Assembly (NCBI RefSeq): GCF_002076895.1
Contig: NZ_CP020465.1
Location: 2,046,001 to 2,110,000 of the forward strand
Source of the DNA: Cognaticolwellia beringensis
GTDB lineage: Bacteria > Pseudomonadota > Gammaproteobacteria > Enterobacterales > Alteromonadaceae
Direction of reading: 5' to 3'
Length of the DNA: 64,000 nucleotides
Both the position numbers and the translations under genes were made by a program. The notes beneath the pieces were generated by a model. It was given only the letters and a program-made list of their open reading frames with translations, was not told the origin of the DNA and ran no database searches. This document shows, piece by piece, positions 1 through 64,000 of this stretch; the stretch's first letter is position 1; the number at the start of each line of letters is the position of its first letter.

Positions 1-705
1 CTTGGCAATTTTTGTTAACAATACATCACTGATCATAGGGCCTAAACTTTCATTCATTTGAGAAAATTGATCAATGCTAATAACAATCGCAGCAACATGC
101 TTATTTGGATCAGCAGATAACCAAAGGTCTAAATGTTTTGCCATGGCTTTGCGGTTATAAAGCCCTGTTAAAGCGTCAAAATAAATTTCTTTTTTAACAT
201 CATCCAATTCTGAGCGTAATGCTTGAGTTGATTTTTGTGATACTAGCAGTTGCTCAGCTAGCTTTTCTTGCTGGAGTTTAAATTTCTGAGTCGTTTGTCG
301 TATCTGTTTAATAGCGTTAATTATTTCACGCTTATCAATAGACTTTAAACTGGCAATACTCTCATCTAATTGAGTGACTAAGCGCTTTGTGCATAGCGAA
401 GATTGTTCACTGTTGCTTTGCAGATCGTCCAATACGTCATCGAGATCATCAATTAGCTCACCTCGAAAGGCGCTTTGCCCTAAAACATATTGGCGATATA
501 TTTCTTCTAAAAAAAAGTTATCAAGTTTTTTACCGCTGGCTAACTGTTTTTCAATTGCGGCATTCAGAGTTTTTGTTTGTTGATTGAGATATTCGTAACT
601 TACCGCGTAATTGATTGGCGTCGCGGCTATATGCCATAACTGCAATTGTTTTATGGCGGCATGCATTTTTTGTTCAGCTTGTGCTATGGAATCATGGTAC
701 TTCAA
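1..705 (-). CDS. GGDEF-domain protein (putative diguanylate cyclase), 3' end cut by window edge
   Basis: The reading frame is open on the minus strand from 705 to the left edge (235 codons). About 175 residues of helical, probably coiled-coil sequence come first. A GGDEF domain then opens with DALTGLYNRKAM at about residue 177, and the VISIDQF strand follows. The GG(D/E)EF signature and any inhibitory site lie outside the window, so activity cannot be judged. No membrane segment is visible, so a cytoplasmic protein is likely. I chose the TTG at 705 because an AAAAGG Shine-Dalgarno lies just upstream; the first in-frame ATG is 13 codons further in. GGDEF domains make c-di-GMP from two GTP. Several other GGDEF genes and a c-di-GMP riboswitch lie in the same window. 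Confidence 0.8.
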   Translation of the reverse strand, partial: MKYHDSIAQAEQKMHAAIKQLQLWHIAATPINYAVSYEYLNQQTKTLNAAIEKQLASGKKLDNFFLEEIYRQYVLGQSAFRGELIDDLDDVLDDLQSNSEQSSLCTKRLVTQLDESIASLKSIDKREIINAIKQIRQTTQKFKLQQEKLAEQLLVSQKSTQALRSELDDVKKEIYFDALTGLYNRKAMAKHLDLWLSADPNKHVAAIVISIDQFSQMNESLGPMISDVLLTKIAK

Positions 706-930
706 TATTCCAACCTTTTACTTGTGGTATTCACTAAAATAGCGGGTAAGCTATTCTCTAGTAATTTGGCTTATAGCGCCATAATAAAATGTATTAATCA
801 TCAGATTCAGTTTAACCATATGAGCGCAGACGAAAATAACCGAGATAAAGAAAAATTTTCTTTATAAAAATTTAGGTTTTGTTATGGTATTTATAAGTTA
901 GCTATTTAAATTAATATTTGAGATTTTGTC

Positions 931-2712
931 ATGAAGGTATTTTCAATCACGGTATTTGTACTATTTTTTGTTATCGCTTGTCAGTCTCCTAAACTTTCTT
1001 CGGTGTTAGTGAACGAGAACCTTGAGCAGGTTATTAAAGATTACCAAGATTATAAAGATCATCAAAGTCCATTTAACCAGGATATTGCAGGTGAAACTAA
1101 CAGCCAATTACCTGATTTATCGCCGGATAAGCTCAAACAACAACATCAAGCTTTACACGCTATATATCAACGTTTAGAACTGATCAACGTCAAAAGTCTT
1201 AATCAAGCAGATGCAATTAATCATGCTGTGTTGTCGTATACGATGAAAAATCAACTTGATAGCTATAGTAACAAAGAGCATTACATGCCACTTACTGCTG
1301 AATCAGGTTTCCATGTTTGGATCAGTCGCATTAAAAGCCAAGTGAGCTTTAAAACTGAACAAGATTATCGCGATTATCTGGCCCGATTAAGCGCTTTACC
1401 TCAATATTTCACTCAACAAATTTACTGGATGGATAAGGGAATTGAAGAAGGCATAACTCAACCGAAAATCGTCCTAAAAGGTTTTGAAGAATCGATTAAA
1501 GCTTTTATAAAAATAGATGCTAGCTCAAGCACTTATTATCAGCCATTTTTAACTATGCCTGAATATTTCAGTCAACAACTTACGTCTACACTTCAGGCAC
1601 AAGCTACTGAAACCATAACCAATGTTGTAATACCAAGCTATCAAAAATACTTTGATTATATGGTGCAGCGTTACCAACCCAACGCGCGAACAAATATTGC
1701 CGCGAGTTCTTTACCTAATGGCCAAGATTATTATGTGAACCGGTTACAGCATTATACGACTTTGCCGATTTCAGTAGAGGAAGTACACAACACGGGTTTA
1801 GCAGAAGTTAAGCGAATAAAGCTCGAGATGGAGGCCATTATTAAGCAATCAGGTTTTACCGGAACTTTTGCTGATTTTGTCCATTTTTTGCGTACCGATA
1901 AACAATTTTATGCAACCAGTCCTGAAGGATTACTAAAAGAAGCCTCATTTATCGCTAAAAAAATGGATGCGCAATTACCTAAGTTATTTAAAACTTTGCC
2001 ACGAACGCCTTATGGTGTGATTGAAGTTCCAGCCAATATCGCCCCTAAATACACCACTGGACGATATTCTGGCCCTTCACGAGACGACCAAGCCGGCAAT
2101 TATTGGGTCAATACCTATCGTTTAGATCGCCGACCCTTATATGTGCTAGAAGCGTTAACTTTGCATGAAGCGGTACCGGGCCATCATCTGCAAAGCTCAA
2201 TTGCACGAGAAATGGAGAACGTTCCTAAGTTTAGAAATAATACTTATATTTCTGCATTTGGCGAAGGCTGGGGACTTTATTCAGAGTATCTAGGCTTAGA
2301 AGCCGGATTTTATCAAAATCCTTATAGCAATTTTGGGCGACTAACTTATGAAATGTGGCGAGCTTGTCGACTTGTGGTTGATACCGGCATGCATGCAAAA
2401 GGCTGGAGTCGCGAGCGAGCCATGAACTATTTAGCTGATAACACAGCACTGTCACTACACAACGTTAAAACCGAAATTGACCGCTATATTTCTTGGCCGG
2501 GTCAAGCTTTGTCATATAAAATGGGTGAATTAACGATTAAAAAGCTCCGTAAAATGGCGGAGCAAACGTTAGGTGAAAGCTTTGATTTGAGAGAGTTTCA
2601 TGACCAAGTGTTGAAAAACGGTTCAATGCCGTTATCAATGCTAGAAAATGTGATTAATACTTATGTTGCAGAACAAAAAGCTAAACAGAAAGTGTTATCA
2701 GAAGTAAATTAA
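931..2712 (+). CDS. DUF885 family lipoprotein, probable zinc metallopeptidase-like protein
   Basis: This 593-residue protein has a lipoprotein signal with the lipobox FVIAC, the cysteine being residue 17, so it should be membrane-anchored outside the cytoplasm. The C-terminal half carries the DUF885 hallmark HEAVPGHH (residues 412-419) and a downstream GEGWGLYSE block with a glutamate at about 445. Together these resemble an HExxH-type zinc site. Length and architecture match full-length DUF885 proteins, many of which are annotated as predicted peptidases; substrate and catalysis are not known to me. The gene appears monocistronic. A minus-strand c-di-GMP riboswitch transcript points into its 3' end, which raises antisense control as a possibility. 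Confidence 0.85.
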   Translation: MKVFSITVFVLFFVIACQSPKLSSVLVNENLEQVIKDYQDYKDHQSPFNQDIAGETNSQLPDLSPDKLKQQHQALHAIYQRLELINVKSLNQADAINHAVLSYTMKNQLDSYSNKEHYMPLTAESGFHVWISRIKSQVSFKTEQDYRDYLARLSALPQYFTQQIYWMDKGIEEGITQPKIVLKGFEESIKAFIKIDASSSTYYQPFLTMPEYFSQQLTSTLQAQATETITNVVIPSYQKYFDYMVQRYQPNARTNIAASSLPNGQDYYVNRLQHYTTLPISVEEVHNTGLAEVKRIKLEMEAIIKQSGFTGTFADFVHFLRTDKQFYATSPEGLLKEASFIAKKMDAQLPKLFKTLPRTPYGVIEVPANIAPKYTTGRYSGPSRDDQAGNYWVNTYRLDRRPLYVLEALTLHEAVPGHHLQSSIAREMENVPKFRNNTYISAFGEGWGLYSEYLGLEAGFYQNPYSNFGRLTYEMWRACRLVVDTGMHAKGWSRERAMNYLADNTALSLHNVKTEIDRYISWPGQALSYKMGELTIKKLRKMAEQTLGESFDLREFHDQVLKNGSMPLSMLENVINTYVAEQKAKQKVLSEVN

Positions 2713-2731
2713 TGCAGAAACAAAGGATGGC

Positions 2732-2847
2732 ACGCAAAGCTACCAGAGATTATGATGACTAACCGATAAATTAAGATAAGCCCCCACTATATCTAAATTT
2801 GGCAGTTCCGCTATCATAGGTTTCCCCTTAGATCGGTAACTTTGCGT
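2732..2847 (-). repeat. Inverted repeat forming the anti-aptamer arm of the riboswitch transcript
   Basis: Arms 2732-2744 and 2835-2847 are complementary over 13 positions. In the minus-strand RNA all 13 pair, one as a G-U wobble. In a plus-strand RNA the same position would be a C-A mismatch. This asymmetry suggests that pairing is maintained in the minus-strand transcript. The upstream arm in that RNA is the aptamer core ACGCAAAGTTACC, so pairing with the downstream arm would destroy the c-di-GMP pocket, as an expression platform should. Confidence 0.65.
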
Positions 2848-2880
2848 CTCCAATTTTCATTGGATTTGCCCTTGTCGAGC
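2798..2880 (-). ncRNA. c-di-GMP-I (GEMM-I) riboswitch aptamer
   Basis: Read on the minus strand, the conserved GEMM-I blocks occur in order. GGGCAAA is at 2871-2865. A stem CCAAT/ATTGG closed by a GAAA tetraloop spans 2863-2850. GACGCAAAG is followed by TTACCGATCTAAGG, and GATAGCGGAACTGCC ends at 2801. Spacing and order match the GEMM-I class that binds c-di-GMP; I did not separate this from the cGAMP-binding variant. A near-consensus promoter precedes it, and a complementary anti-aptamer segment follows. No convincing coding sequence starts downstream before the transcript would run antisense into the DUF885 gene, so the regulated target is unknown. Confidence 0.9.
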
Positions 2881-2898
2881 TTTAGCAGCTCAAGTCCG

Positions 2899-2926
2899 AT
2901 TATAGGCAAAGTATTCTATTTGTAAA
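2899..2926 (-). promoter_or_regulatory. Sigma-70 promoter of the GEMM-I riboswitch RNA
   Basis: On the minus strand, TTTACA (2926-2921) and TATAAT (2904-2899) are separated by 16 bases. The -10 is a perfect match and the -35 matches 5 of 6. Transcription would start near 2892, a dozen bases upstream of the aptamer. This supports the riboswitch being independently transcribed rather than a fossil. Confidence 0.75.
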
Positions 2927-3204
2927 CCATTTTTCATGTTCTTAAGAATAATTTACGTTAACATACTAAATATTAAGAAATTTATTTATGGCTGTTGTTC
3001 TTAAATCACTTTTACAGTAGTTTAATTGATGTTTAGGTAAGCAACTATGTGTGTTTACATTCGACGACTCAGTTGTCAGTAGGCTTTGCTGATAGAGCAA
3101 TAAGCCAAAATTGTTAAAATTTGATGCGATTTAATTGACTATACATGATTGTTAACTATGAAATATAAACAATTCTTAACCCACAATAGAGAAGTCAACG
3201 TTCA

Positions 3205-5049
3205 ATGAAGCGCATGCTGCTAGGTATTTTAATAAGTTTTTGCATAATTCTGAACGGACAAGCGGAATCCGTCAATAGCGATAAAAACTATCGCCAATTA
3301 ATTAATGCTTATTACATCCAAGATAAAGAGTTATTGATTTCTCAAGATGTTGTTGACGTTGCACAAGCTGTAATCAACAACCGTAACCAGTATGGCCATC
3401 ATATTGTGGCGAGAGCCTTTTCTATATTGTCGGATGTTGCATTTAATCGCGGTAACTTATTAATGGCATTTCAATTTGCACAATATGGCAGCGAAATCGA
3501 TAATATTGATGTGGATGTAGCACTAGATTTGATGTTGAAAATTGCTCGTGGTTATTATGCTCAAGGTCATTATATTCAGTTAAAAGAGACCTCTCAAAAA
3601 GCAGCTCGATTAGCTCAGCAAGCGAATAATATGAATTATCATTTGCAGGCTCTCGCTTATTCGGTAGTAGCTTATGCCCTAAGTGCTGATTATGCCTTGG
3701 CGGTAAAAGAGTTGAGTAAGGTTGAAAACTTACTTAGTCAAAACAAGCAAAATGTAGATCAGATCACCTTATTAGAAATTATTGCCGAAGCGCACTTTTA
3801 TTTATCTGAATATGACAATGTTGTAGAACTACTGGACCGCGTACTAAAATTGCGTACAGATATGTCGAGAACAGAAGGTATTGCCCAAAGCTACCATTTA
3901 GTGGCAAAGGCCTATTATCAGTTACAACAATATGATGACGCTTATAATGCTTTTTGGCAGTCATTACAATTTGCTCAACAACATAAATTAAATATTCGAG
4001 TAGCCTATGCAGAGCTTGGGTTAGGGCAAGTGCTATTTCAACAACAGCAGTTTACGCTGGCAAAAGAGCGCTTACTTAAAGCCCAAGTAGTTTTTACTCA
4101 ATATAATTTAGTGCGAGTTAAGTTATCAACACAAATTAGTTTAGTAAAAGTTTTGTATGCCTTGGATCAACCTGAAGAAGCTGATGAAATGCTGCTTTTA
4201 GCTCAGTCTTTAGCTAAAAATTTAGTGCTTTCGCCACAACAAATAGAACTGTATTTATTGCTCACAGATTACTATAGTGGGCAGAAAAATTTTGAGCAAG
4301 CAATCGAAGCACAACGACATTATTTAACCTTATATCAAACGCTGTATCCGAACGTGAGTGATAATAACTCATTTGCAAGTGTAGCTAAATCAGCCAGTAA
4401 TAAAGCAAAAATACTAGCCTTAAATGTAGCTGAACAAAGCGAGTTGAGTTTAAAGTTTAGTGAAAAGTATGATCAACAAAACCTGTTGATTATTTTACTC
4501 GCTTCATTACTAAGTTTTAGTGTTATTTTTATAGTTTTCTGCCGTTTTCAAGTGCGCCGCCAGAAACTTAATCGTAGCTATGATGAAATAGAATTACCTC
4601 AAAATCATTTAGCGCAACCGGTTCAAACGAAGCGCTGGTATCAACAGCAATATAAAATGGCAAGAAAATATCAATATAATATTTCTGTCGCCTATTTGAA
4701 GGTTGAAAACTGGCAGGAGCTCAGCTTTCACTTTAACCGTAAAATTTTAACGGATGTCAGTCAAGTGCTCGCCGTTATTATCAATGAGAATATTGATGAG
4801 GAAGATTATGCAGGAGTTATCATTGAAGGTGAGTACCTATTTCTGTGCCCACATCAAACTCCTGAGCAAATTCGAGTTAAATTTACAAGAATACAGCAGG
4901 CAATTAAAACACGTGTTTTTGCAAACTTAGGGGATTATTCAGTTAAAGTTATTTTTTCGATTGATTCGCCTAATATTCAAGATATCGATCCCTATGTTTT
5001 TCTCTCTCGATTGAGTCAATGCAATGGTAATAAGGAACAGAAAGCATAA
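3205..5049 (+). CDS. TPR-repeat membrane sensor with degenerate GGDEF domain
   Basis: This 614-residue protein has a cleavable-looking signal peptide (residues 1 to about 20, ending NGQAES). A long all-helical region follows with tetratricopeptide-like repeats (about 40-400), then one transmembrane helix at about 427-447. The cytoplasmic C-terminal region (about 475-605) has GGDEF-like secondary structure. At the signature position it reads EGEYLF (541-546), so the GG(D/E)EF motif is lost, and the DxLTGLxNR opening is also absent. I infer a periplasmic TPR sensor whose cyclase domain is degenerate and probably catalytically dead, perhaps a GTP- or partner-binding module. The gene stands alone. 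Confidence 0.7.
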   Translation: MKRMLLGILISFCIILNGQAESVNSDKNYRQLINAYYIQDKELLISQDVVDVAQAVINNRNQYGHHIVARAFSILSDVAFNRGNLLMAFQFAQYGSEIDNIDVDVALDLMLKIARGYYAQGHYIQLKETSQKAARLAQQANNMNYHLQALAYSVVAYALSADYALAVKELSKVENLLSQNKQNVDQITLLEIIAEAHFYLSEYDNVVELLDRVLKLRTDMSRTEGIAQSYHLVAKAYYQLQQYDDAYNAFWQSLQFAQQHKLNIRVAYAELGLGQVLFQQQQFTLAKERLLKAQVVFTQYNLVRVKLSTQISLVKVLYALDQPEEADEMLLLAQSLAKNLVLSPQQIELYLLLTDYYSGQKNFEQAIEAQRHYLTLYQTLYPNVSDNNSFASVAKSASNKAKILALNVAEQSELSLKFSEKYDQQNLLIILLASLLSFSVIFIVFCRFQVRRQKLNRSYDEIELPQNHLAQPVQTKRWYQQQYKMARKYQYNISVAYLKVENWQELSFHFNRKILTDVSQVLAVIINENIDEEDYAGVIIEGEYLFLCPHQTPEQIRVKFTRIQQAIKTRVFANLGDYSVKVIFSIDSPNIQDIDPYVFLSRLSQCNGNKEQKA

Positions 5050-5459
5050 TACTTGCTAGAGGGTTAGCAAATTATTCAGTTCAGTGTGTATCCGGTGCCG
5101 GAGCATATTTTATGCCTGGAACAAGATACATTTATGATCACTTATAATTGAGCATCTAATGAATACCAATCCCATTAATTTTCATAATATTTCTACTGCT
5201 TAAAGCAATATACTATGGTGTTATTGAATAATTATCGCTGCATGGATTCAGTATATTAGACATATTGCCCTGAATAACGAGCTATTAGAATAAAGGTCTT
5301 ATCTTTTGCCGTTTTCCCTAGGTATATAGTAGATCACTTAATTAACGAAGTTGGTGAAATACCAAGTTGATTAATTCAATTAATAATGCAAAGAATTTTA
5401 ATGGCAATGAAAAAAGCCGCTATTATTAGCGGCTTTCGTAATTTGTATAACGTTTTGAA
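5050..5459. other. Intergenic region with repeat-like remnants
   Basis: No gene is visible in these 410 bases. Two copies of the pattern ATACCAA-N4-ATTAATT lie at 5163-5180 and about 5351-5368, and the second runs into a short palindrome (ATTAATT-C-AATTAAT). This resembles remnants of a short intergenic repeat. A terminator near 5413-5436 serves the minus-strand gene that ends at 5460. Confidence 0.4.
5413..5436 (-). terminator. Rho-independent terminator of the 84-residue hypothetical gene
   Basis: A perfect hairpin, AAAGCCGCTA-TTAT-TAGCGGCTTT, lies 24 bases past the stop codon of the minus-strand gene. On that strand it is followed by a run of T (TTTTTTC). The plus strand has no T-run after it, so it serves mainly the minus strand. 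Confidence 0.8.
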
Positions 5460-5714
5460 TTAAAGTCTGACGATAATATTTGGCGAGGTATTAATTTCAC
5501 CATCATCGGAAATTGTTGCTGCATTACTATCACATAACAAAACCGCAATATTGCCAGATTTGCTGCTACGAATAAAAGAAAGATCATAACCGAATTGTGT
5601 CAAACTGCTAGTCGCAAATTTCTGCGCAAGTGACAGTTTATCCCACAGATTAGATTGCTCTGCGGTATATTGGCGTCTTTCAAGTAATACTTCTCGTTCA
5701 AGAACTGCGTGCAC
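5460..5714 (-). CDS. Conserved-looking hypothetical protein, 84 residues
   Basis: I do not recognise this protein. It is 84 residues long and soluble, with no signal peptide or membrane segment. Its N-terminal helix is charged (LEREVLLERRQ), and the middle reads WDKLSLAQKFATSSLTQFGYDLSFIR. The GTG start at 5714 is supported by an AAAGAGG Shine-Dalgarno five bases upstream and by an in-frame stop a little further up, which leaves no ATG choice. A clear terminator follows the gene, which supports it being real. It is transcribed away from tesB. Confidence 0.6.
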   Translation of the reverse strand: MHAVLEREVLLERRQYTAEQSNLWDKLSLAQKFATSSLTQFGYDLSFIRSSKSGNIAVLLCDSNAATISDDGEINTSPNIIVRL

Positions 5715-5972
5715 AATGGCCTCTTTTTCAACGTTAATAGTGCGTATTTCATGTCCATATTATACGTCTGATGGCAGCAACATAGCTTATATCTTTGCTA
5801 ATATCAACTATTAAAGTGGTATTCTGCCATATTTAAATTATCCTGGTTGGCCAGTATAATTAGCGAGAATCCTTCTGAAATAACGGCTTAAAATATTTAT
5901 AGCGCTATTTTTAATACTATAGCAGGCTATAATAGTGTTAATTCGTGATGATTAATTAGAGTAAAAATTTGT

Positions 5973-6830
5973 ATGGGTCAGGTATTAAACGAACTTTCTG
6001 CGTTGTTAAAACTAGAAGTAATAGAACAAGGTATTTACCGCGGTGACAGTCAAGATTTAGGTTTTAGAGCCCTATTTGGCGGTCAAGTGATGGGGCAAGC
6101 GTTGTCGGCAGCACAAGAAACTGTGGCGGTAACCCATAATGTACACTCATTACATTCCTATTTTTTAAGACCGGGTGACGCGACTAAGCCCGTTGTTTAT
6201 CAGGTTGAAAACATTCGTGATGGTCGCAGCTTTAATACTCGACGGGTGAATGCCATTCAAAATGGCCAGGCAATTTTTTATATGACGGCCTCATTTCAGC
6301 AAATAGAACAGGGGTTTGATCACCAAGATACTATGCCCTCAGTACCTGGTCCAGAAGGGTTAAAGTCATATACAGATTTCATTTTTGATAACCAAGAGTC
6401 TATACCAGAAGAAATTCGGGGAAAATTTTTATCTGAAAAACCAATAGATATGAGACCCGTTGAGCAGTATAACTGGCTAAAACCAGAAAAAACTGAAGCT
6501 AAGTGTCAAATGTGGATAAAGTCTAATGGCAGCTTGCCAGATGATCTTCGTATTCATACCTATTTATTAGCTTACATTTCAGATTTTTCTTTTTTGCCAA
6601 CCGCTTTATTTCCCCATGGCGTTAGTTTTTGGCAGCCAAATTTTCAGTTGGCAACAATCGATCATTCTATGTGGTTTCATCGCCCATTTCGTATAGATGA
6701 ATGGCTACTTTACTGTATCGATAGCCCGTCAGCGAGTAGTGGTCGAGGCCTCGTAAAAGGTCAAATATATAACCAAGCGGGTTTATTAGTAGCCTCTACC
6801 ATGCAAGAAGGGGTTATGCGTCAGCGTTAG
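5973..6830 (+). CDS. tesB: Acyl-CoA thioesterase II
   Basis: This 285-residue cytoplasmic enzyme hydrolyses medium- and long-chain acyl-CoA to free fatty acid and CoA. It has the double hot-dog fold of TesB. The N-terminal half contains the FGGQVMGQAL and HSLHSYFLRPGD blocks. The C-terminal half contains ISDFSFLPTA, the ATIDHSMWFHRPF block and the terminal STMQEGVMRQR, which hold the Asp, Thr and Gln of the TesB catalytic triad. Length equals the E. coli protein (about 286). Its last 17 bases overlap the convergent MscS gene. Confidence 0.95.
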   Translation: MGQVLNELSALLKLEVIEQGIYRGDSQDLGFRALFGGQVMGQALSAAQETVAVTHNVHSLHSYFLRPGDATKPVVYQVENIRDGRSFNTRRVNAIQNGQAIFYMTASFQQIEQGFDHQDTMPSVPGPEGLKSYTDFIFDNQESIPEEIRGKFLSEKPIDMRPVEQYNWLKPEKTEAKCQMWIKSNGSLPDDLRIHTYLLAYISDFSFLPTALFPHGVSFWQPNFQLATIDHSMWFHRPFRIDEWLLYCIDSPSASSGRGLVKGQIYNQAGLLVASTMQEGVMRQR

Positions 6831-8079
6831 CTTTGGCACCTTGCCAATCGAAGCCGCTGGGGTGTTGAAACACTCTTAAGCCAAAAAGTGGTGCTGCTGC
6901 ATATAAATGGTCAAAAATATCTGCTTGTAATGCTTCATAGTTAACCCAGTTTTGGTCATTACTGAAAAAATATAATTCCAGCGGCAAGCCAACCTCTGTT
7001 GCAGGTAATTGCCTTACCATACAGGTCATCTCATGATGGACTTTAGGATGTTGTTTTAAATAAGCACTTATATAAGCTCTGAAGGTACCAATATTGGTCA
7101 ATTGTCGGGTGTTGATGGTTGAGGCTGTAATCGCACTATTGACTATCACTTCACTGGTTTGTTTTAGAATTTCAGCTTTTTTCACCGTAAGGTAATCGCT
7201 AATCAGTTGCACTGATGTAAGTGCTTCTAGCTGCGCTTGGTTATAGAATCGAATACTAGCTACATCAATAACAATCGCGCGTTTGACCCTTCTACCACCT
7301 GAACTTAGCATGCCCCGCCAGTTTTTAAATGAGCCACTGGTTAAAGCATAAGTGGGAACGGTTGTGATGGTATTATCAAAGTTTTTAACTTTTACGGTAT
7401 TTAGTCCAATCTCGATAACATCGCCATCGGCGCCATATTTGGGTAATTCAATCCAATCTCCAGGGGCCACCATTTTGTTGGCGGATATTTGAATACTAGC
7501 AACCAAGCCTTTAATGGTATCTTGAAAAACTAAAATCAATACTGCAGTTAAAGCACCTAATCCACTGAGTAAGTAGAGTGGTGAACGGTCTAATATTTGC
7601 GATATTGCCAATATTGTTGCCACTAAATACACAACAAGCTTAATGACTTGTAAGGTTGAATTTAATGGCAGATGACGATCGGTAGCTGTTTGCCGATATA
7701 GATTATTAATAACATTAAGTACTGCGCTAATACTGCGTGCTATCTGAAAACAGAGGCCTATTTTTGCAAAAGTTATTAGTACGGTGGCGAGTAAGGTATC
7801 TGTTGCGAGTAAATGTGGGGTAAGTAATAACAATAATATAAAAGGAACTAACAGCGACATACGCGAAAACACTTGCTGGTCAAATAATACATCATCCCAG
7901 GTGTTTTTTGAGGCAGTGGTCAGTTTATGAATGAATACAAGCACATAGTTTTTCGCAATATAGAAACTAATACTACATAAGAGAAAAATTACTAGACAGG
8001 CAATAATGATTCCACTTAATGCGATATATGATGCATGAACGCCTTGTTCAGTTAACCATGAGGTGATTATTACCTGCAT
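6814..8079 (-). CDS. MscS-family mechanosensitive channel, YbdG-like
   Basis: This 421-residue inner-membrane protein has four to five N-terminal hydrophobic segments. The MscS pore and beta domain region begins around GALTAVLILVFQDTIKGLVAS and continues VAPGDWIELPKYGADGDVIEIG. Length and architecture fit the YbdG (MscM) branch better than small MscS. Such channels open under membrane tension to release solutes on osmotic downshock. The start overlaps the end of the upstream acyltransferase gene by 10 bases, so the two are probably one operon. The 3' end overlaps tesB on the opposite strand. Confidence 0.88.
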   Translation of the reverse strand: MQVIITSWLTEQGVHASYIALSGIIIACLVIFLLCSISFYIAKNYVLVFIHKLTTASKNTWDDVLFDQQVFSRMSLLVPFILLLLLTPHLLATDTLLATVLITFAKIGLCFQIARSISAVLNVINNLYRQTATDRHLPLNSTLQVIKLVVYLVATILAISQILDRSPLYLLSGLGALTAVLILVFQDTIKGLVASIQISANKMVAPGDWIELPKYGADGDVIEIGLNTVKVKNFDNTITTVPTYALTSGSFKNWRGMLSSGGRRVKRAIVIDVASIRFYNQAQLEALTSVQLISDYLTVKKAEILKQTSEVIVNSAITASTINTRQLTNIGTFRAYISAYLKQHPKVHHEMTCMVRQLPATEVGLPLELYFFSNDQNWVNYEALQADIFDHLYAAAPLFGLRVFQHPSGFDWQGAKANADA

Positions 8080-9005
8080 GACATATCCTTGTTTGCCTGC
8101 TCTTCAAGCTGTTGCATTTTTATATCTTTATCGAGCCAAAGCTGATTAACCCACTTCTGAAATTGTATTTTATAAGCGCGATCATTAACATAATCGCCTT
8201 TAAGCGACTCGCCAATATCTTGAGTTTCAATGGCAATATATACTTGTTTTATCTTTCCAGAAAGAAAGTCGAGAAAATTCGGTTTACCATCAGGATAGTA
8301 AATAGTTACGTTCACGACTTTACTTAGATTTCCTTTCATTGCTTGCAGTACAAAGCCAATGCCGCCTGCTTTGGGTTTTAATAGTCTTTGAAAAGGAGAG
8401 TTCTGTTTTTTATGCTTTTGTGGTGTAAAGCGAGTACCTTCAATAAAGTTCATTACGCTGACAGGTTTGTGTTTAAACTTTTCACAAGCCTTTTTTGTCG
8501 TTTCGATATCTTTGCCTTTTAAGTGTGGGTTTTTCTTTAAAAAATGCTGGCTATATCGTTTCATAAACGGAAAGTCGAGTGCCCACCAAGCTAAACCAAG
8601 TAGCGGTACGTAAATTAACTCTCTTTTGAGAAAAAACTTTAAAAATGGAATTTTACCGTGAAAAACTCGTTGAAGTATTAAAATGTCGGTCCAGCTTTGA
8701 TGATTACTGATCACTAAATACCAGTCTTTCATTTTTAACTTTTCTAAACCAACGGCATTAATTTTTGTTTTTGTGAATAACTTTTGAATGAAAGTATTGA
8801 ATAACACCCAGTTACTGGCCATTTGATCAAGTAAATAACTAAAGAACTTTTGCCATAAAGCTATTGGACCTAAAGCTTTTAAAAGCGAAAAAACCAATAT
8901 GGGCACTAGCCATAAAATGGTGTTGGCGAAATATAAAATAACAGAGAAGAAGCCAATAATAGAACCAGGTAAAAAATGTAGCATATAAACAACCAAAAAT
9001 ATCAA
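8070..9005 (-). CDS. Lysophospholipid acyltransferase family protein (YihG-like)
   Basis: This 311-residue protein starts with one or two hydrophobic helices and then carries the acyltransferase motif NHxxxxD as NHQSWTD, followed by the FIEGTRF block and a K-A-G-G-I-GF block. These are motifs I to IV of 1-acyl-glycerol-3-phosphate acyltransferases. Length and sequence resemble E. coli YihG rather than PlsC. It probably transfers an acyl chain to a lysophospholipid at the inner membrane. It is the first gene of a two-gene operon with the MscS channel (10-base overlap), which may link lipid composition to tension sensing. Confidence 0.85.
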   Translation of the reverse strand: MIFLVVYMLHFLPGSIIGFFSVILYFANTILWLVPILVFSLLKALGPIALWQKFFSYLLDQMASNWVLFNTFIQKLFTKTKINAVGLEKLKMKDWYLVISNHQSWTDILILQRVFHGKIPFLKFFLKRELIYVPLLGLAWWALDFPFMKRYSQHFLKKNPHLKGKDIETTKKACEKFKHKPVSVMNFIEGTRFTPQKHKKQNSPFQRLLKPKAGGIGFVLQAMKGNLSKVVNVTIYYPDGKPNFLDFLSGKIKQVYIAIETQDIGESLKGDYVNDRAYKIQFQKWVNQLWLDKDIKMQQLEEQANKDMSCR

Positions 9006-9409
9006 GACGATAATTACTGGCTATAATATTAATGGGTTTCTAGTATATTTTCAGCAAAAATCGATAAAAATTTGGCTGACAGTTGATATGAAAATTAGCC
9101 GAGCTTTATTTGTAGTGCAGTGATTAATTGTCACGAAAGCTATGAAAGCATAATTTAAATTCAGTTTTTCCTAATAATAAACAGTTCAAGTTCAAAACCC
9201 TTGTGTCTTTGCAAGGGAATCGTAAGTTGGATAAAAACGCATCATAAATTTATTACTAGGTGCTTTTATTGCATCAATTGTAACTTTAACTTAGTAAAAT
9301 AATAGCTTAAGCACATTAATTCTATAAAACATTAGAAAATTGCAAAAGTTGATTGCAAAACACCTGCTTTTCGAGGCAAGCTAAACAGATACAAAATAGA
9401 GGGTTCGTC
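9006..9409. other. Divergent promoter region between the acyltransferase gene and proB
   Basis: These 404 bases must hold the start signals for both divergent units. The one structure I can point to is a small hairpin, CCCTTG-N8-CAAGGG (9198-9217), without a T-run. I see no leader peptide, riboswitch or small gene. Confidence 0.4.
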
Positions 9410-10507
9410 ATGCAATTTAATCGTGTGGTAATAAAAGTTGGCAGTGCATTGGTTTCACCGGATGCCCAAGGCTGTAGCGGTAAGTACATACTTGCTATTG
9501 CGCGTTTTATTACTCAATGCCAAGAAGCGGGCAAAGAAGTTATTTTGGTTTCATCTGGCAGTGTTGCCGCTGGTAGAGGTTTAATTGCGCACGGTTCTCC
9601 TAATCCATCAATTCCCACAAAGCAAGCGATGGCTGCGGTTGGGCAAATGAAGATGATGGCGAATTGGCAACGTTTTTTTGATGTGCCTTGTAGCCAGTTG
9701 TTGATAACCCATGGGGATTTAAAAGATCGTCAACGTTATATTAGTATTAGAAACACCTTAAGAATATTATTAGAAAATGGCGTAATTCCTATTGTTAACG
9801 AAAACGATACGGTAGCAACGGAAGAACTAAAAGTGGGCGACAATGATAATTTAGCCGCCTTAGTCGCTGTGGTTAGTGAAGCGGATAGTTTGTTTATTTT
9901 AAGCGATGTTGATGGTGTTTTTGAAGAAGACCCGCGTATAAATCCACAAGCTAAGTTAATTCCTGAAATCGCTAAAATAGATGAATCTATTTATGCTATG
10001 GCTGGCGCTACCAATAATCATATTGCAACTGGTGGGATGAAAACCAAGATTCAAGCGGCAGACAAAGCGGTAGAAAACGGTATCGAAACCTATATCTTAA
10101 ATGGTAGTCGTGGAGAGGTATTTGAACAAATATTACGTGGTGAAAACCCTGGTACCCACTTTGTTGCAAAAGAAAGTGCAACACGGGCACGCAAACATTG
10201 GCTAAAACACACCTTAAAAAGCAATGGCACCGTGTTATTAGATGCTGGCGCTGTTAGTGCTTTAAAAAATAAAGGCGCGTCATTGTTACCTTCTGGGGTG
10301 ACTGACACCACTGGAGATTTTAAAGTAGGCGACTGTGTCGATATTTACGATGCTAAAGGTGGCCAATATATAGCGAAAGGTATCAGTCAATATAATGTTC
10401 GAGATCTTAAACGAATTAAAGGCAGTAAAAGTGACGAAATATCGGCTCTGCTAGGATGTTGTCCAAGTAAAGTGGTTATTCATCGTGACGATATGGTGAT
10501 GTTGTAG
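9410..10507 (+). CDS. proB: Glutamate 5-kinase
   Basis: ProB phosphorylates glutamate with ATP in the first step of proline synthesis. The 365-residue protein has the amino-acid-kinase fold, with VVIKVGSALV at the N-terminus, LVSSGSVAAG, PIVNENDTVA, and the KVGDNDNLAALVA and LSDVDGVFEEDPR blocks. A C-terminal PUA domain starts at about residue 275. I chose the ATG at 9410 because a GAGGG Shine-Dalgarno lies seven bases upstream and the product then matches E. coli ProB (367). An upstream in-frame start at 9353 would add 19 unconserved residues. proA is not adjacent, unlike in E. coli, so it must lie elsewhere. Confidence 0.95.
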   Translation: MQFNRVVIKVGSALVSPDAQGCSGKYILAIARFITQCQEAGKEVILVSSGSVAAGRGLIAHGSPNPSIPTKQAMAAVGQMKMMANWQRFFDVPCSQLLITHGDLKDRQRYISIRNTLRILLENGVIPIVNENDTVATEELKVGDNDNLAALVAVVSEADSLFILSDVDGVFEEDPRINPQAKLIPEIAKIDESIYAMAGATNNHIATGGMKTKIQAADKAVENGIETYILNGSRGEVFEQILRGENPGTHFVAKESATRARKHWLKHTLKSNGTVLLDAGAVSALKNKGASLLPSGVTDTTGDFKVGDCVDIYDAKGGQYIAKGISQYNVRDLKRIKGSKSDEISALLGCCPSKVVIHRDDMVML

Positions 10508-10524
10508 TAACTACAGTAATGGCG

Positions 10525-10566
10525 CAGTATTAGCTTATCATAAGGTTAATACTGCTGATTTTTTCA
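10525..10566 (+). terminator. Terminator of proB
   Basis: The hairpin CAGTATTA ... TAATACTG (10525-10532 with 10547-10554) is followed by CTGATTTTTTC. It lies 17 bases after the proB stop codon. Confidence 0.75.
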
Positions 10567-10644
10567 CTAAATATCTGTCACAGTAACGCCAAATAAAGTC
10601 ATAACGGTTGTTAAGCAAAAAGTTTCACTCGGTAAAACTCATTT

Positions 10645-11154
10645 CTAAAACTCCACCCTTAACCCCTCTTCCACTATGCTTAAACTGTTGGGCGAAAATT
10701 GAAATAGTTCGTTGCTAATGTGATTAAAGTCAATCAACACCGATATAGGTAAGTGTTGTCCTATAGTATTTTTGATAGCGTTAATTGATGTTTCAGATTT
10801 TGGAAAGGTATTATCAATAATTTCAAATTTAGTGATTAAAGGATTACTCACTTTTAACGAATTTGAGGCTTTATCAAAGAAAATTTGACCTTTAAATGTT
10901 GTGTTGGCAATGAGACGGTGACCATTATTTATGACCTTTATTTGGGCCGTAATCGCAACAGATTGAGTTGCAGCATATAGCGCTAAATAAGGTTCAGTAG
11001 CTTCTAAATGGTATTCCATGTAAGTTTGCGTTATAGGGAACCTTAAGTTCAAAATACTATTGAGTTGGCGCTCTGACATGGTCAAGCCTAACGCGAGTAC
11101 TTGTTGGCTAAATACAACACAGATGAAAACCAATACAGATATTTTCTTTATCAT
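10645..11154 (-). CDS. DUF1439 family exported protein (YceB-like)
   Basis: This 169-residue protein has a signal peptide (MIKKISVLVFICVVFSQQVLA). The remaining domain is beta-rich and starts LTMSERQLNSILNLRFP, typical of DUF1439 proteins such as E. coli YceB. There is no cysteine at the cleavage site, so it is more likely periplasmic than a lipoprotein. The fold is related to lipid-binding SMP/TULIP-like domains, but no function is established. It follows the LapA-like gene by 21 bases on the same strand and is probably cotranscribed. Confidence 0.75.
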   Translation of the reverse strand: MIKKISVLVFICVVFSQQVLALGLTMSERQLNSILNLRFPITQTYMEYHLEATEPYLALYAATQSVAITAQIKVINNGHRLIANTTFKGQIFFDKASNSLKVSNPLITKFEIIDNTFPKSETSINAIKNTIGQHLPISVLIDFNHISNELFQFSPNSLSIVEEGLRVEF

Positions 11155-11175
11155 TACTTCCTACCTATTTGAATA

Positions 11176-11367
11176 TTACTTGCGATTACTTTTTAAAATT
11201 AGACCAATAAGCAGTCCTATCACTAACATCAGACCAATGAGGATAGCTCGTGGCATTGAAAACTCCCAGAATAGAAATGAAATACTGACGGTTGCTATAT
11301 TCTGAAGCACAATAACCAGACATAAAATCGATAATATTAAAATCAAATATCTATTTAGCTTACTCAT
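11176..11367 (-). CDS. LapA/DUF1049-like small inner-membrane protein
   Basis: This 63-residue protein consists of two transmembrane helices. The segment between them reads NIATVSISFLFWEFSMPRAI and is followed by a second helix ending LILKSNRK. This is the pattern of the lipopolysaccharide assembly protein A domain (DUF1049). In E. coli LapA works with LapB in controlling LPS synthesis; no lapB is adjacent here, so a role in LPS is only suggested. It is the first gene of a pair with the DUF1439 gene. Confidence 0.75.
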   Translation of the reverse strand: MSKLNRYLILILSILCLVIVLQNIATVSISFLFWEFSMPRAILIGLMLVIGLLIGLILKSNRK

Positions 11368-11551
11368 ATTTCTCTCCTAATTTTCAGGGCTTAAAATTTA
11401 ACTGATACCTATTTATACCAACCTCAAACTAAATTATACCAAGGGGTTAAGTCCATGGGTTGAAGGTATTAATTCTTAATAATATAGATGCGATAATATT
11501 GATAAAAGTCACACCTTGAATGAAATAAGTCTTAAACTTATTTTATTAGGA

Positions 11552-12382
11552 TTAGTCCGTAATTATTTCAATCGAGCTTTCAAACTCTGTCGTAAAGCGT
11601 TGAAGTTTATTTTGATTAATAAATTCAGTTACTTTCGCCACATAGTGCTTACCCTCTTCGGAATATTCTGTCAGTGCTTTTGCTAACGTAACACCAGTAA
11701 ACGACGCCTCTTGTTGACGTAAAAGTGCTCGGTTTTCTCTGAGTTCAGTGTAAGAGTCATGGGTATTTAAGTTGAGGATATAGCTACGAACAGACATATT
11801 AATAGAGTCGAACTTGGCAACTTCGTGGCCTTTGCCTGATTCCCTTGACGATGGCACCATGCCGCAACCTTCTGAAAAGCACCATTGACCAAATAAATTA
11901 TTACCTTGTTTAGCAAATCTTGATGTTCCCCAACCAGACTCAATGGCCGCTTGTGTTAGGGCTAAAGATGGTGGTACATAGTCGACTCTTTTGAGTAGCT
12001 CATCAAATGTGTCGTTATCAATGTACTCATTTGCTAATTTATAGTTTTTTGAAATATTAAGTAACCAAGCTTGCTGTTTAGCACTAAGCTTCGCTATAGG
12101 AATACTTCTTAGCATGTTGATGAGTTTTCTTAATTGTAATACGTGATTATTTTCGGCTTGAATAATTGGGTATAATGTTACAAAGAAAGCTTCCTTCTTT
12201 TCTCTCACGTCTACGATTTTTGAAAAATCAGGCAAGCTCTTCATGCTTGCATTCACTTTTGCTTCAACCTTTGGTATTAATAACCCTGAACTGTCACCCT
12301 TGATAACACTATCGATGAGCACAAGCGTAAAGAGTGCGCTAAAAAATATAGCGGGTATTTTCAATTTGAACTTACTTTTCAT
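11552..12382 (-). CDS. Bax-like glucosaminidase-domain protein
   Basis: This 276-residue protein has one N-terminal hydrophobic anchor or signal (about residues 8-25). Its C-terminal glucosaminidase domain carries the catalytic-type motif LALTQAAIESGWGTSRFAKQGNNLFGQWCF. The rest reads like E. coli Bax (274 residues), including SVRSYILNLNTHDSYTELR and the ending around YVAKVTEFI. It is probably a peptidoglycan N-acetylglucosaminidase acting in the periplasm, with the E of AAIESGWG as general acid. It lies 136 bases downstream of the ECF sigma gene on the same strand and could be read through from it. Confidence 0.85.
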   Translation of the reverse strand: MKSKFKLKIPAIFFSALFTLVLIDSVIKGDSSGLLIPKVEAKVNASMKSLPDFSKIVDVREKKEAFFVTLYPIIQAENNHVLQLRKLINMLRSIPIAKLSAKQQAWLLNISKNYKLANEYIDNDTFDELLKRVDYVPPSLALTQAAIESGWGTSRFAKQGNNLFGQWCFSEGCGMVPSSRESGKGHEVAKFDSINMSVRSYILNLNTHDSYTELRENRALLRQQEASFTGVTLAKALTEYSEEGKHYVAKVTEFINQNKLQRFTTEFESSIEIITD

Positions 12383-12518
12383 GCTCTAACCTAAGATTTA
12401 TTTAAAATTATGCATTATACCATTGTCGTCGTAAGTTCACTTTTTTTAAAAGTACGACGACCAATTATACTGGAATAGAAAATCACATAATTTGGCGCTT
12501 TAAGATGTTTAATGCACT

Positions 12519-13109
12519 TTATATCTCTTGATCTTCAGAGCGAGCGCTGACAGCCATTTTCTCTAACGCACGTTTATAGCGCATTTTTACTGTGCTTAAT
12601 TTTTCCTCAACCACCAAAGCTATATCACTAAAATCAAGATCGCCAGCAATTCGAAACACAACAATTGAGCGTTCTTCTATACTCAATTGAGCTAACAGGT
12701 GTTCAATATTTTCATTGCCTTCTGCTAAGCTACTTGGTGTGTCATCCATGACGACATATTCAGCTTCATCGAGCCCGACTAAATCGAGCTGCTTCTTCCT
12801 AAGCCTTGTTAAAGCTTGGTTATGTGCAATCCGATAAATCCAAGTTTTAAAGCTGGCTCGGTCTTCAAATTTAGCAAGATTATTAAAAACATTAAGCATA
12901 GTGTCATTAACAGCCTCTTCCGCTTCTTGTCTCGAGCCCAAATACCGATAACATACTTTTATAAGCTTGTGATGATATCGATGAAAAAGCACTTCATAGG
13001 CCGTTGTCACATAAGGAAGTTGCAAGCGTGCAATATGAACAAGCTCAACATCATCTTTTTGAGACAAACGATCAGAGACACGAATATTGTCGCCCTCTGA
13101 TATGGTCAT
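12519..13109 (-). CDS. ECF (sigma-70 group 4) RNA polymerase sigma factor
   Basis: This 196-residue protein has sigma region 2 (EAEEAVNDTMLNVFNNLAKFEDRASFKTWIYRIAHN without sigma-1.1 or region 3). Region 4 (LSIEERSIVVFRIAGDLDFSDIALVVEEKLSTVKMRYKRAL) follows at about residues 140-190. Length and layout are typical of ECF factors that control envelope or stress regulons. Its start lies 7 bases after the stop of the MscS gene upstream, so it is the distal gene of an operon with that channel and a small membrane protein. No classical anti-sigma factor is next to it. The 92-residue membrane protein two genes upstream is the only candidate. Confidence 0.88.
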   Translation of the reverse strand: MTISEGDNIRVSDRLSQKDDVELVHIARLQLPYVTTAYEVLFHRYHHKLIKVCYRYLGSRQEAEEAVNDTMLNVFNNLAKFEDRASFKTWIYRIAHNQALTRLRKKQLDLVGLDEAEYVVMDDTPSSLAEGNENIEHLLAQLSIEERSIVVFRIAGDLDFSDIALVVEEKLSTVKMRYKRALEKMAVSARSEDQEI

Positions 13110-13116
13110 TAATCGC

Positions 13117-14022
13117 TCACTTTTCTTTAGTTGTTTTACTTAGCTTAGCCGTTTTACTTGGTTTAGCCGCTTTAGTTGGTTTAGCTGGCTCACTCATTTG
13201 TGTCGTGAGATATTTTTGTGTCAGTAAATCCTGATTCGGAATACTCAAACGTTTGCCAGCTTTATTTTCAATCAAGGTATTCACCGTTGAAACAGCAACC
13301 ACATTGCCGACAAAGCCATCAAACTCTACTTCGTCACCTGGCGATAATTGCTCTCTAGCATATATACCTGAAACAATACTGTTTGCTATGGTTTTAGTGC
13401 CTAAGCCTAAAGCCAAAGCCAATGCGACACCTAAACTGGCAATGAGTACCGTAAAGATAGTATTTAGTAAGGCCATTTCTAGTTCTAGTTGACCTGTCAC
13501 CAGTGAGAAAGTAATAAATAACACCAGTAGTTGGAGCACACGACCTGCTGCAGCACCATATTCAACACCTAAACTATCAAGCGAACTTTCAACTTGTGTT
13601 TTCACTAAGTTAGCGATAAACAGTCCGATAAGTGTAATAACAACCGCACCTAAAAGTTTTGGCAAGTACAGCACAAATTCATCGAGGATGGCTGAAAATC
13701 TATCTAGACCTAGGGTATCTGCACCGGCTACAAGTATGATTAATACAAAAAAGACATGCAGTAATCTGCCAATCATTTCTGATGGTGTTAATTTTAGCCC
13801 CAGTGTTTTAATGGCGTTGTCGACACTAAGTTTTTGGCAAAGTGAATCAAAACCAAGTTTTTCTAAAATTTGAGCAACCCACTTTGTGATCACCTTAGAA
13901 ATGAACAAGCCAATAAATATAACAATTATAGTGGCGATAAGATTAGGTAAAAAACCTGCTATTTCAGTCCAAAACCTAGCCAGTGCATTACTGAATGAGT
14001 GGCTCCAAGCATCTAAATTCAT
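13117..14022 (-). CDS. Small-conductance mechanosensitive channel (MscS type) with Lys/Pro-rich tail
   Basis: This 301-residue protein has three N-terminal membrane helices, including the conserved TM-helix segment, and a pore helix region ALLNTIFTVLIASLGVALALALG. The beta domain follows with EQLSPGDEVEFDGFVGNVVAVSTVNTLI. It lacks the long extra domains of KefA-type channels. The last 25 residues are an unusual low-complexity tail of alternating Lys with Ala, Pro, Ser and Thr, encoded by imprecise DNA repeats at about 13118-13190. The start overlaps the stop of the 92-residue gene by one base, and the sigma gene follows at 7 bases, so all three are one operon. Confidence 0.9.
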   Translation of the reverse strand: MNLDAWSHSFSNALARFWTEIAGFLPNLIATIIVIFIGLFISKVITKWVAQILEKLGFDSLCQKLSVDNAIKTLGLKLTPSEMIGRLLHVFFVLIILVAGADTLGLDRFSAILDEFVLYLPKLLGAVVITLIGLFIANLVKTQVESSLDSLGVEYGAAAGRVLQLLVLFITFSLVTGQLELEMALLNTIFTVLIASLGVALALALGLGTKTIANSIVSGIYAREQLSPGDEVEFDGFVGNVVAVSTVNTLIENKAGKRLSIPNQDLLTQKYLTTQMSEPAKPTKAAKPSKTAKLSKTTKEK

Positions 14023-14300
14023 TATAGTTCTCCGGTGTTAATATTGTTTTTTGGTGACTTTTTATTTAATAATTTTTGTTTCTGTTGGTTGTGGAGTTCA
14101 AGTTTGCGTTTTGCTGAGTACATTGAGGCACCAAATCCCAGAAAAATCACCCAAATCCAGCCAACAAAAAGACCCGTTACGTCTTTAACTGCCGTAATAT
14201 TTGACGATGTCGACAATACTTTTTTCAATGCTTCATCTTCGTCAGATTGAGGTGTGTCTTCTTGCCACATTGTTCTCAATTTGTCTTCGTCAAAACTCAT
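14022..14300 (-). CDS. Small single-pass membrane protein, possible anti-sigma-like factor
   Basis: I do not recognise this 92-residue protein by family. It has an acidic N-terminal stretch (FDEDKLRTMWQED), one clear membrane helix at about 41-62 (FVGWIWVIFLGFG), and a basic C-terminus. The N-terminal L-x-x-x-W pattern followed by a single helix resembles small membrane anti-sigma factors, and an ECF sigma gene lies in the same operon. This is inference only. It shares one base with the MscS start (TAATG), showing tight translational coupling. Confidence 0.6.
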   Translation of the reverse strand: MSFDEDKLRTMWQEDTPQSDEDEALKKVLSTSSNITAVKDVTGLFVGWIWVIFLGFGASMYSAKRKLELHNQQKQKLLNKKSPKNNINTGEL

Positions 14301-14319
14301 TTATGTTCTCCAAAAAGTA

Positions 14320-14352
14320 AACGGGATGCTGTTAATGAAAACAGCATCCCGT
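14320..14352 (-). terminator. Terminator after the OmpA-family lipoprotein gene
   Basis: The hairpin AACGGGATGCTGTT with AACAGCATCCCGTT has a 14-bp stem. On the minus strand it is followed by TTTACTTTTTGG. It lies just after the OmpA-family stop codon and abuts the Shine-Dalgarno region of the 92-residue gene, so it could act as a partial terminator in front of the MscS-sigma operon. Confidence 0.8.
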
Positions 14353-14359
14353 TCGCCAA

Positions 14360-15793
14360 CTAGTTAATGATTAAAATTTCTACGCGTCTATTTTGTGCAC
14401 GACCTTCAACTGTTTCGTTACTGGCAACTGGCTTTTCTTTACCAAATCCAGTTGACTCAATACGGTTAACATCTATATTGCCGACTTGACTCATAAAGTT
14501 TGCCACGGTTTGCGCTCTATTTTTAGAGAGTGCAAGATTTAACTCTGCGCTACCGGTCGAATCTGTGTGTCCTGAAACCACGATTTTAGAATTTGGGAAT
14601 CGGCTAATAGCATCATTAATTTTATTTAATAAAGGAAAGTTAGATGATTCAATTTCACTACCACCGGGCTTAAAAGCAAAGCCTTGTGCACGAATTAATA
14701 CATTATCTAACTGTCTATAGACTGCAGCTTCTTCCTCATTAAACAGTGATTGCACGCCAGCAAATCTGGCATTGTCTTCACGTTTGGCTTTTTGTTCTTG
14801 TTCAAGTTCCATTTGTGCCGACAAAATAGCTTGGTCTTTGTCCTTTGCCAAGCGAGCTTCACGCGCTTCCAAGGTAACTAATTCACTGTTGAGGTTATCA
14901 GTACGTTGGCTGGTTTGTGTTAACGTTTTATTTGCGTAAGCAACAACTTCTTTGTTAGACAGATTAAAAGGTAAGCTCGTTGCAATTGGAGACAAAGCAT
15001 ATTCAAGTTGTTCTTGATACCAAATCAGTTTTTGTTCTTCAGTAAACTTGGCGTCTTTGAAATACTTGTTCATTTCAGCAATACCTTGAGCTCGCTGAAT
15101 AAGCCAAATGGCACGGTTAGAATGCACATTGGCTTTTTGCGTATTAGATCTATCGGCTTCTAGGGTATTTAAAGCAAGTTGGTACTCATCTTGTGCTTGA
15201 GCAAACAAGATAGGGGCAACATCATCCAAATCCTGTTTAGAGGCTGTACTGATAGTATTTTTAGCGACGCTTAACATATTGGTTTTCAACGCTGTAAGTT
15301 CAATGGCTAAATATTGATTTTTTAACTCATTGATATCGCGTTTAGCGCGTTCATCTTCGCCTAGCTCAAACCAAGCAAGCATTTTCTTAAATTGTTTCTC
15401 TGCATCATTAAAGCGTTCAGGTACCAGTTTGTCAGCATTAACGCTAAGCGCTTTTTTGCGCGCATTAAATGCTTCTTCAAATACGTATTTCGCTTTGTTT
15501 GTTTGTGCGATCGCTGCGTTCACTCTATCAACGGTTTCCTTTGCAGTAATATCCGTTGAGTTTTTGCCTGTTTTAGCTTGCTTCAACGCATCATCATAGG
15601 CACGTTGTGCTGCTTTTATTTGTTCTGGTGCATAAAAGGCTAAATCGTCTTGCTCAGCTTGTACTAAAAGTTGGCTGGCTTGATTTAATGTTGGAAATTG
15701 CTTCATCATTTCACTTTCAGATAATGTAGCATTAGAGGCACAGCCTGTAATTAATACTAGAGTCAGTGCACTGGCAATTAGTGTTTTTTTCAT
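14360..15793 (-). CDS. OmpA-family lipoprotein with helical N-terminal domain
   Basis: This 477-residue protein begins with a lipoprotein signal (lipobox ITGC, Cys18). A long Ala/Gln/Lys-rich helical region follows (about 25-340), resembling DUF4398-type domains. The C-terminal OmpA peptidoglycan-binding domain (about 355-477) holds VVSGHTDSTGSAELNLALSKNRA and ends GRAQNRRVEILI. It probably links the outer membrane to the cell wall. It is upstream of the membrane-tension and sigma cluster but separated from it by a terminator hairpin, so coregulation is possible but not shown. Confidence 0.85.
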   Translation of the reverse strand: MKKTLIASALTLVLITGCASNATLSESEMMKQFPTLNQASQLLVQAEQDDLAFYAPEQIKAAQRAYDDALKQAKTGKNSTDITAKETVDRVNAAIAQTNKAKYVFEEAFNARKKALSVNADKLVPERFNDAEKQFKKMLAWFELGEDERAKRDINELKNQYLAIELTALKTNMLSVAKNTISTASKQDLDDVAPILFAQAQDEYQLALNTLEADRSNTQKANVHSNRAIWLIQRAQGIAEMNKYFKDAKFTEEQKLIWYQEQLEYALSPIATSLPFNLSNKEVVAYANKTLTQTSQRTDNLNSELVTLEAREARLAKDKDQAILSAQMELEQEQKAKREDNARFAGVQSLFNEEEAAVYRQLDNVLIRAQGFAFKPGGSEIESSNFPLLNKINDAISRFPNSKIVVSGHTDSTGSAELNLALSKNRAQTVANFMSQVGNIDVNRIESTGFGKEKPVASNETVEGRAQNRRVEILIIN

Positions 15794-16188
15794 TTTAGTG
15801 TCCTTTATATAAATGATTACGATTTCCTTTCAAGAAAGGCAATTATGACGTTTGTAGGTATAGACGACAGATAAACTTAAAAAGTCACAAAAAAAGAAAT
15901 ATAGGTGTAACTTTTATTTATTACTCTTGGTAAATACGCCCTGCAGTACTATTGATAGGCTAAAAACTTTAGGAAAACAATGTCAGCGCTTCGGTTTTAT
16001 AAACTTCATCAGATGAGTTGAATTGATTTTAGCTTTATTTTTACTTGAGAAAGTATTCGCAGTGCGCGGGACTAAAAGGGGAAAGGATATATAAATTGCG
16101 CTAACCGATTTAAAAAGCAGCCAATTAGCGCAATAATTTAGTGTTAACTTATTCGATAGAAATTAATCTGCACCTATAAGTAAGGGGA
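15794..16188. other. Intergenic region upstream of the OmpA-family gene
   Basis: These 395 bases hold no open reading frame I can support. They include the promoter region of the OmpA-family gene near 15.8-15.9 kb and the tail end of ppnP. I see no strong hairpin or repeat. Confidence 0.4.
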
Positions 16189-16506
16189 TTACTCGGCAAT
16201 ATAAGTACAGCAATAATCGGCTAATTCAATGACTTTAATATCAAATGATGCATTAGCTGGAACATAAAAAGATTGATTAGCGGTAATGGTTTGCCAAGTA
16301 TCACTACCGGGTAATAATACGCTAACTATACCTTGTTGAAATTCCATTAACTCTTTTTCAGCGGTTGCAAAAGTATATTCACCTGGCATCATAATACCTA
16401 AGGTTTTAAACGAACCATCGGCAAAAGTGACTTTTCTGCTAGTAACTTGGCCATCAAAATAAATACTTGCTACGGTTGAGATAGTGACGTTATTAAATTC
16501 TGTCAT
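16189..16506 (-). CDS. ppnP: Pyrimidine/purine nucleoside phosphorylase
   Basis: This 105-residue single-domain cupin of the DUF1255 (YaiE) family phosphorolyses a range of nucleosides to base and ribose-1-phosphate. Diagnostic blocks are IYFDGQVTSRKVTF, GIMMPGEYTF and YVPANASFDIKV. E. coli PpnP has 94 residues; the extra length is at the C-terminus (ADYCCTYIAE). An AAGGA Shine-Dalgarno supports the ATG. It lies downstream of ilvC on the same strand but is separated by a terminator. Confidence 0.93.
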   Translation of the reverse strand: MTEFNNVTISTVASIYFDGQVTSRKVTFADGSFKTLGIMMPGEYTFATAEKELMEFQQGIVSVLLPGSDTWQTITANQSFYVPANASFDIKVIELADYCCTYIAE

Positions 16507-16552
16507 GAGTTTTCCTTTTTTACTTAATCAATTTGTGCGCTATAAACAGAGC

Positions 16553-16595
16553 GCCATAAAAAAAGCGGTACCAGCCAAATGTGCCAACACCGCTT
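16553..16595 (-). terminator. Terminator of ilvC
   Basis: On the minus strand the hairpin AAGCGGT ... ACCGCTT, with an imperfect inner stem GTTGGCAC/TGGCTGGT, is followed by TTTTTTATGG. It lies 23 bases after the ilvC stop codon. Confidence 0.8.
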
Positions 16596-16618
16596 AATAA
16601 ATCTTTTAGTTTTAGCTA

Positions 16619-18103
16619 TTAAGCATTGGCTTCCACGATACGTTTCATATCAGTCATATAACCGCGTAATTCTTTACCGATAGATTCAACACCATGGCTG
16701 CGAATGGCTTCGTTAACTTCGATTAAACGCGCATTATCAACACCGTTAGATGGCGATTTTAAGCCTTCGCCTAATTCTTCTAAGGTTAGTTTGCTGGTAA
16801 ATTCTTCTAATAAAGGTACCGCAGCGTGCGAGAATAAGTAGTTACCGTATTCAGCCGTATCAGAAATAACTACGTTCATTTCGTACAACATGTTACGCGC
16901 AATGGTATTAGCAATTAACGGCGTTTCATGTAACGACTCGTAGTAAGCTGAAGCATTAATGATGCCTGAATCTACCATGGCATCAAAGGCTAATTCAACA
17001 CCGGCTTTAACCATAGCTACTACGAAAATGCCTTTATCGTAATATTCTTGCTCAGAAATTTCCGTGTCGCACGTTGGTGCTTTTTCAAAAGACGTTTCAG
17101 CGGTTTCTTCACGCCATTTTAATAGGTTAGCATCGCCATTGTCCCAATCGGCCATCATGCCAGCAGAGAAACGACCTTCGATGATGTCATCCATATGCTT
17201 TTGGAATAAAGGACGTAAAATCTCTTTTAATTCTAATGACATATCAAACGCTTTAATTTTAGCTGGGTTTGATAAACGGTCCATCATGTTAGTGATGCCG
17301 CCGTATTTTAAGCCTTCAGTAACGCCTTCGATGCCGTATTGTAATAATTTACGTGCATAACCAGCGTCAACGCCTTGAGCTAATAATTGTTTGTGACCTA
17401 AAATCGCGGCCGTTTGTAACATACCACAAAGGATCGTTTGCTCACCCATAAGGTCAGACTTAACTTCAGCGATGAAAGAAGAAGCTAAAACACCAGCGCG
17501 ATCGCCACCTGTAGCAGATGCGTATGCTTTAGCAATAGCCCAACCGTTACCTTGAGGATCATTCTCAGGGTGAACCGCGATTAGCGTTGGTACACCAAAA
17601 CCACGTTTGTATTCTTCACGTACTTCAGTACCTGGACACTTAGGTGCAACCATCACAACTGTGATATCAGAACGTATTTTCATGCCTTCTTCAACAATGT
17701 TGAAACCATGAGAATAAGCTAAAGTAGAGCCTTCTTTCATTAATGGCATTACCGCATTAACAGCTGAAGTATGTTGCTTATCTGGTGTTAGGTTTAGCAC
17801 TAAATCGGCTTGTGGGATTAATTCTTGATAGTTGCCTACAGTAAAGCCATTTTCTGTCGCCCACTGATAAGACTGACGTTTTTCTGCAATAGCAGCGTCA
17901 CGAAGTGCGTAGGAGATGTTTAAACCAGAGTCACGCATGTTAAGTCCTTGGTTTAGGCCTTGAGCGCCACAACCAACGATAACAATATTCCAATCTTTAA
18001 TGAAATTACAACCATCGCTAAACTCTTCACGTTGCATGAAACGACATTGACCTAATTGCGCTAATTTTTCGCGCAAACTTAATGTATTGAAATAGTTAGA
18101 CAT
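16619..18103 (-). CDS. ilvC: Ketol-acid reductoisomerase (class II)
   Basis: IlvC isomerises and reduces acetolactate or acetohydroxybutyrate with NADPH and Mg in valine and isoleucine synthesis. The 494-residue form is the long class II type found in enterics. The Rossmann motif [18 protein letters not shown] is at about 45, with the basic NADPH-choosing region [16 protein letters not shown] after it. Two C-terminal helical knotted domains carry the Mg-binding Asp and Glu residues. The start at 18103 (MSNYFNTL) matches E. coli IlvC and has an AGGAGA Shine-Dalgarno; a longer frame to 18133 adds 10 unconserved residues. It is divergent from its presumed regulator ilvY. Confidence 0.97.
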
Positions 18104-18184
18104 CTTGTTCTCCTGAGCTTGGCTGTTGACCAAGATAATTAGTTATTTGGTCAGTTTTTTGACCTTGACGCTATCATAGCGAAA

Positions 18185-18240
18185 ATATATCGTTGCTTAA
18201 AATGATATATTTGCATTGCAGTGTTGCAAAATGTGCAATA
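18185..18240. promoter_or_regulatory. Probable IlvY operator region between ilvC and ilvY
   Basis: The 173-base divergent region holds an inverted repeat ATATATC-N12-GATATAT (18185-18210). A cluster of TTGCA/TGCAA half-sites follows directly (18211-18237), including TTGCA-GTG-TTGCAA. LysR proteins bind dyads with a T-N11-A core, and E. coli IlvY binds two tandem sites in this same gene gap. The assignment rests on position and symmetry. Confidence 0.6.
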
Positions 18241-18276
18241 CTATTTCCAGTCACTGTTTACTTTTAAGCGCTTACA

Positions 18277-19167
18277 ATGGAATTAAAGTCATTACGGATG
18301 TTTGTTGATTTAGCGAAGTCATTACATTTTGGCAAAACTGCTGAGCTACATCATGTTAGCCCCTCAACCTTAAGTCGGGTGATCCAAAGGCTAGAGCTGG
18401 AAGTAGGAAATCCATTATTACATCGAGATAACCGGACTGTGGTGTTAAGTGAGGCGGGAAAACAGTTTTACCACTTTGCAGAGCAACAACTTGAGCAGTG
18501 GCAACTGTTGCAAGTTTCGCTGAATCAAAAACAAACTGAGCTACAAGGAAAATTACATATTTATTGCTCAGTTACCGCTGCTTATAGTCATTTGCCACCG
18601 TTGCTTGAACGCTTCAGACAACAACATCCGTTGGTTGAGATTATGTTAACAACAGGCGATGCCGCCGATGCACTTGAGCAAGTGGAAAAGCAAGCGGTAG
18701 ACTTTGCAATTGCGGCTAAGCCTGAACAACTTTCACGGATTTTCACCTTCCATCATCTGGCTACGCTACCGGTGTCTATTATTGCACCCACTATGGTATG
18801 TCGTGTACAGCAGCAAATTCAGCAAGACTTTATTTGGTCTGAAATACCCATTATTTTGCCAGAGCACGGCCCAGCTCGTAGAAGATTTGAATACTGGTTT
18901 CGAAAGAAACAACAAGGCAAAGCCCAAATTTACGCGACAGTGTCTGGTCACGAGGCACTAGTCAGTATGGTGGCTTTAGGATGTGGGGTGGGGATTGTAC
19001 CGCAAGTCGTGGTTGAAAATAGTCCAGTGAAAGATCGCGTGCAATATTTAGAAAGTTTTGGAGAGATTGAGCCTATTGATCTTGGTGTTTGCTGTTTAAA
19101 TCAAAGCAAAGACAAAGCATTAATTAAGGCATTTTTTGAAGCGATAAAGTCAAAAAAATCAGATTGA
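18277..19167 (+). CDS. ilvY: LysR-type activator of ilvC
   Basis: This 296-residue protein has an N-terminal winged helix-turn-helix (LRMFVDLAKSLHFGKTAELHHVSPSTLSRVIQRLELEVGN) and a periplasmic-binding-like effector domain (about 90-295). The divergent arrangement with ilvC, the length (E. coli 297) and the sequence identify it as IlvY. In E. coli it activates ilvC when acetolactate or acetohydroxybutyrate is present. It is followed convergently by yifB after 22 bases. Confidence 0.92.
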   Translation: MELKSLRMFVDLAKSLHFGKTAELHHVSPSTLSRVIQRLELEVGNPLLHRDNRTVVLSEAGKQFYHFAEQQLEQWQLLQVSLNQKQTELQGKLHIYCSVTAAYSHLPPLLERFRQQHPLVEIMLTTGDAADALEQVEKQAVDFAIAAKPEQLSRIFTFHHLATLPVSIIAPTMVCRVQQQIQQDFIWSEIPIILPEHGPARRRFEYWFRKKQQGKAQIYATVSGHEALVSMVALGCGVGIVPQVVVENSPVKDRVQYLESFGEIEPIDLGVCCLNQSKDKALIKAFFEAIKSKKSD

Positions 19168-19189
19168 TACAACTGTTTAATGCCCTGAT

Positions 19190-20713
19190 TTATAATGAAA
19201 TAGCGTCAGTCAAATGGCGTAATATTCTATCCATAGCACGATACGATAACGCTTCAATTAAGTGTTTGTGTTCAATGTGCTCTACAGCCTCCATGTCGGC
19301 GAGTGTTCTGGAAATTTTGAGTATTTTATGATGTGCTCTGGTTGATAAATTTAGTTTTTCAATGGCGAGTTCTAAAAATTCGTTATCATCAGCTGAGAGT
19401 TGACAGAAAGTTCTTACTTCAGCACTGCCAAGCTGTGCGTTAGGTTTGCCTTGGCGTAAAATTTGTTTTTGGTGACAAAGACCGACCCGTTTCTGAATCG
19501 TACTACTTGACTCACCTTTGCCTTCATCGTTCGCCCACATGCCTCGAGGTAACCTTGTAACTTCAATTTGAATATCAATTCGATCTAAAAATGGTCCTGA
19601 AAGCCGGTTGAGGTAACGTAAAACCTGCTCTGGTGTACTGCGCTTGTCATTGTAAAACCCTGTTGGACTAGGATTCATCGCGGCGACCAATTGAAACTGT
19701 GCAGGAAAGGTTTGTTTGATTAGTGCGCGTGAAATGGTTACCTCACCAGACTCCATGGGTTCACGTAATACGTCGAGCACTTTTCGCTCAAATTCAGGCA
19801 ATTCGTCGAGAAAAAGCACACCGTTATGGGCTAAAGAAATTTCACCTGGTTGAGGATGACTACCGCCACCAACTAAGGCAGCTGACGACGCGGTATGATG
19901 TGGGGCGCGAAACGGCCGAGTTAACCATGACTCAGGATTGATATTTTTATGGCAAATAGATTGAATAGCGGCACTCGAAAGGGCTTCTTGCTCGGTCATC
20001 GGGGGTAAAATTCCAGGTAATCTACTGGCAAGCATGGTTTTTCCTGTACCTGGTGGGCCAATAAACAATAAATTGTGACCGCCACTTGCAGCAAGTTCTA
20101 ATGCACGCTTGGCTAGAGGTTGGCCGACAACATCGGCGATATCATTGATACTCTCAGTTTTATATTCTTGTAGGACTCTTGCTTGAACTAATGGCAAGCT
20201 TTGTTGTTTTAAAAAATGAGGAAAGAGCTGGTTTAAATGTGACAGGCTTAATATTTTTACTTGCGGTACCCAGCTAGCTTGTTCGGCATTTTCGCTCGGT
20301 ATTACCAATGTGCGGCCACTTTCTTTGCAAGCCATTGCCATAGGGATTTCACCAATAATAGCGCGTAGCTCACCAGACAAGGCTAACTCACCGGCAAATT
20401 CATACTGATTTAAGTCTGCGTTTGGAAGCTGTGCAGCCGCGGCTAGAATACCTAAGGCAATCGGGAGGTCGAAGCGGCCTCCTTCTTTTGGCAAATCAGC
20501 AGGTGCTAAATTAACCGTGATGCGTTTGGCTGGAAATTCATAACCGCAATTGATAATAGCACTGCGCACGCGATCTTTTGCCTCCCGAACGGAGGTTTCA
20601 GGTAAGCCGACAATATTAAATGCAGGCAATCCATTGGCTAAATGCACTTCTACCGTGACTAAGGGCGATTCGAGTCCGACGCGAGCGCGACTAAAAACAC
20701 AGGCTAAGGTCAT
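19190..20713 (-). CDS. comM: YifB/ComM family Mg-chelatase-like AAA ATPase
   Basis: This 507-residue protein has an N-terminal Lon-substrate-like (ChlI) domain (GLPAFNIVGLPETSVREAKDRVRSA). The AAA core carries Walker A GPPGTGKTML and Walker B LFLDELPEF, and the C-terminal Mg-chelatase domain includes STRAHHKILKISRTLADM. In naturally transformable bacteria ComM is a helicase that aids branch migration of incoming DNA; in E. coli it is called YifB. As in E. coli, it sits next to the ilvGMEDA operon, transcribed away from it. Confidence 0.93.
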   Translation of the reverse strand: MTLACVFSRARVGLESPLVTVEVHLANGLPAFNIVGLPETSVREAKDRVRSAIINCGYEFPAKRITVNLAPADLPKEGGRFDLPIALGILAAAAQLPNADLNQYEFAGELALSGELRAIIGEIPMAMACKESGRTLVIPSENAEQASWVPQVKILSLSHLNQLFPHFLKQQSLPLVQARVLQEYKTESINDIADVVGQPLAKRALELAASGGHNLLFIGPPGTGKTMLASRLPGILPPMTEQEALSSAAIQSICHKNINPESWLTRPFRAPHHTASSAALVGGGSHPQPGEISLAHNGVLFLDELPEFERKVLDVLREPMESGEVTISRALIKQTFPAQFQLVAAMNPSPTGFYNDKRSTPEQVLRYLNRLSGPFLDRIDIQIEVTRLPRGMWANDEGKGESSSTIQKRVGLCHQKQILRQGKPNAQLGSAEVRTFCQLSADDNEFLELAIEKLNLSTRAHHKILKISRTLADMEAVEHIEHKHLIEALSYRAMDRILRHLTDAISL

Positions 20714-20868
20714 AAAAATCCATTTTTATTTACATATTTTTATACGCAAGTGTAGTTAAATAAACAGTATTGTGCGAAAAATAAAGTGCCTAATATCAGA
20801 AAGACCAAGGTGTAGTTATAACGGGGAATTTTTTTTTACTAAAAAAAACACTAATAAACCACTTGCGC

Positions 20869-20900
20869 TTGACATTAGAGCTATGGTACTAATTTAAATA
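20869..20900 (+). promoter_or_regulatory. Probable ilvLGMEDA promoter
   Basis: A perfect -35 TTGACA lies at 20869-20874. An AT-rich -10 (TAATTTAAAT, exact hexamer unclear) follows at about 20890-20899, 15-18 bases downstream. The leader peptide begins about 50 bases further on. Confidence 0.5.
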
Positions 20901-20954
20901 GACTGAAAATTCTTAGTACTCAAATTAATATACTTACAGATAACATACATAACT

Positions 20955-21029
20955 ATGCAAAATTATATCTTAGTCATTATTAACGTCCTCATCGTGGTGA
21001 TTCTTAAATCGTCGCGGGGGAATTGTTGA
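20955..21029 (+). CDS. ilvL: ilv operon leader peptide
   Basis: This is a 24-codon reading frame, MQNYILVIINVLIVVILK followed by SSRGNC. Thirteen of its codons specify Ile, Leu or Val, and all lie within residues 5-17. It is followed by an attenuator hairpin and then ilvG. Low charged Ile-, Leu- or Val-tRNA should stall the ribosome in the run of these codons and allow readthrough. Sequence, length and position match the logic of E. coli ilvL (32 residues) though not its exact sequence. Confidence 0.92.
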   Translation: MQNYILVIINVLIVVILKSSRGNC

Positions 21030-21072
21030 GCTAAAGAAAAGTAAAAAAATCTTAAAATAACAAACCCCCCGC
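21014..21072 (+). promoter_or_regulatory. Antiterminator pairing of the ilv attenuator
   Basis: GCGGGGG at 21014-21020, the end of the leader coding region, is exactly complementary to CCCCCGC at 21066-21072, the 5' arm of the terminator. A ribosome stalled in the Ile/Leu/Val codons would leave the first segment free to pair and so block the terminator. A ribosome that reaches the stop codon would cover it. Confidence 0.7.
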
Positions 21073-21095
21073 TCCGCAAGGACCGGGGGGTTTGT
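21060..21095 (+). terminator. ilv operon attenuator hairpin
   Basis: A 12-bp perfect stem, ACAAACCCCCCG with CGGGGGGTTTGT (21060-21071 with 21084-21095), lies 30 bases after the leader stop and 140 bases before ilvG. The stem is GC-rich; its U residues lie in the stem base and in the loose tail CGTTATT rather than in a long run. Confidence 0.85.
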
Positions 21096-21235
21096 CGTTA
21101 TTAAAATATTAAACAGCGCGTTGCGCACAAACATTATTAACCTTTGGAGAATACTTGTTAATTACAATAAATTTATGCGTTTCATGAAAGTGAATGGTTT
21201 ATGAATAAAATGTTATTAAAAAGTTAAACAAACAC

Positions 21236-22900
21236 ATGGCGACTGAAAAAATATTAACCGGCGCGAGCTTATTATTTAACGTGCTAGAACAGCATGGGGT
21301 TGAACATGTGTTTGGCTATCCAGGTGGTGCCATAATGCCTATCTACGATGCACTTTACGACAGTGACGTAGAACACTTTTTGTGTCGGCATGAACAAGGT
21401 GCTGCATTTTCTGCCGTTGGTTATGCAAGAGCTTCGGGCAAGGTTGGTGTTTGTCTTGCCACATCAGGTCCAGGCGCGACTAACTTGATCACAGGCCTTG
21501 CTGATGCCTTAGCTGACTCAATTCCAGTTGTTGCTATTACTGGCCAAGTAGCGACTGCTGCTATGGGGTCAGACGCATTCCAAGAAATTGATATTTTCGG
21601 TTTGTCGCTAGCGTGTACGAAACACTCATTTCAAGTCACTAATATTAATGATTTAGCCGGCGTGTTACACCAAGCTTTTGCCATTGCTTTAGAAGGTAGA
21701 CAAGGACCTGTATTAGTTGATATTCCAAAAGATATACAGATAGCAGCGGTTAATGGTTGTGTAGATGATTTAGTGAATTTACAAAATAAAGTTAAGCTAC
21801 CGCCAGCGAATGTGGGTAGTGCTATTGCATTATTAAACCAAGCTCAGAAGCCAATTTTATATGTGGGTGGTGGTGTTGGTATGGCCAATGCTGTTGATGA
21901 ATTACGCGATTTTGCCAAGGTAACAGGCTTACCATGCGTTTCAACCTTAAAAGGGCTAGGCGCCATTGATCCAGAAGACAAATACTATATGGGCATGTTG
22001 GGTATGCATGGTACCAAAGCATCAAATATAGCGGTGCAAGAATGTGATTTATTGATCGCAGTAGGTGCACGTTTTGATGACCGCGTTACCGGTAAGTTAA
22101 ATGAATTTGCTCCGAATGCTAAAGTGATTCATTTTGATATTGATACCGCAGAAATTAACAAACGCAGAGTCGCTGACGCATCAATATTAGGGGACTTAAA
22201 AGTCAACTTACCTGCGTTAGCCATACCGCTATCTATCGAACCTTGGAAAAAAGTTTGTCTGCAAATGAATGAAGATTTTGCTTGGGACTATAATCATCCT
22301 GGCGAGACCATTTTTGCCCCAGCAGTGTTAAAAGAAATTAGCGACAAAATGCCAAAAAATAGTTGTGTAACTACTGATGTGGGGCAACATCAAATGTGGG
22401 CAGCACAACACATGGTTTTTGATGATCCAAGTAACTTTTTGACCAGTGCTGGCATGGGCACCATGGGCTTTGGTATACCAGCAGCCGTTGGTGCTCAAGT
22501 GAGTCGGCCAACAGACTGTATTATTGCGGTATCAGGTGATGGCTCTTTTATGATGAACGTACAAGAGTTATCAACGATTAAACGCTTTCAATTACCGGTT
22601 AAAATAGTGCTTATTGATAACGCCAAACTAGGTATGGTGCGTCAATGGCAAGACCTATTTTTCAATGGCCGATTAAGTGAAACAGATTTAGCGGATAATC
22701 CTGATTTTATTATGTTAGCCAATGCTTTTGATATTAAAGCGAAAATGATCACTAAAAAGTCAGAAGTGAGTGCCGCCATTGAAGAAATGCTCGAGCATGA
22801 CGGCCCTTATTTGTTACAAGTTAAAATTGACGCACAAGACAACGTATGGCCATTAGTGCCACCGAATACCGCTAATGATAAAATGATGGAGAGTACCTAA
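21236..22900 (+). CDS. ilvG: Acetolactate synthase II large subunit
   Basis: This 554-residue thiamine-diphosphate enzyme condenses pyruvate with pyruvate or 2-oxobutyrate, the first common step of valine and isoleucine synthesis. The N-terminal PYR domain holds the catalytic-type Glu in CRHEQGAAF. The FAD-associated central domain holds [21 protein letters not shown]. The C-terminal domain has the ThDP motif [18 protein letters not shown]. The frame is intact, unlike the frameshifted ilvG of E. coli K-12. ilvM starts at the next base after its stop. Confidence 0.96.
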
Positions 22901-23158
22901 ATGAATAACTATCAACTAACGATAACAGCGGATGATAAGCAGGTGGTGCTTGAAAGAATTTTACAAGTGACTCGCTATCGTGGCTTTTTAATCAGTGGCA
23001 TGAATGCCAAAGTAAATACTGGCACGAATCTAGGTATCATAGAATTAATGGTGAGAAGTGAACGTCCGATTGAGCTTTTGGTTGATCAAATTAATAAACT
23101 GATCGACATCAAAGAGGTCAAGGTAGACAATGGCGTATCACAGCAGCGCATTGCGTAA
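22901..23158 (+). CDS. ilvM: Acetolactate synthase II small (regulatory) subunit
   Basis: This 85-residue single ACT-domain protein starts with YQLTITADDKQVVLERILQVTRYRGF. It matches E. coli IlvM (87 residues) in length and in its place directly after ilvG. It stabilises and modulates the large subunit; isozyme II is typically little inhibited by valine. Zero intergenic bases separate it from ilvG. Confidence 0.93.
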   Translation: MNNYQLTITADDKQVVLERILQVTRYRGFLISGMNAKVNTGTNLGIIELMVRSERPIELLVDQINKLIDIKEVKVDNGVSQQRIA

Positions 23159-23257
23159 TGCTGGGTTGAAACCAACGACGAAAATTAATAATACTTAATC
23201 AGTTGAGCTGCGTTTAAAGCTGACTGGTTAATACGCAATAAAATTTAGGAAAAGATA

Positions 23258-24181
23258 ATGGCAAAAGTTAACGCAGAACTAATTTGGTTTAATGGTGAAC
23301 TCATGCCGTGGCAAAATGCTACGGTACATGTAATGAGTCATGCCCTACATTACGGTTCGTCAGTTTTTGAAGGTATTCGTGCTTATAATACCCATAAAGG
23401 TACGTGTATTTTCCGTTTAGAAGAACACATAAAGCGCTTATTCGATTCAGCAAAAATATACCGCATGAATATTCCTTTTACCGAAGAACAAGTGGTTCAA
23501 GCATGTAAAGATGCGGTAGCAAAAAATAATTTAAAATCAGCTTATTTACGTCCATTAGTATTTTTAGGCGATATAGGCATGGGCCTTCGTCCACCTATCG
23601 ACGCAGTTGCAGATGTTATGATTGCAGCGTTTAGTTGGGAAGCTTATTTAGGTGCTGATGCCATCGAAAATGGTGTTGAAGTAGGTGTTTCAAGTTGGAA
23701 TCGCCTTGCCCCTAATACTATGCCGACGGCAGCAAAAGCTGGTGGTAACTACTTGTCTTCGCAGTTAATTTCGACTGAAGCTGCTCGTCATGGTTATGCT
23801 GAAGGTGTCGCTTTAGATATAAATAACATGGTAAGTGAAGGCGCAGGTCAAAACTTATTTTTAATCAAAAAAGGTGTGCTTTATACCCCTCCTGGTACGG
23901 CTTCAATATTACAAGGTTTAACGCGTGACACAGTATTTTTCCTTGCTAAGCAACTAGGTTACGAAGTGCGCGAAGAATCTATTTCTCGTGAATCTTTATA
24001 CCTTGCAGATGAATTTTTCATGTGCGGCACCGCAACTGAAGTGGTACCAGTGAAATCAGTTGACGGTATTGCTGTTGGGGATGGTTCGCGTGGACCTATT
24101 ACTAAAGCGCTTCAAGATGCCTTCTTTGGTATGTTCGATGGTACTACTGAAGTGCCTGAAGGTTGGTTAGACGAAGTTTAA
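23258..24181 (+). CDS. ilvE: Branched-chain amino acid aminotransferase
   Basis: This 307-residue class IV PLP aminotransferase makes Ile, Val and Leu from their keto acids with glutamate. Diagnostic blocks are HYGSSVFEGIRAY near the start, the PLP-lysine context PTAAKAGGNYLSSQL, and EGAGQNLFLIKKG. Length matches E. coli IlvE (309). A 99-base gap after ilvM holds an imperfect hairpin without a T-run. Confidence 0.96.
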   Translation: MAKVNAELIWFNGELMPWQNATVHVMSHALHYGSSVFEGIRAYNTHKGTCIFRLEEHIKRLFDSAKIYRMNIPFTEEQVVQACKDAVAKNNLKSAYLRPLVFLGDIGMGLRPPIDAVADVMIAAFSWEAYLGADAIENGVEVGVSSWNRLAPNTMPTAAKAGGNYLSSQLISTEAARHGYAEGVALDINNMVSEGAGQNLFLIKKGVLYTPPGTASILQGLTRDTVFFLAKQLGYEVREESISRESLYLADEFFMCGTATEVVPVKSVDGIAVGDGSRGPITKALQDAFFGMFDGTTEVPEGWLDEV

Positions 24182-24328
24182 TCGCACGGCTTTATTGCTA
24201 GTTCACTCAATTTCTTTGCTGGGAATACACACTTATATCGATAAGTTGCCTACTTTCTGCCTTGAAATTGAGCCGAACTAGCTGTCACTGTAACTAATTA
24301 GCATGCAGTAATTACCCATACTAAAATG

Positions 24329-24374
24329 TTATTTTATAAGTTCACTTGTCAGTGAATTTATAAAATAATTTTTT
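24329..24374 (+). terminator. Terminator-like hairpin between ilvE and ilvD
   Basis: A long stem, TTATTTTATAA-g-TTCACT with AGTGAA-t-TTATAAAATAA (17 bp with one mismatched pair, TGTC loop), is followed directly by six T residues. It lies inside what should be one ilvGMEDA operon, 57 bases before ilvD. It may separate ilvDA from ilvGME or set their relative levels. Confidence 0.65.
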
Positions 24375-24430
24375 AATACTTCTCACGCTTACTGATAGCG
24401 ACATACATAAAATATATAGGAACTAAGGTC

Positions 24431-26305
24431 ATGCCAAAATTAAGATCAGCAACTTCTACTCAAGGTCGTAATATGGCTGGGGCTCGCGCACTATGGCGTG
24501 CAACGGGTATGACAGACGGCGATTTCGGCAAACCTATTATTGCTGTAGTTAACTCGTTTACCCAATTCGTACCAGGCCATGTGCATTTAAAAGATATGGG
24601 GCAATTGGTTGCAGGTGCGATTGAAGAAGCCGGTGGTGTAGCTAAAGAGTTTAATACTATTGCGGTTGATGACGGTATCGCGATGGGTCATAGCGGCATG
24701 CTTTATAGCTTACCGTCACGTGATTTAATTGCTGATTCTGTTGAATACATGGTGAATGCCCATTGTGCAGATGCCATGGTGTGTATTTCAAACTGTGACA
24801 AAATTACCCCTGGCATGTTAATGGCGGCTATGCGCTTAAACATACCGGTAATTTTTGTCTCAGGTGGCCCGATGGAAGCCGGTAAAACTAAGCTGTCAGA
24901 CCAAATTATCAAACTCGATTTAGTTGATGCCATGATCCAAGGCGCCGATCCGAAAGTATCAGACGAGCAAAGTGATCAAGTTGAGCGTTCAGCTTGTCCT
25001 ACGTGTGGTTCATGTTCAGGTATGTTCACCGCCAACTCAATGAACTGTTTAGCCGAAGCATTAGGTTTAGCGCTACCAGGTAACGGTTCTATGTTAGCGA
25101 CTCATGCGGATCGTGAGCAGTTATTCTTAAGAGCTGGTAAAGAAATTGTTAAGCTAACCAAGCGTTACTATCAAGAAAACGACGAATCTGCCTTACCGCG
25201 CAATATTGCCAGTAAAGATGCTTTACACAATGCCATGTGTTTAGACATTGCTATGGGTGGTTCAACCAATACTATTTTACATTTACTAGCAACCGCGCAA
25301 GAAGCGGAAATTGATTACACCATGGAAGACATGGATAAGTTATCACGCATTGTGCCGCAATTATGTAAAGTGGCACCTTCAACGCCAGAATATCACATGG
25401 AAGATGTTCATCGTGCTGGCGGCGTAATTGCCATTTTAGGTGAATTATCACGCGCTAATTTATTAAAAACAGATGTACCGAATATTTTAGGTACCACCTT
25501 AGCTGATGTTATTGCTAAATATGATATTAAAGTCACTGACGATGAAGAGGTTAAAAAGTTTTACCGTGCAGGCCCTGCAGGTATTCGTACCACTAAAGCA
25601 TTCAGCCAAGATTGCCGTTGGGATACCTTAGACGACGACCGTGAAAATGGTTGTATTCGTAGCATTGAAAACGCTTTTTCATTAGAAGGTGGTTTAGCCG
25701 TACTTGCGGGTAATATTGCGGTTGACGGTTGTGTGGTTAAAACCGCAGGCGTAAGTGACGATAACTTAGTATTTACTGGTCCTGCACACGTATTTGAAAG
25801 CCAAGACGCTGCTGTAGCCGGTATTTTAGATAAAAAAGTAGTGGCTGGTGAAGTGGTTGTTATTCGTTATGAAGGCCCTAAAGGTGGCCCTGGCATGCAA
25901 GAAATGTTGTATCCAACCACTTATTTAAAATCGATGGGCTTAGGTAAAGCCTGTGCGCTGTTAACTGATGGTCGCTTCTCGGGTGGAACTTCAGGTTTAT
26001 CTATTGGTCATGTTTCTCCAGAAGCCGGCAGTGGCGGCACTATTGCATTAGTAGAGCAAGGCGACATTATTCATATTGATATTCCTAATCGCTCTATAGA
26101 GTTACAGGTAAGTGAAGAAGAGCTAACTCAGCGTCGCGATGCCATGAACGCTAAAGGTAAAGATGCTTGGAAACCGATTGGTCGTGTTCGCCCAATCAGT
26201 TACGCCTTGAAAAACTACGCCATGTTAGCCACAAGTGCCGATAAAGGTGCTGTACGTAATCGTGAATTACTAGACGGCAATTACAATGGTGACAGCAATG
26301 ACTGA
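24431..26305 (+). CDS. ilvD: Dihydroxy-acid dehydratase
   Basis: This 624-residue iron-sulfur dehydratase converts dihydroxy acids to the keto acids of Val and Ile. Cluster-binding cysteines are visible in [11 protein letters not shown] and in [19 protein letters not shown]. The C-terminal domain includes [21 protein letters not shown]. Length is close to E. coli IlvD (616), with a slightly longer C-terminus. Its last 8 bases overlap ilvA, giving translational coupling. Confidence 0.97.
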
Positions 26306-27878
26306 TGCTGAACAAACAGCATTAATGCAAGCGCAGGCTATTCAAACACAAGGTTTAGACTATTTACGAAGAATATTACTGGCGCCAGTTTATGATGTTG
26401 CGGTGGAAACCGCATTAACACCATTAACTAAGTTGTCATCACGTTTAGGGAATCAAATATTTCTTAAGCGTGAGGATCAACAGCCCGTACATTCGTTTAA
26501 ATTGCGTGGCGCTTACAACAAATTAATCAACTTGTCTGAGCAGCAATGCTTGCATGGCGTTATTGCCGCTTCTGCGGGGAATCACGCGCAAGGCTTAGCT
26601 TTAGCGGCACATAAGTTGGGCATTAAAGCGACGATTGTTATGCCCATTACTACACCTGATATCAAGGTAGATAACGTTAGACGTTATGGCGCAGAAGTGC
26701 GCTTAGTGGGCAAGAGCTTTAACGAGGCGCAACAAGCCTCGATGGAATACGCACAAGCAGAAAAGAAAACCGTGATCCATCCGTTTGATGATAGCGATGT
26801 TATTGCAGGTCAAGGTACCGTGGCTAAAGAGCTGTTACAGCAACAGCCAAACACCGATGTGGTGTTTATTCCAGTGGGCGGTGGCGGTTTGTTGGCCGGT
26901 ATGGCGGTTTACCTAAAACAATTACAACCTAATATTAAAGTGATTGGTGTCGAAGCGGAAGATTCTGCTTGTTTAAAAGCCGCTTTTGCGGCTGGTGAAC
27001 CCGTCGATTTAGCGCAAGTGGGCTTGTTTGCTGATGGCGTTGCGGTTAAACGAATCGGTGAGCATACTTTTAATTTGATTAAGCACTATTGTGATGACGT
27101 GATCACCGTGTCTACCGATGAAATTTGTGCCTCAATAAAAGATATTTTTGAGCAAACGCGGGTTATTTCTGAACCTGCGGGCGCGTTATCTTTAGCCGGG
27201 TTACAAAAATATTGCCAAACCAGTCAAGGCGATGAGTCTTTAGTTGCTATTCTGTCTGGCGCTAACATGAATTTTCATACTTTACGCTACATTTCTGAAC
27301 GTTGTGAATTAGGTGAGCAGAAAGAAGCGATATTTGCGGTCAAAATTCCAGAAGAAAAAGGCAGCTTTAGAAACTTTTGTAAGGCGCTTTCAGGGCGTGT
27401 GATCACTGAATTCAATTATCGTTATGCTGACAAGCCTGATGCTTCAAACCAAGCACAAAATGCCAATATTTTTGTTGGCGTACGTCTGGGGGGTGAAGTT
27501 AATGACAGAGAGAAATTAACCGAAAGCTTACAGCAACAAGGTTATGATTTAGCTGATTTTACAGAAAATGAATTAGCTAAACTACATGTTAGATACATGA
27601 TTGGCGGTAAAAATGAATTGTCGGCCAAGGAACGAATTTTTCGCTTTCAATTTCCTGAATACCCAGGCGCGCTAGAGAAATTTTTAGATACCCTTGGCGA
27701 ACATTATAATATTACTTTGTTTCATTATCGAAATCACGGTGCAGCATTTGGCCAAGTATTAGCTGGCTTTGAAGTGAAAAAAGCGCTGGAAATTAACTTC
27801 TTTTCCCACTTAAAAGCCCTAGATTATGAGTGGCAAGAAGAAACAGATAATAAGGCTTATCAGACTTTTCTCACCTGA
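26298..27878 (+). CDS. ilvA: Biosynthetic threonine ammonia-lyase
   Basis: IlvA deaminates threonine to 2-oxobutyrate, committing carbon to isoleucine. The PLP-lysine motif [12 protein letters not shown] is at about residue 65, the SAGNHAQG phosphate loop follows, and the glycine loop is [10 protein letters not shown]. Two ACT-like regulatory domains occupy the C-terminal third, as in the feedback-inhibited E. coli enzyme (514 residues). I chose the ATG at 26298 because GGTGA sits six bases upstream; an in-frame ATG at 26286 has no such signal. The gene overlaps the end of ilvD by 8 bases. Confidence 0.95.
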
Positions 27879-27910
27879 TAACAGTATGTGAATAATACCT
27901 TTTATGTAAC

Positions 27911-27938
27911 AAAAGCAGCTTTAGCTGCTTTTTTTTTG
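27911..27938 (+). terminator. Terminator of the ilv operon
   Basis: The hairpin AAGCAGCT-TT-AGCTGCTT is followed by a run of T residues. It lies about 35 bases after the ilvA stop codon. Confidence 0.88.
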
Positions 27939-27952
27939 CTAAATGATTTATA

Positions 27953-29623
27953 TTGCATAAGCTGAAAAATAAAAACAATAAAAACAATAAAAAATATAAA
28001 GGGAAGTTTATTTCAGATAATCACTTTAATGAGAAAGAAGTAGTCTCTAGCGCAACGCCGAACATTGAACCCTTAGCCCCCATTATTATTAGCGAACGTA
28101 TTGATGCTATGGATATCCTTAGGGGGCTAGCATTGGTTGGTATTCTCTTAATGAATATTGAGTGGTTTAATCGCGCACTTGCGAGTTTAGGGAGTCAAGA
28201 CACGAGTTTAACCGGGCTTGACCACGCCGTTGGCTGGTTAATTCGTTGTTTTGTGGAAGGGAAATTTTACAAATTATTTGCGTTGTTATTCGGTATGGGC
28301 TTTGCGGTTATGCTGATCAGAGCGAAAGCCGCAGAACGACCTTTTGGGGCTTGGTTTTCACGTCGTATGCTAGCGTTAATTGTACTTGGTTTACTCCATA
28401 TGATTTTTTTATGGGGCGGCGACATTCTACATAATTATGGTATTGCAGGCCTTTTCCTTTTAGGTTGGGTAACGCTACTGAAAAAACCGCATTTTAAAAA
28501 ATATGACAATCCAAAATCATTTTTCAAACTATCTGTCGTTTGGTTATCGGTACCTATCGTTTTGTCGCTTTTGGCCGGTATCGGTTTTGGGCTCTTTAAT
28601 GATACTGAAGATTTAACGAACCAGTGGCATGAGCAAATTCAATTATCAGAGCGTGTTGAGGCAATCAAATTAGCCCATGAAACATTAGCACAGCAAAAAA
28701 GTGAAGCCTTAGCAGAGGTAGCAGCGACTGAGTTACTTGTTGAAGAATCAGAAATGTCTGCAATAGAAGCGGTTAAAAGTGACATTGAAAGTGAGATTGA
28801 AAGTGAGATTGATAGTACCGTACTGGCTGGCACTGATGATGACGTGGCGGTAATTAATAGCACTGATGTTACAGCAGAGCCGATCGAGCTTTCTGATGAA
28901 GAATTAATGGAACAGCAGGCGCAAGCTATGGTTGTTCAGCAGGCTGAAATGCAACTAGAAGTCGATAAAGAAGAGCGTGCTTTTACACAAGCTAGCTACT
29001 GGCAGGCAACGGAGCATCGTTTTAATTTTTCTTTGTTTATGTTGATGTTTAGCATCCCTTTCACGCTAACCATGCTTGTGCCCATTTTTATCTTAGGTTA
29101 CTGGTTAGTGTCTAGCGGTGTGATGAAAAATTATCAACAGCATGCATCGGCATTTAAAATTATGGCCTATGTTGGTGTTGGTTTGGGCGCGGTGCTAGAA
29201 ACCGGTGGCTTGCTTGTGGCACAACATCCAGTGGCGAATCAAGTTATGCTATTACAGGGGGTTGGGCAAACATTATTCTTTATTGGTCAGTTTGTTATGA
29301 CGGTAGGGTATTTTGGCTTGATTATGCGCTTGCTAACGCATGAAAAGTGGCAAAGTCGACTTGCTGTATTTACCCCTATGGGTAGAATGGCACTGACCAA
29401 TTACATTATGCATTCAGTCATTTTAACCAGTATATTTTATGGTTATGCGGGCGGCTATTTTGGTGAAATCTCTCGGGCACCACAAATGCTAATTGTTTTT
29501 GCTATTATTGTTTTTCAACTGCTATTTTCACGTTGGTGGCTTAATAATTACGCGTTTGGCCCATTAGAATGGTTATGGCGCTGTTTGTCGTATAAAAAAT
29601 TACAACCCATGCGTATTCAGTAA
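27953..29623 (+). CDS. DUF418 family membrane protein with a large acidic insertion
   Basis: This protein of up to 556 residues has the DUF418 opening RIDAMDILRGLALVGILLMNIEWFN followed by several membrane helices. The C-terminal DUF418 helices carry GRMALTNYIMHSVI and a final FGPLEWLWR. Between them, at about residues 221-350, is a soluble acidic stretch that includes a short SDIESEIESEIDS repeat, which I do not remember as typical of the family. DUF418 proteins are thought to be polytopic transporters or enzymes; no function is established. The start is uncertain: the TTG at 27953 has no Shine-Dalgarno, and the first ATG (28109) falls inside the conserved domain. Confidence 0.78.
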   Translation: MHKLKNKNNKNNKKYKGKFISDNHFNEKEVVSSATPNIEPLAPIIISERIDAMDILRGLALVGILLMNIEWFNRALASLGSQDTSLTGLDHAVGWLIRCFVEGKFYKLFALLFGMGFAVMLIRAKAAERPFGAWFSRRMLALIVLGLLHMIFLWGGDILHNYGIAGLFLLGWVTLLKKPHFKKYDNPKSFFKLSVVWLSVPIVLSLLAGIGFGLFNDTEDLTNQWHEQIQLSERVEAIKLAHETLAQQKSEALAEVAATELLVEESEMSAIEAVKSDIESEIESEIDSTVLAGTDDDVAVINSTDVTAEPIELSDEELMEQQAQAMVVQQAEMQLEVDKEERAFTQASYWQATEHRFNFSLFMLMFSIPFTLTMLVPIFILGYWLVSSGVMKNYQQHASAFKIMAYVGVGLGAVLETGGLLVAQHPVANQVMLLQGVGQTLFFIGQFVMTVGYFGLIMRLLTHEKWQSRLAVFTPMGRMALTNYIMHSVILTSIFYGYAGGYFGEISRAPQMLIVFAIIVFQLLFSRWWLNNYAFGPLEWLWRCLSYKKLQPMRIQ

Positions 29624-29634
29624 GTTAACTTGAT

Positions 29635-29663
29635 AATAAGGCCTTTTGCCTAAGGCCTTATTT
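29635..29663. terminator. Bidirectional terminator between the DUF418 gene and ubiK
   Basis: The perfect stem AATAAGGCCT with AGGCCTTATT (29635-29644 with 29653-29662) sits between two convergent genes. It is flanked by T-rich sequence on one side and A-rich sequence on the other. Confidence 0.8.
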
Positions 29664-29665
29664 AG

Positions 29666-29917
29666 CTACTCGGCTGTTAGCTTTGCTTCAAGTGCGGCAA
29701 CTTTTTCTTCAAGGTCAGTTAATTTAGCGCGTGTTTTAATTAACACCTGCGTTTGGACATCAAATTCTTCACGTGTCACTACGTCAAGTTGAGACAGCTT
29801 ACGCTGTAAAACCACTTTAGTTTTATCTTCCATTTCGTTAGCAAAATCTTTTAATCCCGCAGGAATTGAATCCGTTACTTGTTTGGCTATTTCTTCTATT
29901 TTTTTTGCGTTGATCAT
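29666..29917 (-). CDS. ubiK: Ubiquinone biosynthesis accessory factor
   Basis: This 83-residue protein is of the BMFP (YqiC) family, with an amphipathic N-terminal half (AKKIEEIAKQVTDSIPAGLKDF) and a C-terminal coiled coil (LEEKVAALEAKL). UbiK forms a complex with UbiJ and supports the late, cytosolic steps of ubiquinone synthesis. Length is a little shorter than E. coli UbiK (96). It is a single gene; ubiJ lies 5.5 kb away in the same window. Confidence 0.88.
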   Translation of the reverse strand: MINAKKIEEIAKQVTDSIPAGLKDFANEMEDKTKVVLQRKLSQLDVVTREEFDVQTQVLIKTRAKLTDLEEKVAALEAKLTAE

Positions 29918-30102
29918 CTGTAGCTTCTTAATTGGTAAACTATAGCGTTATTGTAACCAATCTCAGTTACATTGATAATATTTTCTCGATTAAAGCTTGT
30001 AAAAATTAACTGCCACAGGTGAAAGTTGATGTTGTCTTGCCATAAAAACAGGTAAAATCTATCTCCGATTATCTTATCCACCAATTGAGTTACAACGTAG
30101 CA

Positions 30103-32121
30103 ATGAAATTAAACCCAGGTCAAAATGAAGCAAAAAAATATGTTGATGGTCCATGCTTAGTATTAGCAGGAGCGGGCAGCGGTAAAACTGGGGTTATTTG
30201 TCAGAAAATTGCGTACTTAATTCAAAATTGTGGTTATAAAGCGAAAAATATTGCAGCGGTAACATTTACCAACAAAGCCGCACGTGAAATGAAAGAGCGT
30301 GTAGTTAAAATGATGGATAAGTCGCAAACAAGGGGGTTAACGGTATGTACGTTTCACTCTTTGGGTTTAGATATTATTCGTCGAGAATTAAAAACGTTAG
30401 GCTACAAACCCGGCTTTACCTTATTTGATGATCAAGACAGCTTAGCGTTATTGAAAGAGCTCACCCAAGAGCAGCTTGATGGTGATAAAGACTTAATTAG
30501 CAAGCTTCAAATGATGATTTCAAATTGGAAGAATGAATTGTTACTGCCCGATGCTGCCATTAAACAAGCCAGTGATGCAGATGCCCTGCAATATGCTGAG
30601 TTTTATGCCATGTATCAAAAGCATATGAAGGCCTACAACGCGCTAGATTTTGATGACTTGATTTTAATACCAACGTTATTAATGCGCAATTATCCAGAAG
30701 TGCGTACGCGCTGGCAGCAAAAAATCAAGTATATGCTGGTAGATGAATATCAAGATACGAATGCCAGCCAGTATGAATTAGTAAAGCAAATAACCGGCGA
30801 GCAAGGTTTATTAACGGTTGTGGGTGACGATGACCAATCAATATACTCATGGCGTGGTGCTAAGCCGCAAAATTTAGTGTTATTAGGTGAAGACTACCCC
30901 AATCTTAAGTTGATTAAACTTGAGCAAAACTATCGCTCTAGCGGGCGTATTCTAAAGTGTGCCAATACCTTAATTGCCAATAACCCGCATGTTTATGATA
31001 AAGCGTTGTTTAGCGAGCTTAATTACGGTGTTGAATTACGTGTATTGCAAACTAAAAATGAAGATCATGAAGTAGAGCGAGTCGTCGGTGAATTAATAGG
31101 TCATCGCTTTTTAAATAAGAGTAAATTTAAAGATTATGCGATTTTGTATCGCGGTAATCATCAGTCTCGCTTACTTGAAAAAGCCTTAATGACCAACAGA
31201 ATACCTTATAAAATTAATGGCGGTACTTCGTTTTTTTCCCGTGCTGAAATAAAAGATATGATGGCGTTTTTAAGAGTGTTAGTGAACCCTGATGACGACA
31301 ACGCTTTTTTGCGTATTGTGAACGTACCACGACGAGAAATTGGTCCAACAACGCTAGAAAAATTGGGCAGTTATGCCAATATACGACAAATTAGCATGTT
31401 TGCCGCCAGTTTCGAATTAGGCCTAGAGCAACACCTAACGGGTCGCGGATTGATCAGTGTGCAACGATTTACACGTTGGTTGGTAGAGACAGCTGATCAT
31501 GCCGAGCGTGGTGAAACATCAGCGGTATTGCGCTCAATGGTGCGTGAAATTAATTACGAAGATTGGCTATACGATACCTCGCCCAGCGCAAAAGCAGCAG
31601 AAATGCGTATGAAAAACGTTACTCAGTTGTTTAGTTGGGTCACGCAAATGCTCGAAGGTGAAGACGATGAAGAGCCCATGACCTTGGCGCAAGTTGTTAC
31701 ACGACTGACTTTGCGCGACATGATGGAACGTAATGAAGATGAGGAAGATACTGACCAAGTACAATTAATGACATTACATGCCTCTAAAGGCTTGGAGTTT
31801 CCTTATGTGTTTCTCATTGGTATGGAAGAGGGCTTATTACCGCATCAAACCAGTATGGATGAAGGTAATGTTGAAGAAGAACGTCGTTTAGCTTATGTTG
31901 GCATTACCCGTGCCCAGCGAGAATTAATTTTTACTTATGCCAGAGAGCGCAGACAGTTTGGTGAGGTGTCTCGCACTGAAGCGAGTCGGTTTTTACATGA
32001 ATTACCGCAAGACGACTTAAGTTGGGAGCTCACGCAAACTAAACAGAGCATAGAAAAAAAGCAAGAGACGGCCAAAATGGGTGTGGCAAATTTACGTGAG
32101 ATGCTAAAACAAAAAAAATAA
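30103..32121 (+). CDS. rep: ATP-dependent DNA helicase Rep
   Basis: This 672-residue UvrD/Rep-type superfamily 1A helicase unwinds DNA 3' to 5' and helps replication forks past protein blocks. Walker A is [11 protein letters not shown], motif II is VDEYQDTN, motif III is [13 protein letters not shown], and motif V/VI sequence runs [16 protein letters not shown] to YVGITRAQ. The start at 30103 ([10 protein letters not shown]) matches E. coli Rep (673); an in-frame TTG at 30085 adds 6 residues. It is a single gene. Confidence 0.96.
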
Positions 32122-32250
32122 TATAAACTGACCTTAGAGCCATATTATCTATTTGAATTTCAAGATAGATTTTTCTATATTTAAACTTGTTAATGCTTTC
32201 AATAGGTATTAATCAAGCTTTAAGAAAGGTCTGTTTATTAGGAAGGTTCG

Positions 32251-33267
32251 ATGATAAAACGATCAACAACAGAAAAAATGCTACTGATATTAAGTGCGTT
32301 TGCGGTTATTACCATTTCGCCATTTGTATATTTACGTTGGCTTGATGGTGATATGGTCATGGCGTCTATTGATGCCTCACTTGTGATTGTGACGGCGGCA
32401 TTTTTTCTTTTTGTATATCGTACTAGGAAAGTTGATACCGCCAAAGCTTGGCTTTCTAGTTTCTTTGCTGTCGCTATTGTGACTATAGTTGCTATTCGTG
32501 GCGAGTCTCATTTATTTTGGTTGTACCCTTGTATGATCGCTTTTTACTATATATTACCTGCACGGGCGGCCGGCATAATATGCTTCATTGCTATCTTGCT
32601 CATTGCCATCATATTATTTCCCGTTTCTAGTGTTTTAGAATTTTTAACTATTACGTTTACACTGTTTTTAACGGCTTTATTTTCTTATGTTATTTTTAAT
32701 AATTACAACAAAACAAATGAAAAGTTAGCATTGCTAGCGAGTATTGACCCGTTAACCTCGTCAGGTAACCGTCGCGCTTTAGATAAAAAACTTGAGAAAA
32801 TTCTAGCTGATCAAAAAAGAGAGGCTTCGAAAGTTTCATTACTATTATTAGATTTAGATCATTTTAAGAAAATTAATGATAATTATGGTCATGCAAATGG
32901 CGATATAGTACTGGTGGAATTAGTCAGTTTGATACAAAAACATACCAGATCTCTAGATGATCTTTATCGCTATGGTGGTGAAGAATTTATTATTCTACCG
33001 TTAAAAGTCGACTTGTCTGAGGCTAAGCAGATAGCAGAAAAATTACGGATTATTATCGAAAAATCTACTTTTGCTGAAGATATCTCTTTAACAGTTTCTA
33101 TTGGTGTTTCACAATATCATGCTGGCGAGACCGCAGAAGCTTGGATTAGTCGAGCAGATGCCGCGCTATATGTCGCAAAAGATAGTGGCCGAAATCGTGT
33201 GGTTACAGAAACAGAAGTGACAAAGGAAGCGATTGAAGCTAAGTCAGTTGAAGAGAATGGAAGCTAG
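32251..33267 (+). CDS. Membrane-bound diguanylate cyclase
   Basis: This 338-residue protein has about six N-terminal membrane helices (residues 10-155). A GGDEF domain follows, opening with ASIDPLTSSGNRRAL and containing LDLDHFKKINDNYGHANGD. The active site reads GGEEF at 242-246. An inhibitory-site RxxD (RSLD, 233-236) sits exactly five residues before it, so product feedback is likely. It should make c-di-GMP. A hairpin without a T-run (AGCTAGG ... CCTAGCT, 33262-33285) overlaps its end. Confidence 0.9.
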   Translation: MIKRSTTEKMLLILSAFAVITISPFVYLRWLDGDMVMASIDASLVIVTAAFFLFVYRTRKVDTAKAWLSSFFAVAIVTIVAIRGESHLFWLYPCMIAFYYILPARAAGIICFIAILLIAIILFPVSSVLEFLTITFTLFLTALFSYVIFNNYNKTNEKLALLASIDPLTSSGNRRALDKKLEKILADQKREASKVSLLLLDLDHFKKINDNYGHANGDIVLVELVSLIQKHTRSLDDLYRYGGEEFIILPLKVDLSEAKQIAEKLRIIIEKSTFAEDISLTVSIGVSQYHAGETAEAWISRADAALYVAKDSGRNRVVTETEVTKEAIEAKSVEENGS

Positions 33268-33299
33268 GCCTGTGAAAACCTAGCTCTATGGTCATTATT

Positions 33300-33779
33300 T
33301 TATTCTTTGATTTCTAAAATAGCTTGTCGGTTTTGTAAATGTAAACCATTAAAAAATTTCAGTAACGTGTCGTCGTTACATGTACGGAAGTGCTTATGCT
33401 CTGGTTTGCGGAAAAAAGCACTAAGCTCGTGCTTACTTAAGGTTAACTCAGCAGAGTCGAGTAAAGCGATAATATCTTCAGCTTTTAACGCTAAAGCAAT
33501 TTTCACTTTATTAAAGACGATATTGTTATTTACTGGCTGATTCAACTGCGCTTGCGCACCCTCTTTTGCTCCACGATACTCTATTATTAAGCCATCAAGA
33601 AAACTCGCTAAATGGTTATCAGCGATCCGCGTAAAAGATGGCTCACCGTTTTTACGGAAAAAATTGCTAATTTCTTCTTCGGTTTTTGGACATTCAGCAT
33701 GTTGAAAAATAGCGGATATTTTTTCGTTGCTTAAGGTAAATATATAACGAATATGATGTAAAACTTCGTTGTTAGTCAT
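33300..33779 (-). CDS. yehS: DUF1456 family protein (YehS-like)
   Basis: This 159-residue protein is made of two similar DUF1456 repeats. The first is TNNEVLHHIRYIFTLSNEKI through ISNFFRKNGEPSF, and the second NNIVFNKVKIALALKAEDI through LSAFFRKPEHKHFR. Length and sequence match E. coli YehS (156). It is cytoplasmic and of unknown function. It is convergent with the diguanylate cyclase gene, 32 bases apart. Confidence 0.9.
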   Translation of the reverse strand: MTNNEVLHHIRYIFTLSNEKISAIFQHAECPKTEEEISNFFRKNGEPSFTRIADNHLASFLDGLIIEYRGAKEGAQAQLNQPVNNNIVFNKVKIALALKAEDIIALLDSAELTLSKHELSAFFRKPEHKHFRTCNDDTLLKFFNGLHLQNRQAILEIKE

Positions 33780-33869
33780 GTTTTTTCCTGTTTAATTAAT
33801 CTATTTTAGCACGTAGACTTATCGCTAAGTATTAAGTTTTTGCGCTATAGATAGCAAGTCGCTAACTAT

Positions 33870-35435
33870 TTAAGTAAAGCTAATGGTCAAGCAAATGGCG
33901 AGTGTGGCTATAACGGCCAGTTTTGTCATTTGCTTGCTGTGTTGTTGCTGCTGCAGCTGTATTTGTTTCAGTGACATTAATTGCTGACGCTGAGCTTCGC
34001 GATTAGTTTTTAAGTAATCGTAGACCAAATCAGGAATTTCTGGCAGTTTTTCATTCCAAAAAGGTAGGTTCTCTTTGACCTTTTTATAAACGGCTTTAAT
34101 GCCCATTTGTTCTTTTACCCAGTTTTCTAAAAATGGTTTGGCTGTTTGCCAAAGATCTAAAGCAGGGTAGAGCTGTCGGCCCAAACCTTCAATATAAAGC
34201 AGTGTTTTTTGTAGTAACACTAGCTGAGGCTGTACTTCCATATTAAAGCGTCGAGCGGTATTAAAAAGATTAACTAAAACCTGACCAAACGATATTTCAG
34301 ATAAGGGTTTATTAAATATAGGTTCGCAAACTGTGCGAATAGCAAACTCAAATTCGTCAACACTGGTCTCACTGGGTACCCAGCCTGAATCAACATGTAA
34401 TTGTGCCACTTTACGATAGTCACGGTTAAAGAATGCGACAAAATTTTCTGCTAAATAGCGCTTGTCTTCACGATTTAAGGTACCGACAATACCGTAATCA
34501 ATCGCAATCCAAGTGGGATCTAGTGGCTTTGTTGCATCGACAAAAACATTGCCAGGATGCATGTCCGCATGAAAAAAACTGTCCCGGAATACTTGCGTGA
34601 AAAAGACTTCAACACCGCGTTCAGCAAGCAGTTTCATGTCAATATTTTTTGCCTGTAATGTCTCGACTTCACCGACACCGATACCGTAAATACGCTCCAT
34701 TACCATGACGTTTTTAGAACTGTACTCACTATATATTTCAGGGACGTAAAGCACTTTGTCACTAGCTCGACCTTGGCTGAAATTGCGTTTTAATTGAATG
34801 GCATTTCCCGCTTCGCGATTTAAATCTAACTCTTCTATAATTGTTTTTTTATATTCTGCTACGACTTCAACTGGGCGTAAACGCTTACCATCGGGTAACC
34901 AACGGGCAACGACTTTGGCAAATAGCGACATGACGTTGATGTCAGCTAAAATAGTTTCTTCAATATTGGGTCGTAGTACCTTCAGCACCACTTCTTGCTC
35001 ACCATCGTGTTGTAGCAGGGTAGCCGTGTGTACTTGGGCAATAGAAGCTGATGCTAATGGAGTTAAGTCGAAATCTTTAAACTGTTCAGCAAACATTTCC
35101 GCGCCAATCGCCGTTATGATTATCTCCTGAGCAGCCTCGCCAGAAAATGCCGGCACTTTATCTTGTAATAGCGTCAGTTCTCGCGCGAAATCGTCGGGTA
35201 ATAAATCTCGGCGGGTTGATAGCATTTGACCAAACTTAACAAATACTGGACCTAATGACTCTATAGCGAGTCGAACACGCTGAGCCTTGGTTTTATCTTT
35301 GTGTTTGTTTCTAAGCCAAAACAAAGAGCCGCGTACAATTCTCATGTACCACGGCAGGTACTTTTTCGGTACAAGCTCGTCTAGCCCGAACTGAAGAAAT
35401 GTTTTTACTATTTTGTATAAACGTTTACTACTCAC
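33870..35435 (-). CDS. ubiB: Ubiquinone biosynthesis ADCK-type atypical kinase/ATPase
   Basis: This 521-residue protein belongs to the UbiB/ABC1 family needed for ubiquinone synthesis. The family-specific KxGQ motif is in [19 protein letters not shown], the ATP-site Ala-rich SASIAQVH follows, and the metal-binding region reads [15 protein letters not shown]. coli UbiB has 546 residues and two C-terminal membrane helices. Here only one clear helix is left (about 502-521), so the protein is about 25 residues short at its end. It is the last gene of the ubiE-ubiJ-ubiB operon. Confidence 0.94.
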
Positions 35436-35444
35436 CGCAGGACC

Positions 35445-36086
35445 TTATGATTTTTTGCTTTGTTGATTGATTAATTGCTCAATTCGTTGGCTTAAAACAT
35501 GAGCTTGTTGCTCTAAATGTTCTACATCATGACTAAAATAAGATATTTCAGCTGCTGTTACCATCAATCGCTTTTCATGAATTAACCATTCGCTGGCATC
35601 GGCTTGAATTTGTTGAGACGCAAAGTTTAATTTTTTTATTAACTGGCGACCTAGCTCGTCTATCTTGTAGGCAGGAATATCACCAATACGTTTGGCTAAC
35701 TCACTTTGCCAATCAATATCAAGAGTTTGAGCAATCTCGGAAAAACGCTGAGCTACTTTTAGATCACCTTGAATATCGAGTTTATCGTTTTTAATTAAAT
35801 CAGTAAGTTGTTGTTCTTTATTGAGTTCAATTAACGTGCTGATACTGGTAATGATGCAGCAATCATTATGCTCATCACTGGTCGTTACATGTATTTTTTC
35901 ATGGCTAATGGTAAAGCTTAAAGGAAACGGTAGTTCTGCAAGTTTCACCGTCAGTGTTTTCCCAGATAAAGGTTTTAATGCCCTTGTGCCGTGCAAGTTA
36001 TAGCGCAGAAACTGATTAATAACGGTTTCTAGCAGCGCGCTTAAGGCCTGAGCAAACATAAGTTGCTGACTGATAGTCTGACGCAT
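35445..36086 (-). CDS. ubiJ: Ubiquinone biosynthesis accessory protein (SCP2 domain)
   Basis: This protein of about 213 residues has an N-terminal SCP2 lipid-binding domain (LLETVINQFLRYNLHGTRALKPL through LKVAQRFSEIAQTLDIDW) and a helical C-terminal tail. UbiJ binds ubiquinone intermediates and holds the Ubi metabolon together with UbiK. I chose the ATG at 36086, 4 bases after the ubiE stop. A GTG at 36125 would overlap ubiE and add 13 unconserved residues. It lies between ubiE and ubiB as in E. coli. Confidence 0.88.
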   Translation of the reverse strand: MRQTISQQLMFAQALSALLETVINQFLRYNLHGTRALKPLSGKTLTVKLAELPFPLSFTISHEKIHVTTSDEHNDCCIITSISTLIELNKEQQLTDLIKNDKLDIQGDLKVAQRFSEIAQTLDIDWQSELAKRIGDIPAYKIDELGRQLIKKLNFASQQIQADASEWLIHEKRLMVTAAEISYFSHDVEHLEQQAHVLSQRIEQLINQQSKKS

Positions 36087-36090
36087 ACGA

Positions 36091-36882
36091 TTAAAATTTA
36101 TAACCTTTATGCAGCGCAACGACACCGCCAGTTAAATTTTTATAACTGGTTTGTTCAAAACCTGCATCATCCATCATGTTTTTCAGTGTTTCTTGATCAG
36201 GGTGCATGCGAATAGATTCTGCCAAATATTGGTAGCTTTCACCGTCTTTTGCCACTAACTCACCCATTTTAGGCAAGATATTAAAAGAATAAAAATCGTA
36301 GGCTTTATTAACTAATTCATGCTCAGGTTTAGAGAACTCTAATACTAACAAACGTCCACCAGGCTTAAGTACACGGTACATAGAGCGTAGAGCCATATCT
36401 TTATCGGTAACATTACGTAAACCAAACGCTATGGTGATCACATCAAAAGTATTATCTTCAAACGGTAAATATTGAGCGTTTGCTTGTACATATTCAATAT
36501 TTTGTACTAAACCACGGTCACGTAACTTATCGCGACCAACATTCAGCATTGAGCTATTAATATCAGCGAGTATAACTTTACCTTCGCGGCCAACAAGTTG
36601 AGAGAATTTTGCTGTTAAATCACCGGTACCACCGGCTAAGTCTAATACTTTGTTGCCTGGACGTACGCCACTGGCGTCGATGGTAAAACGTTTCCATAAG
36701 CGATGAATACCAAATGACATCAAATCATTCATCACATCGTATTGCTGGGCAACAGAATGAAATACGCTGGCAACTTTCGACTCTTTTTCATTTTTTTCGA
36801 CGGTTTGAAAACCAAAGTGAGTGGTGGCTTCTTCACTGTTGTCGTTGTTAATTGGATGATTTTGATCGTGTGCAGACATCAT
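36091..36882 (-). CDS. ubiE: Bifunctional demethylmenaquinone / 2-methoxy-6-polyprenyl-benzoquinol methyltransferase
   Basis: This 263-residue class I SAM methyltransferase has the binding motif [17 protein letters not shown] and the family signatures [17 protein letters not shown] and [17 protein letters not shown]. It methylates carbon of the quinone ring in ubiquinone synthesis (and menaquinone synthesis where present). It carries about 12 extra N-terminal residues compared with E. coli UbiE (251). It is the first gene of the ubi operon. Confidence 0.96.
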
Positions 36883-37084
36883 GGTTTCGCTTTAAACTAA
36901 AATTACTGCTAGTTTACCGCATTTTTTTAGATTAATTAACACTTCCGAACAAGGTGGTAGATATTAAACACAACTCAGGTTTAATAAAGGTTGTTAACAA
37001 GTGACATTTAGGGCCATTTTTGTTGCTTTTTTTGCCCTGATACTGGGTCTCTAATCGGTTAAGTCATAGCTAAGGTTTTCAGCT

Positions 37085-39184
37085 TTAAGCGTTAGAGTAT
37101 TTTTCACGATTTGCTAGCCAACGATTGATCAAAGCGTTAGCCTTTTCTGGGTACTGTCGCCATATCAGCTGGGCTTGCTGCTGCACTTCCGGTATTAAGT
37201 GAGCATCTCGCTGTAGGTCCGCAATTCTTAAATCAGCTAAACCCGTTTGCTTGGTTCCGAGCAATTCACCAGGCCCGCGAATTTCTAGATCTTTTTGTGC
37301 GATAACAAAGCCATCGTTGCTTTCTCTTAGCACATTCAAGCGTTTAGTAGCCGTTTTAGTCAGCGGAGCTTTGTACATTAATACACAGTGAGAGGCGACT
37401 GAACCACGACCGACACGACCACGTAATTGATGTAGTTGTGCTAAGCCTAAGCGTTCAGGATTTTCAATTACCATGAGGCTAGCATTGGGTACGTCAACGC
37501 CCACTTCGATTACGGTTGTTGCCACTAACACGTCGAGTTCGCCAAGTTTAAAGCGCTCCATTACGGCTTGTTTTTCGTCGGCTTTCATTCGACCGTGTAC
37601 TAAACCTATTTTTAACCCGGATAACTGCTCTTGCAAGTGCACAGCGGTATCTTCAGCCGCTTGGCATTGCAGAACCTCAGACTCTTCAATCAAGGTACAA
37701 ACCCAGTAGGCTTGACGGCTGTCGTTTGTGCAACCTTGACGAATACGTTCAATGACATCGTCTCGTCGACTGTCTGGTAACGCAATGGTGGTAATAGGCG
37801 TTCGCCCTGGTGGCAATTCATCAATTACTGAAGTGTCTAAATCTGCATAAGCTGTCATTGCCAAGGTACGAGGAATAGGTGTGGCTGTCATAATTAACTG
37901 GTGTGGATAATTTCCTTGCCATGCGCCTTTTTCACGTAATGATAAACGCTGATGGACACCAAACTTATGTTGTTCATCAATAATAATCAGTGCGAGTTTG
38001 TTGAATATTACTTGCTCTTGAAACAAGGCATGGGTGCCAATGACCATTTGCATATTGCCATTCTCAATGTGCTCTAAGGCATTGCGTCTTGCTTTGGCTT
38101 TGGTTTTACCGACCAGCCAGCCTACCGAAATGGAAAGCGGCTCAAACCATTTTTGAAAATTAATCGCATGTTGTTCAGCCAATATCTCTGTCGGTGCCAT
38201 TAAAGCAACTTGAAAGCCTTGGCCAATAGCGGTTAACGCGGCTAATGCGGCAACCAGTGTTTTACCTGAACCAACATCACCTTGTACTAAACGCATCATA
38301 GGCACGGGTTTGAGTAAGTCGGTACGTATTTCTGCAGTAACTCTTGCTTGTGCTCCTGTGGGTGTAAATGGTAATGACGCCAAAAAGCTTTTCTCTAGCT
38401 GTGTATCTGTTGCCAAAACTACTGCTGGGTGGTGATCGTTAGCGGCTCTTAATTTCAACATGCTGAGATTATGGGCTAATAACTCTTCTTTGATCAGCCT
38501 AAGCTGCGCCGGATGTTTGCCTGCTTCCATTAAAACAACTGAGGTATCTGGAGGAGGTCGATGAATTAAGGCTAATGCTTCAGCTAAAGAGTATTGTTGA
38601 TGGCTGATTTCCGCGGGTAATAATTCTTCTACATGGCCGCGTTTTAAGCGGATTAAAGCTTGCTCGGTTAAATTACGTAAAGATATTTGCCGTAAACCAT
38701 CGGTCGTTGAATAGACTGGTGTCAGGGTTTCTTCTGCAGGAGTTAAGGGTTGATCTTGATCTAGCGCTTTATATTCTGGATGCACCATTTCAAAACCACG
38801 CATACCGCGATTAACTTCACCATAACAGCGAATATTAAGCCCAATAGCTAAGCTATTTTTTTGGCTAGCTGAAAAATGAAAAAAACGCAGATTGATGCTA
38901 CCTGTACCATCATTGATAGTTACTAGCATCATTCTGCGCTTGCCTTGTATGATCTCGTTTTGCGTGACCTCACCAATGATATTGGTAAATATACCGGCCA
39001 TAAGATCACGAACAGCAGTTACACGTGTGCGGTCTTCGTAACGAAGCGGTAAATGAAATAGTAAGTCTTGTAGTGAAACTAAACCTACTTTTTCTAGCTT
39101 AACTGCCATACCTGGGCCAACGCCTTTTAAGGTAGTGACTGGAATTTGGGCTAAATTAGATAACGCTTCCATTGTGCGAGACAC
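37085..39184 (-). CDS. recG: ATP-dependent DNA helicase RecG
   Basis: This protein of about 699 residues has an N-terminal wedge OB-fold domain (TLKGVGPGMAVKLEKVGLVSLQDLLFHLP). Superfamily 2 motifs follow: Walker A GDVGSGKTLVA, motif II IIDEQHKFGV, motif III TATPIPRTLA and motif VI QLRGRVGRG. RecG reverses stalled replication forks and processes branched DNA. I chose the GTG at 39184, which has AAGGGAG six bases upstream; a frame open to 39271 would overlap trmH by 58 bases. It closes the block gmk-rpoZ-spoT-ridA-trmH-recG. Confidence 0.95.
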   Translation of the reverse strand: MSRTMEALSNLAQIPVTTLKGVGPGMAVKLEKVGLVSLQDLLFHLPLRYEDRTRVTAVRDLMAGIFTNIIGEVTQNEIIQGKRRMMLVTINDGTGSINLRFFHFSASQKNSLAIGLNIRCYGEVNRGMRGFEMVHPEYKALDQDQPLTPAEETLTPVYSTTDGLRQISLRNLTEQALIRLKRGHVEELLPAEISHQQYSLAEALALIHRPPPDTSVVLMEAGKHPAQLRLIKEELLAHNLSMLKLRAANDHHPAVVLATDTQLEKSFLASLPFTPTGAQARVTAEIRTDLLKPVPMMRLVQGDVGSGKTLVAALAALTAIGQGFQVALMAPTEILAEQHAINFQKWFEPLSISVGWLVGKTKAKARRNALEHIENGNMQMVIGTHALFQEQVIFNKLALIIIDEQHKFGVHQRLSLREKGAWQGNYPHQLIMTATPIPRTLAMTAYADLDTSVIDELPPGRTPITTIALPDSRRDDVIERIRQGCTNDSRQAYWVCTLIEESEVLQCQAAEDTAVHLQEQLSGLKIGLVHGRMKADEKQAVMERFKLGELDVLVATTVIEVGVDVPNASLMVIENPERLGLAQLHQLRGRVGRGSVASHCVLMYKAPLTKTATKRLNVLRESNDGFVIAQKDLEIRGPGELLGTKQTGLADLRIADLQRDAHLIPEVQQQAQLIWRQYPEKANALINRWLANREKYSNA

Positions 39185-39213
39185 CGCAGGCTCCCTTGCT
39201 GTAAGTTTTTTGA

Positions 39214-39924
39214 TTATTCGTCGTCGATTTTCTTCCAAGCATCTTGAGTCATTTGCATTTGCTGCCACCATTGCTCTGATGCAACAATTTGTCCATCGTC
39301 ATCGATTTCAGGGTACGGTAAGCCTTTGCGCTGGCAGGCAGTTGCAAAAATAGGATGACCACCTTCAAACAATATCCGTTGACGGCGTTGATGGCTTATT
39401 CTTGGTTGTTGATATAACCCCGCCGCTTGACGTTGGCGTTGGGCTTCATATAACACGACAGAACAAGCAACAGAGACATTTAATGACTGCACCATACCTA
39501 CCATCGGAATAACGATATCTTGATCGGCCATTTCAAGTGCTTTTGCCGAGGCGCCAAATTTTTCTTGTCCAAGAATAATAGCTGTTGGTTTGGTATAGTC
39601 AATTTCACGAAAGTCGACCGCAGTATCTGATAAGTTAGTTACCAATACCTGCATGCCTTGTTTTTTTAATTCGTTGATTGCATCTTCGGTCTTACTGTAA
39701 TCATGCACATCTATCCAGTTTTGACTACCTGCAGCACTGCCACCAGAAAGCCGCATGGTTTCATTTTTCCATACCGCATGCACATCGCTAATACCGATGG
39801 CGTCTGCTGTACGAACGACAGCGGCTAAGTTATGGGTTTTGTGCACGCCTTCCATACAAACGGTTAAATCAGGTTGACGTTGATCTAACATGCTGTTAAT
39901 TCTTTGTAGTCTATCCGGTGTCAT
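39214..39924 (-). CDS. trmH: tRNA (guanosine-18-2'-O)-methyltransferase
   Basis: This 236-residue SPOUT-class enzyme methylates the ribose of G18 in the tRNA D-loop using SAM. Its three motifs are visible: NLAAVVRTADAIGI, AIILGQEKFGAS and IPMVGMVQSLNVSVACSVVLYEA. The opening QRQPDLTVCMEGVHKTHN matches E. coli TrmH (229). It lies between ridA and recG, with recG starting 29 bases downstream. Confidence 0.95.
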   Translation of the reverse strand: MTPDRLQRINSMLDQRQPDLTVCMEGVHKTHNLAAVVRTADAIGISDVHAVWKNETMRLSGGSAAGSQNWIDVHDYSKTEDAINELKKQGMQVLVTNLSDTAVDFREIDYTKPTAIILGQEKFGASAKALEMADQDIVIPMVGMVQSLNVSVACSVVLYEAQRQRQAAGLYQQPRISHQRRQRILFEGGHPIFATACQRKGLPYPEIDDDGQIVASEQWWQQMQMTQDAWKKIDDE

Positions 39925-40000
39925 ATACTTGTTCTAAAGTTGCGTTAAATATTGGCAAGTTTTGTCAATCTAGCTTGCCGGTAAAATATCGAGCTCAGCA

Positions 40001-40390
40001 TTAACTGTAATTTGGTAATTCCATAATGCCGTCAATTTCGATTGCCACGTCTTTTGGTAATCGAGCCACTTGTACCGCAGCACGTGCCGGATAAGGTTGT
40101 TGAAAGTATTGGCTCATAATTTCATTCACTGTGGCGAAATTGGTAAGATCTTGTAAAAATATATTCACTTTCACCATGTCATTAATGTTGCCACCAGCAG
40201 CTTCACATACGGCAACAATATTTTTAAATACTTGTTGAGTCTGCTCGGCAAAGTCTTCTGAAACGATTTCCATTGTTTCAGGTACTAAAGGAATTTGGCC
40301 TGAAAGATAGACGGTATTATTGACTTTTACCGCTTGGCTATAGGTACCGATTGCACTGGGTGCTTGGTCTGTATTAATAATTGTTTTCAT
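40001..40390 (-). CDS. ridA: Reactive intermediate/imine deaminase
   Basis: This 129-residue YjgF/RidA protein hydrolyses the enamine and imine intermediates released by PLP enzymes such as threonine dehydratase (IlvA). The substrate-binding Arg is in [14 protein letters not shown], with the Glu of [11 protein letters not shown] near the end. It follows spoT by 14 bases and is probably cotranscribed. Its main known client, IlvA, is encoded 12 kb away in this window. Confidence 0.95.
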
Positions 40391-40404
40391 CGTTTTTCCT
40401 AATG

Positions 40405-42513
40405 CTATTTGTTACGCACAACGCGCTGAACATAGTCCATAACTTTAATTTTTCGAATGATGTCGGCAAGGTGAACCCTGTTACGACAAGTAATTTCCAT
40501 ATCAATGAGATATAGTCCAGAATCTTTTTCGCCTGAATTGAGCGTGTGAACATTTGAACCACAACGAGCCACTACATTGGTTAATGCGGCGAGCGCCCCT
40601 TTATGATTGAGAATGTCGATACGTAACTTGGCGATGAAGTCGCGATCGATATCAGTATCCCACCTAACAGGGAATAAGCTACCTTGCTCATGACCTTTAT
40701 TATTCCTGCAACCTTGTTGATGTACCATCAAACCTTTGCCTGGACTTAAATAGGCCAGTATAGAATCACCAGGAATAGGTCGACAACACTTACCATAACT
40801 CACCATCATGCCTTCTGTACCTTTAATGGGCATTTTGTTTTTAGTCATGGTGGGTTTTAGCTCTGACTCTTCGGTAAATTCGTCTTTTAAACGCTTCGCT
40901 ATCCCTATGCTAAGTGCATTACCAAGACCAATATTGATCAGTAATTCTTCAATGGTTTTATTGCCTGTATCTTTAACCACTTGGGCCAGTTTATCTTGGT
41001 CAATGTCTGCTAGTTTTGTTGCACCTAACGCATGACTAAGTAAGCGTTTGCCCAAGGCAAGCGATTCTGTTTTTTCTTGTGAGCGTAAGTAGGTACGAAT
41101 TTGCAAGCGTGCTTTGGCAGTAACAACAAAATTTAACCAAGTAGCGTTAGGTCTTGCCGCGGTAGAAGTTACGACCTCAATGGTTTGTCCAGAATCTAAT
41201 GGTTGGCTTAACGGAAAAGGTTTACGCTCAACTTTGACGCCAACGCATGAGTTACCAACATCCGTATGTACTGCATAAGCAAAATCGACAGCTGTTGCCC
41301 CCATCGGCAATTCGACAATACGACCGTCGGGTGTGAAAACATAAATTTCTTCTGGAAATAAATCAGATTTTACATTTTCAATAAACTCAAATGAGCTGCC
41401 AGCACTTTGTTGTAACTCTAATAAACTTTGCATCCAACGACGTGCTTTCATTTGTGCCGTGGTGCCATTGTCTTCGCCGTCTTGTTTATACAACCAATGG
41501 GCTGCAACACCTTTGTCAGCCATTTGGTCCATGTCGTTGGTACGAATTTGAATTTCTACGGGAATACCATGAGGGCCAATTAAAGACGTATGCAGTGATT
41601 GGTAACCATTGGTTTTTGGAATGGCAATATAATCTTTAAATCGTGATTCAATGGGTTTGTATAAATTATGGGCGGCCCCTAAAGCGCGATAGCAATCATC
41701 AATTTTATCACCAACGATAATTCTAAAGGCATAAATGTCCATGACTTCATTGAACATGAGTTCTTTGTTGCGCATCTTTCGATAGATAGAGTAAAGGTGT
41801 TTTTCTCGGCCAAGCACTTGTGCTTTTATACCGTTTTCCGCTAACCGGTTGGTTATTTCTTCTTGGATATTATTGATAATTTCTTTGCGATTACCACGCG
41901 CTTGTTTAATCGCTGATTTTAAGGCGCGAGAACGCATAGGATAAAGCGCTTCAAAACCTAATTCTTCTAGCTCGTTTTTAACATCGTGAATACCGAGACG
42001 ATTGGCGATAGGCGCATAAATATCTAAGGTTTCACGGGCAATGCGTCGACGCTTATCTGGTCTCAATGAGCCTAAAGTTCGCATATTATGGGTGCGATCG
42101 GCAAGCTTAATCAAAATAACGCGAATATCTTGCACCATGGCTAAGATCATTTTACGGAAGTTTTCCGCTTGCATTTCTTCTTTATTATCGAATTTTAACT
42201 TATCGAGCTTGCTAACACCTTCAACCAACTCGGCCACAGTATGACCAAAGAGTTCAGCTAATTGATCTTTAGTTACCGGTGTATCTTCGATCACGTCGTG
42301 CAGTAAAGCTGCCATTAAAGTTTCGTGATCTAAATGCATTTTGGCGAGATTTAGTGCAACCGCGACAGGATGGGTAATGTATGGCTCACCACTAGAACGC
42401 ATTTGGCCATCGTGAGCCTCACGCGCAACAATATAGGCCTGTTTCAACAGATCAATTTGTACTTTTGACAGATAACTTGATACGTGTTCTTTTAGTGGTT
42501 CAAAAAGGTACAC
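40405..42513 (-). CDS. spoT: Bifunctional (p)ppGpp synthetase/hydrolase
   Basis: This 702-residue protein, the same length as E. coli SpoT, controls the stringent response. The N-terminal HD hydrolase domain has HDVIEDTPV and [14 protein letters not shown]. The synthetase domain has [20 protein letters not shown] and [25 protein letters not shown] domain ([25 protein letters not shown]), a zinc-finger/CC region ([13 protein letters not shown]) and a C-terminal ACT domain follow. A strong terminator separates it from rpoZ, so it may have its own promoter in the 191-base gap. Confidence 0.97.
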
Positions 42514-42632
42514 CCAGCATTTCCTTTATGATTATTTTCGCTATGATAGGTTAGAATACGTTTATTTTATGGTTATGCCAATGTTTTAGCGCACTTGCAT
42601 GAGTATTTGCCATAAAAATAGCCAGATAATAA

Positions 42633-42670
42633 AAAACGCGTAAATCACATTGATGTAATTTACGCGTTTT
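42633..42670 (-). terminator. Terminator between rpoZ and spoT
   Basis: The stem AAAACGCGTAAAT with ATTTACGCGTTTT (13 bp) is followed by T residues on the minus strand. It lies 35 bases after the rpoZ stop codon. It would end gmk-rpoZ transcripts or reduce readthrough into spoT. Confidence 0.85.
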
Positions 42671-42704
42671 GAATGTTACGACTAACCTTAAAGGTTAGTA
42701 ATAA

Positions 42705-42980
42705 TTATTGGTTTCCACCAACAATTGCTGCAACAGCTGCTAATTCAGCAGAATCTTGTTGTACTTGCTCATGCTTATCAGAACGGTCCATTACTTCAGT
42801 AGTAATTAGGCCAGCCTCGATTTCACGTAAAGCAATTACTGTTGGTTTGTCATTTTCAGGGTCTACCAATGGTTCTTTACCGCCCGTAGCAATTTGACGA
42901 GCACGACGAGATGCGATTAACACCAAGTCAAAACGATTACCGACTTTTTCTACGGCATCTTCAACAGTTACGCGAGCCAT
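42705..42980 (-). CDS. rpoZ: RNA polymerase omega subunit
   Basis: This 91-residue protein starts [30 protein letters not shown], the standard omega sequence, and matches E. coli RpoZ in length. Omega helps assemble beta-prime and forms part of a ppGpp site; the ppGpp enzyme SpoT is encoded next to it. It follows gmk by 74 bases. A short perfect palindrome, ACTAACCTT-AAGGTTAGT, overlaps its stop region (42681-42698). Confidence 0.97.
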
Positions 42981-43054
42981 TTGGTCACTCCAACAATTAA
43001 ATTTATAAAATAGTCGCGTAGTTTACTTGATCCACAGGCAAGTAAGCAAGCACT

Positions 43055-43678
43055 CTACGCTAATAAATCATCAAATAAACTTTGGTGCTCGCAGGCTTGC
43101 TGACTTCTCTTTAAGCGTTGGTTGTTAACGACAGTGGTTAAATCTGCTAATGCCTGATCGAAATCATCATTAACAATAATATAATCAAACTCTTGATAAT
43201 GTGAGCATTGAGCTTGCGCTTCGTCCATTCGGGCTTGAATGACTTCTTCACTGTCTTGGCCTCGGCCACGTAAGCGATTTTCTAATTCTTGCTTTGATGG
43301 TGGGCTAATAAATATCGTTGTTACGTCAGGCTTCTTCATTCTAACTTGTTGTGCACCTTGCCAATCAATATCAAGAAAAACATCAATCCCTTGAGCAAGT
43401 TGTTGATCAATAGCAATTTCACTGGTGCCGTAGAAATTACCAAATACCTCAGCGTATTCGTAAAAGTGTTTGTCAGCAATTGATTGTTTAAACTGGTCTT
43501 TACTAACAAAGTGATAGTGCTGTCCGTCAACTTCGCCGGGACGAGGCAGGCGAGTTGTGTGTGAAACAGAAACTTGCATGGGTCTCGGTGATGTTTGTTT
43601 AAGTAAGGCGGAGATTAAACTCGATTTACCTGCACCACTTGGGGCAGATAGAATGAAAAGATTGCCTTTAGTTGTCAC
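43055..43678 (-). CDS. gmk: Guanylate kinase
   Basis: This 207-residue enzyme phosphorylates GMP to GDP with ATP. The P-loop is [12 protein letters not shown], the GMP-binding region is [21 protein letters not shown], and the lid includes [19 protein letters not shown]. Length equals E. coli Gmk (207). It is the first gene of the gmk-rpoZ pair, placed so that guanine nucleotide supply, RNA polymerase omega and ppGpp control are neighbours. Confidence 0.97.
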
Positions 43679-43992
43679 AATTTATCCTTTGCAGCTGAGT
43701 AAATAGCAGCTAATAGTAATACCAAATGAAATAATGCGTCTAGCGCTTCAGCGTGAGCTTAAAAAAATACATTGTGCATAAACAGACTTATGCTAAGTGA
43801 CAACATCAGAGTCGTTTAACTTATGCACTCATGTGGACGTATTTTTCATACATTTTAAGCCATTATCAATTTGCGACTGAATTGGGCATCGTTTCAATTG
43901 GTATAGTCAATATGAATGGCGCGCACTATACCTAAATTTTGTCGTTTTTCCCATTAATTTGTCCTCGCAAAGCGGAGCGGTTTTCAATTTAA
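43679..43992. repeat. Intergenic element flanked by inverted repeats (MITE-like)
   Basis: The 314-base gap holds a segment of about 186 bases (43719-43904) whose ends are inverted copies. The left end, ATACCAAATGAAATAATGC, and the reverse complement of the right end agree at 16 of 19 positions. Inside, weaker symmetry continues (GCTTAAAA, AATAC and GTGCATAA occur on both arms), giving an overall imperfect palindrome. No reading frame or transposase is present. It looks like a short non-autonomous repeat or a decayed palindromic element in the gmk promoter region. Confidence 0.5.
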
Positions 43993-44970
43993 TTAGGAAA
44001 CGTCGAGAGGGATTTTCTGGTTGTTTAGATCAAGTTCTAGCAGGCTGAAGGCATTTCTGGAGTCATTTTTAACTGAATATAACCGCTCATCAGCTTGTTG
44101 AATAACTTGTTCAATACTGATGTTTTTATTGGGAATTAATTGCACTGCGCCAATACTTACCGAGACATGGTAAGTATTGTTAACCGCGTGATGTGGAATA
44201 GCGAGCTCAGTTATACTGTTAAGGCAAGCCGACAATACCGTTGACGCTGTAAAGCTTTTTGAAACCGGGAAGTAAAAATAAAATTCTTCTCCGCCACAGC
44301 GAAAAATAGCGCCATGATAATCATATAGCTGTCGTTTAATGGTGTTTGCAATTTTGCGCAGCACCAGATCACCTTGATGATGTCCGTAATGATCATTATA
44401 TTTTTTAAAGTGGTCTACATCGATAATGCCATACACCATTGTACTTTGTGCTTGTTTAGCAAGCAGCCAGCTTTCGGTGCTATCTTGTAGCCATTTTCGT
44501 CGATTAGGTAATTCCGTCAAACTGTCGAATAAAGCAAATTTTTTCAATAAATTTCGTTGGCGAATAATTTCTAAATGAGTATTAACACGTGCCCGAACAA
44601 TACTGGAATTAAAAGGTTTTTGAATATAGTCACAGGCGCCCAGCTTTAAGCCTTTTTCTTCATTTTTTACGTCTTGTAAACCGGTAATGAAAATCACTGG
44701 AATATTGGTCAATTTCGGGTGTAGTTTTAGCTTTATCATTAGCTCAAAACCGTCTTCTTCAGGCATGAGAATATCCAATAAAATAATATCAGGATTTTCT
44801 TGTAAGGCGTGCTGAAAGCCCTGTTTAGCACTCTTACATGCCACAACGTTATAATGGTCTTTAAAAATAGATGCTAGCACTTTTAAGTTTACGCTTTCAT
44901 CGTCTATACACAATATAGTGTAACGTTGTTCATTTGCTCTACGGCGTTCTTCCATGTTGAACTGCGGCAT
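43993..44970 (-). CDS. Response-regulator diguanylate cyclase (REC-GGDEF)
   Basis: This 325-residue protein has an N-terminal receiver domain (about 16-135) with the acidic pair in CIDDES and the phosphorylation Asp66 in IILLDILMPEEDG. A GGDEF domain (about 145-315) follows with FDSLTELPNRRKW and the active-site GGEEF at 226-230. The position for the inhibitory RxxD reads DYHG, so the feedback site is absent. It should make c-di-GMP when phosphorylated. It starts 22 bases after the giant hybrid kinase gene on the same strand, so that protein, which ends in an Hpt domain, is the obvious phosphodonor. Confidence 0.9.
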   Translation of the reverse strand: MPQFNMEERRRANEQRYTILCIDDESVNLKVLASIFKDHYNVVACKSAKQGFQHALQENPDIILLDILMPEEDGFELMIKLKLHPKLTNIPVIFITGLQDVKNEEKGLKLGACDYIQKPFNSSIVRARVNTHLEIIRQRNLLKKFALFDSLTELPNRRKWLQDSTESWLLAKQAQSTMVYGIIDVDHFKKYNDHYGHHQGDLVLRKIANTIKRQLYDYHGAIFRCGGEEFYFYFPVSKSFTASTVLSACLNSITELAIPHHAVNNTYHVSVSIGAVQLIPNKNISIEQVIQQADERLYSVKNDSRNAFSLLELDLNNQKIPLDVS

Positions 44971-44992
44971 TGTTTACTACCTCCATACCAAG

Positions 44993-47900
44993 CTACTTTA
45001 CGTCGCTTATTTTTTTCTCCAAGACTAATAATGCAGCTAAAGCTTCATCAAAGTCAAAGTTATTGACCAGTTTTAGGATGTTAACTATGTGCTGGTGGTA
45101 AGGTGTTTCATGGCCAATAGCCATTAATTCTTTCGTAATATCTTCTGCTTTAATGTTTGCGGATATTAAGCAAGGTTTTAATTTCGCTATAATTTTTTTA
45201 GCTTCTTTGATATTAAATGCTTGATCAGTTTGTATAACGGTCGTGTGATTATAAATGCGATTTAATTGGCTAATAATAAAGTCTAAATGTTTGATAACTT
45301 TGTTAAGTTTTAGTTCAATATGCAAACCTTGATGATGAATTTCGTTTTCGAGAGCGTTCGCACAGGTAGCTAATTCAAAAGCACCTATATATTGTGCTGC
45401 TGTTTTTAACGAATGCGCACTGCGATAAAGTATGTCCATTTGTGCCAATTTATAACATTGCACCATTGCTTGTGACTGCACTTGATAATTTAACCAAAAG
45501 TCATGAATAATTTCAGTATAAAGGTCTTCTTTGCCCTGAATATTTTTAACAGCTTCATCAACCGCTAAAACGGTTTCTTGGCGCAGTTTAGCTAATATGT
45601 CTTTTGAGTCGTTCGATTTCTCCGTGTTAGCTGATTTATTCTGTACAGTGTTTCTGGGCTTAATTAAGTACTGATTCAGTGTTTTGTATAATAATTCAGG
45701 GTCAATAGGTTTGGTTAGATGAAGGTTCATGCCGGCTGCGAGACTTTTTTCTACATCGCCTTTCATCGCGTGTGCGGTCATGGCAATAATGGGCAAGTCT
45801 TGTAATTTTAAGGTTTGTCGAATTTCTTTAGTAGCAGTCAACCCATCCATTTCAGGCATTTGAATATCCATCAAGACTAAATCGAAGGTTTTAGTGGCCA
45901 TTTTCTCTAGGGCAATACGGCCATTTTCTGCACATTCAACGGATATTTTTGTGTCGGCTAGAAACTCTTTCGCCACTTGTTGGTTGATCATATTATCTTC
46001 AACCAACAACACGGTATAGGCGCTTAAATTCGGAGCTATAAATTCTGGATGGACATTTTCGACGGTAATACGTTCGCTCTCTTTACTTAATAATTCAATA
46101 ATGGCGTCAGCTAACACAGATTGATTAATAGGTTTTTCAATAAAATCATTAATTCCAACATTAATGGCTAAAGCTTTTGCTTCGTTTTTATCGTAAGCAG
46201 AAACCATTAATATGTGTGGAAGCTTCGTTTGTGCTTGTGCATGAATTTTTTTAGTTGCTTCAATGCCGTCCATTTCAGGCATTTTCCAATCCATCATGAC
46301 AATATCATAGGGGGTACCATTTTTTTCCGCAGTTAAAACCGCATCTAAAGCCTGTGCCCCATTTTCTACACCATCGGCAGAAATTTCAATATAAGATAAA
46401 GCTTCAATCAACACTTTTCTGGCAATATTACTATCATCAGCAACTAAAACTTTTAAGTTGCTTAGCATATGACGATTAACGGCTGGGATAATTTCAGCTA
46501 TGTTTTCTGCATGCTCAAATTCTGCAGTAAAGCTAAATGTTGAGCCTACGTTTAGTTCGCTTTTTAGCGAAATTTCTCCATTCATAAGCTCGGTCAACTG
46601 CTTACTTATTGCTAAGCCTAAACCCGTTCCTCCGTATTTACGGGTTACTGAATCGTCGGCTTGGGTAAATGATTGAAATAATCCTTGTTGCTGTTCCTTA
46701 CTCATGCCTATACCTGTGTCATGTACTGAAAATTTTAGGTAATTTGTTAGACTATTTTCCCTGTGTTTCTCAATGCAGATATGAATAGACCCTGTATGAG
46801 TAAATTTTAAAGCGTTGTTAGCCAGGTTAACAATAACTTGCTGCAAACGCAGTGGGTCACCCATTAATATTTTTGGTACATCGGGGGCTATATCAATAAC
46901 AAATTCTAAACCCTTTTCATGCACTTTAAATGTACAAATATTTACCACTCTTTGTAGCATTTCATAAAGAGAAAACTCTATACACTCTAGTGTTAGTTTC
47001 TCGGCTTCTATTTTTGAAAAATCTAAAATGTCATTAATTAAGGCTAATAGTGACTTTGAAGAGTCTTGTATTTTTTCTAAATAATCTTGTTGATTAACTG
47101 ATAGTTCAGTACGCAAAGCTAATTGAGATAAACCAATGACGGCATTCATTGGCGTTCTAATTTCGTGGCTCATATTAGCTAAAAAATTAGATTTAGCTTG
47201 GCTTGCCTGCTCTGCTTTAATTTTTTCTTCAGCTAACTCTTTGGTACGATCGTAAATTTGATTTTCGAGATTACGACTGTAATTTAGTATCAACTGGTAA
47301 AGCTTGGCATTATCAAAAGAAATAGCGGTTTGATCAGCAAGAAATTGTAAAACATTCACCCGTTCATCGCTAAATACGCCTTCAACATCGTAATGCTCGA
47401 GATAGACAACACCTTGTAAATTACCTTTGACAATACTAGGAAAGCAGAGAATTGATTTCGGCTGACGGTCTGCAAAATAGGGGTCAGATAAAAAATGCTC
47501 TTGAACACTGTTATGAGTTAATATTTGTGCTTTTAATGTGCGAGAAACAAGGTTAATAATAGAGTAAGGCAATTCCTGCTGTGTCGTGTTAGCAATGCCA
47601 TCACTCGACAAGGCGATTTCGAGCTTTAAAATGCCATTACTTTGTAATAATAAGGCACCATTTTGAGCGCCAGCGTTTTCAATAATGATGACCATCATGC
47701 GATGCAAATATGCAGATAAGTCGATTTCACCACTTAAGGTTTCAGACGCTTTAAGAACAGAAGTAAGATCAAGTGCTTGAGTATTGTTATGTTGTTGATA
47801 ACTTGGCAGGTTATCTCGGTGATGACTTTGCACTGTTAAAAGTGATTGATGTGAGATTAATAATTGTTGGGCTTTATTATTGGCGCCCCACATTTGATAA

Positions 47901-50900
47901 CTATTAAAAGCTTGTTGGTAATAGTCTGTTGCCAGCGATTTTTTATTGACGGATAACCAATAATTACCAGCAAGTTCATTAGCAAGGGCATTGTGATGGG
48001 GCGCCGAATGCTGTTTTGCCAGTTCAATGGCTTGGTCATAACTTCGCCATGCGTTACTGTCATTCAACAAGAACTGCAATTCAGCACGGATCAGCTTTTC
48101 TTTATGGCGATAATTTTCGGGGCTGTTCTCGGCCCATTCTACAATTAAATCAAGGCTAGTATTTATCTGTTCTAGGTTTTCTAGGTAACTGGTACCTAAT
48201 TGATTTGATATTTTTTTTCGGCAAAATTTAGCGCGAATTAACGCGGCATAAAAATGAAACTCGCCAAAATGATATAAAGAAAGCACTGAGTTTTTATAAG
48301 ACTGTGCGAGTAACATTTGCACATGAGCTTGAGTGATATTATTAAATAAATAAGCTTGAATCATACGCGCTAAATGGTAAGCGAATAGCGTAGTGACATT
48401 TTGACTTTTCACCAGATTAGGCAACTGTAATGTCTCATCAAAGTGTTTGCCCTGTAAATTGATGGTTTGGGAGTTTTCAACTTGCAAGTTATTTGTTAAC
48501 TGCTGCCACACTTGCATTATCATTAGCTGATAAGGTTGTTTTTTACTTTTCATTAACACCGCATATCGAGCCATTATTTTTTTACATTCATCCAGGCTCT
48601 CACCACTGAATAAACTATGCATACTATGGATTAATGCGGAGTGAAAAGCATAGGCAATGCTGCCACACTCAATGCTACGGTAGAAATTTCTCTCTAATGG
48701 CTTTAATGTCTGACTCAATGGGCATGTCCAATGAGAAATTGAGGATTTTTGGGTGAACTCAACTTCTACGTAGATAGGCTCAGATGGGTATTGTTGATTA
48801 ACTTTTATTGCTAAATCGGCAAAGGCTGAACCTTCGGTAAAACGACTAAATACACCACATAATAGTAACCCGTGGGTGACAAATACCTTAGCACTGAGCG
48901 CAGAAATCCCGGCAGTCAAACATAACTCAAGCGAAGTGTAAGCGATGCGCATATACTCCACAGAGTTTAATAAGTAAGCTGGCGTTTGAATAGCGTTTAG
49001 AATATCTAAGGCTAATAATTGACGTTTATCTGTCATTATGGGTAAGTTTGCCAGTTCGGCAATGTTGTCTATTTTATAATATTGCTCTAATGTTAAATAA
49101 TTTAGTTTTTCGTCAGTGTGAGGGAGAAAAATATCAATAGATTTTAGTGTCTCGATACCTAAATCTAAGGCTGCTTGCATTTCGTTTTGCGCAACAAGCG
49201 ATAACACTTGTATTTTTGTGAAATGAGCTTGATCAATAATGTTGCTAATGAGTGGTATTTTCTGCTGGAAATGCGAGTTAACTTGGTTGTAGTCTTGTAT
49301 AAAGTACAGCACATTTGCTTTGCCTAATGCGATGCTAAGGCTTAGATTATATTCATGCTGCCAATGTTGATTACTTAAATAGTTTTCAGCCTGCTCAAAG
49401 TAATAGAGCGCACTGTCATAGTCATTTACTTCTAAAGATTTTTCACCGGCAGTTTTATTAAGATGAGCGAGTAATTTTTCATTACCTTGTTCAATATAAA
49501 GAGCAGAAGCTAAGTTAACATGCTCTATGTAATCAAAAATATTATCTTCGGTTGATGAATTTTCTAGTGTGGTCGAGTTTATATCTGCTATAAAATACTG
49601 TGCGATTTTGTAATGGATAAGTGACTTTGGTAATGGGTTAGCTAGTAAATAAGCAGCTTGTTGAATTTTATCATGCGAAAAATTTATTTGTTCTAATGCT
49701 TCCATTTGCTGTTTTTGTGAAAAGGTAATTAATAAACCATCAGCAATTATCGGTCTTAACTCTCGCTCAATTTCTTCCTCTGCTACGCCAACTACTTGGG
49801 TTAATAAATCAATAGGTACAGAGCTACCAATGCAAGCAGCGTGATGTAAAATATTTTGACCTGCTTTTGAAACATGGGTTAGCCGTAAAGTCATTAATTC
49901 AATTACATTATCTGTTGCTGCAAGCTTGTGGGTTAGTTGTTCATCCCATTGCCACTGATTATTTTTATTTTTAGTTAATATTTTTTGTTTGTATAAAGAC
50001 TTAATAAATTCTCTAATGAAAAATGGGTTACCATCAGTTTTCTCAAAAACGATATTAACTAAAGGCTGAATTGATTCAACTGATAGCGACAGTGTTGCTG
50101 CCATAAATTGTCCGATTGCGCTGGCATCTAGTGGTAATAATTTAATGTGGGTATTAAAAGCCTTGGTTTTCTTAATTTCTTCTAATAGTTGATTTAATGG
50201 ATGCGAGAACATTAATCCATTATCACGAAAAGCAGTGATCATAAATAAATGAGTGCTATAGCTAGCTTCAACTAGATGTTGTAGCAATTGAATGCTGGCG
50301 ATATCAGCCCATTGCAAGTCATCAATAAAAATAGTCAATATGCTATTTTGCTGGCCAAATGATTGTAAAAAACTGCCGATTGTAGAGTTAAAACGATTAC
50401 GGGCTTCTTCTGCTGGCAACTCTACGAGTGTTGGTTGTACGCCAATAATTAGCGCTAGTTCGGGTACTAGCTCTATCAACAATTGACCGTTACCCTGCAA
50501 TGCTGTTTGAAAGATACTTTTCCAGTTGGAAAGGCTGTTTTCACTTTCCCCTAAAAGTTGCTCAACAAGTTCGCTAATCGCCTGAATTAACGCAAAATAG
50601 GGGGTGTTTTTTTTATACTGCTCATATTTACCTTGTACAAAATATCCTTGCTTAGCAATAATAGGCCGGTATAACTCTTTAATGAGACGAGACTTACCAG
50701 AGCCAGAGTAGCCGCTGATTACACAAATTTGACTACTTTTATGTTGCTCAACATAATGAAAAGCTTTGAGTAAAATATCTTGTTCTTGCTTACGTCCGAA
50801 TATTTCAGCAGAAAAAATAAGCTTATTATTAAAGTCTTTTTTACCGAGAGTAAAAGGTTTAATCATCGCTAAATTTTTTAAATCATTTGCACAATGAATA

Positions 50901-51691
50901 AGGTCTGCTTTAAGGCCATTAGCCGTTTGATAGCGCTGTGATGGTTCTTTTGCTAATAATTGTGCAAGTATACTGGCGATTACTTCTGGTAAATCGGTAT
51001 TATATTTGTTGGCGCGCTCGGGGTTTTTTGCGATATGGGCATGAACGAGTTCCATTTCATCAGCATAAATGAAAGGTAATCGACCAGTAAATAAGTTGAA
51101 TAAGCAGGCACCGATAGAGTAAAGATCCGAGTATACCTCAATGGCGCGATTCATTCGGCCACTAGCTTCAGGCGCTAATGTTGTTAAATATTGTCGTTCA
51201 ACACTAATGTTGGCTGTTCTTTTATGTAGTGCTGAAATTTTTGTCGCAAAACTTAAATCATAAAGTCGAGGCTGAAAATTTTCGTCGATAAAAATATTAT
51301 CGGGACAAATATTGTTAACAATAAAACCGAGTTGATGTAATTGGGCGTATAGCTGGCAAATATTAATAGCAATTTGTAATTTTCTGTCTAATGAAAGAGT
51401 CGTTGATGACAATTCAGCTAGGGATTGAGTTTGTGGGGAGAATGGAAATAGTGCATAACAATATTCTTGGTCGTCATACACCTCAAGCGGCGCGACTAGC
51501 TGCTTGATTGACAGTTGACTTTGTAATGATAAAAACTTTTTGAAGCGAACAAGTGTTTGGTAGTTATTGGTTTTTTTTAGGCGTTTAACTAAAAAGCTTT
51601 GCTCTTTATCATTTTTAACAATCAATATTTGTACTGAGCTTGAAACGTCTTGCTGCTCCTTTACAAAGGTGTAGCCTTGAAAATTTACCAT
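44993..51691 (-). CDS. Giant hybrid sensor: pseudokinase-like domain, AAA ATPase, GAF, histidine kinase, two receivers, Hpt
   Basis: This 2232-residue cytoplasmic protein has the architecture of cyanobacterial HstK-type hybrid kinases. An N-terminal Ser/Thr-kinase-like domain (1-280) keeps Lys36 (FLVKRLK), but its catalytic loop reads VNNICPDN (125-132), with Asn in place of the HRD Asp. Its DFG reads DLS (145-147). An AAA/NACHT-like ATPase follows (Walker A GYSGSGKS, 327-334; Walker [10 protein letters not shown], about 455), then a long helical region and a GAF domain (about 1290-1450). The histidine kinase has its phospho-His at 1509 (MSHEIRTP) and intact N, G1 and G2 boxes. Receivers carry Asp1801 and Asp1942, and the Hpt His is 2093 (AHSLKTAA). 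It feeds the REC-GGDEF gene downstream. Confidence 0.88.
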
Positions 51692-52159
51692 TGGTGATCA
51701 CAACCTTACTAAATTATGTCGTATTCAAATGTTGTTGATTTGAGATAAACCCTATAAAGAGTTTTATCATCGTGATTTTTACTTATCATTTGAAGAGCTA
51801 GGGAAATAAATATTCAAACAGTACTTCTTCTCAAATAGATGAATGTATTGACCCTCTTAAATTGTCTACACAATAAACGTCATCATACGCAATTATACTC
51901 GCTTGATATTGCTCGATAATTGAACATCAGCATCACTCTATTGTTAGCTATGTGGGTATCAGTAACGCGGCTGAATTTGAATGTTTATTATCCTAATAAT
52001 TGATACCTTATGTAATTCTATTGCTATTAATTAGCTTAGCACCACCATAGTTAATGTACAGTGCCATTAAAAAGTTTCAACGTGTCATTGCGTAGTACTA
52101 TCGTGTTCAAAAATATATTTTTTGAATTATGGTTAATAATGGCACATCTATAGCCTTCA
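51692..52159. other. Intergenic region upstream of the giant hybrid kinase gene
   Basis: These 468 bases lie between two minus-strand genes. A Shine-Dalgarno-like AAGG is near the hybrid kinase start. I find no open reading frame with a credible ribosome binding site, no strong hairpin and no recognisable riboswitch. Confidence 0.4.
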
Positions 52160-52552
52160 TTAGTTTTCGTTCTTCGTCACTGATTTATCTGTGTGTGCAG
52201 ACAACCAAGCTTTGGCTTCTGTAATATTTTGAAATATTTCAATTTTACTTTTGAAAATATCTTTAACTATATGTTTTTGTAAATGGGTACTCAAAACAAT
52301 GGCTTCCAAAACACAGCCGTTATTTTTGCACCAGTCATATAATTCTTTACCAATGTTTAAGGTTTCAGGGGAAGCTATCGATTCTTCATCCCAAACTTCA
52401 ATCCTTCTCCATTGTTTAAAGTCTTTTGAGATTACAGATTTTTTTATTTCTGAAGAGTAGTATGCCAAACCAAGCTCATTAAAAGGACCTTCAACTTTAG
52501 AGATGAAGAGATCATTTTCCCAAGTAAAAGTAATTTTTCCGTGTCTATTCAT
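52160..52552 (-). CDS. Hypothetical protein, 130 residues, STAS-like size and fold pattern
   Basis: I do not recognise this protein firmly. It is soluble and 130 residues long, with an alternating strand/helix pattern: GKITFTWENDLFISKVEGPFNELG, then RRIEVWDEESIASPETL, then a helix and CVLEAIVLSTHLQKHIV, ending in ITEAKAWLSAH. The layout resembles small STAS or SpoIIAA-like proteins, but this is only a similarity of pattern. I chose the ATG at 52552 because GGGAGG lies five bases upstream; an open frame to 52576 adds 8 residues without such a signal. Confidence 0.6.
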   Translation of the reverse strand: MNRHGKITFTWENDLFISKVEGPFNELGLAYYSSEIKKSVISKDFKQWRRIEVWDEESIASPETLNIGKELYDWCKNNGCVLEAIVLSTHLQKHIVKDIFKSKIEIFQNITEAKAWLSAHTDKSVTKNEN

Positions 52553-53023
52553 ATCAACCTCCCAGCGCATAATCACATCAAAAAAGTTATCTATTACACT
52601 TCTGATCGTTATTTATGTTTAGTATTTAAGCGGTTATCAATATTTCATTAGAGTGATTCACTATGCATACTCAGTGCTATCAGCTCCTATTAATTAACAT
52701 ATATTTTCACAAAATTTCACACAATTTCAAGTAAATAAAAACTTAAACGTTATTTTTTTAATTTGTGTTTTGAGTCTATTTACTCAGAGTACAGGTCTCA
52801 GTTTTGTGAGAATAATACAACCTTGTAGCGATAAATATTGTCGTTGCGATTGCTGACCAAATTTACGAAAAAATTATTGCATCTTAAAGGGGTTGGTTTT
52901 TTAATAATTTAATGCAAATAATATAGCTATGAACACTTTTTATTGTCCTAATAACCCAAACATTTAGTTCTATATCAAGCCCTTATTCGAGGTAATGCAA
53001 CCGTGCTTTTAGCATTAAGTCTA
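52553..53023. other. AT-rich intergenic region
   Basis: In these 471 bases I see no gene, terminator with a T-run, or repeat. It presumably holds the promoter for the 130-residue gene and the end of the VOC gene transcript. Confidence 0.4.
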
Positions 53024-53431
53024 TTAAATCGTGGCTCGTAGTTCGATGTTATTGCCGGCAATATCTTTTAAATAGAGTGAGCGGCCCATTCCTTGAGCAC
53101 CATATCTTTCTTCAAATTCACCCACTTCGACACCTTTGTCTTGCAGGTAGGACTTTAACTCTGCTTCATCAAATGCTTCTATTTGTAAGCAGAAGTGATC
53201 AAGGTTATTACCAGAGTTTTTTGGCGCAGGACCACCAACCTTACCTAATTCACCATGTGTTACATCTACAATATCGATAAGTGAAGACCCGGCTCTGAGC
53301 TGAGTTAAGCCAATATCATCGGGTAATTGGCGTTCAACTACACAGCCTAAAACATCGCAGTAGAAATTTATAAGTGCTTGATATTGTGCTGTGCGTAATA
53401 CGATATGATCGATTGCTTTGGGTTTTATCAT
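53024..53431 (-). CDS. VOC superfamily (glyoxalase-like) protein
   Basis: This 135-residue single-module protein begins IDHIVLRTAQYQALINFYCDVLGC and ends LYLKDIAGNNIELRA, the paired beta-alpha-beta units of the vicinal oxygen chelate fold. Metal-site candidates are His9 in IDHIVLR, His in NLDHFCLQIE and the final Glu in NNIELR. Such proteins may be lyases, dioxygenases or resistance proteins; substrate unknown. I chose the ATG at 53431 (AAGGA upstream). A longer frame to 53539 would overlap the DUF1232 gene. Confidence 0.82.
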   Translation of the reverse strand: MIKPKAIDHIVLRTAQYQALINFYCDVLGCVVERQLPDDIGLTQLRAGSSLIDIVDVTHGELGKVGGPAPKNSGNNLDHFCLQIEAFDEAELKSYLQDKGVEVGEFEERYGAQGMGRSLYLKDIAGNNIELRATI

Positions 53432-53495
53432 AAATATATTCCTTGGACTTATGTCGACAAGATAATTGCGTTCGGATTTAAAGCATATGTTCTCT

Positions 53496-53834
53496 TCAAC
53501 CAAACCATTGCTTAAGGGTTTCCTTTGCCTTGTCTCCATGCTCTTTTTTTATATACACGGCTACAGCTGCTGTCGCGGCGACTAAAACACCTAGATCATC
53601 AGAATATCCAACAATGGGAGTAATATCAGGAATAGCATCTATCGGTGAAATAAAATAGCCAAGAGCGCCATAAACGGTTCTTTTCGCCCATTTAGGTGTA
53701 TCAGCATCTTGAGCAGAATAATAAAGCTTTAATGCCGGCTCTAAAACAGCTTCCCCTGCAACTTTAGCAAAGTTTTTAGTTTTATCCCAAAAGCTATTTT
53801 CAGTGAACTCTTGTTCAAATTTATTCTCTGACAT
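53496..53834 (-). CDS. DUF1232 (YkvA-like) small membrane protein
   Basis: This 112-residue protein carries the DUF1232 signature LGYFISPIDAIPDITPIVGYSDDLGVL at about residues 55-82, followed by a short hydrophobic stretch (VLVAATAAVAVYI). The family is widespread and of unknown role, usually predicted to be membrane-associated. It precedes the VOC gene by 64 bases on the same strand and may be cotranscribed. Confidence 0.85.
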   Translation of the reverse strand: MSENKFEQEFTENSFWDKTKNFAKVAGEAVLEPALKLYYSAQDADTPKWAKRTVYGALGYFISPIDAIPDITPIVGYSDDLGVLVAATAAVAVYIKKEHGDKAKETLKQWFG

Positions 53835-54299
53835 TGACCTCTCCGTTGTAATACTGGTAACAAGCTAATGAGCTAAAAATAACACTTGAGTGATAAAACA
53901 CAAACGTGACTCATTGTTTGACTAAAGTAACTCAACCAATTTCATTAATTAATTTGTAGCACATTTTCAGAGAATTGAAACTTGATCGACTTTTAGCTAG
54001 TAATATTGCTATAAATATTTGCCAAAGAGGTTATAAAAATATAATTATTTTGTGGGCTATAAACGTAGTTCGGAGCATATTGACACTTTTCTACTTAATA
54101 TTCGGTACGCAGTAAAATGGTGCTTATGGTTATTTCTCTTGATGCATTAATTTAATGACTTACAGCCCAATATAAGCAGGGATATAAGTCATTAGTGTAT
54201 ATTGCTAAATGCGCCATGTATTAGGTTAATACAGGCGCTCTTTACAATATAGTTTAGTAATTTTTATAGTACTTTTTATAGTACTTTTTATAGTACTTT
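53835..54299. other. Intergenic region containing the aminotransferase terminator and tandem repeat
   Basis: These 465 bases hold no gene. They contain a GC-rich hairpin at 54211-54238 and most of the 12-bp tandem repeat that starts at 54265. Nothing else stands out. Confidence 0.5.
54211..54238 (-). terminator. Probable terminator of the aminotransferase gene
   Basis: The stem GCGCC-TGTATTA with TAATACA-T-GGCGC (12 bp with one bulge, loop ACC) lies 60 bases past the stop codon on the minus strand. It is followed by the weak T-tract ATTTAG. Confidence 0.55.
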
Positions 54300-54312
54300 T
54301 TATAGTACTTTT
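54265..54312. repeat. 12-bp tandem repeat, four copies, at the aminotransferase stop codon
   Basis: TATAGTACTTTT occurs four times in perfect tandem. On the minus strand the unit is AAAAGTACTATA; the copy nearest the gene encodes the final residues Lys-Val-Leu and the stop codon of the aminotransferase (AAA GTA CTA TAA). Because the first copy already contains the stop, changes in copy number should leave the protein unchanged. Confidence 0.95.
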
Positions 54313-55487
54313 GCGATTGATTGAGCTAAGTAATCTACATTACTTTGTGCAATACCAGCAATGCTCATGCGGCTTGAACCTACCATATAAATGCTGTATT
54401 CATCTTGTAATTGTTGTACTTGCTCAGGCGTTAGCCCTAAGAAAGAGAACATGCCTTTTTGACGCGCAATAAAGCTAAAATCACGAGTGACACCAGCAGC
54501 AGCAATCTTATCAACTAATAGTGTACGATTACTGTTAATGCGATCGCGCATTTCTTGCAGCTCAATGTACCATTGGGCACGTAACTCGTCTGACAGCAAA
54601 ATGGTTTCTACTATCGCTGCACCATGCGCTGGCGGCATTGAATAAATACAACGAACAACTTTAAGCATCACTGAATTTGCAATGTCAGCACTGTGGGTGT
54701 TTTGTGCGATAATTGAACAAGCGCCAATACGCTCACGATACAAGCCAAAGTTTTTTGAGCAAGAACTACAAACGATCATCTCTTTAACGGAATCAGCCAT
54801 TAAGCGCAAACCATAAGCGTCTTCTTCTAGGCCTTCACCAAAACCTTGATATGCCATATCAATGAGAGGTAAGAAACCAACATTTTTAGCCACTTCGGCA
54901 ATTTGCTGCCATTGTTCTTTCGTTAAATCCATACCACTAGGGTTATGACAACAAGCGTGAAGTAGCACGGCATCATCGGCTTTAACTTCTTTTAAAGCCG
55001 CTAGCATACCGTCAAAATCAAGGGTTTTGTTTTCATAGTCATAATAAGGATAAGTTTTAACATTTAATCCTGCGGCTTCAAATACACCAATATGATTTGT
55101 CCATGTTGGATTACTTATCCAAATAGTCGCCCCTGCTTTACAAGAATTAATAAATTCAGCAGCGACACGTAATGCTCCTGTGCCACCTGGAGTAGATACG
55201 GTACGAGTACGGTTTTCAAGCAACACTTTATGATGACCGAAAATTAATTTAGCCATTTCTTCGTTAAACAGTGATGAACCTGTTGGGCCGATATAAACTT
55301 TGGTATCTTCGGTATCAAGTCGATGTTTTTCAGCGGCTTTAACACATTTGAGCACCGCGGTGTGCCCAGCTTCATTTTTATAGACACCGACACCTAAGTC
55401 GATCTTTTTAGGATTTGTATTTGCACGATATTTAGCCGACAAGCCTAAAATAGGATCCGCAGGCAACGCTGATAAACTACCAAACAT
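54300..55487 (-). CDS. Aromatic/aspartate aminotransferase (class I)
   Basis: This 395-residue PLP enzyme is of the AspC/TyrB family. The PLP-lysine is in SCSKNFGLYRER, with substrate-binding Arg in SSRMSIAG. The opening LPADPILGLSAKYRANTNPKKIDLGVGVYKNE is typical. It transfers amino groups between glutamate and aspartate or aromatic keto acids; sequence alone does not separate AspC from TyrB here. Its last three codons and stop lie inside a 12-bp tandem repeat. Confidence 0.93.
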   Translation of the reverse strand: MFGSLSALPADPILGLSAKYRANTNPKKIDLGVGVYKNEAGHTAVLKCVKAAEKHRLDTEDTKVYIGPTGSSLFNEEMAKLIFGHHKVLLENRTRTVSTPGGTGALRVAAEFINSCKAGATIWISNPTWTNHIGVFEAAGLNVKTYPYYDYENKTLDFDGMLAALKEVKADDAVLLHACCHNPSGMDLTKEQWQQIAEVAKNVGFLPLIDMAYQGFGEGLEEDAYGLRLMADSVKEMIVCSSCSKNFGLYRERIGACSIIAQNTHSADIANSVMLKVVRCIYSMPPAHGAAIVETILLSDELRAQWYIELQEMRDRINSNRTLLVDKIAAAGVTRDFSFIARQKGMFSFLGLTPEQVQQLQDEYSIYMVGSSRMSIAGIAQSNVDYLAQSIAKVL

Positions 55488-55961
55488 TTTGGGTATACCT
55501 TTTTACGAAGAGAGGGAGTTGAGCGAATAAACTCCGAGCTTGGAGTCGCTGCATTAAACCCTGTTATTAAAGCATAATCATAACGGCTATCAGGCTAAAA
55601 TTAAAGCACAAAAATCAAAATATTCCATCGTAAATAGCCTAAAAAAATCTAGGTGATAACTGCTAGTTATAGTCGGTTAATGAATGAGTAAACACAGTTA
55701 GGATATTGAATAAATTGAAATTACTAAAATTTCAATTTCTATGTTTACCTTGTCTGACTAAAGTGTTGAGTCAGGTGAGTTTCACATGATGGAAGTTTTA
55801 GTCGTTTTTGCATTCTACAATCAGGCCGACTCGTCAGAAAGTGGGTATTTATTTCGCGCAGTTCGTAAACGTTGCAAGAAGAATGAGCAGTTTAATTAGG
55901 AAATTTGTCAAGGTCGTCAGTAACTTTTAAATATTACTGACAACCTTTGAATAACAGCACT
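55488..55961. other. Intergenic region with a possible short reading frame
   Basis: Between two minus-strand genes lie 474 bases. A hairpin GAAATT-N4-AATTTC (about 55718-55737) and a plus-strand 37-codon reading frame with a good ribosome binding site (55786-55899) are the only things I can point to. Confidence 0.45.
55786..55899 (+). CDS. Possible small protein, 37 residues
   Basis: A short frame begins MMEVLVVFAFYNQADSSESG and ends RKRCKKNEQFN. An AGGTGAG Shine-Dalgarno lies seven bases upstream. The hydrophobic start and basic end are plausible for a small membrane-associated protein. The Shine-Dalgarno is part of a small hairpin (CTGACT ... AGTCAG, 55754-55774) that could limit its translation. 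No homologue is known to me, so this is a candidate only. Confidence 0.3.
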   Translation: MMEVLVVFAFYNQADSSESGYLFRAVRKRCKKNEQFN

Positions 55962-56672
55962 TTAAAACTTAGTGGTAATTGCTGCGATAAAGCCGATAAC
56001 ACCACCGAAAATACCGCCCCAAACCACTAACCAGCCTAAATGCTCGTGGATCATCTTTTGCACAATTTCTTTAACTAGTTGTGGGGTTAATTCATTAAGG
56101 CGCTTTTCAATAATGTCGCTGACCTTATCACGCATACCTGCCATGATGCTCGGTTGTTCTAATTCTTCACGAAGAATGGCATTGAACTCTTCACTTTGGC
56201 TTATTTCAATAACCGAAGCGCGCATTTTCTCAATAAAGGGTTCGCGCATAGGCTGCAAGGCTTCAGTGCCACCCACCATCGCTAACATGCCGCCGAAAGA
56301 AGATTGTTCAACTACGCTGACTAAGTTGTCGAAGGCGGGGGATAAGTCGACTTTATTAATGACAGGTGCAAGATCAATGACCGTAGCGGGGTTATCGCTG
56401 CCGGCTAAAAATCGGTCAATGTTTTCTTCGGTAAAAAATTGTTCCATCATTAACGCACGAATGGCAATTTTAAAATCTTCAAAGCGTGCGGGTATAACCC
56501 CAGAGCCATATAAAAAAGGCACGCGCTCGAACAACATATGTATGGCAAGCCAATTAGTTATCGCGCCAGATAAGGCAAATAAACCTATGGTGAACATAAT
56601 GTTATTCTCGACAATATAGCCAATAATAACAGCAATTAGGGCCAAAAAGTTGGTGATAAAACTCTTATTCAC
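55962..56672 (-). CDS. DUF445 family membrane protein
   Basis: This 236-residue protein has two N-terminal membrane helices with the DUF445 signature GAITNWLAIHMLFERVPFLYGSGVIPARFEDFK. A helical soluble region follows, and a C-terminal helix (WGGIFGGVIGFIAAI) ends the protein. Function unknown; homologues are anchored in the inner membrane. It is divergent from the cyclophilin gene. An open frame on the opposite strand inside it is a shadow. Confidence 0.85.
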   Translation of the reverse strand: MNKSFITNFLALIAVIIGYIVENNIMFTIGLFALSGAITNWLAIHMLFERVPFLYGSGVIPARFEDFKIAIRALMMEQFFTEENIDRFLAGSDNPATVIDLAPVINKVDLSPAFDNLVSVVEQSSFGGMLAMVGGTEALQPMREPFIEKMRASVIEISQSEEFNAILREELEQPSIMAGMRDKVSDIIEKRLNELTPQLVKEIVQKMIHEHLGWLVVWGGIFGGVIGFIAAITTKF

Positions 56673-56854
56673 AAAAACTCCGTCAATGTTAAAGGTAGTG
56701 ATTTTAGTTTAATTTTACTTATGGTATCAATTGCCTGCGTTTGCGCCAATATTTCATTTGTCAGATAGTATGTTGCATGAAGTGATAGCAGAAAATTAAA
56801 GCTTCTCGTTTGCTATTTTTGATGGAATATTAAACAATCGGTAACCTAGCTTGA

Positions 56855-56882
56855 TAAAAATAAAAATAAAAATAAAAATAAA
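56855..56882. repeat. Simple repeat (TAAAAA)4 in the 5' leader of the cyclophilin gene
   Basis: Four perfect hexamers TAAAAA followed by TAAA end just before the AAGGGAT Shine-Dalgarno and 8 bases ahead of the ATG. Slippage would change the spacing between the promoter and the ribosome site but not the reading frame. Confidence 0.9.
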
Positions 56883-56890
56883 GGGATCTC

Positions 56891-57850
56891 ATGAAACTTC
56901 GGAAAATATTTTTAAGCCAGATAATAATTTGTAGCTGTTTAACGTTGTCGTTAAATACATTGGTAAATGCCGAGCAAAATGTCCAACAACAAAGAACAAC
57001 AAAAATAGCAAGCCAAAGTGATGATAGTAAACAAGACGAATGGCGAACGGTTGCCATTGAGAACATGGTGTTATTAACTTTGCCTCATGGTGAAGTCGTG
57101 ATTGAATTAGCGCCGCAATTTTCTCCTAAGCATGTTGAACAATTTATCCGTTTAACTCAAGATGGCCACTACGATGACAACAAATTTTATCGGGTTATTG
57201 ATGGCTTTGTCGCACAAGCAGGCCCAGAAGAAGACAGCATTGCTGATAGTTCAGTACCTTTATTAGCACTTGAAGGAGAATGGCCTACGGATAAAAACTG
57301 GTTGTTCACCTTAGTGCAAAAAAAAGACCTATTTGCTGAACAAACGGGCTTTAAGGATGGCTTTGCGGTTGGGCATAACCCCAGTGAAAACAAAGCATGG
57401 CTAACGCACTGTCCTGGTATTATAGCTATGGCACGTGGTAACGATGCAGATTCAGGCTCTAGCCATTTCTATATTACTAATGGTCAAGCACCTAGGTATC
57501 TAGACCGAATTATGAGCATATTTGGCCGAGTTATTTATGGCATGAACCATGTGCAAGCGATAACACGCACGGCAACTATAGAAGGTGAAACTGAAGTTGC
57601 CAATGCTACTTATACCCCCATAGTGTCGATGCAAATGATGGCAGACGTACCACCATCCGAGCAAATTCATTTAGCAGTAAAAAATACAGAAAGTAAATTA
57701 TTTGCCACTAAATTAGCCGAGCGTATCAAACGCGATAATGCTTTCTTTTTTAAGAAACCACCACCAGTGCTTGATGTCTGCCAAACGCCAGTATTGACAC
57801 GCTTACTTGCTAATAACAATAAGAATAAACCCATAAAAAAAAGTCCATAA
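56891..57850 (+). CDS. Secreted peptidyl-prolyl cis-trans isomerase (cyclophilin type)
   Basis: This 319-residue protein has a signal peptide (about 1-27, ending LVNAEQ). The cyclophilin domain follows: VVIELAPQFSPKHVEQFIRL, FYRVIDGFVAQAGP, and GIIAMARGNDADSGSSHFYITNGQ. These hold the Arg, Phe and Gln positions of the active site. It should speed proline isomerisation of exported proteins in the periplasm. A further C-terminal region of about 70 residues is unusual for short cyclophilins and ends in a Lys/Asn-rich tail. Confidence 0.9.
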   Translation: MKLRKIFLSQIIICSCLTLSLNTLVNAEQNVQQQRTTKIASQSDDSKQDEWRTVAIENMVLLTLPHGEVVIELAPQFSPKHVEQFIRLTQDGHYDDNKFYRVIDGFVAQAGPEEDSIADSSVPLLALEGEWPTDKNWLFTLVQKKDLFAEQTGFKDGFAVGHNPSENKAWLTHCPGIIAMARGNDADSGSSHFYITNGQAPRYLDRIMSIFGRVIYGMNHVQAITRTATIEGETEVANATYTPIVSMQMMADVPPSEQIHLAVKNTESKLFATKLAERIKRDNAFFFKKPPPVLDVCQTPVLTRLLANNNKNKPIKKSP

Positions 57851-57873
57851 AGCTGACTTGGCTTGAATAATGA

Positions 57874-58701
57874 TTAAGGCTTAGCATTACGTTGTTTATA
57901 TTTTTCTTTCGCTTTGCGGCCTTTGCGATAAAGCGCTGGCCGTAACGCTCTTCTAAGTTTTGGAAATAAGTAAGAAACGGTGGTTAGCCAACCACTGGCT
58001 CTTGGTAATGATATTTCAATTGCTTCTCCGCGCGCCACACTCACAATCGCGTCGGCAACTTGTTGCGCAGTGCTCATCGGTTGTGAGAATACAATGTCTT
58101 CTACTTTATCTATTTCTGACATAATAAAGCCTGTATTAATAGGCCCTGGTGAGACTACGCCAACATAAATGCTCGTGCCCTGTAATTCATCAGCTAAAGA
58201 GTAAGTGAATGCTCGCAAACCGGCTTTTGTTGCCGCGTAAGTTGCTGCGCCTTGCAACGGAGTTCTGCCCGCAAGCGAGCCGACATTTACTATCGCACCG
58301 CCACCAGCTTTACGTAAATAGGGCAATATTAAGCACGATAATTGGATTGGCGCGCGTAGGTTAACATCAACCATTTTCGCCAAGTCATTCGCGTTATTAC
58401 GCTCTACCTCACCACGTTGATGAAAACCTGCATTGTTAATCAAAACATCAACTGAACCAAATGCTTGTTCTGCTTTAATCAGTAAGTTTTCATTGGCTGT
58501 AGGATCGTTTATGTCCATAGCAATATTGATGACCGATGTTATTGCCGTGAGTTCTTCGGTAATTTTATCTAGTGCTACTTGGCCACGAGCCACCAACACT
58601 AAATTTGCGCCTAAACATGCAAAACTTCTTGCTGTTGCAGCGCCAACGCCCGCTGAAGCACCAGTTATGATGACCGTTTTATTTTTAAAATCATTATTCA
58701 T
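57874..58701 (-). CDS. Short-chain dehydrogenase/reductase
   Basis: This 275-residue classical SDR has the cofactor motif TGASAGVGAATA near the start and NNAGF. The catalytic YxxxK is in YAATKAG, with the Ser in NVGSLAG. The absence of an early acidic residue and the presence of VARGQ favour NADPH. The C-terminus is basic (KGRKAKEKYKQRN). The substrate cannot be inferred. It is convergent with the cyclophilin gene. Confidence 0.88.
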   Translation of the reverse strand: MNNDFKNKTVIITGASAGVGAATARSFACLGANLVLVARGQVALDKITEELTAITSVINIAMDINDPTANENLLIKAEQAFGSVDVLINNAGFHQRGEVERNNANDLAKMVDVNLRAPIQLSCLILPYLRKAGGGAIVNVGSLAGRTPLQGAATYAATKAGLRAFTYSLADELQGTSIYVGVVSPGPINTGFIMSEIDKVEDIVFSQPMSTAQQVADAIVSVARGEAIEISLPRASGWLTTVSYLFPKLRRALRPALYRKGRKAKEKYKQRNAKP

Positions 58702-58853
58702 CGTGTTTTCTCTTAAGGTTGCTTATATGTTGTGCTTATTAGGAGTGATGATGTGTATTTTGTTACAGAATATTATGTAAATATCATGTTAAAGTGGGTG
58801 AAAAAACATTAACAATTTCATAAGATAGCAGCATAACAATAAAGGGCTCGATA

Positions 58854-61742
58854 ATGAAAATAAAATATTTAGCGGCAGTCATTGTCGCCAGCTTCACACT
58901 CTCGGCTTGTATAGCAACGCAGACTAACCAAAACTCAACACCTCAAAGTGCGGCAATTGAAACCAATAACAATAAAGTATTCAGTCAGAATTATGTTTTT
59001 AAAGAGTTAGCTAATGGCTTGCGGGTATTAATTGTTAAAACCGATTATCCTGATTTAGTTTCTGTGCAAATTCCAGTATCCGTTGGCGCTCGTGACGAAG
59101 ACGAAGTAGGAAAAACCGGCTTCGCACACTTTTTCGAACATATGATGTTCAAAGGCTCAGAGAAATACCCACAAGCGGTTTATGCGGATTTATTTAAAAA
59201 TGCCGGTGTAGATAACGGCGCGTACACCACCAACGATTACACTAATTATCATTTAGATTTTTCTAAAGATCACTTAGAAAAAGTATTAGAGATTCAAGCT
59301 GACCATTTTAAAAATCTCACTTACACCGAAGCACAATTTAAAACTGAGGCCTTGACGGTAAAGGGTGAATACTTAAAAAATAATGCCAGCCCAACCAGAA
59401 AATTACTCGCGGCCGTACGTAAGGAAGCTTTTGATAGCCATACTTATAAACATACCACCATGGGCTTTTTCGAAGATGTAGAAGCTATGCCTGAGCAATC
59501 AGCTTATGGTGAAAAATTCTTTAAACAGTTTTATAAGCCTGAATATGTGTCGTTAGTTATTGTCGGTGATGTAGAGCCAGAAGCAACCATGGCGATGGTA
59601 GAAAAGCATTGGGGTAATTGGAAAAAAGGTGACTTTGTAAACAACATTGCGCCAGAGCCAAAACAACAAGCAGCAAAATATGTCCATGAAAAATTCGACG
59701 GCTTACCAGGTCATTGGTTATTAGTGTCGTATAAAGGCACTGACTGGCAACCGAAGAAAAAAGATCGCGCCGCATTAGATTTAATATCGGAATTGTACTT
59801 TTCAAATAACTCAGCACTGTATCAAGAGTTAGTAGTAGAAAAACAGTTGGCAAGCCAAATGTTTAACTATAACCCAGCAACCAAAGATGCCGGTCTACGT
59901 CACGTATTTATTAAAGTCAATGAAGAGCAAGATTTAGTCACTGTGCGTGATGCTATTAACCGCACTTATGCACAGGTACGTACTGAACTCGTGTCAGAGG
60001 AAAAACTCGATAATTTAAAATCTAACTTAAAATATAGCTTTGTGAATAGTTTAGATTCATCAGAGGCAATCGCATCGACATTAGCGAGCTACATGCATTT
60101 TGATCGCGATCCTGAAACCATTAACCACCTATATAACAGCTTCGATAATATTTCTACAGAAGACATTAAACGTATTGCTAATAAATATTTTATTGATGAA
60201 AACCGCACAACCGTTACATTATCGGCATTAGATAAAGTCGCAGGTTTTGAGCAAGAAGTTACGTTAAACGCAGCAGTAGCGAACCTTAAACTGAAAAAGG
60301 CTCAGCCAAATAAAGCGCAATTTTCGGTATTAGACAAAACAAATGACTCACCGTTAATTGATGTGAACTTTTTGTTTTATACCGGCGCAGCAGCTGATCC
60401 TGTCGGCAAAAAAGGCGTAGCAGCGTTAATGGCACGTATGTTAACGCAAGGGGGGTCAAATACCCGAAGTTATAAAGAAATTCAACAAGGTTTATATCCA
60501 TTAGCCGGACAATTTTCTTCGCAACTTGATAAAGAAATGATGTCATTTACGGGTCGAGTTCATAAGGACAATGCCGAGTCTTGGTATCAATTGATCAGTG
60601 ACCAATTATTAAACCCGGGTTGGCGCGAAGATGACTTTAAACGTCTGAAAAAAGAGTTAATTGATGGCATTAAATCAGGGCTTAAGGCTTCTAATGATGA
60701 AGAGCTAGGTAAAGAAGTGCTTTATAGCGAACTTTATCAAGGCCATGCTTACGAGCATTTTAACAGTGGTGACTTGTCTGATCTAGACGCAATTACCCTT
60801 GAAGATGTTAAGGCTTTTTATAACGCTCAGCTCACCCAAGCTAAATTGCATGTTGGTATTACGGGGGCGCTATCGCGTGCTTTAAAAATGCAAATGTTTA
60901 GTGATCTCGCAAAGTTACCTGTAGGTGATGAAAAACGTTTAAATATTTCGAAGGCGCCAGTATTAAAAGGTCATCATGCGACCATCGTCGAAAAGAATGC
61001 GCAATCAACGGCGGTTTCTTTCGGTTTTCCAATCGAGACGATTCGTAACGATAAAGATTGGGCCGCATTATGGTTAGTACGTTCATACTTTGGTGAGCAT
61101 AGAAGTTCGAATAGTTACTTATATCAACAAATACGCCAAGAACGCGGGATGAACTACGGTGATTATGCTTATATTGAGTACTTTCCACGTGGTATGCACC
61201 AAACAAAACCTGATGCTAACTTAGGCCGTTCAAGCCAAATTTTTCAAGTATGGTTACGCCCATTACGTTCAAATAATGACGCCCATTTCGCGACACGTGC
61301 AGCGTTATATGAATTGGACAAATTGATTGAAAATGGTATGAGCGAAAAAGACTTCCAAGCAACACGTAATTATTTAACTAACTATGCGCCACAGCTTGTA
61401 GCCAGCCAAGATCAGCAACTAGGTTATGCGCTTGATAGTGAATTTTATCAAACAGATGAATTTGTTAAATATGTGCGAGAACAATTTGCAAAGCTATCGT
61501 TAGCAGATGTGAATAGAGTGATTAAAGCAAACTTACAAACCGATAACATTCACTACGTCTTTATTTCAGGCGACGGTGAAGACATGAAAAAGCGTTTGTT
61601 GTCAGAACAAATTTCACCATTGAAATATAATTCTGAAAAGTCACCTGCGCTATTAGCAACCGATAAAATTATTGAAAGTTATAAACTGACACTACCAAGT
61701 AAAAACGTGGAAGTAATCGCAGTGGATGCACTATTTAATTAA
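58854..61742 (+). CDS. M16 family zinc metallopeptidase (pitrilysin/insulinase type), lipoprotein
   Basis: This 962-residue protein begins with a lipoprotein signal (LSAC, Cys19). The inverted zinc motif HFFEH (92-96) has the third ligand in the downstream glutamate of EALTVKGEYLKN. A second, inactive M16 half follows, as expected for tandem-domain pitrilysins. It should degrade short peptides or process exported proteins, anchored outside the cytoplasm. A clean terminator follows the stop codon. Confidence 0.9.
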   Translation: MKIKYLAAVIVASFTLSACIATQTNQNSTPQSAAIETNNNKVFSQNYVFKELANGLRVLIVKTDYPDLVSVQIPVSVGARDEDEVGKTGFAHFFEHMMFKGSEKYPQAVYADLFKNAGVDNGAYTTNDYTNYHLDFSKDHLEKVLEIQADHFKNLTYTEAQFKTEALTVKGEYLKNNASPTRKLLAAVRKEAFDSHTYKHTTMGFFEDVEAMPEQSAYGEKFFKQFYKPEYVSLVIVGDVEPEATMAMVEKHWGNWKKGDFVNNIAPEPKQQAAKYVHEKFDGLPGHWLLVSYKGTDWQPKKKDRAALDLISELYFSNNSALYQELVVEKQLASQMFNYNPATKDAGLRHVFIKVNEEQDLVTVRDAINRTYAQVRTELVSEEKLDNLKSNLKYSFVNSLDSSEAIASTLASYMHFDRDPETINHLYNSFDNISTEDIKRIANKYFIDENRTTVTLSALDKVAGFEQEVTLNAAVANLKLKKAQPNKAQFSVLDKTNDSPLIDVNFLFYTGAAADPVGKKGVAALMARMLTQGGSNTRSYKEIQQGLYPLAGQFSSQLDKEMMSFTGRVHKDNAESWYQLISDQLLNPGWREDDFKRLKKELIDGIKSGLKASNDEELGKEVLYSELYQGHAYEHFNSGDLSDLDAITLEDVKAFYNAQLTQAKLHVGITGALSRALKMQMFSDLAKLPVGDEKRLNISKAPVLKGHHATIVEKNAQSTAVSFGFPIETIRNDKDWAALWLVRSYFGEHRSSNSYLYQQIRQERGMNYGDYAYIEYFPRGMHQTKPDANLGRSSQIFQVWLRPLRSNNDAHFATRAALYELDKLIENGMSEKDFQATRNYLTNYAPQLVASQDQQLGYALDSEFYQTDEFVKYVREQFAKLSLADVNRVIKANLQTDNIHYVFISGDGEDMKKRLLSEQISPLKYNSEKSPALLATDKIIESYKLTLPSKNVEVIAVDALFN

Positions 61743-61769
61743 CTAACGTCATAAGCTAACTTGTTATAA

Positions 61770-61796
61770 AACACCACGCTTGTCGTGGTGTTTTTA
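61770..61796 (+). terminator. Terminator of the M16 peptidase gene
   Basis: The hairpin ACACCACG-CTTGT-CGTGGTGT is followed by TTTTT. It lies 28 bases after the stop codon. Confidence 0.92.
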
Positions 61797-62060
61797 TTTA
61801 GGCTTTACGATATATCGCGCCTTGATGCACATGAGCGAAAAGTTGAAGCCTTTTACATACATACTCTATTTATGATCCTTGGTCATCGTTCCGAGTAATA
61901 ATAGAATTAACGCTAAATGAAAGTACATCTTGATCTTTAAAGGTTAAATCTTCGTAGTTAATTGATACAATCACAGCTCTCGTTCATCTACCATTCATTT
62001 TTCTTTGGTATGATGAAGACAATTTATTCAATTAGTATTACTTTCTTCAAGGTAGCATTT

Positions 62061-62690
62061 ATGCAGTTTAAAAAATCCATCATCAGTGTCGTTGTTTTGT
62101 CTTTAGCATTCGCAGGTTGTGCAAGCACCAATAAAGAAAAAGGTGCTGCTATTGGCGCTATTACCGGTGCAGTTATCGGTAAATCTACGAGTAATCATAA
62201 AAATAAACGTGCGGTTTGGGGCGCTGCTATAGGTGCTCTTGCGGGTGTTGCGATTGGCGATTATATGGATAAACAAGAGCAAGAGTTTCGTGACGAATTA
62301 TCGGGTTCTGGTATTGAAGTGGTGCGTGAAGGCGATAACCTACGCTTAATTATGCCGGCCAATATTACATTTGCGACCGGCCAAGCTTACATTACTTCTG
62401 GCTTTTACAGCACACTGGACGATATTGCACGAGTGTTAAATAAATATGAAAAAACTTTGCTCAGTATTGAAGGTCATACCGATAGTCAAGGTGCAGCAGA
62501 GTTTAATCAAAACTTATCTGAACAACGTGCCGGTAGTGTTAAGCAATACTTAACCAACCAAAACATTCTTGCTAGTCGATTACAAACCATAGGTTACGGC
62601 GAGTCGCGAGCCGTCGCTGACAACGCTAGTGCTAATGGCAGGGCACTGAATCGTCGGGTTGAAATTCAAATTATTCCAAACCAAGCATAG
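62061..62690 (+). CDS. OmpA-family lipoprotein with glycine-zipper (YiaD-like)
   Basis: This 209-residue protein has a lipobox ending FAGC (Cys20) and a glycine-zipper segment (AAIGAITGAVIGKSTS, then AAIGALAGVAIG). The OmpA domain follows, with LSIEGHTDSQGAAEFNQNLSEQRA and NRRVEIQI at the end. It resembles E. coli YiaD, a peptidoglycan-binding outer-membrane lipoprotein. I chose the ATG at 62061 because it has an AAGG upstream and begins a normal lipoprotein signal. An open frame to 61962 would hide it. Confidence 0.9.
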   Translation: MQFKKSIISVVVLSLAFAGCASTNKEKGAAIGAITGAVIGKSTSNHKNKRAVWGAAIGALAGVAIGDYMDKQEQEFRDELSGSGIEVVREGDNLRLIMPANITFATGQAYITSGFYSTLDDIARVLNKYEKTLLSIEGHTDSQGAAEFNQNLSEQRAGSVKQYLTNQNILASRLQTIGYGESRAVADNASANGRALNRRVEIQIIPNQA

Positions 62691-62733
62691 CTAAATTATT
62701 AAGTTATTTCGCTGAACTAAAAGGTTGAGCCAA

Positions 62734-62760
62734 AATACCGCGCATTGTCGCGGTATTTTT
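62734..62760 (+). terminator. Terminator of the YiaD-like gene
   Basis: The hairpin AATACCGCG-CATTGT-CGCGGTATT is followed by TTTTTT, 43 bases after the stop codon. Confidence 0.92.
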
Positions 62761-62907
62761 TTGGAAAAATATCGGCAAGTAAGCAAAATATTGTATCAAA
62801 AAGAAAACTCAGCTAATGTCATAAATAATAAGATAACCAACAAAGGCACTAATACTCGGTCTGACAATTACCGAATTTATTTCAGCTAATTATGGGTGAA
62901 AAGGATT

Positions 62908-63345
62908 ATGGAATTATTTGATATTAATATTGATGAAGTGATGAAAAATCTGATGCAGCTATTAATCGCGTTAGTTTTACCGTTTATGACGGCATGGGAA
63001 AGAGAAGCGAGCAGTAGATCTGCGGGCTTAAGAACCTTTCCTTTGGTGTCTATGGCAGCTTGTACCTTTACTATACTTGCAATGTCGATATTTAATGATC
63101 AAGACGCTCAATCTAAAGTTATTGCCGGCATTGTTACCGGTATTGGCTTTATCGGTGGTGGTGCCATTTTAAAAGACTCGTCGCAAGTAAGCGGGACTTC
63201 AACGGCGGCCGCTATTTGGTCTACCGGCGCTATTGGTATTGCAGTTGGCTTAGAACGTATAGAAATTGCTATCGCATTGAGTATTATGACCTTTGCAACC
63301 CTTAAAGTTATAGGTCGAGTGAAAAAAGAAGTGCCTAAAGAGTGA
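62908..63345 (+). CDS. MgtC/SapB family membrane protein
   Basis: This protein of about 145 residues has four membrane helices. The MgtC signatures are EREASSRSAGLRTFPLVSMAA and GIVTGIGFIGGGAILKD. It lacks the cytoplasmic C-terminal ACT-like domain of virulence MgtC, so it is the short SapB-type form. Members act in growth at low magnesium and in inhibiting ATP synthase in pathogens; that role is not implied here. An in-frame GTG at 62896 is an alternative start. Confidence 0.85.
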   Translation: MELFDINIDEVMKNLMQLLIALVLPFMTAWEREASSRSAGLRTFPLVSMAACTFTILAMSIFNDQDAQSKVIAGIVTGIGFIGGGAILKDSSQVSGTSTAAAIWSTGAIGIAVGLERIEIAIALSIMTFATLKVIGRVKKEVPKE

Positions 63346-63441
63346 TTTTAAAGAAATTATACTTATTATGTTGTTGTAAAAATAGCGCCTCCTTAACGCC
63401 ATTTTATTTTGTCTTTCTTAATAGCGGTAGTGCTTAAAGCA

Positions 63442-63588
63442 TTATTGAGTATGGTCAGTTTGACAGTTCTGGTTTTTTTTCTGATGGTACCAGCAATAAT
63501 ATTGGCCTGTTTGCATATAAGGATTGCTCGGACGATATTGGCTCTTTTTTTTAAGCATCTGATAAAGCGCGGTTAAGTCGATTAGCAT
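63442..63588 (-). CDS. Possible small protein, 48 residues
   Basis: A short minus-strand frame begins MLIDLTALYQMLKKKSQYRP and ends CQTDHTQ, with many Gln and Tyr residues and two Cys. AGAGG lies seven bases upstream of the ATG. It starts 23 bases after the stop of the partial GGDEF gene and so would be cotranscribed with it. No family is recognised, and it could also be a chance frame. Confidence 0.35.
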   Translation of the reverse strand: MLIDLTALYQMLKKKSQYRPSNPYMQTGQYYCWYHQKKNQNCQTDHTQ

Positions 63589-63611
63589 TACGGTTACCTC
63601 TAGATAATTTA

Positions 63612-64000
63612 TTAACTACAAAATTGGTTACGACCATATGTTTTTGCTTGGTAAAGCTTGACGTCGGCCTGATTAATAAAGTCTTTAATGGCAAAATTTA
63701 TTTCAGCGTCGAAAGTAGGTGAATGGCATACTACACCGGCACTAATGGTGATGTTCGGATGTTTGGCATCAGCCGCGTGTGAAATATTTAACTTATTAAC
63801 ATCGTTTACTAAATTGTGGGCTATTTTTTTAGCGCCTTGTAAGTCTGTAAATGGAAGCAACACAACAAATTCTTCACCACCAAACCTAGCGACAAGGTCT
63901 GTAGTGCGCTTTTTAGTCGCCACCAAGCATTGGGCTACTAAGGTTAAGCATTCATCACCTTTTACATGACCAAATTCGTCGTTGTAATGTTTAAAGTGAT
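63612..64000 (-). CDS. GGDEF-domain protein (diguanylate cyclase), 5' part cut by window edge
   Basis: The minus-strand frame runs off the right edge; 129 codons are visible. They cover most of a GGDEF domain: HFKHYNDEFGHVKGDECL, then an inhibitory-site RTTD exactly five residues before GGEEFVVLLPF, and the closing ADVKLYQAKTYGRNQF. It should be an active, feedback-inhibited c-di-GMP synthase. Any sensory domain is outside the window. Confidence 0.9.
   Translation of the reverse strand, partial: HFKHYNDEFGHVKGDECLTLVAQCLVATKKRTTDLVARFGGEEFVVLLPFTDLQGAKKIAHNLVNDVNKLNISHAADAKHPNITISAGVVCHSPTFDAEINFAIKDFINQADVKLYQAKTYGRNQFCS

Follow-up and report, generated by a model that had tools for sequence, protein, structure and literature searches.

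A conserved c-di-GMP-I aptamer unit without a constant neighbouring gene, probably a free-standing small RNA of Colwellia-type marine bacteria

In the literature consulted, c-di-GMP riboswitches act on an adjoining gene or have been proposed to be sponges (merRNA; accessible text of PMC3627812). What is the role of a c-di-GMP aptamer that has its own promoter and no gene behind it? Such a locus was predicted on the minus strand of the 64,000-nt stretch of DNA analysed here (the window), and was suggested to encode a c-di-GMP-controlled antisense or trans-acting small RNA.

Parts of the RNA unit

The covariance search proposed with the original prediction yielded a match to RF01051 at 2880..2798 of the minus strand (81.6 bits against a gathering score of 35, E 1.6e-14, model positions 1-87 of 87), and the GEMM-I blocks and coordinates that had been read from the letters were right. 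This aptamer (2798..2880) was the sole Rfam match reaching its gathering score across the 64-kb window. It is preceded on the same strand by the predicted promoter TTTACA-16-TATAAT (2899..2926; TTTACA 2926-2921, TATAAT 2904-2899), which scores 11/12. Taken alone, the promoter scan was weak, with 6 sites in 1 kb and 3.0 expected. However, a promoter scoring at least 10/12 was found in 98 of 100 relatives and in none of 100 control stretches located 200-260 nt upstream. TTTACA was present in 91, TATAAT in 94 and the 16-bp spacer in 95 of the 100 relatives.

The predicted anti-aptamer GGTAGCTTTGCGT (2732..2744, minus strand) is complementary to the aptamer core segment ACGCAAAGTTACC (2835..2847, minus strand). 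Positions 2744-2732 and 2847-2835 can form 13 consecutive pairs, one of them U-G. The 194-nt RNA was predicted to fold through this pairing, at -59.8 kcal/mol, whereas 200 shuffled sequences gave -43.9 +/- 4.16 kcal/mol (z -3.82, none as low). Other parts, all on the minus strand, had been missed in the original prediction. A 5' hairpin, GAGC..GCTC (2877..2891), lies just past the inferred start (~2893). Between the aptamer and the anti-aptamer there is a second hairpin (~2769..2799) with a covarying stem, whose loop contains GGGGG (2785-2781) in an invariant GGGGGCU. The anti-aptamer is followed by a pyrimidine tail, GCCATCCTTTGTTTCT (2716..2731), capable of partial pairing with AAGGGC at the 5' end of the aptamer.

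A pyrimidine tract of ~14 nt was present behind the anti-aptamer in all 43 relatives examined, with A making up 30 of 602 letters, compared with 31% in the flank. Since the composition becomes flank-like again beyond it, the tract was taken as the probable 3' end of the RNA; the terminator scan called no site at the tail. With this end the small RNA gene is probably ~175-180 nt long, and the RNA probably stops ~4 nt before the stop codon of the convergent DUF885 lipoprotein gene (931..2712, plus strand; PF05960, 570 bits).

Conservation and the second fold

The orphan RNA was found in 13 of the 17 genomes of the genus. A covariance model of the whole RNA (~175 nt), built from these 13 members, was run against the 395 genomes of the family; at E<=1e-5 it had a match in 105 of them, in each case a single one of full length. 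Two of the 105 were ordinary c-di-GMP-I aptamers (G020, G158), three were divergent and scored below 50 bits (G037, G388, G259), and 100 scored at least 71 bits. The latter came from 18 of 52 genera. Counts on 100 genomes omit the five matches below 50 bits (G020, G158, G259, G388, G037), the set of 103 loci omits G020 and G158, which lack GGGGG, and collapsing three identical sequences reduced the 100 to 97 distinct ones. A second model used with a laxer limit added a weak match (32-40 bits) in three family genomes.

In all 97 distinct sequences the loop GGGGGCU and the anti-aptamer core UUUGC were invariant, as were GCAAA, ACGCAAAGU (aptamer core) and GCGG. The loop of G259 reads GGGGGCC, and CTTTGC is absent from G259 and G388, so these two are divergent relatives at best. 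A search of 394 genomes of the order gave ten matches of at least 117 bits, which belong to family members, and no other match scored above 58.2 bits; 20 of the loci at or below this score were read, and none had GGGGG within 200 nt. The RNA had no match in the plasmid collection searched.

Folding of the 13 genus members with RNAalifold gave a rod of 53 pairs, of which 7 were changed on both sides; 3 of these 7 join the aptamer to the 3' arm. With 44 distinct sequences aligned to the model, 24 pairs changed on both sides, as compared with 10.5 in shuffles (0 of 500 as high) and at most 9 in slid structures. In the same alignment 93.0% of the cells could pair, against 33-44% for slid structures. 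Both-sided changes were seen in 5 of the 6 pairs of the 5' hairpin, and the stem of the G-loop hairpin, which covaries, and the helix between the tail and the 5' end of the aptamer also appeared in this model-fitted analysis. An alignment fitted to a structure leans towards that structure, in this case the rod, and in an unfitted MAFFT alignment of the 97 sequences RNAalifold reduced the long-range fold to the six core pairs GCAAAG:CUUUGC, besides the aptamer pairs and the G hairpin. For this reason an alignment-free partner-swap test was made, in which the energy gained when an aptamer pairs with its own 3' arm was compared with the energies obtained with the arms of other species, the invariant core being excluded. 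None of 20000 permutations was as good as the true assignment for the 97 sequences, and 145 of 20000 were for the 26 divergent ones. In each of 45 cases the rod was more stable than its two halves folded on their own, with a median difference of -17.9 kcal/mol (from -26.4 to -4.0, in energies that exclude the ligand and tertiary contacts). Judged by these comparisons, the anti-aptamer fold is a real second fold, mutually exclusive with the aptamer.

The strand carrying the function was indicated by the wobble pairs. In a structure-fitted alignment of 45 relatives the long-range pairs contained 108 G-U and 37 A-C cells, and the G-loop hairpin 66 and 5. The excess of G-U favours the minus-strand RNA as the functional one, as did the single wobble pair noted in the original prediction.

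Neighbouring genes and alternative explanations

In the window the RNA is flanked upstream by a divergent gene for a TPR protein (3205..5049, plus strand; PF13424). Beyond DUF885, on the strand of the RNA, there is a GGDEF gene that the window contains only in part (1..705, minus strand; PF00990). No downstream reading frame for the RNA was found in the window. In the set of 103 loci DUF885 was convergent in 75, a codirectional GGDEF gene took its place in 24, and neither was present in 4. DUF885 began ~172-876 nt from the RNA start in the 75 loci, and in the 24 loci without it the GGDEF gene lay 288-519 nt after the RNA start. The next downstream gene in the remaining four, named by eye, was oligoribonuclease-like (G053, G092), helicase-like (G331) or another convergent gene (G243). 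In two Colwellia genomes (L073, L291) the RNA stands opposite a gene that, from its sequence, we take to be of the oligoribonuclease-like family, and DUF885 is absent there.

The 103 loci offered no constant downstream gene of the kind that a cis-regulatory riboswitch precedes, which upholds the description of the RNA as an orphan, here extended over 100 genomes. Two features expected of a trans-acting, ligand-gated small RNA were present: its own promoter, and conservation as a unit irrespective of the neighbours. The unit consists of the promoter, the full aptamer, an aptamer-pairing 3' half, a hairpin with an invariant loop and a pyrimidine tail, and it is kept through Colwellia-type genera without a constant neighbour. 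Since there is no constant neighbouring gene to control, the RNA is probably a free-standing, signal-switched regulator of Colwellia-type marine bacteria. The explanation that we favour, with moderate confidence, is a stand-alone gene for a c-di-GMP-switched small RNA of ~175-180 nt that would act in trans.

Because DUF885 adjoins the RNA in 75 of the 103 loci, a link in cis is possible. The RNA could be a c-di-GMP-controlled terminator, in which the rod terminates transcription and ligand binding allows read-through, which would yield an antisense RNA into DUF885 or a leader for the GGDEF gene. We regard this as unlikely. It is consistent with the convergent DUF885 and codirectional GGDEF arrangements counted above, and a terminator-like site inside DUF885 (2563-2544, minus strand) could end a read-through antisense RNA. 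In the window the RNA probably ends ~4 nt from the DUF885 stop codon, an arrangement that agrees with the definition of antisense-acting riboswitches in the accessible part of PMC9943018, namely a convergent position no more than 500 nt from the 3' end of the gene. According to the same part of this 2023 survey, c-di-GMP riboswitches are the family most often found in antisense orientation (152 antisense, 2554 sense), and the example in its Fig 3C is an uncharacterised Colwellia gene, A3Q33_07785 of Colwellia sp. PAMC 21821, whose locus may be that of the orphan RNA.

The comparison of genomes did not reveal a lasting association of the RNA with an opposed DUF885 gene. The latter is missing from 28 of the 103 loci, its distance from the RNA start is far from constant where it is present, and at four loci a cis terminator would have neither of the two genes to act on. 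On the other hand, in four genomes of the genus a DUF885 orthologue is retained (77-85% identity) and the full RNA is absent. In one of them, G003, a remnant scoring 20.7 bits lies next to DUF885 and has lost the promoter, the aptamer core and the G run; decayed pieces of the RNA were recognized by eye in G011 and G012, less clearly in G010. The decayed remnants adjoin an intact DUF885 gene in the four sister genomes (L317-L320, L332). These two patterns, neighbours that vary around a retained RNA and a DUF885 gene that survives the loss of the RNA, speak for a stand-alone switched small RNA rather than for antisense control of DUF885. Antisense-acting riboswitches, as described in the accessible text of PMC9943018, resemble the orphan RNA in being convergent to the 3' end of a neighbour and in being enriched in c-di-GMP aptamers, but in their case the target is assumed to be the convergent gene, whereas the orphan RNA persists at loci without DUF885, and DUF885 persists in genomes without the RNA. 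For this RNA our sequence data argue against the general antisense reading given in that part of the survey. Of the two roles originally proposed, antisense to DUF885 is disfavoured, also by the probable end of the RNA before the stop codon, and the evidence is stronger for a trans-acting small RNA.

Control of the GGDEF gene by read-through was considered separately. A conserved element, CTAGAGAAT, which differs from the sigma70 consensus, was found within 110 nt before the GGDEF start in 31 of 49 loci (e.g. L061, L062). It was present in 14 of the 25 loci with DUF885 in between, in 17 of the 24 without it and in 0 of 49 control stretches, although the motif was chosen after the sequences had been seen. 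Because the element is there with or without DUF885 in between, the GGDEF gene looks like a neighbour brought nearer by the loss of DUF885 rather than a constant partner. Against this, and in favour of the cis terminator, the sigma70 scan before the GGDEF gene found no promoter better than those in shuffles. A real gene starting downstream in close relatives had been named as an observation that would speak against an orphan RNA. This was observed in part: in 24 loci a GGDEF gene does follow the RNA on the same strand, but that gene is no constant partner, and its upstream element occurs whether or not the RNA adjoins it. The cis terminator also leaves the invariant loop unexplained.

A c-di-GMP sponge or reservoir, in which the abundance of the aptamer counts and there is no target, appears improbable. 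The strong, near-consensus promoter, the intact aptamer and the lack of a gene would fit such a role, for which merRNA of Bdellovibrio bacteriovorus is a direct precedent (accessible text of PMC3627812); a sponge, however, has no need for an invariant GGGGGCU loop or for a covarying arm by which the aptamer is destroyed. In the same portion of that paper merRNA is described as a 445-nt RNA massively expressed in the attack phase, for which the authors found no conservation beyond Bdellovibrio. It is the known RNA nearest in kind to the orphan RNA, as both are non-coding c-di-GMP riboswitches without a conserved downstream frame. They differ in that the orphan RNA is ~175 nt long, is found in 100 genomes of 18 genera and has a conserved anti-aptamer and loop, none being reported for merRNA in the text available.

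The locus could also be the relic of an ordinary cis riboswitch that has lost its gene. Ordinary GEMM-I elements do precede genes in the same genomes, but 100 genomes in 18 genera retain the promoter together with the loop and the anti-aptamer, which a relic would not do, and where the RNA decays all its parts go together; this origin, refuted by the conservation, is very improbable. Strongly disfavoured, too, is a leader encoding a short peptide: the likeliest minus-strand frame in the window has 25 codons and an ATG within the aptamer preceded by AAGGGG, but the ATG occurs in only 56 of 100 relatives, with frames scattered from 7 to 73 codons, in line with the earlier view that the strand has no credible coding sequence.

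Proposed mode of action and related RNAs

For the stand-alone small RNA the following switch can be envisaged. The aptamer is transcribed first, and c-di-GMP bound during transcription would make it resist invasion. The 3' arm and the tail, with its anti-Shine-Dalgarno-like CCUUCCUUU, would then be left free. If c-di-GMP is absent, the 3' arm would invade the aptamer, giving one long rod in which aptamer, arm and tail are hidden. The G-rich loop would sit at the tip of the rod and be exposed in both states. As the freed tail is anti-Shine-Dalgarno-like and the GGGGGCU loop exposed in both states, an action in trans on mRNAs or on a protein would be expected. The open, c-di-GMP-bound form might pair with mRNAs or hold an RNA-binding protein, the choice of this form as the active one being a guess. 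More tentatively, the matches may represent a family of c-di-GMP-gated trans-acting small RNAs of Colwellia-type bacteria, one gene per genome, in which the ligand frees the arm and RNA alone carries the signal to the mRNAs of distant genes, or to a protein bound at the loop. If this is true, a conserved RNA that has no fixed gene and unites an aptamer with an invariant loop and a covarying, aptamer-destroying arm would provide a direct path from c-di-GMP to distant targets. Its hosts include culturable, non-pathogenic species of Colwellia and Cognaticolwellia.

The anti-Shine-Dalgarno core is CCTCCTTT. The tail of the RNA in G016 (L010/L038) reads GCCTCCTTTGTTT and matches this core.

Targets were sought as exact complements of the G loop, GCCCCCACTA, in 17 genomes, with the pattern read backwards as control. 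There were 64 matches, 13 of which were the RNA itself, leaving 51 non-self matches as compared with 27 for the reversed control. Thirty of the 64 loci were inspected: 3 were the RNA itself, 6 shared the conserved stretch GTTGAAA..CCCCACTA, 2 lay in one EAL gene and the others were single, and among these 30 there was no convincing conserved target. With 34 matches outside the inspected set, the excess over the control is only partly explained. The shared stretch (L230, L235, L242, L243, L248 and L253) is located upstream of dnaK at L235 and resembles what we take to be a sigma32 promoter, which accounts for the recurrent match to the loop complement.

A literature search, which most subscription journals lay outside, found no description of this RNA. 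That a riboswitch can determine what becomes of a trans-acting small RNA, as proposed here, is known from EutX and Rli55, which are controlled by a B12 riboswitch and sequester EutV through an ANTAR site (accessible text of PMC7602753). Their ligand and aptamer are different, and the EutV partner is theirs.

Ordinary c-di-GMP-I riboswitches (RF01051) belong to the same aptamer family. For the second aptamer of the genome analysed here (G000:C1:3759156-3759249, minus strand; L002), inspection by eye likewise showed an arm with complementarity to the aptamer core and, after it, a run of T. Such a riboswitch precedes a reading frame (L020), whereas the orphan RNA is without a constant downstream gene and has the GGGGG-loop hairpin. 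In relatives (L020, L024) the second aptamer is followed by a frame starting MKKLLLVTT. In G012 two c-di-GMP-I aptamers, C35:414126-414201 on the minus strand and 414816-414891 on the plus strand, lie ~600 nt apart and face away from each other.
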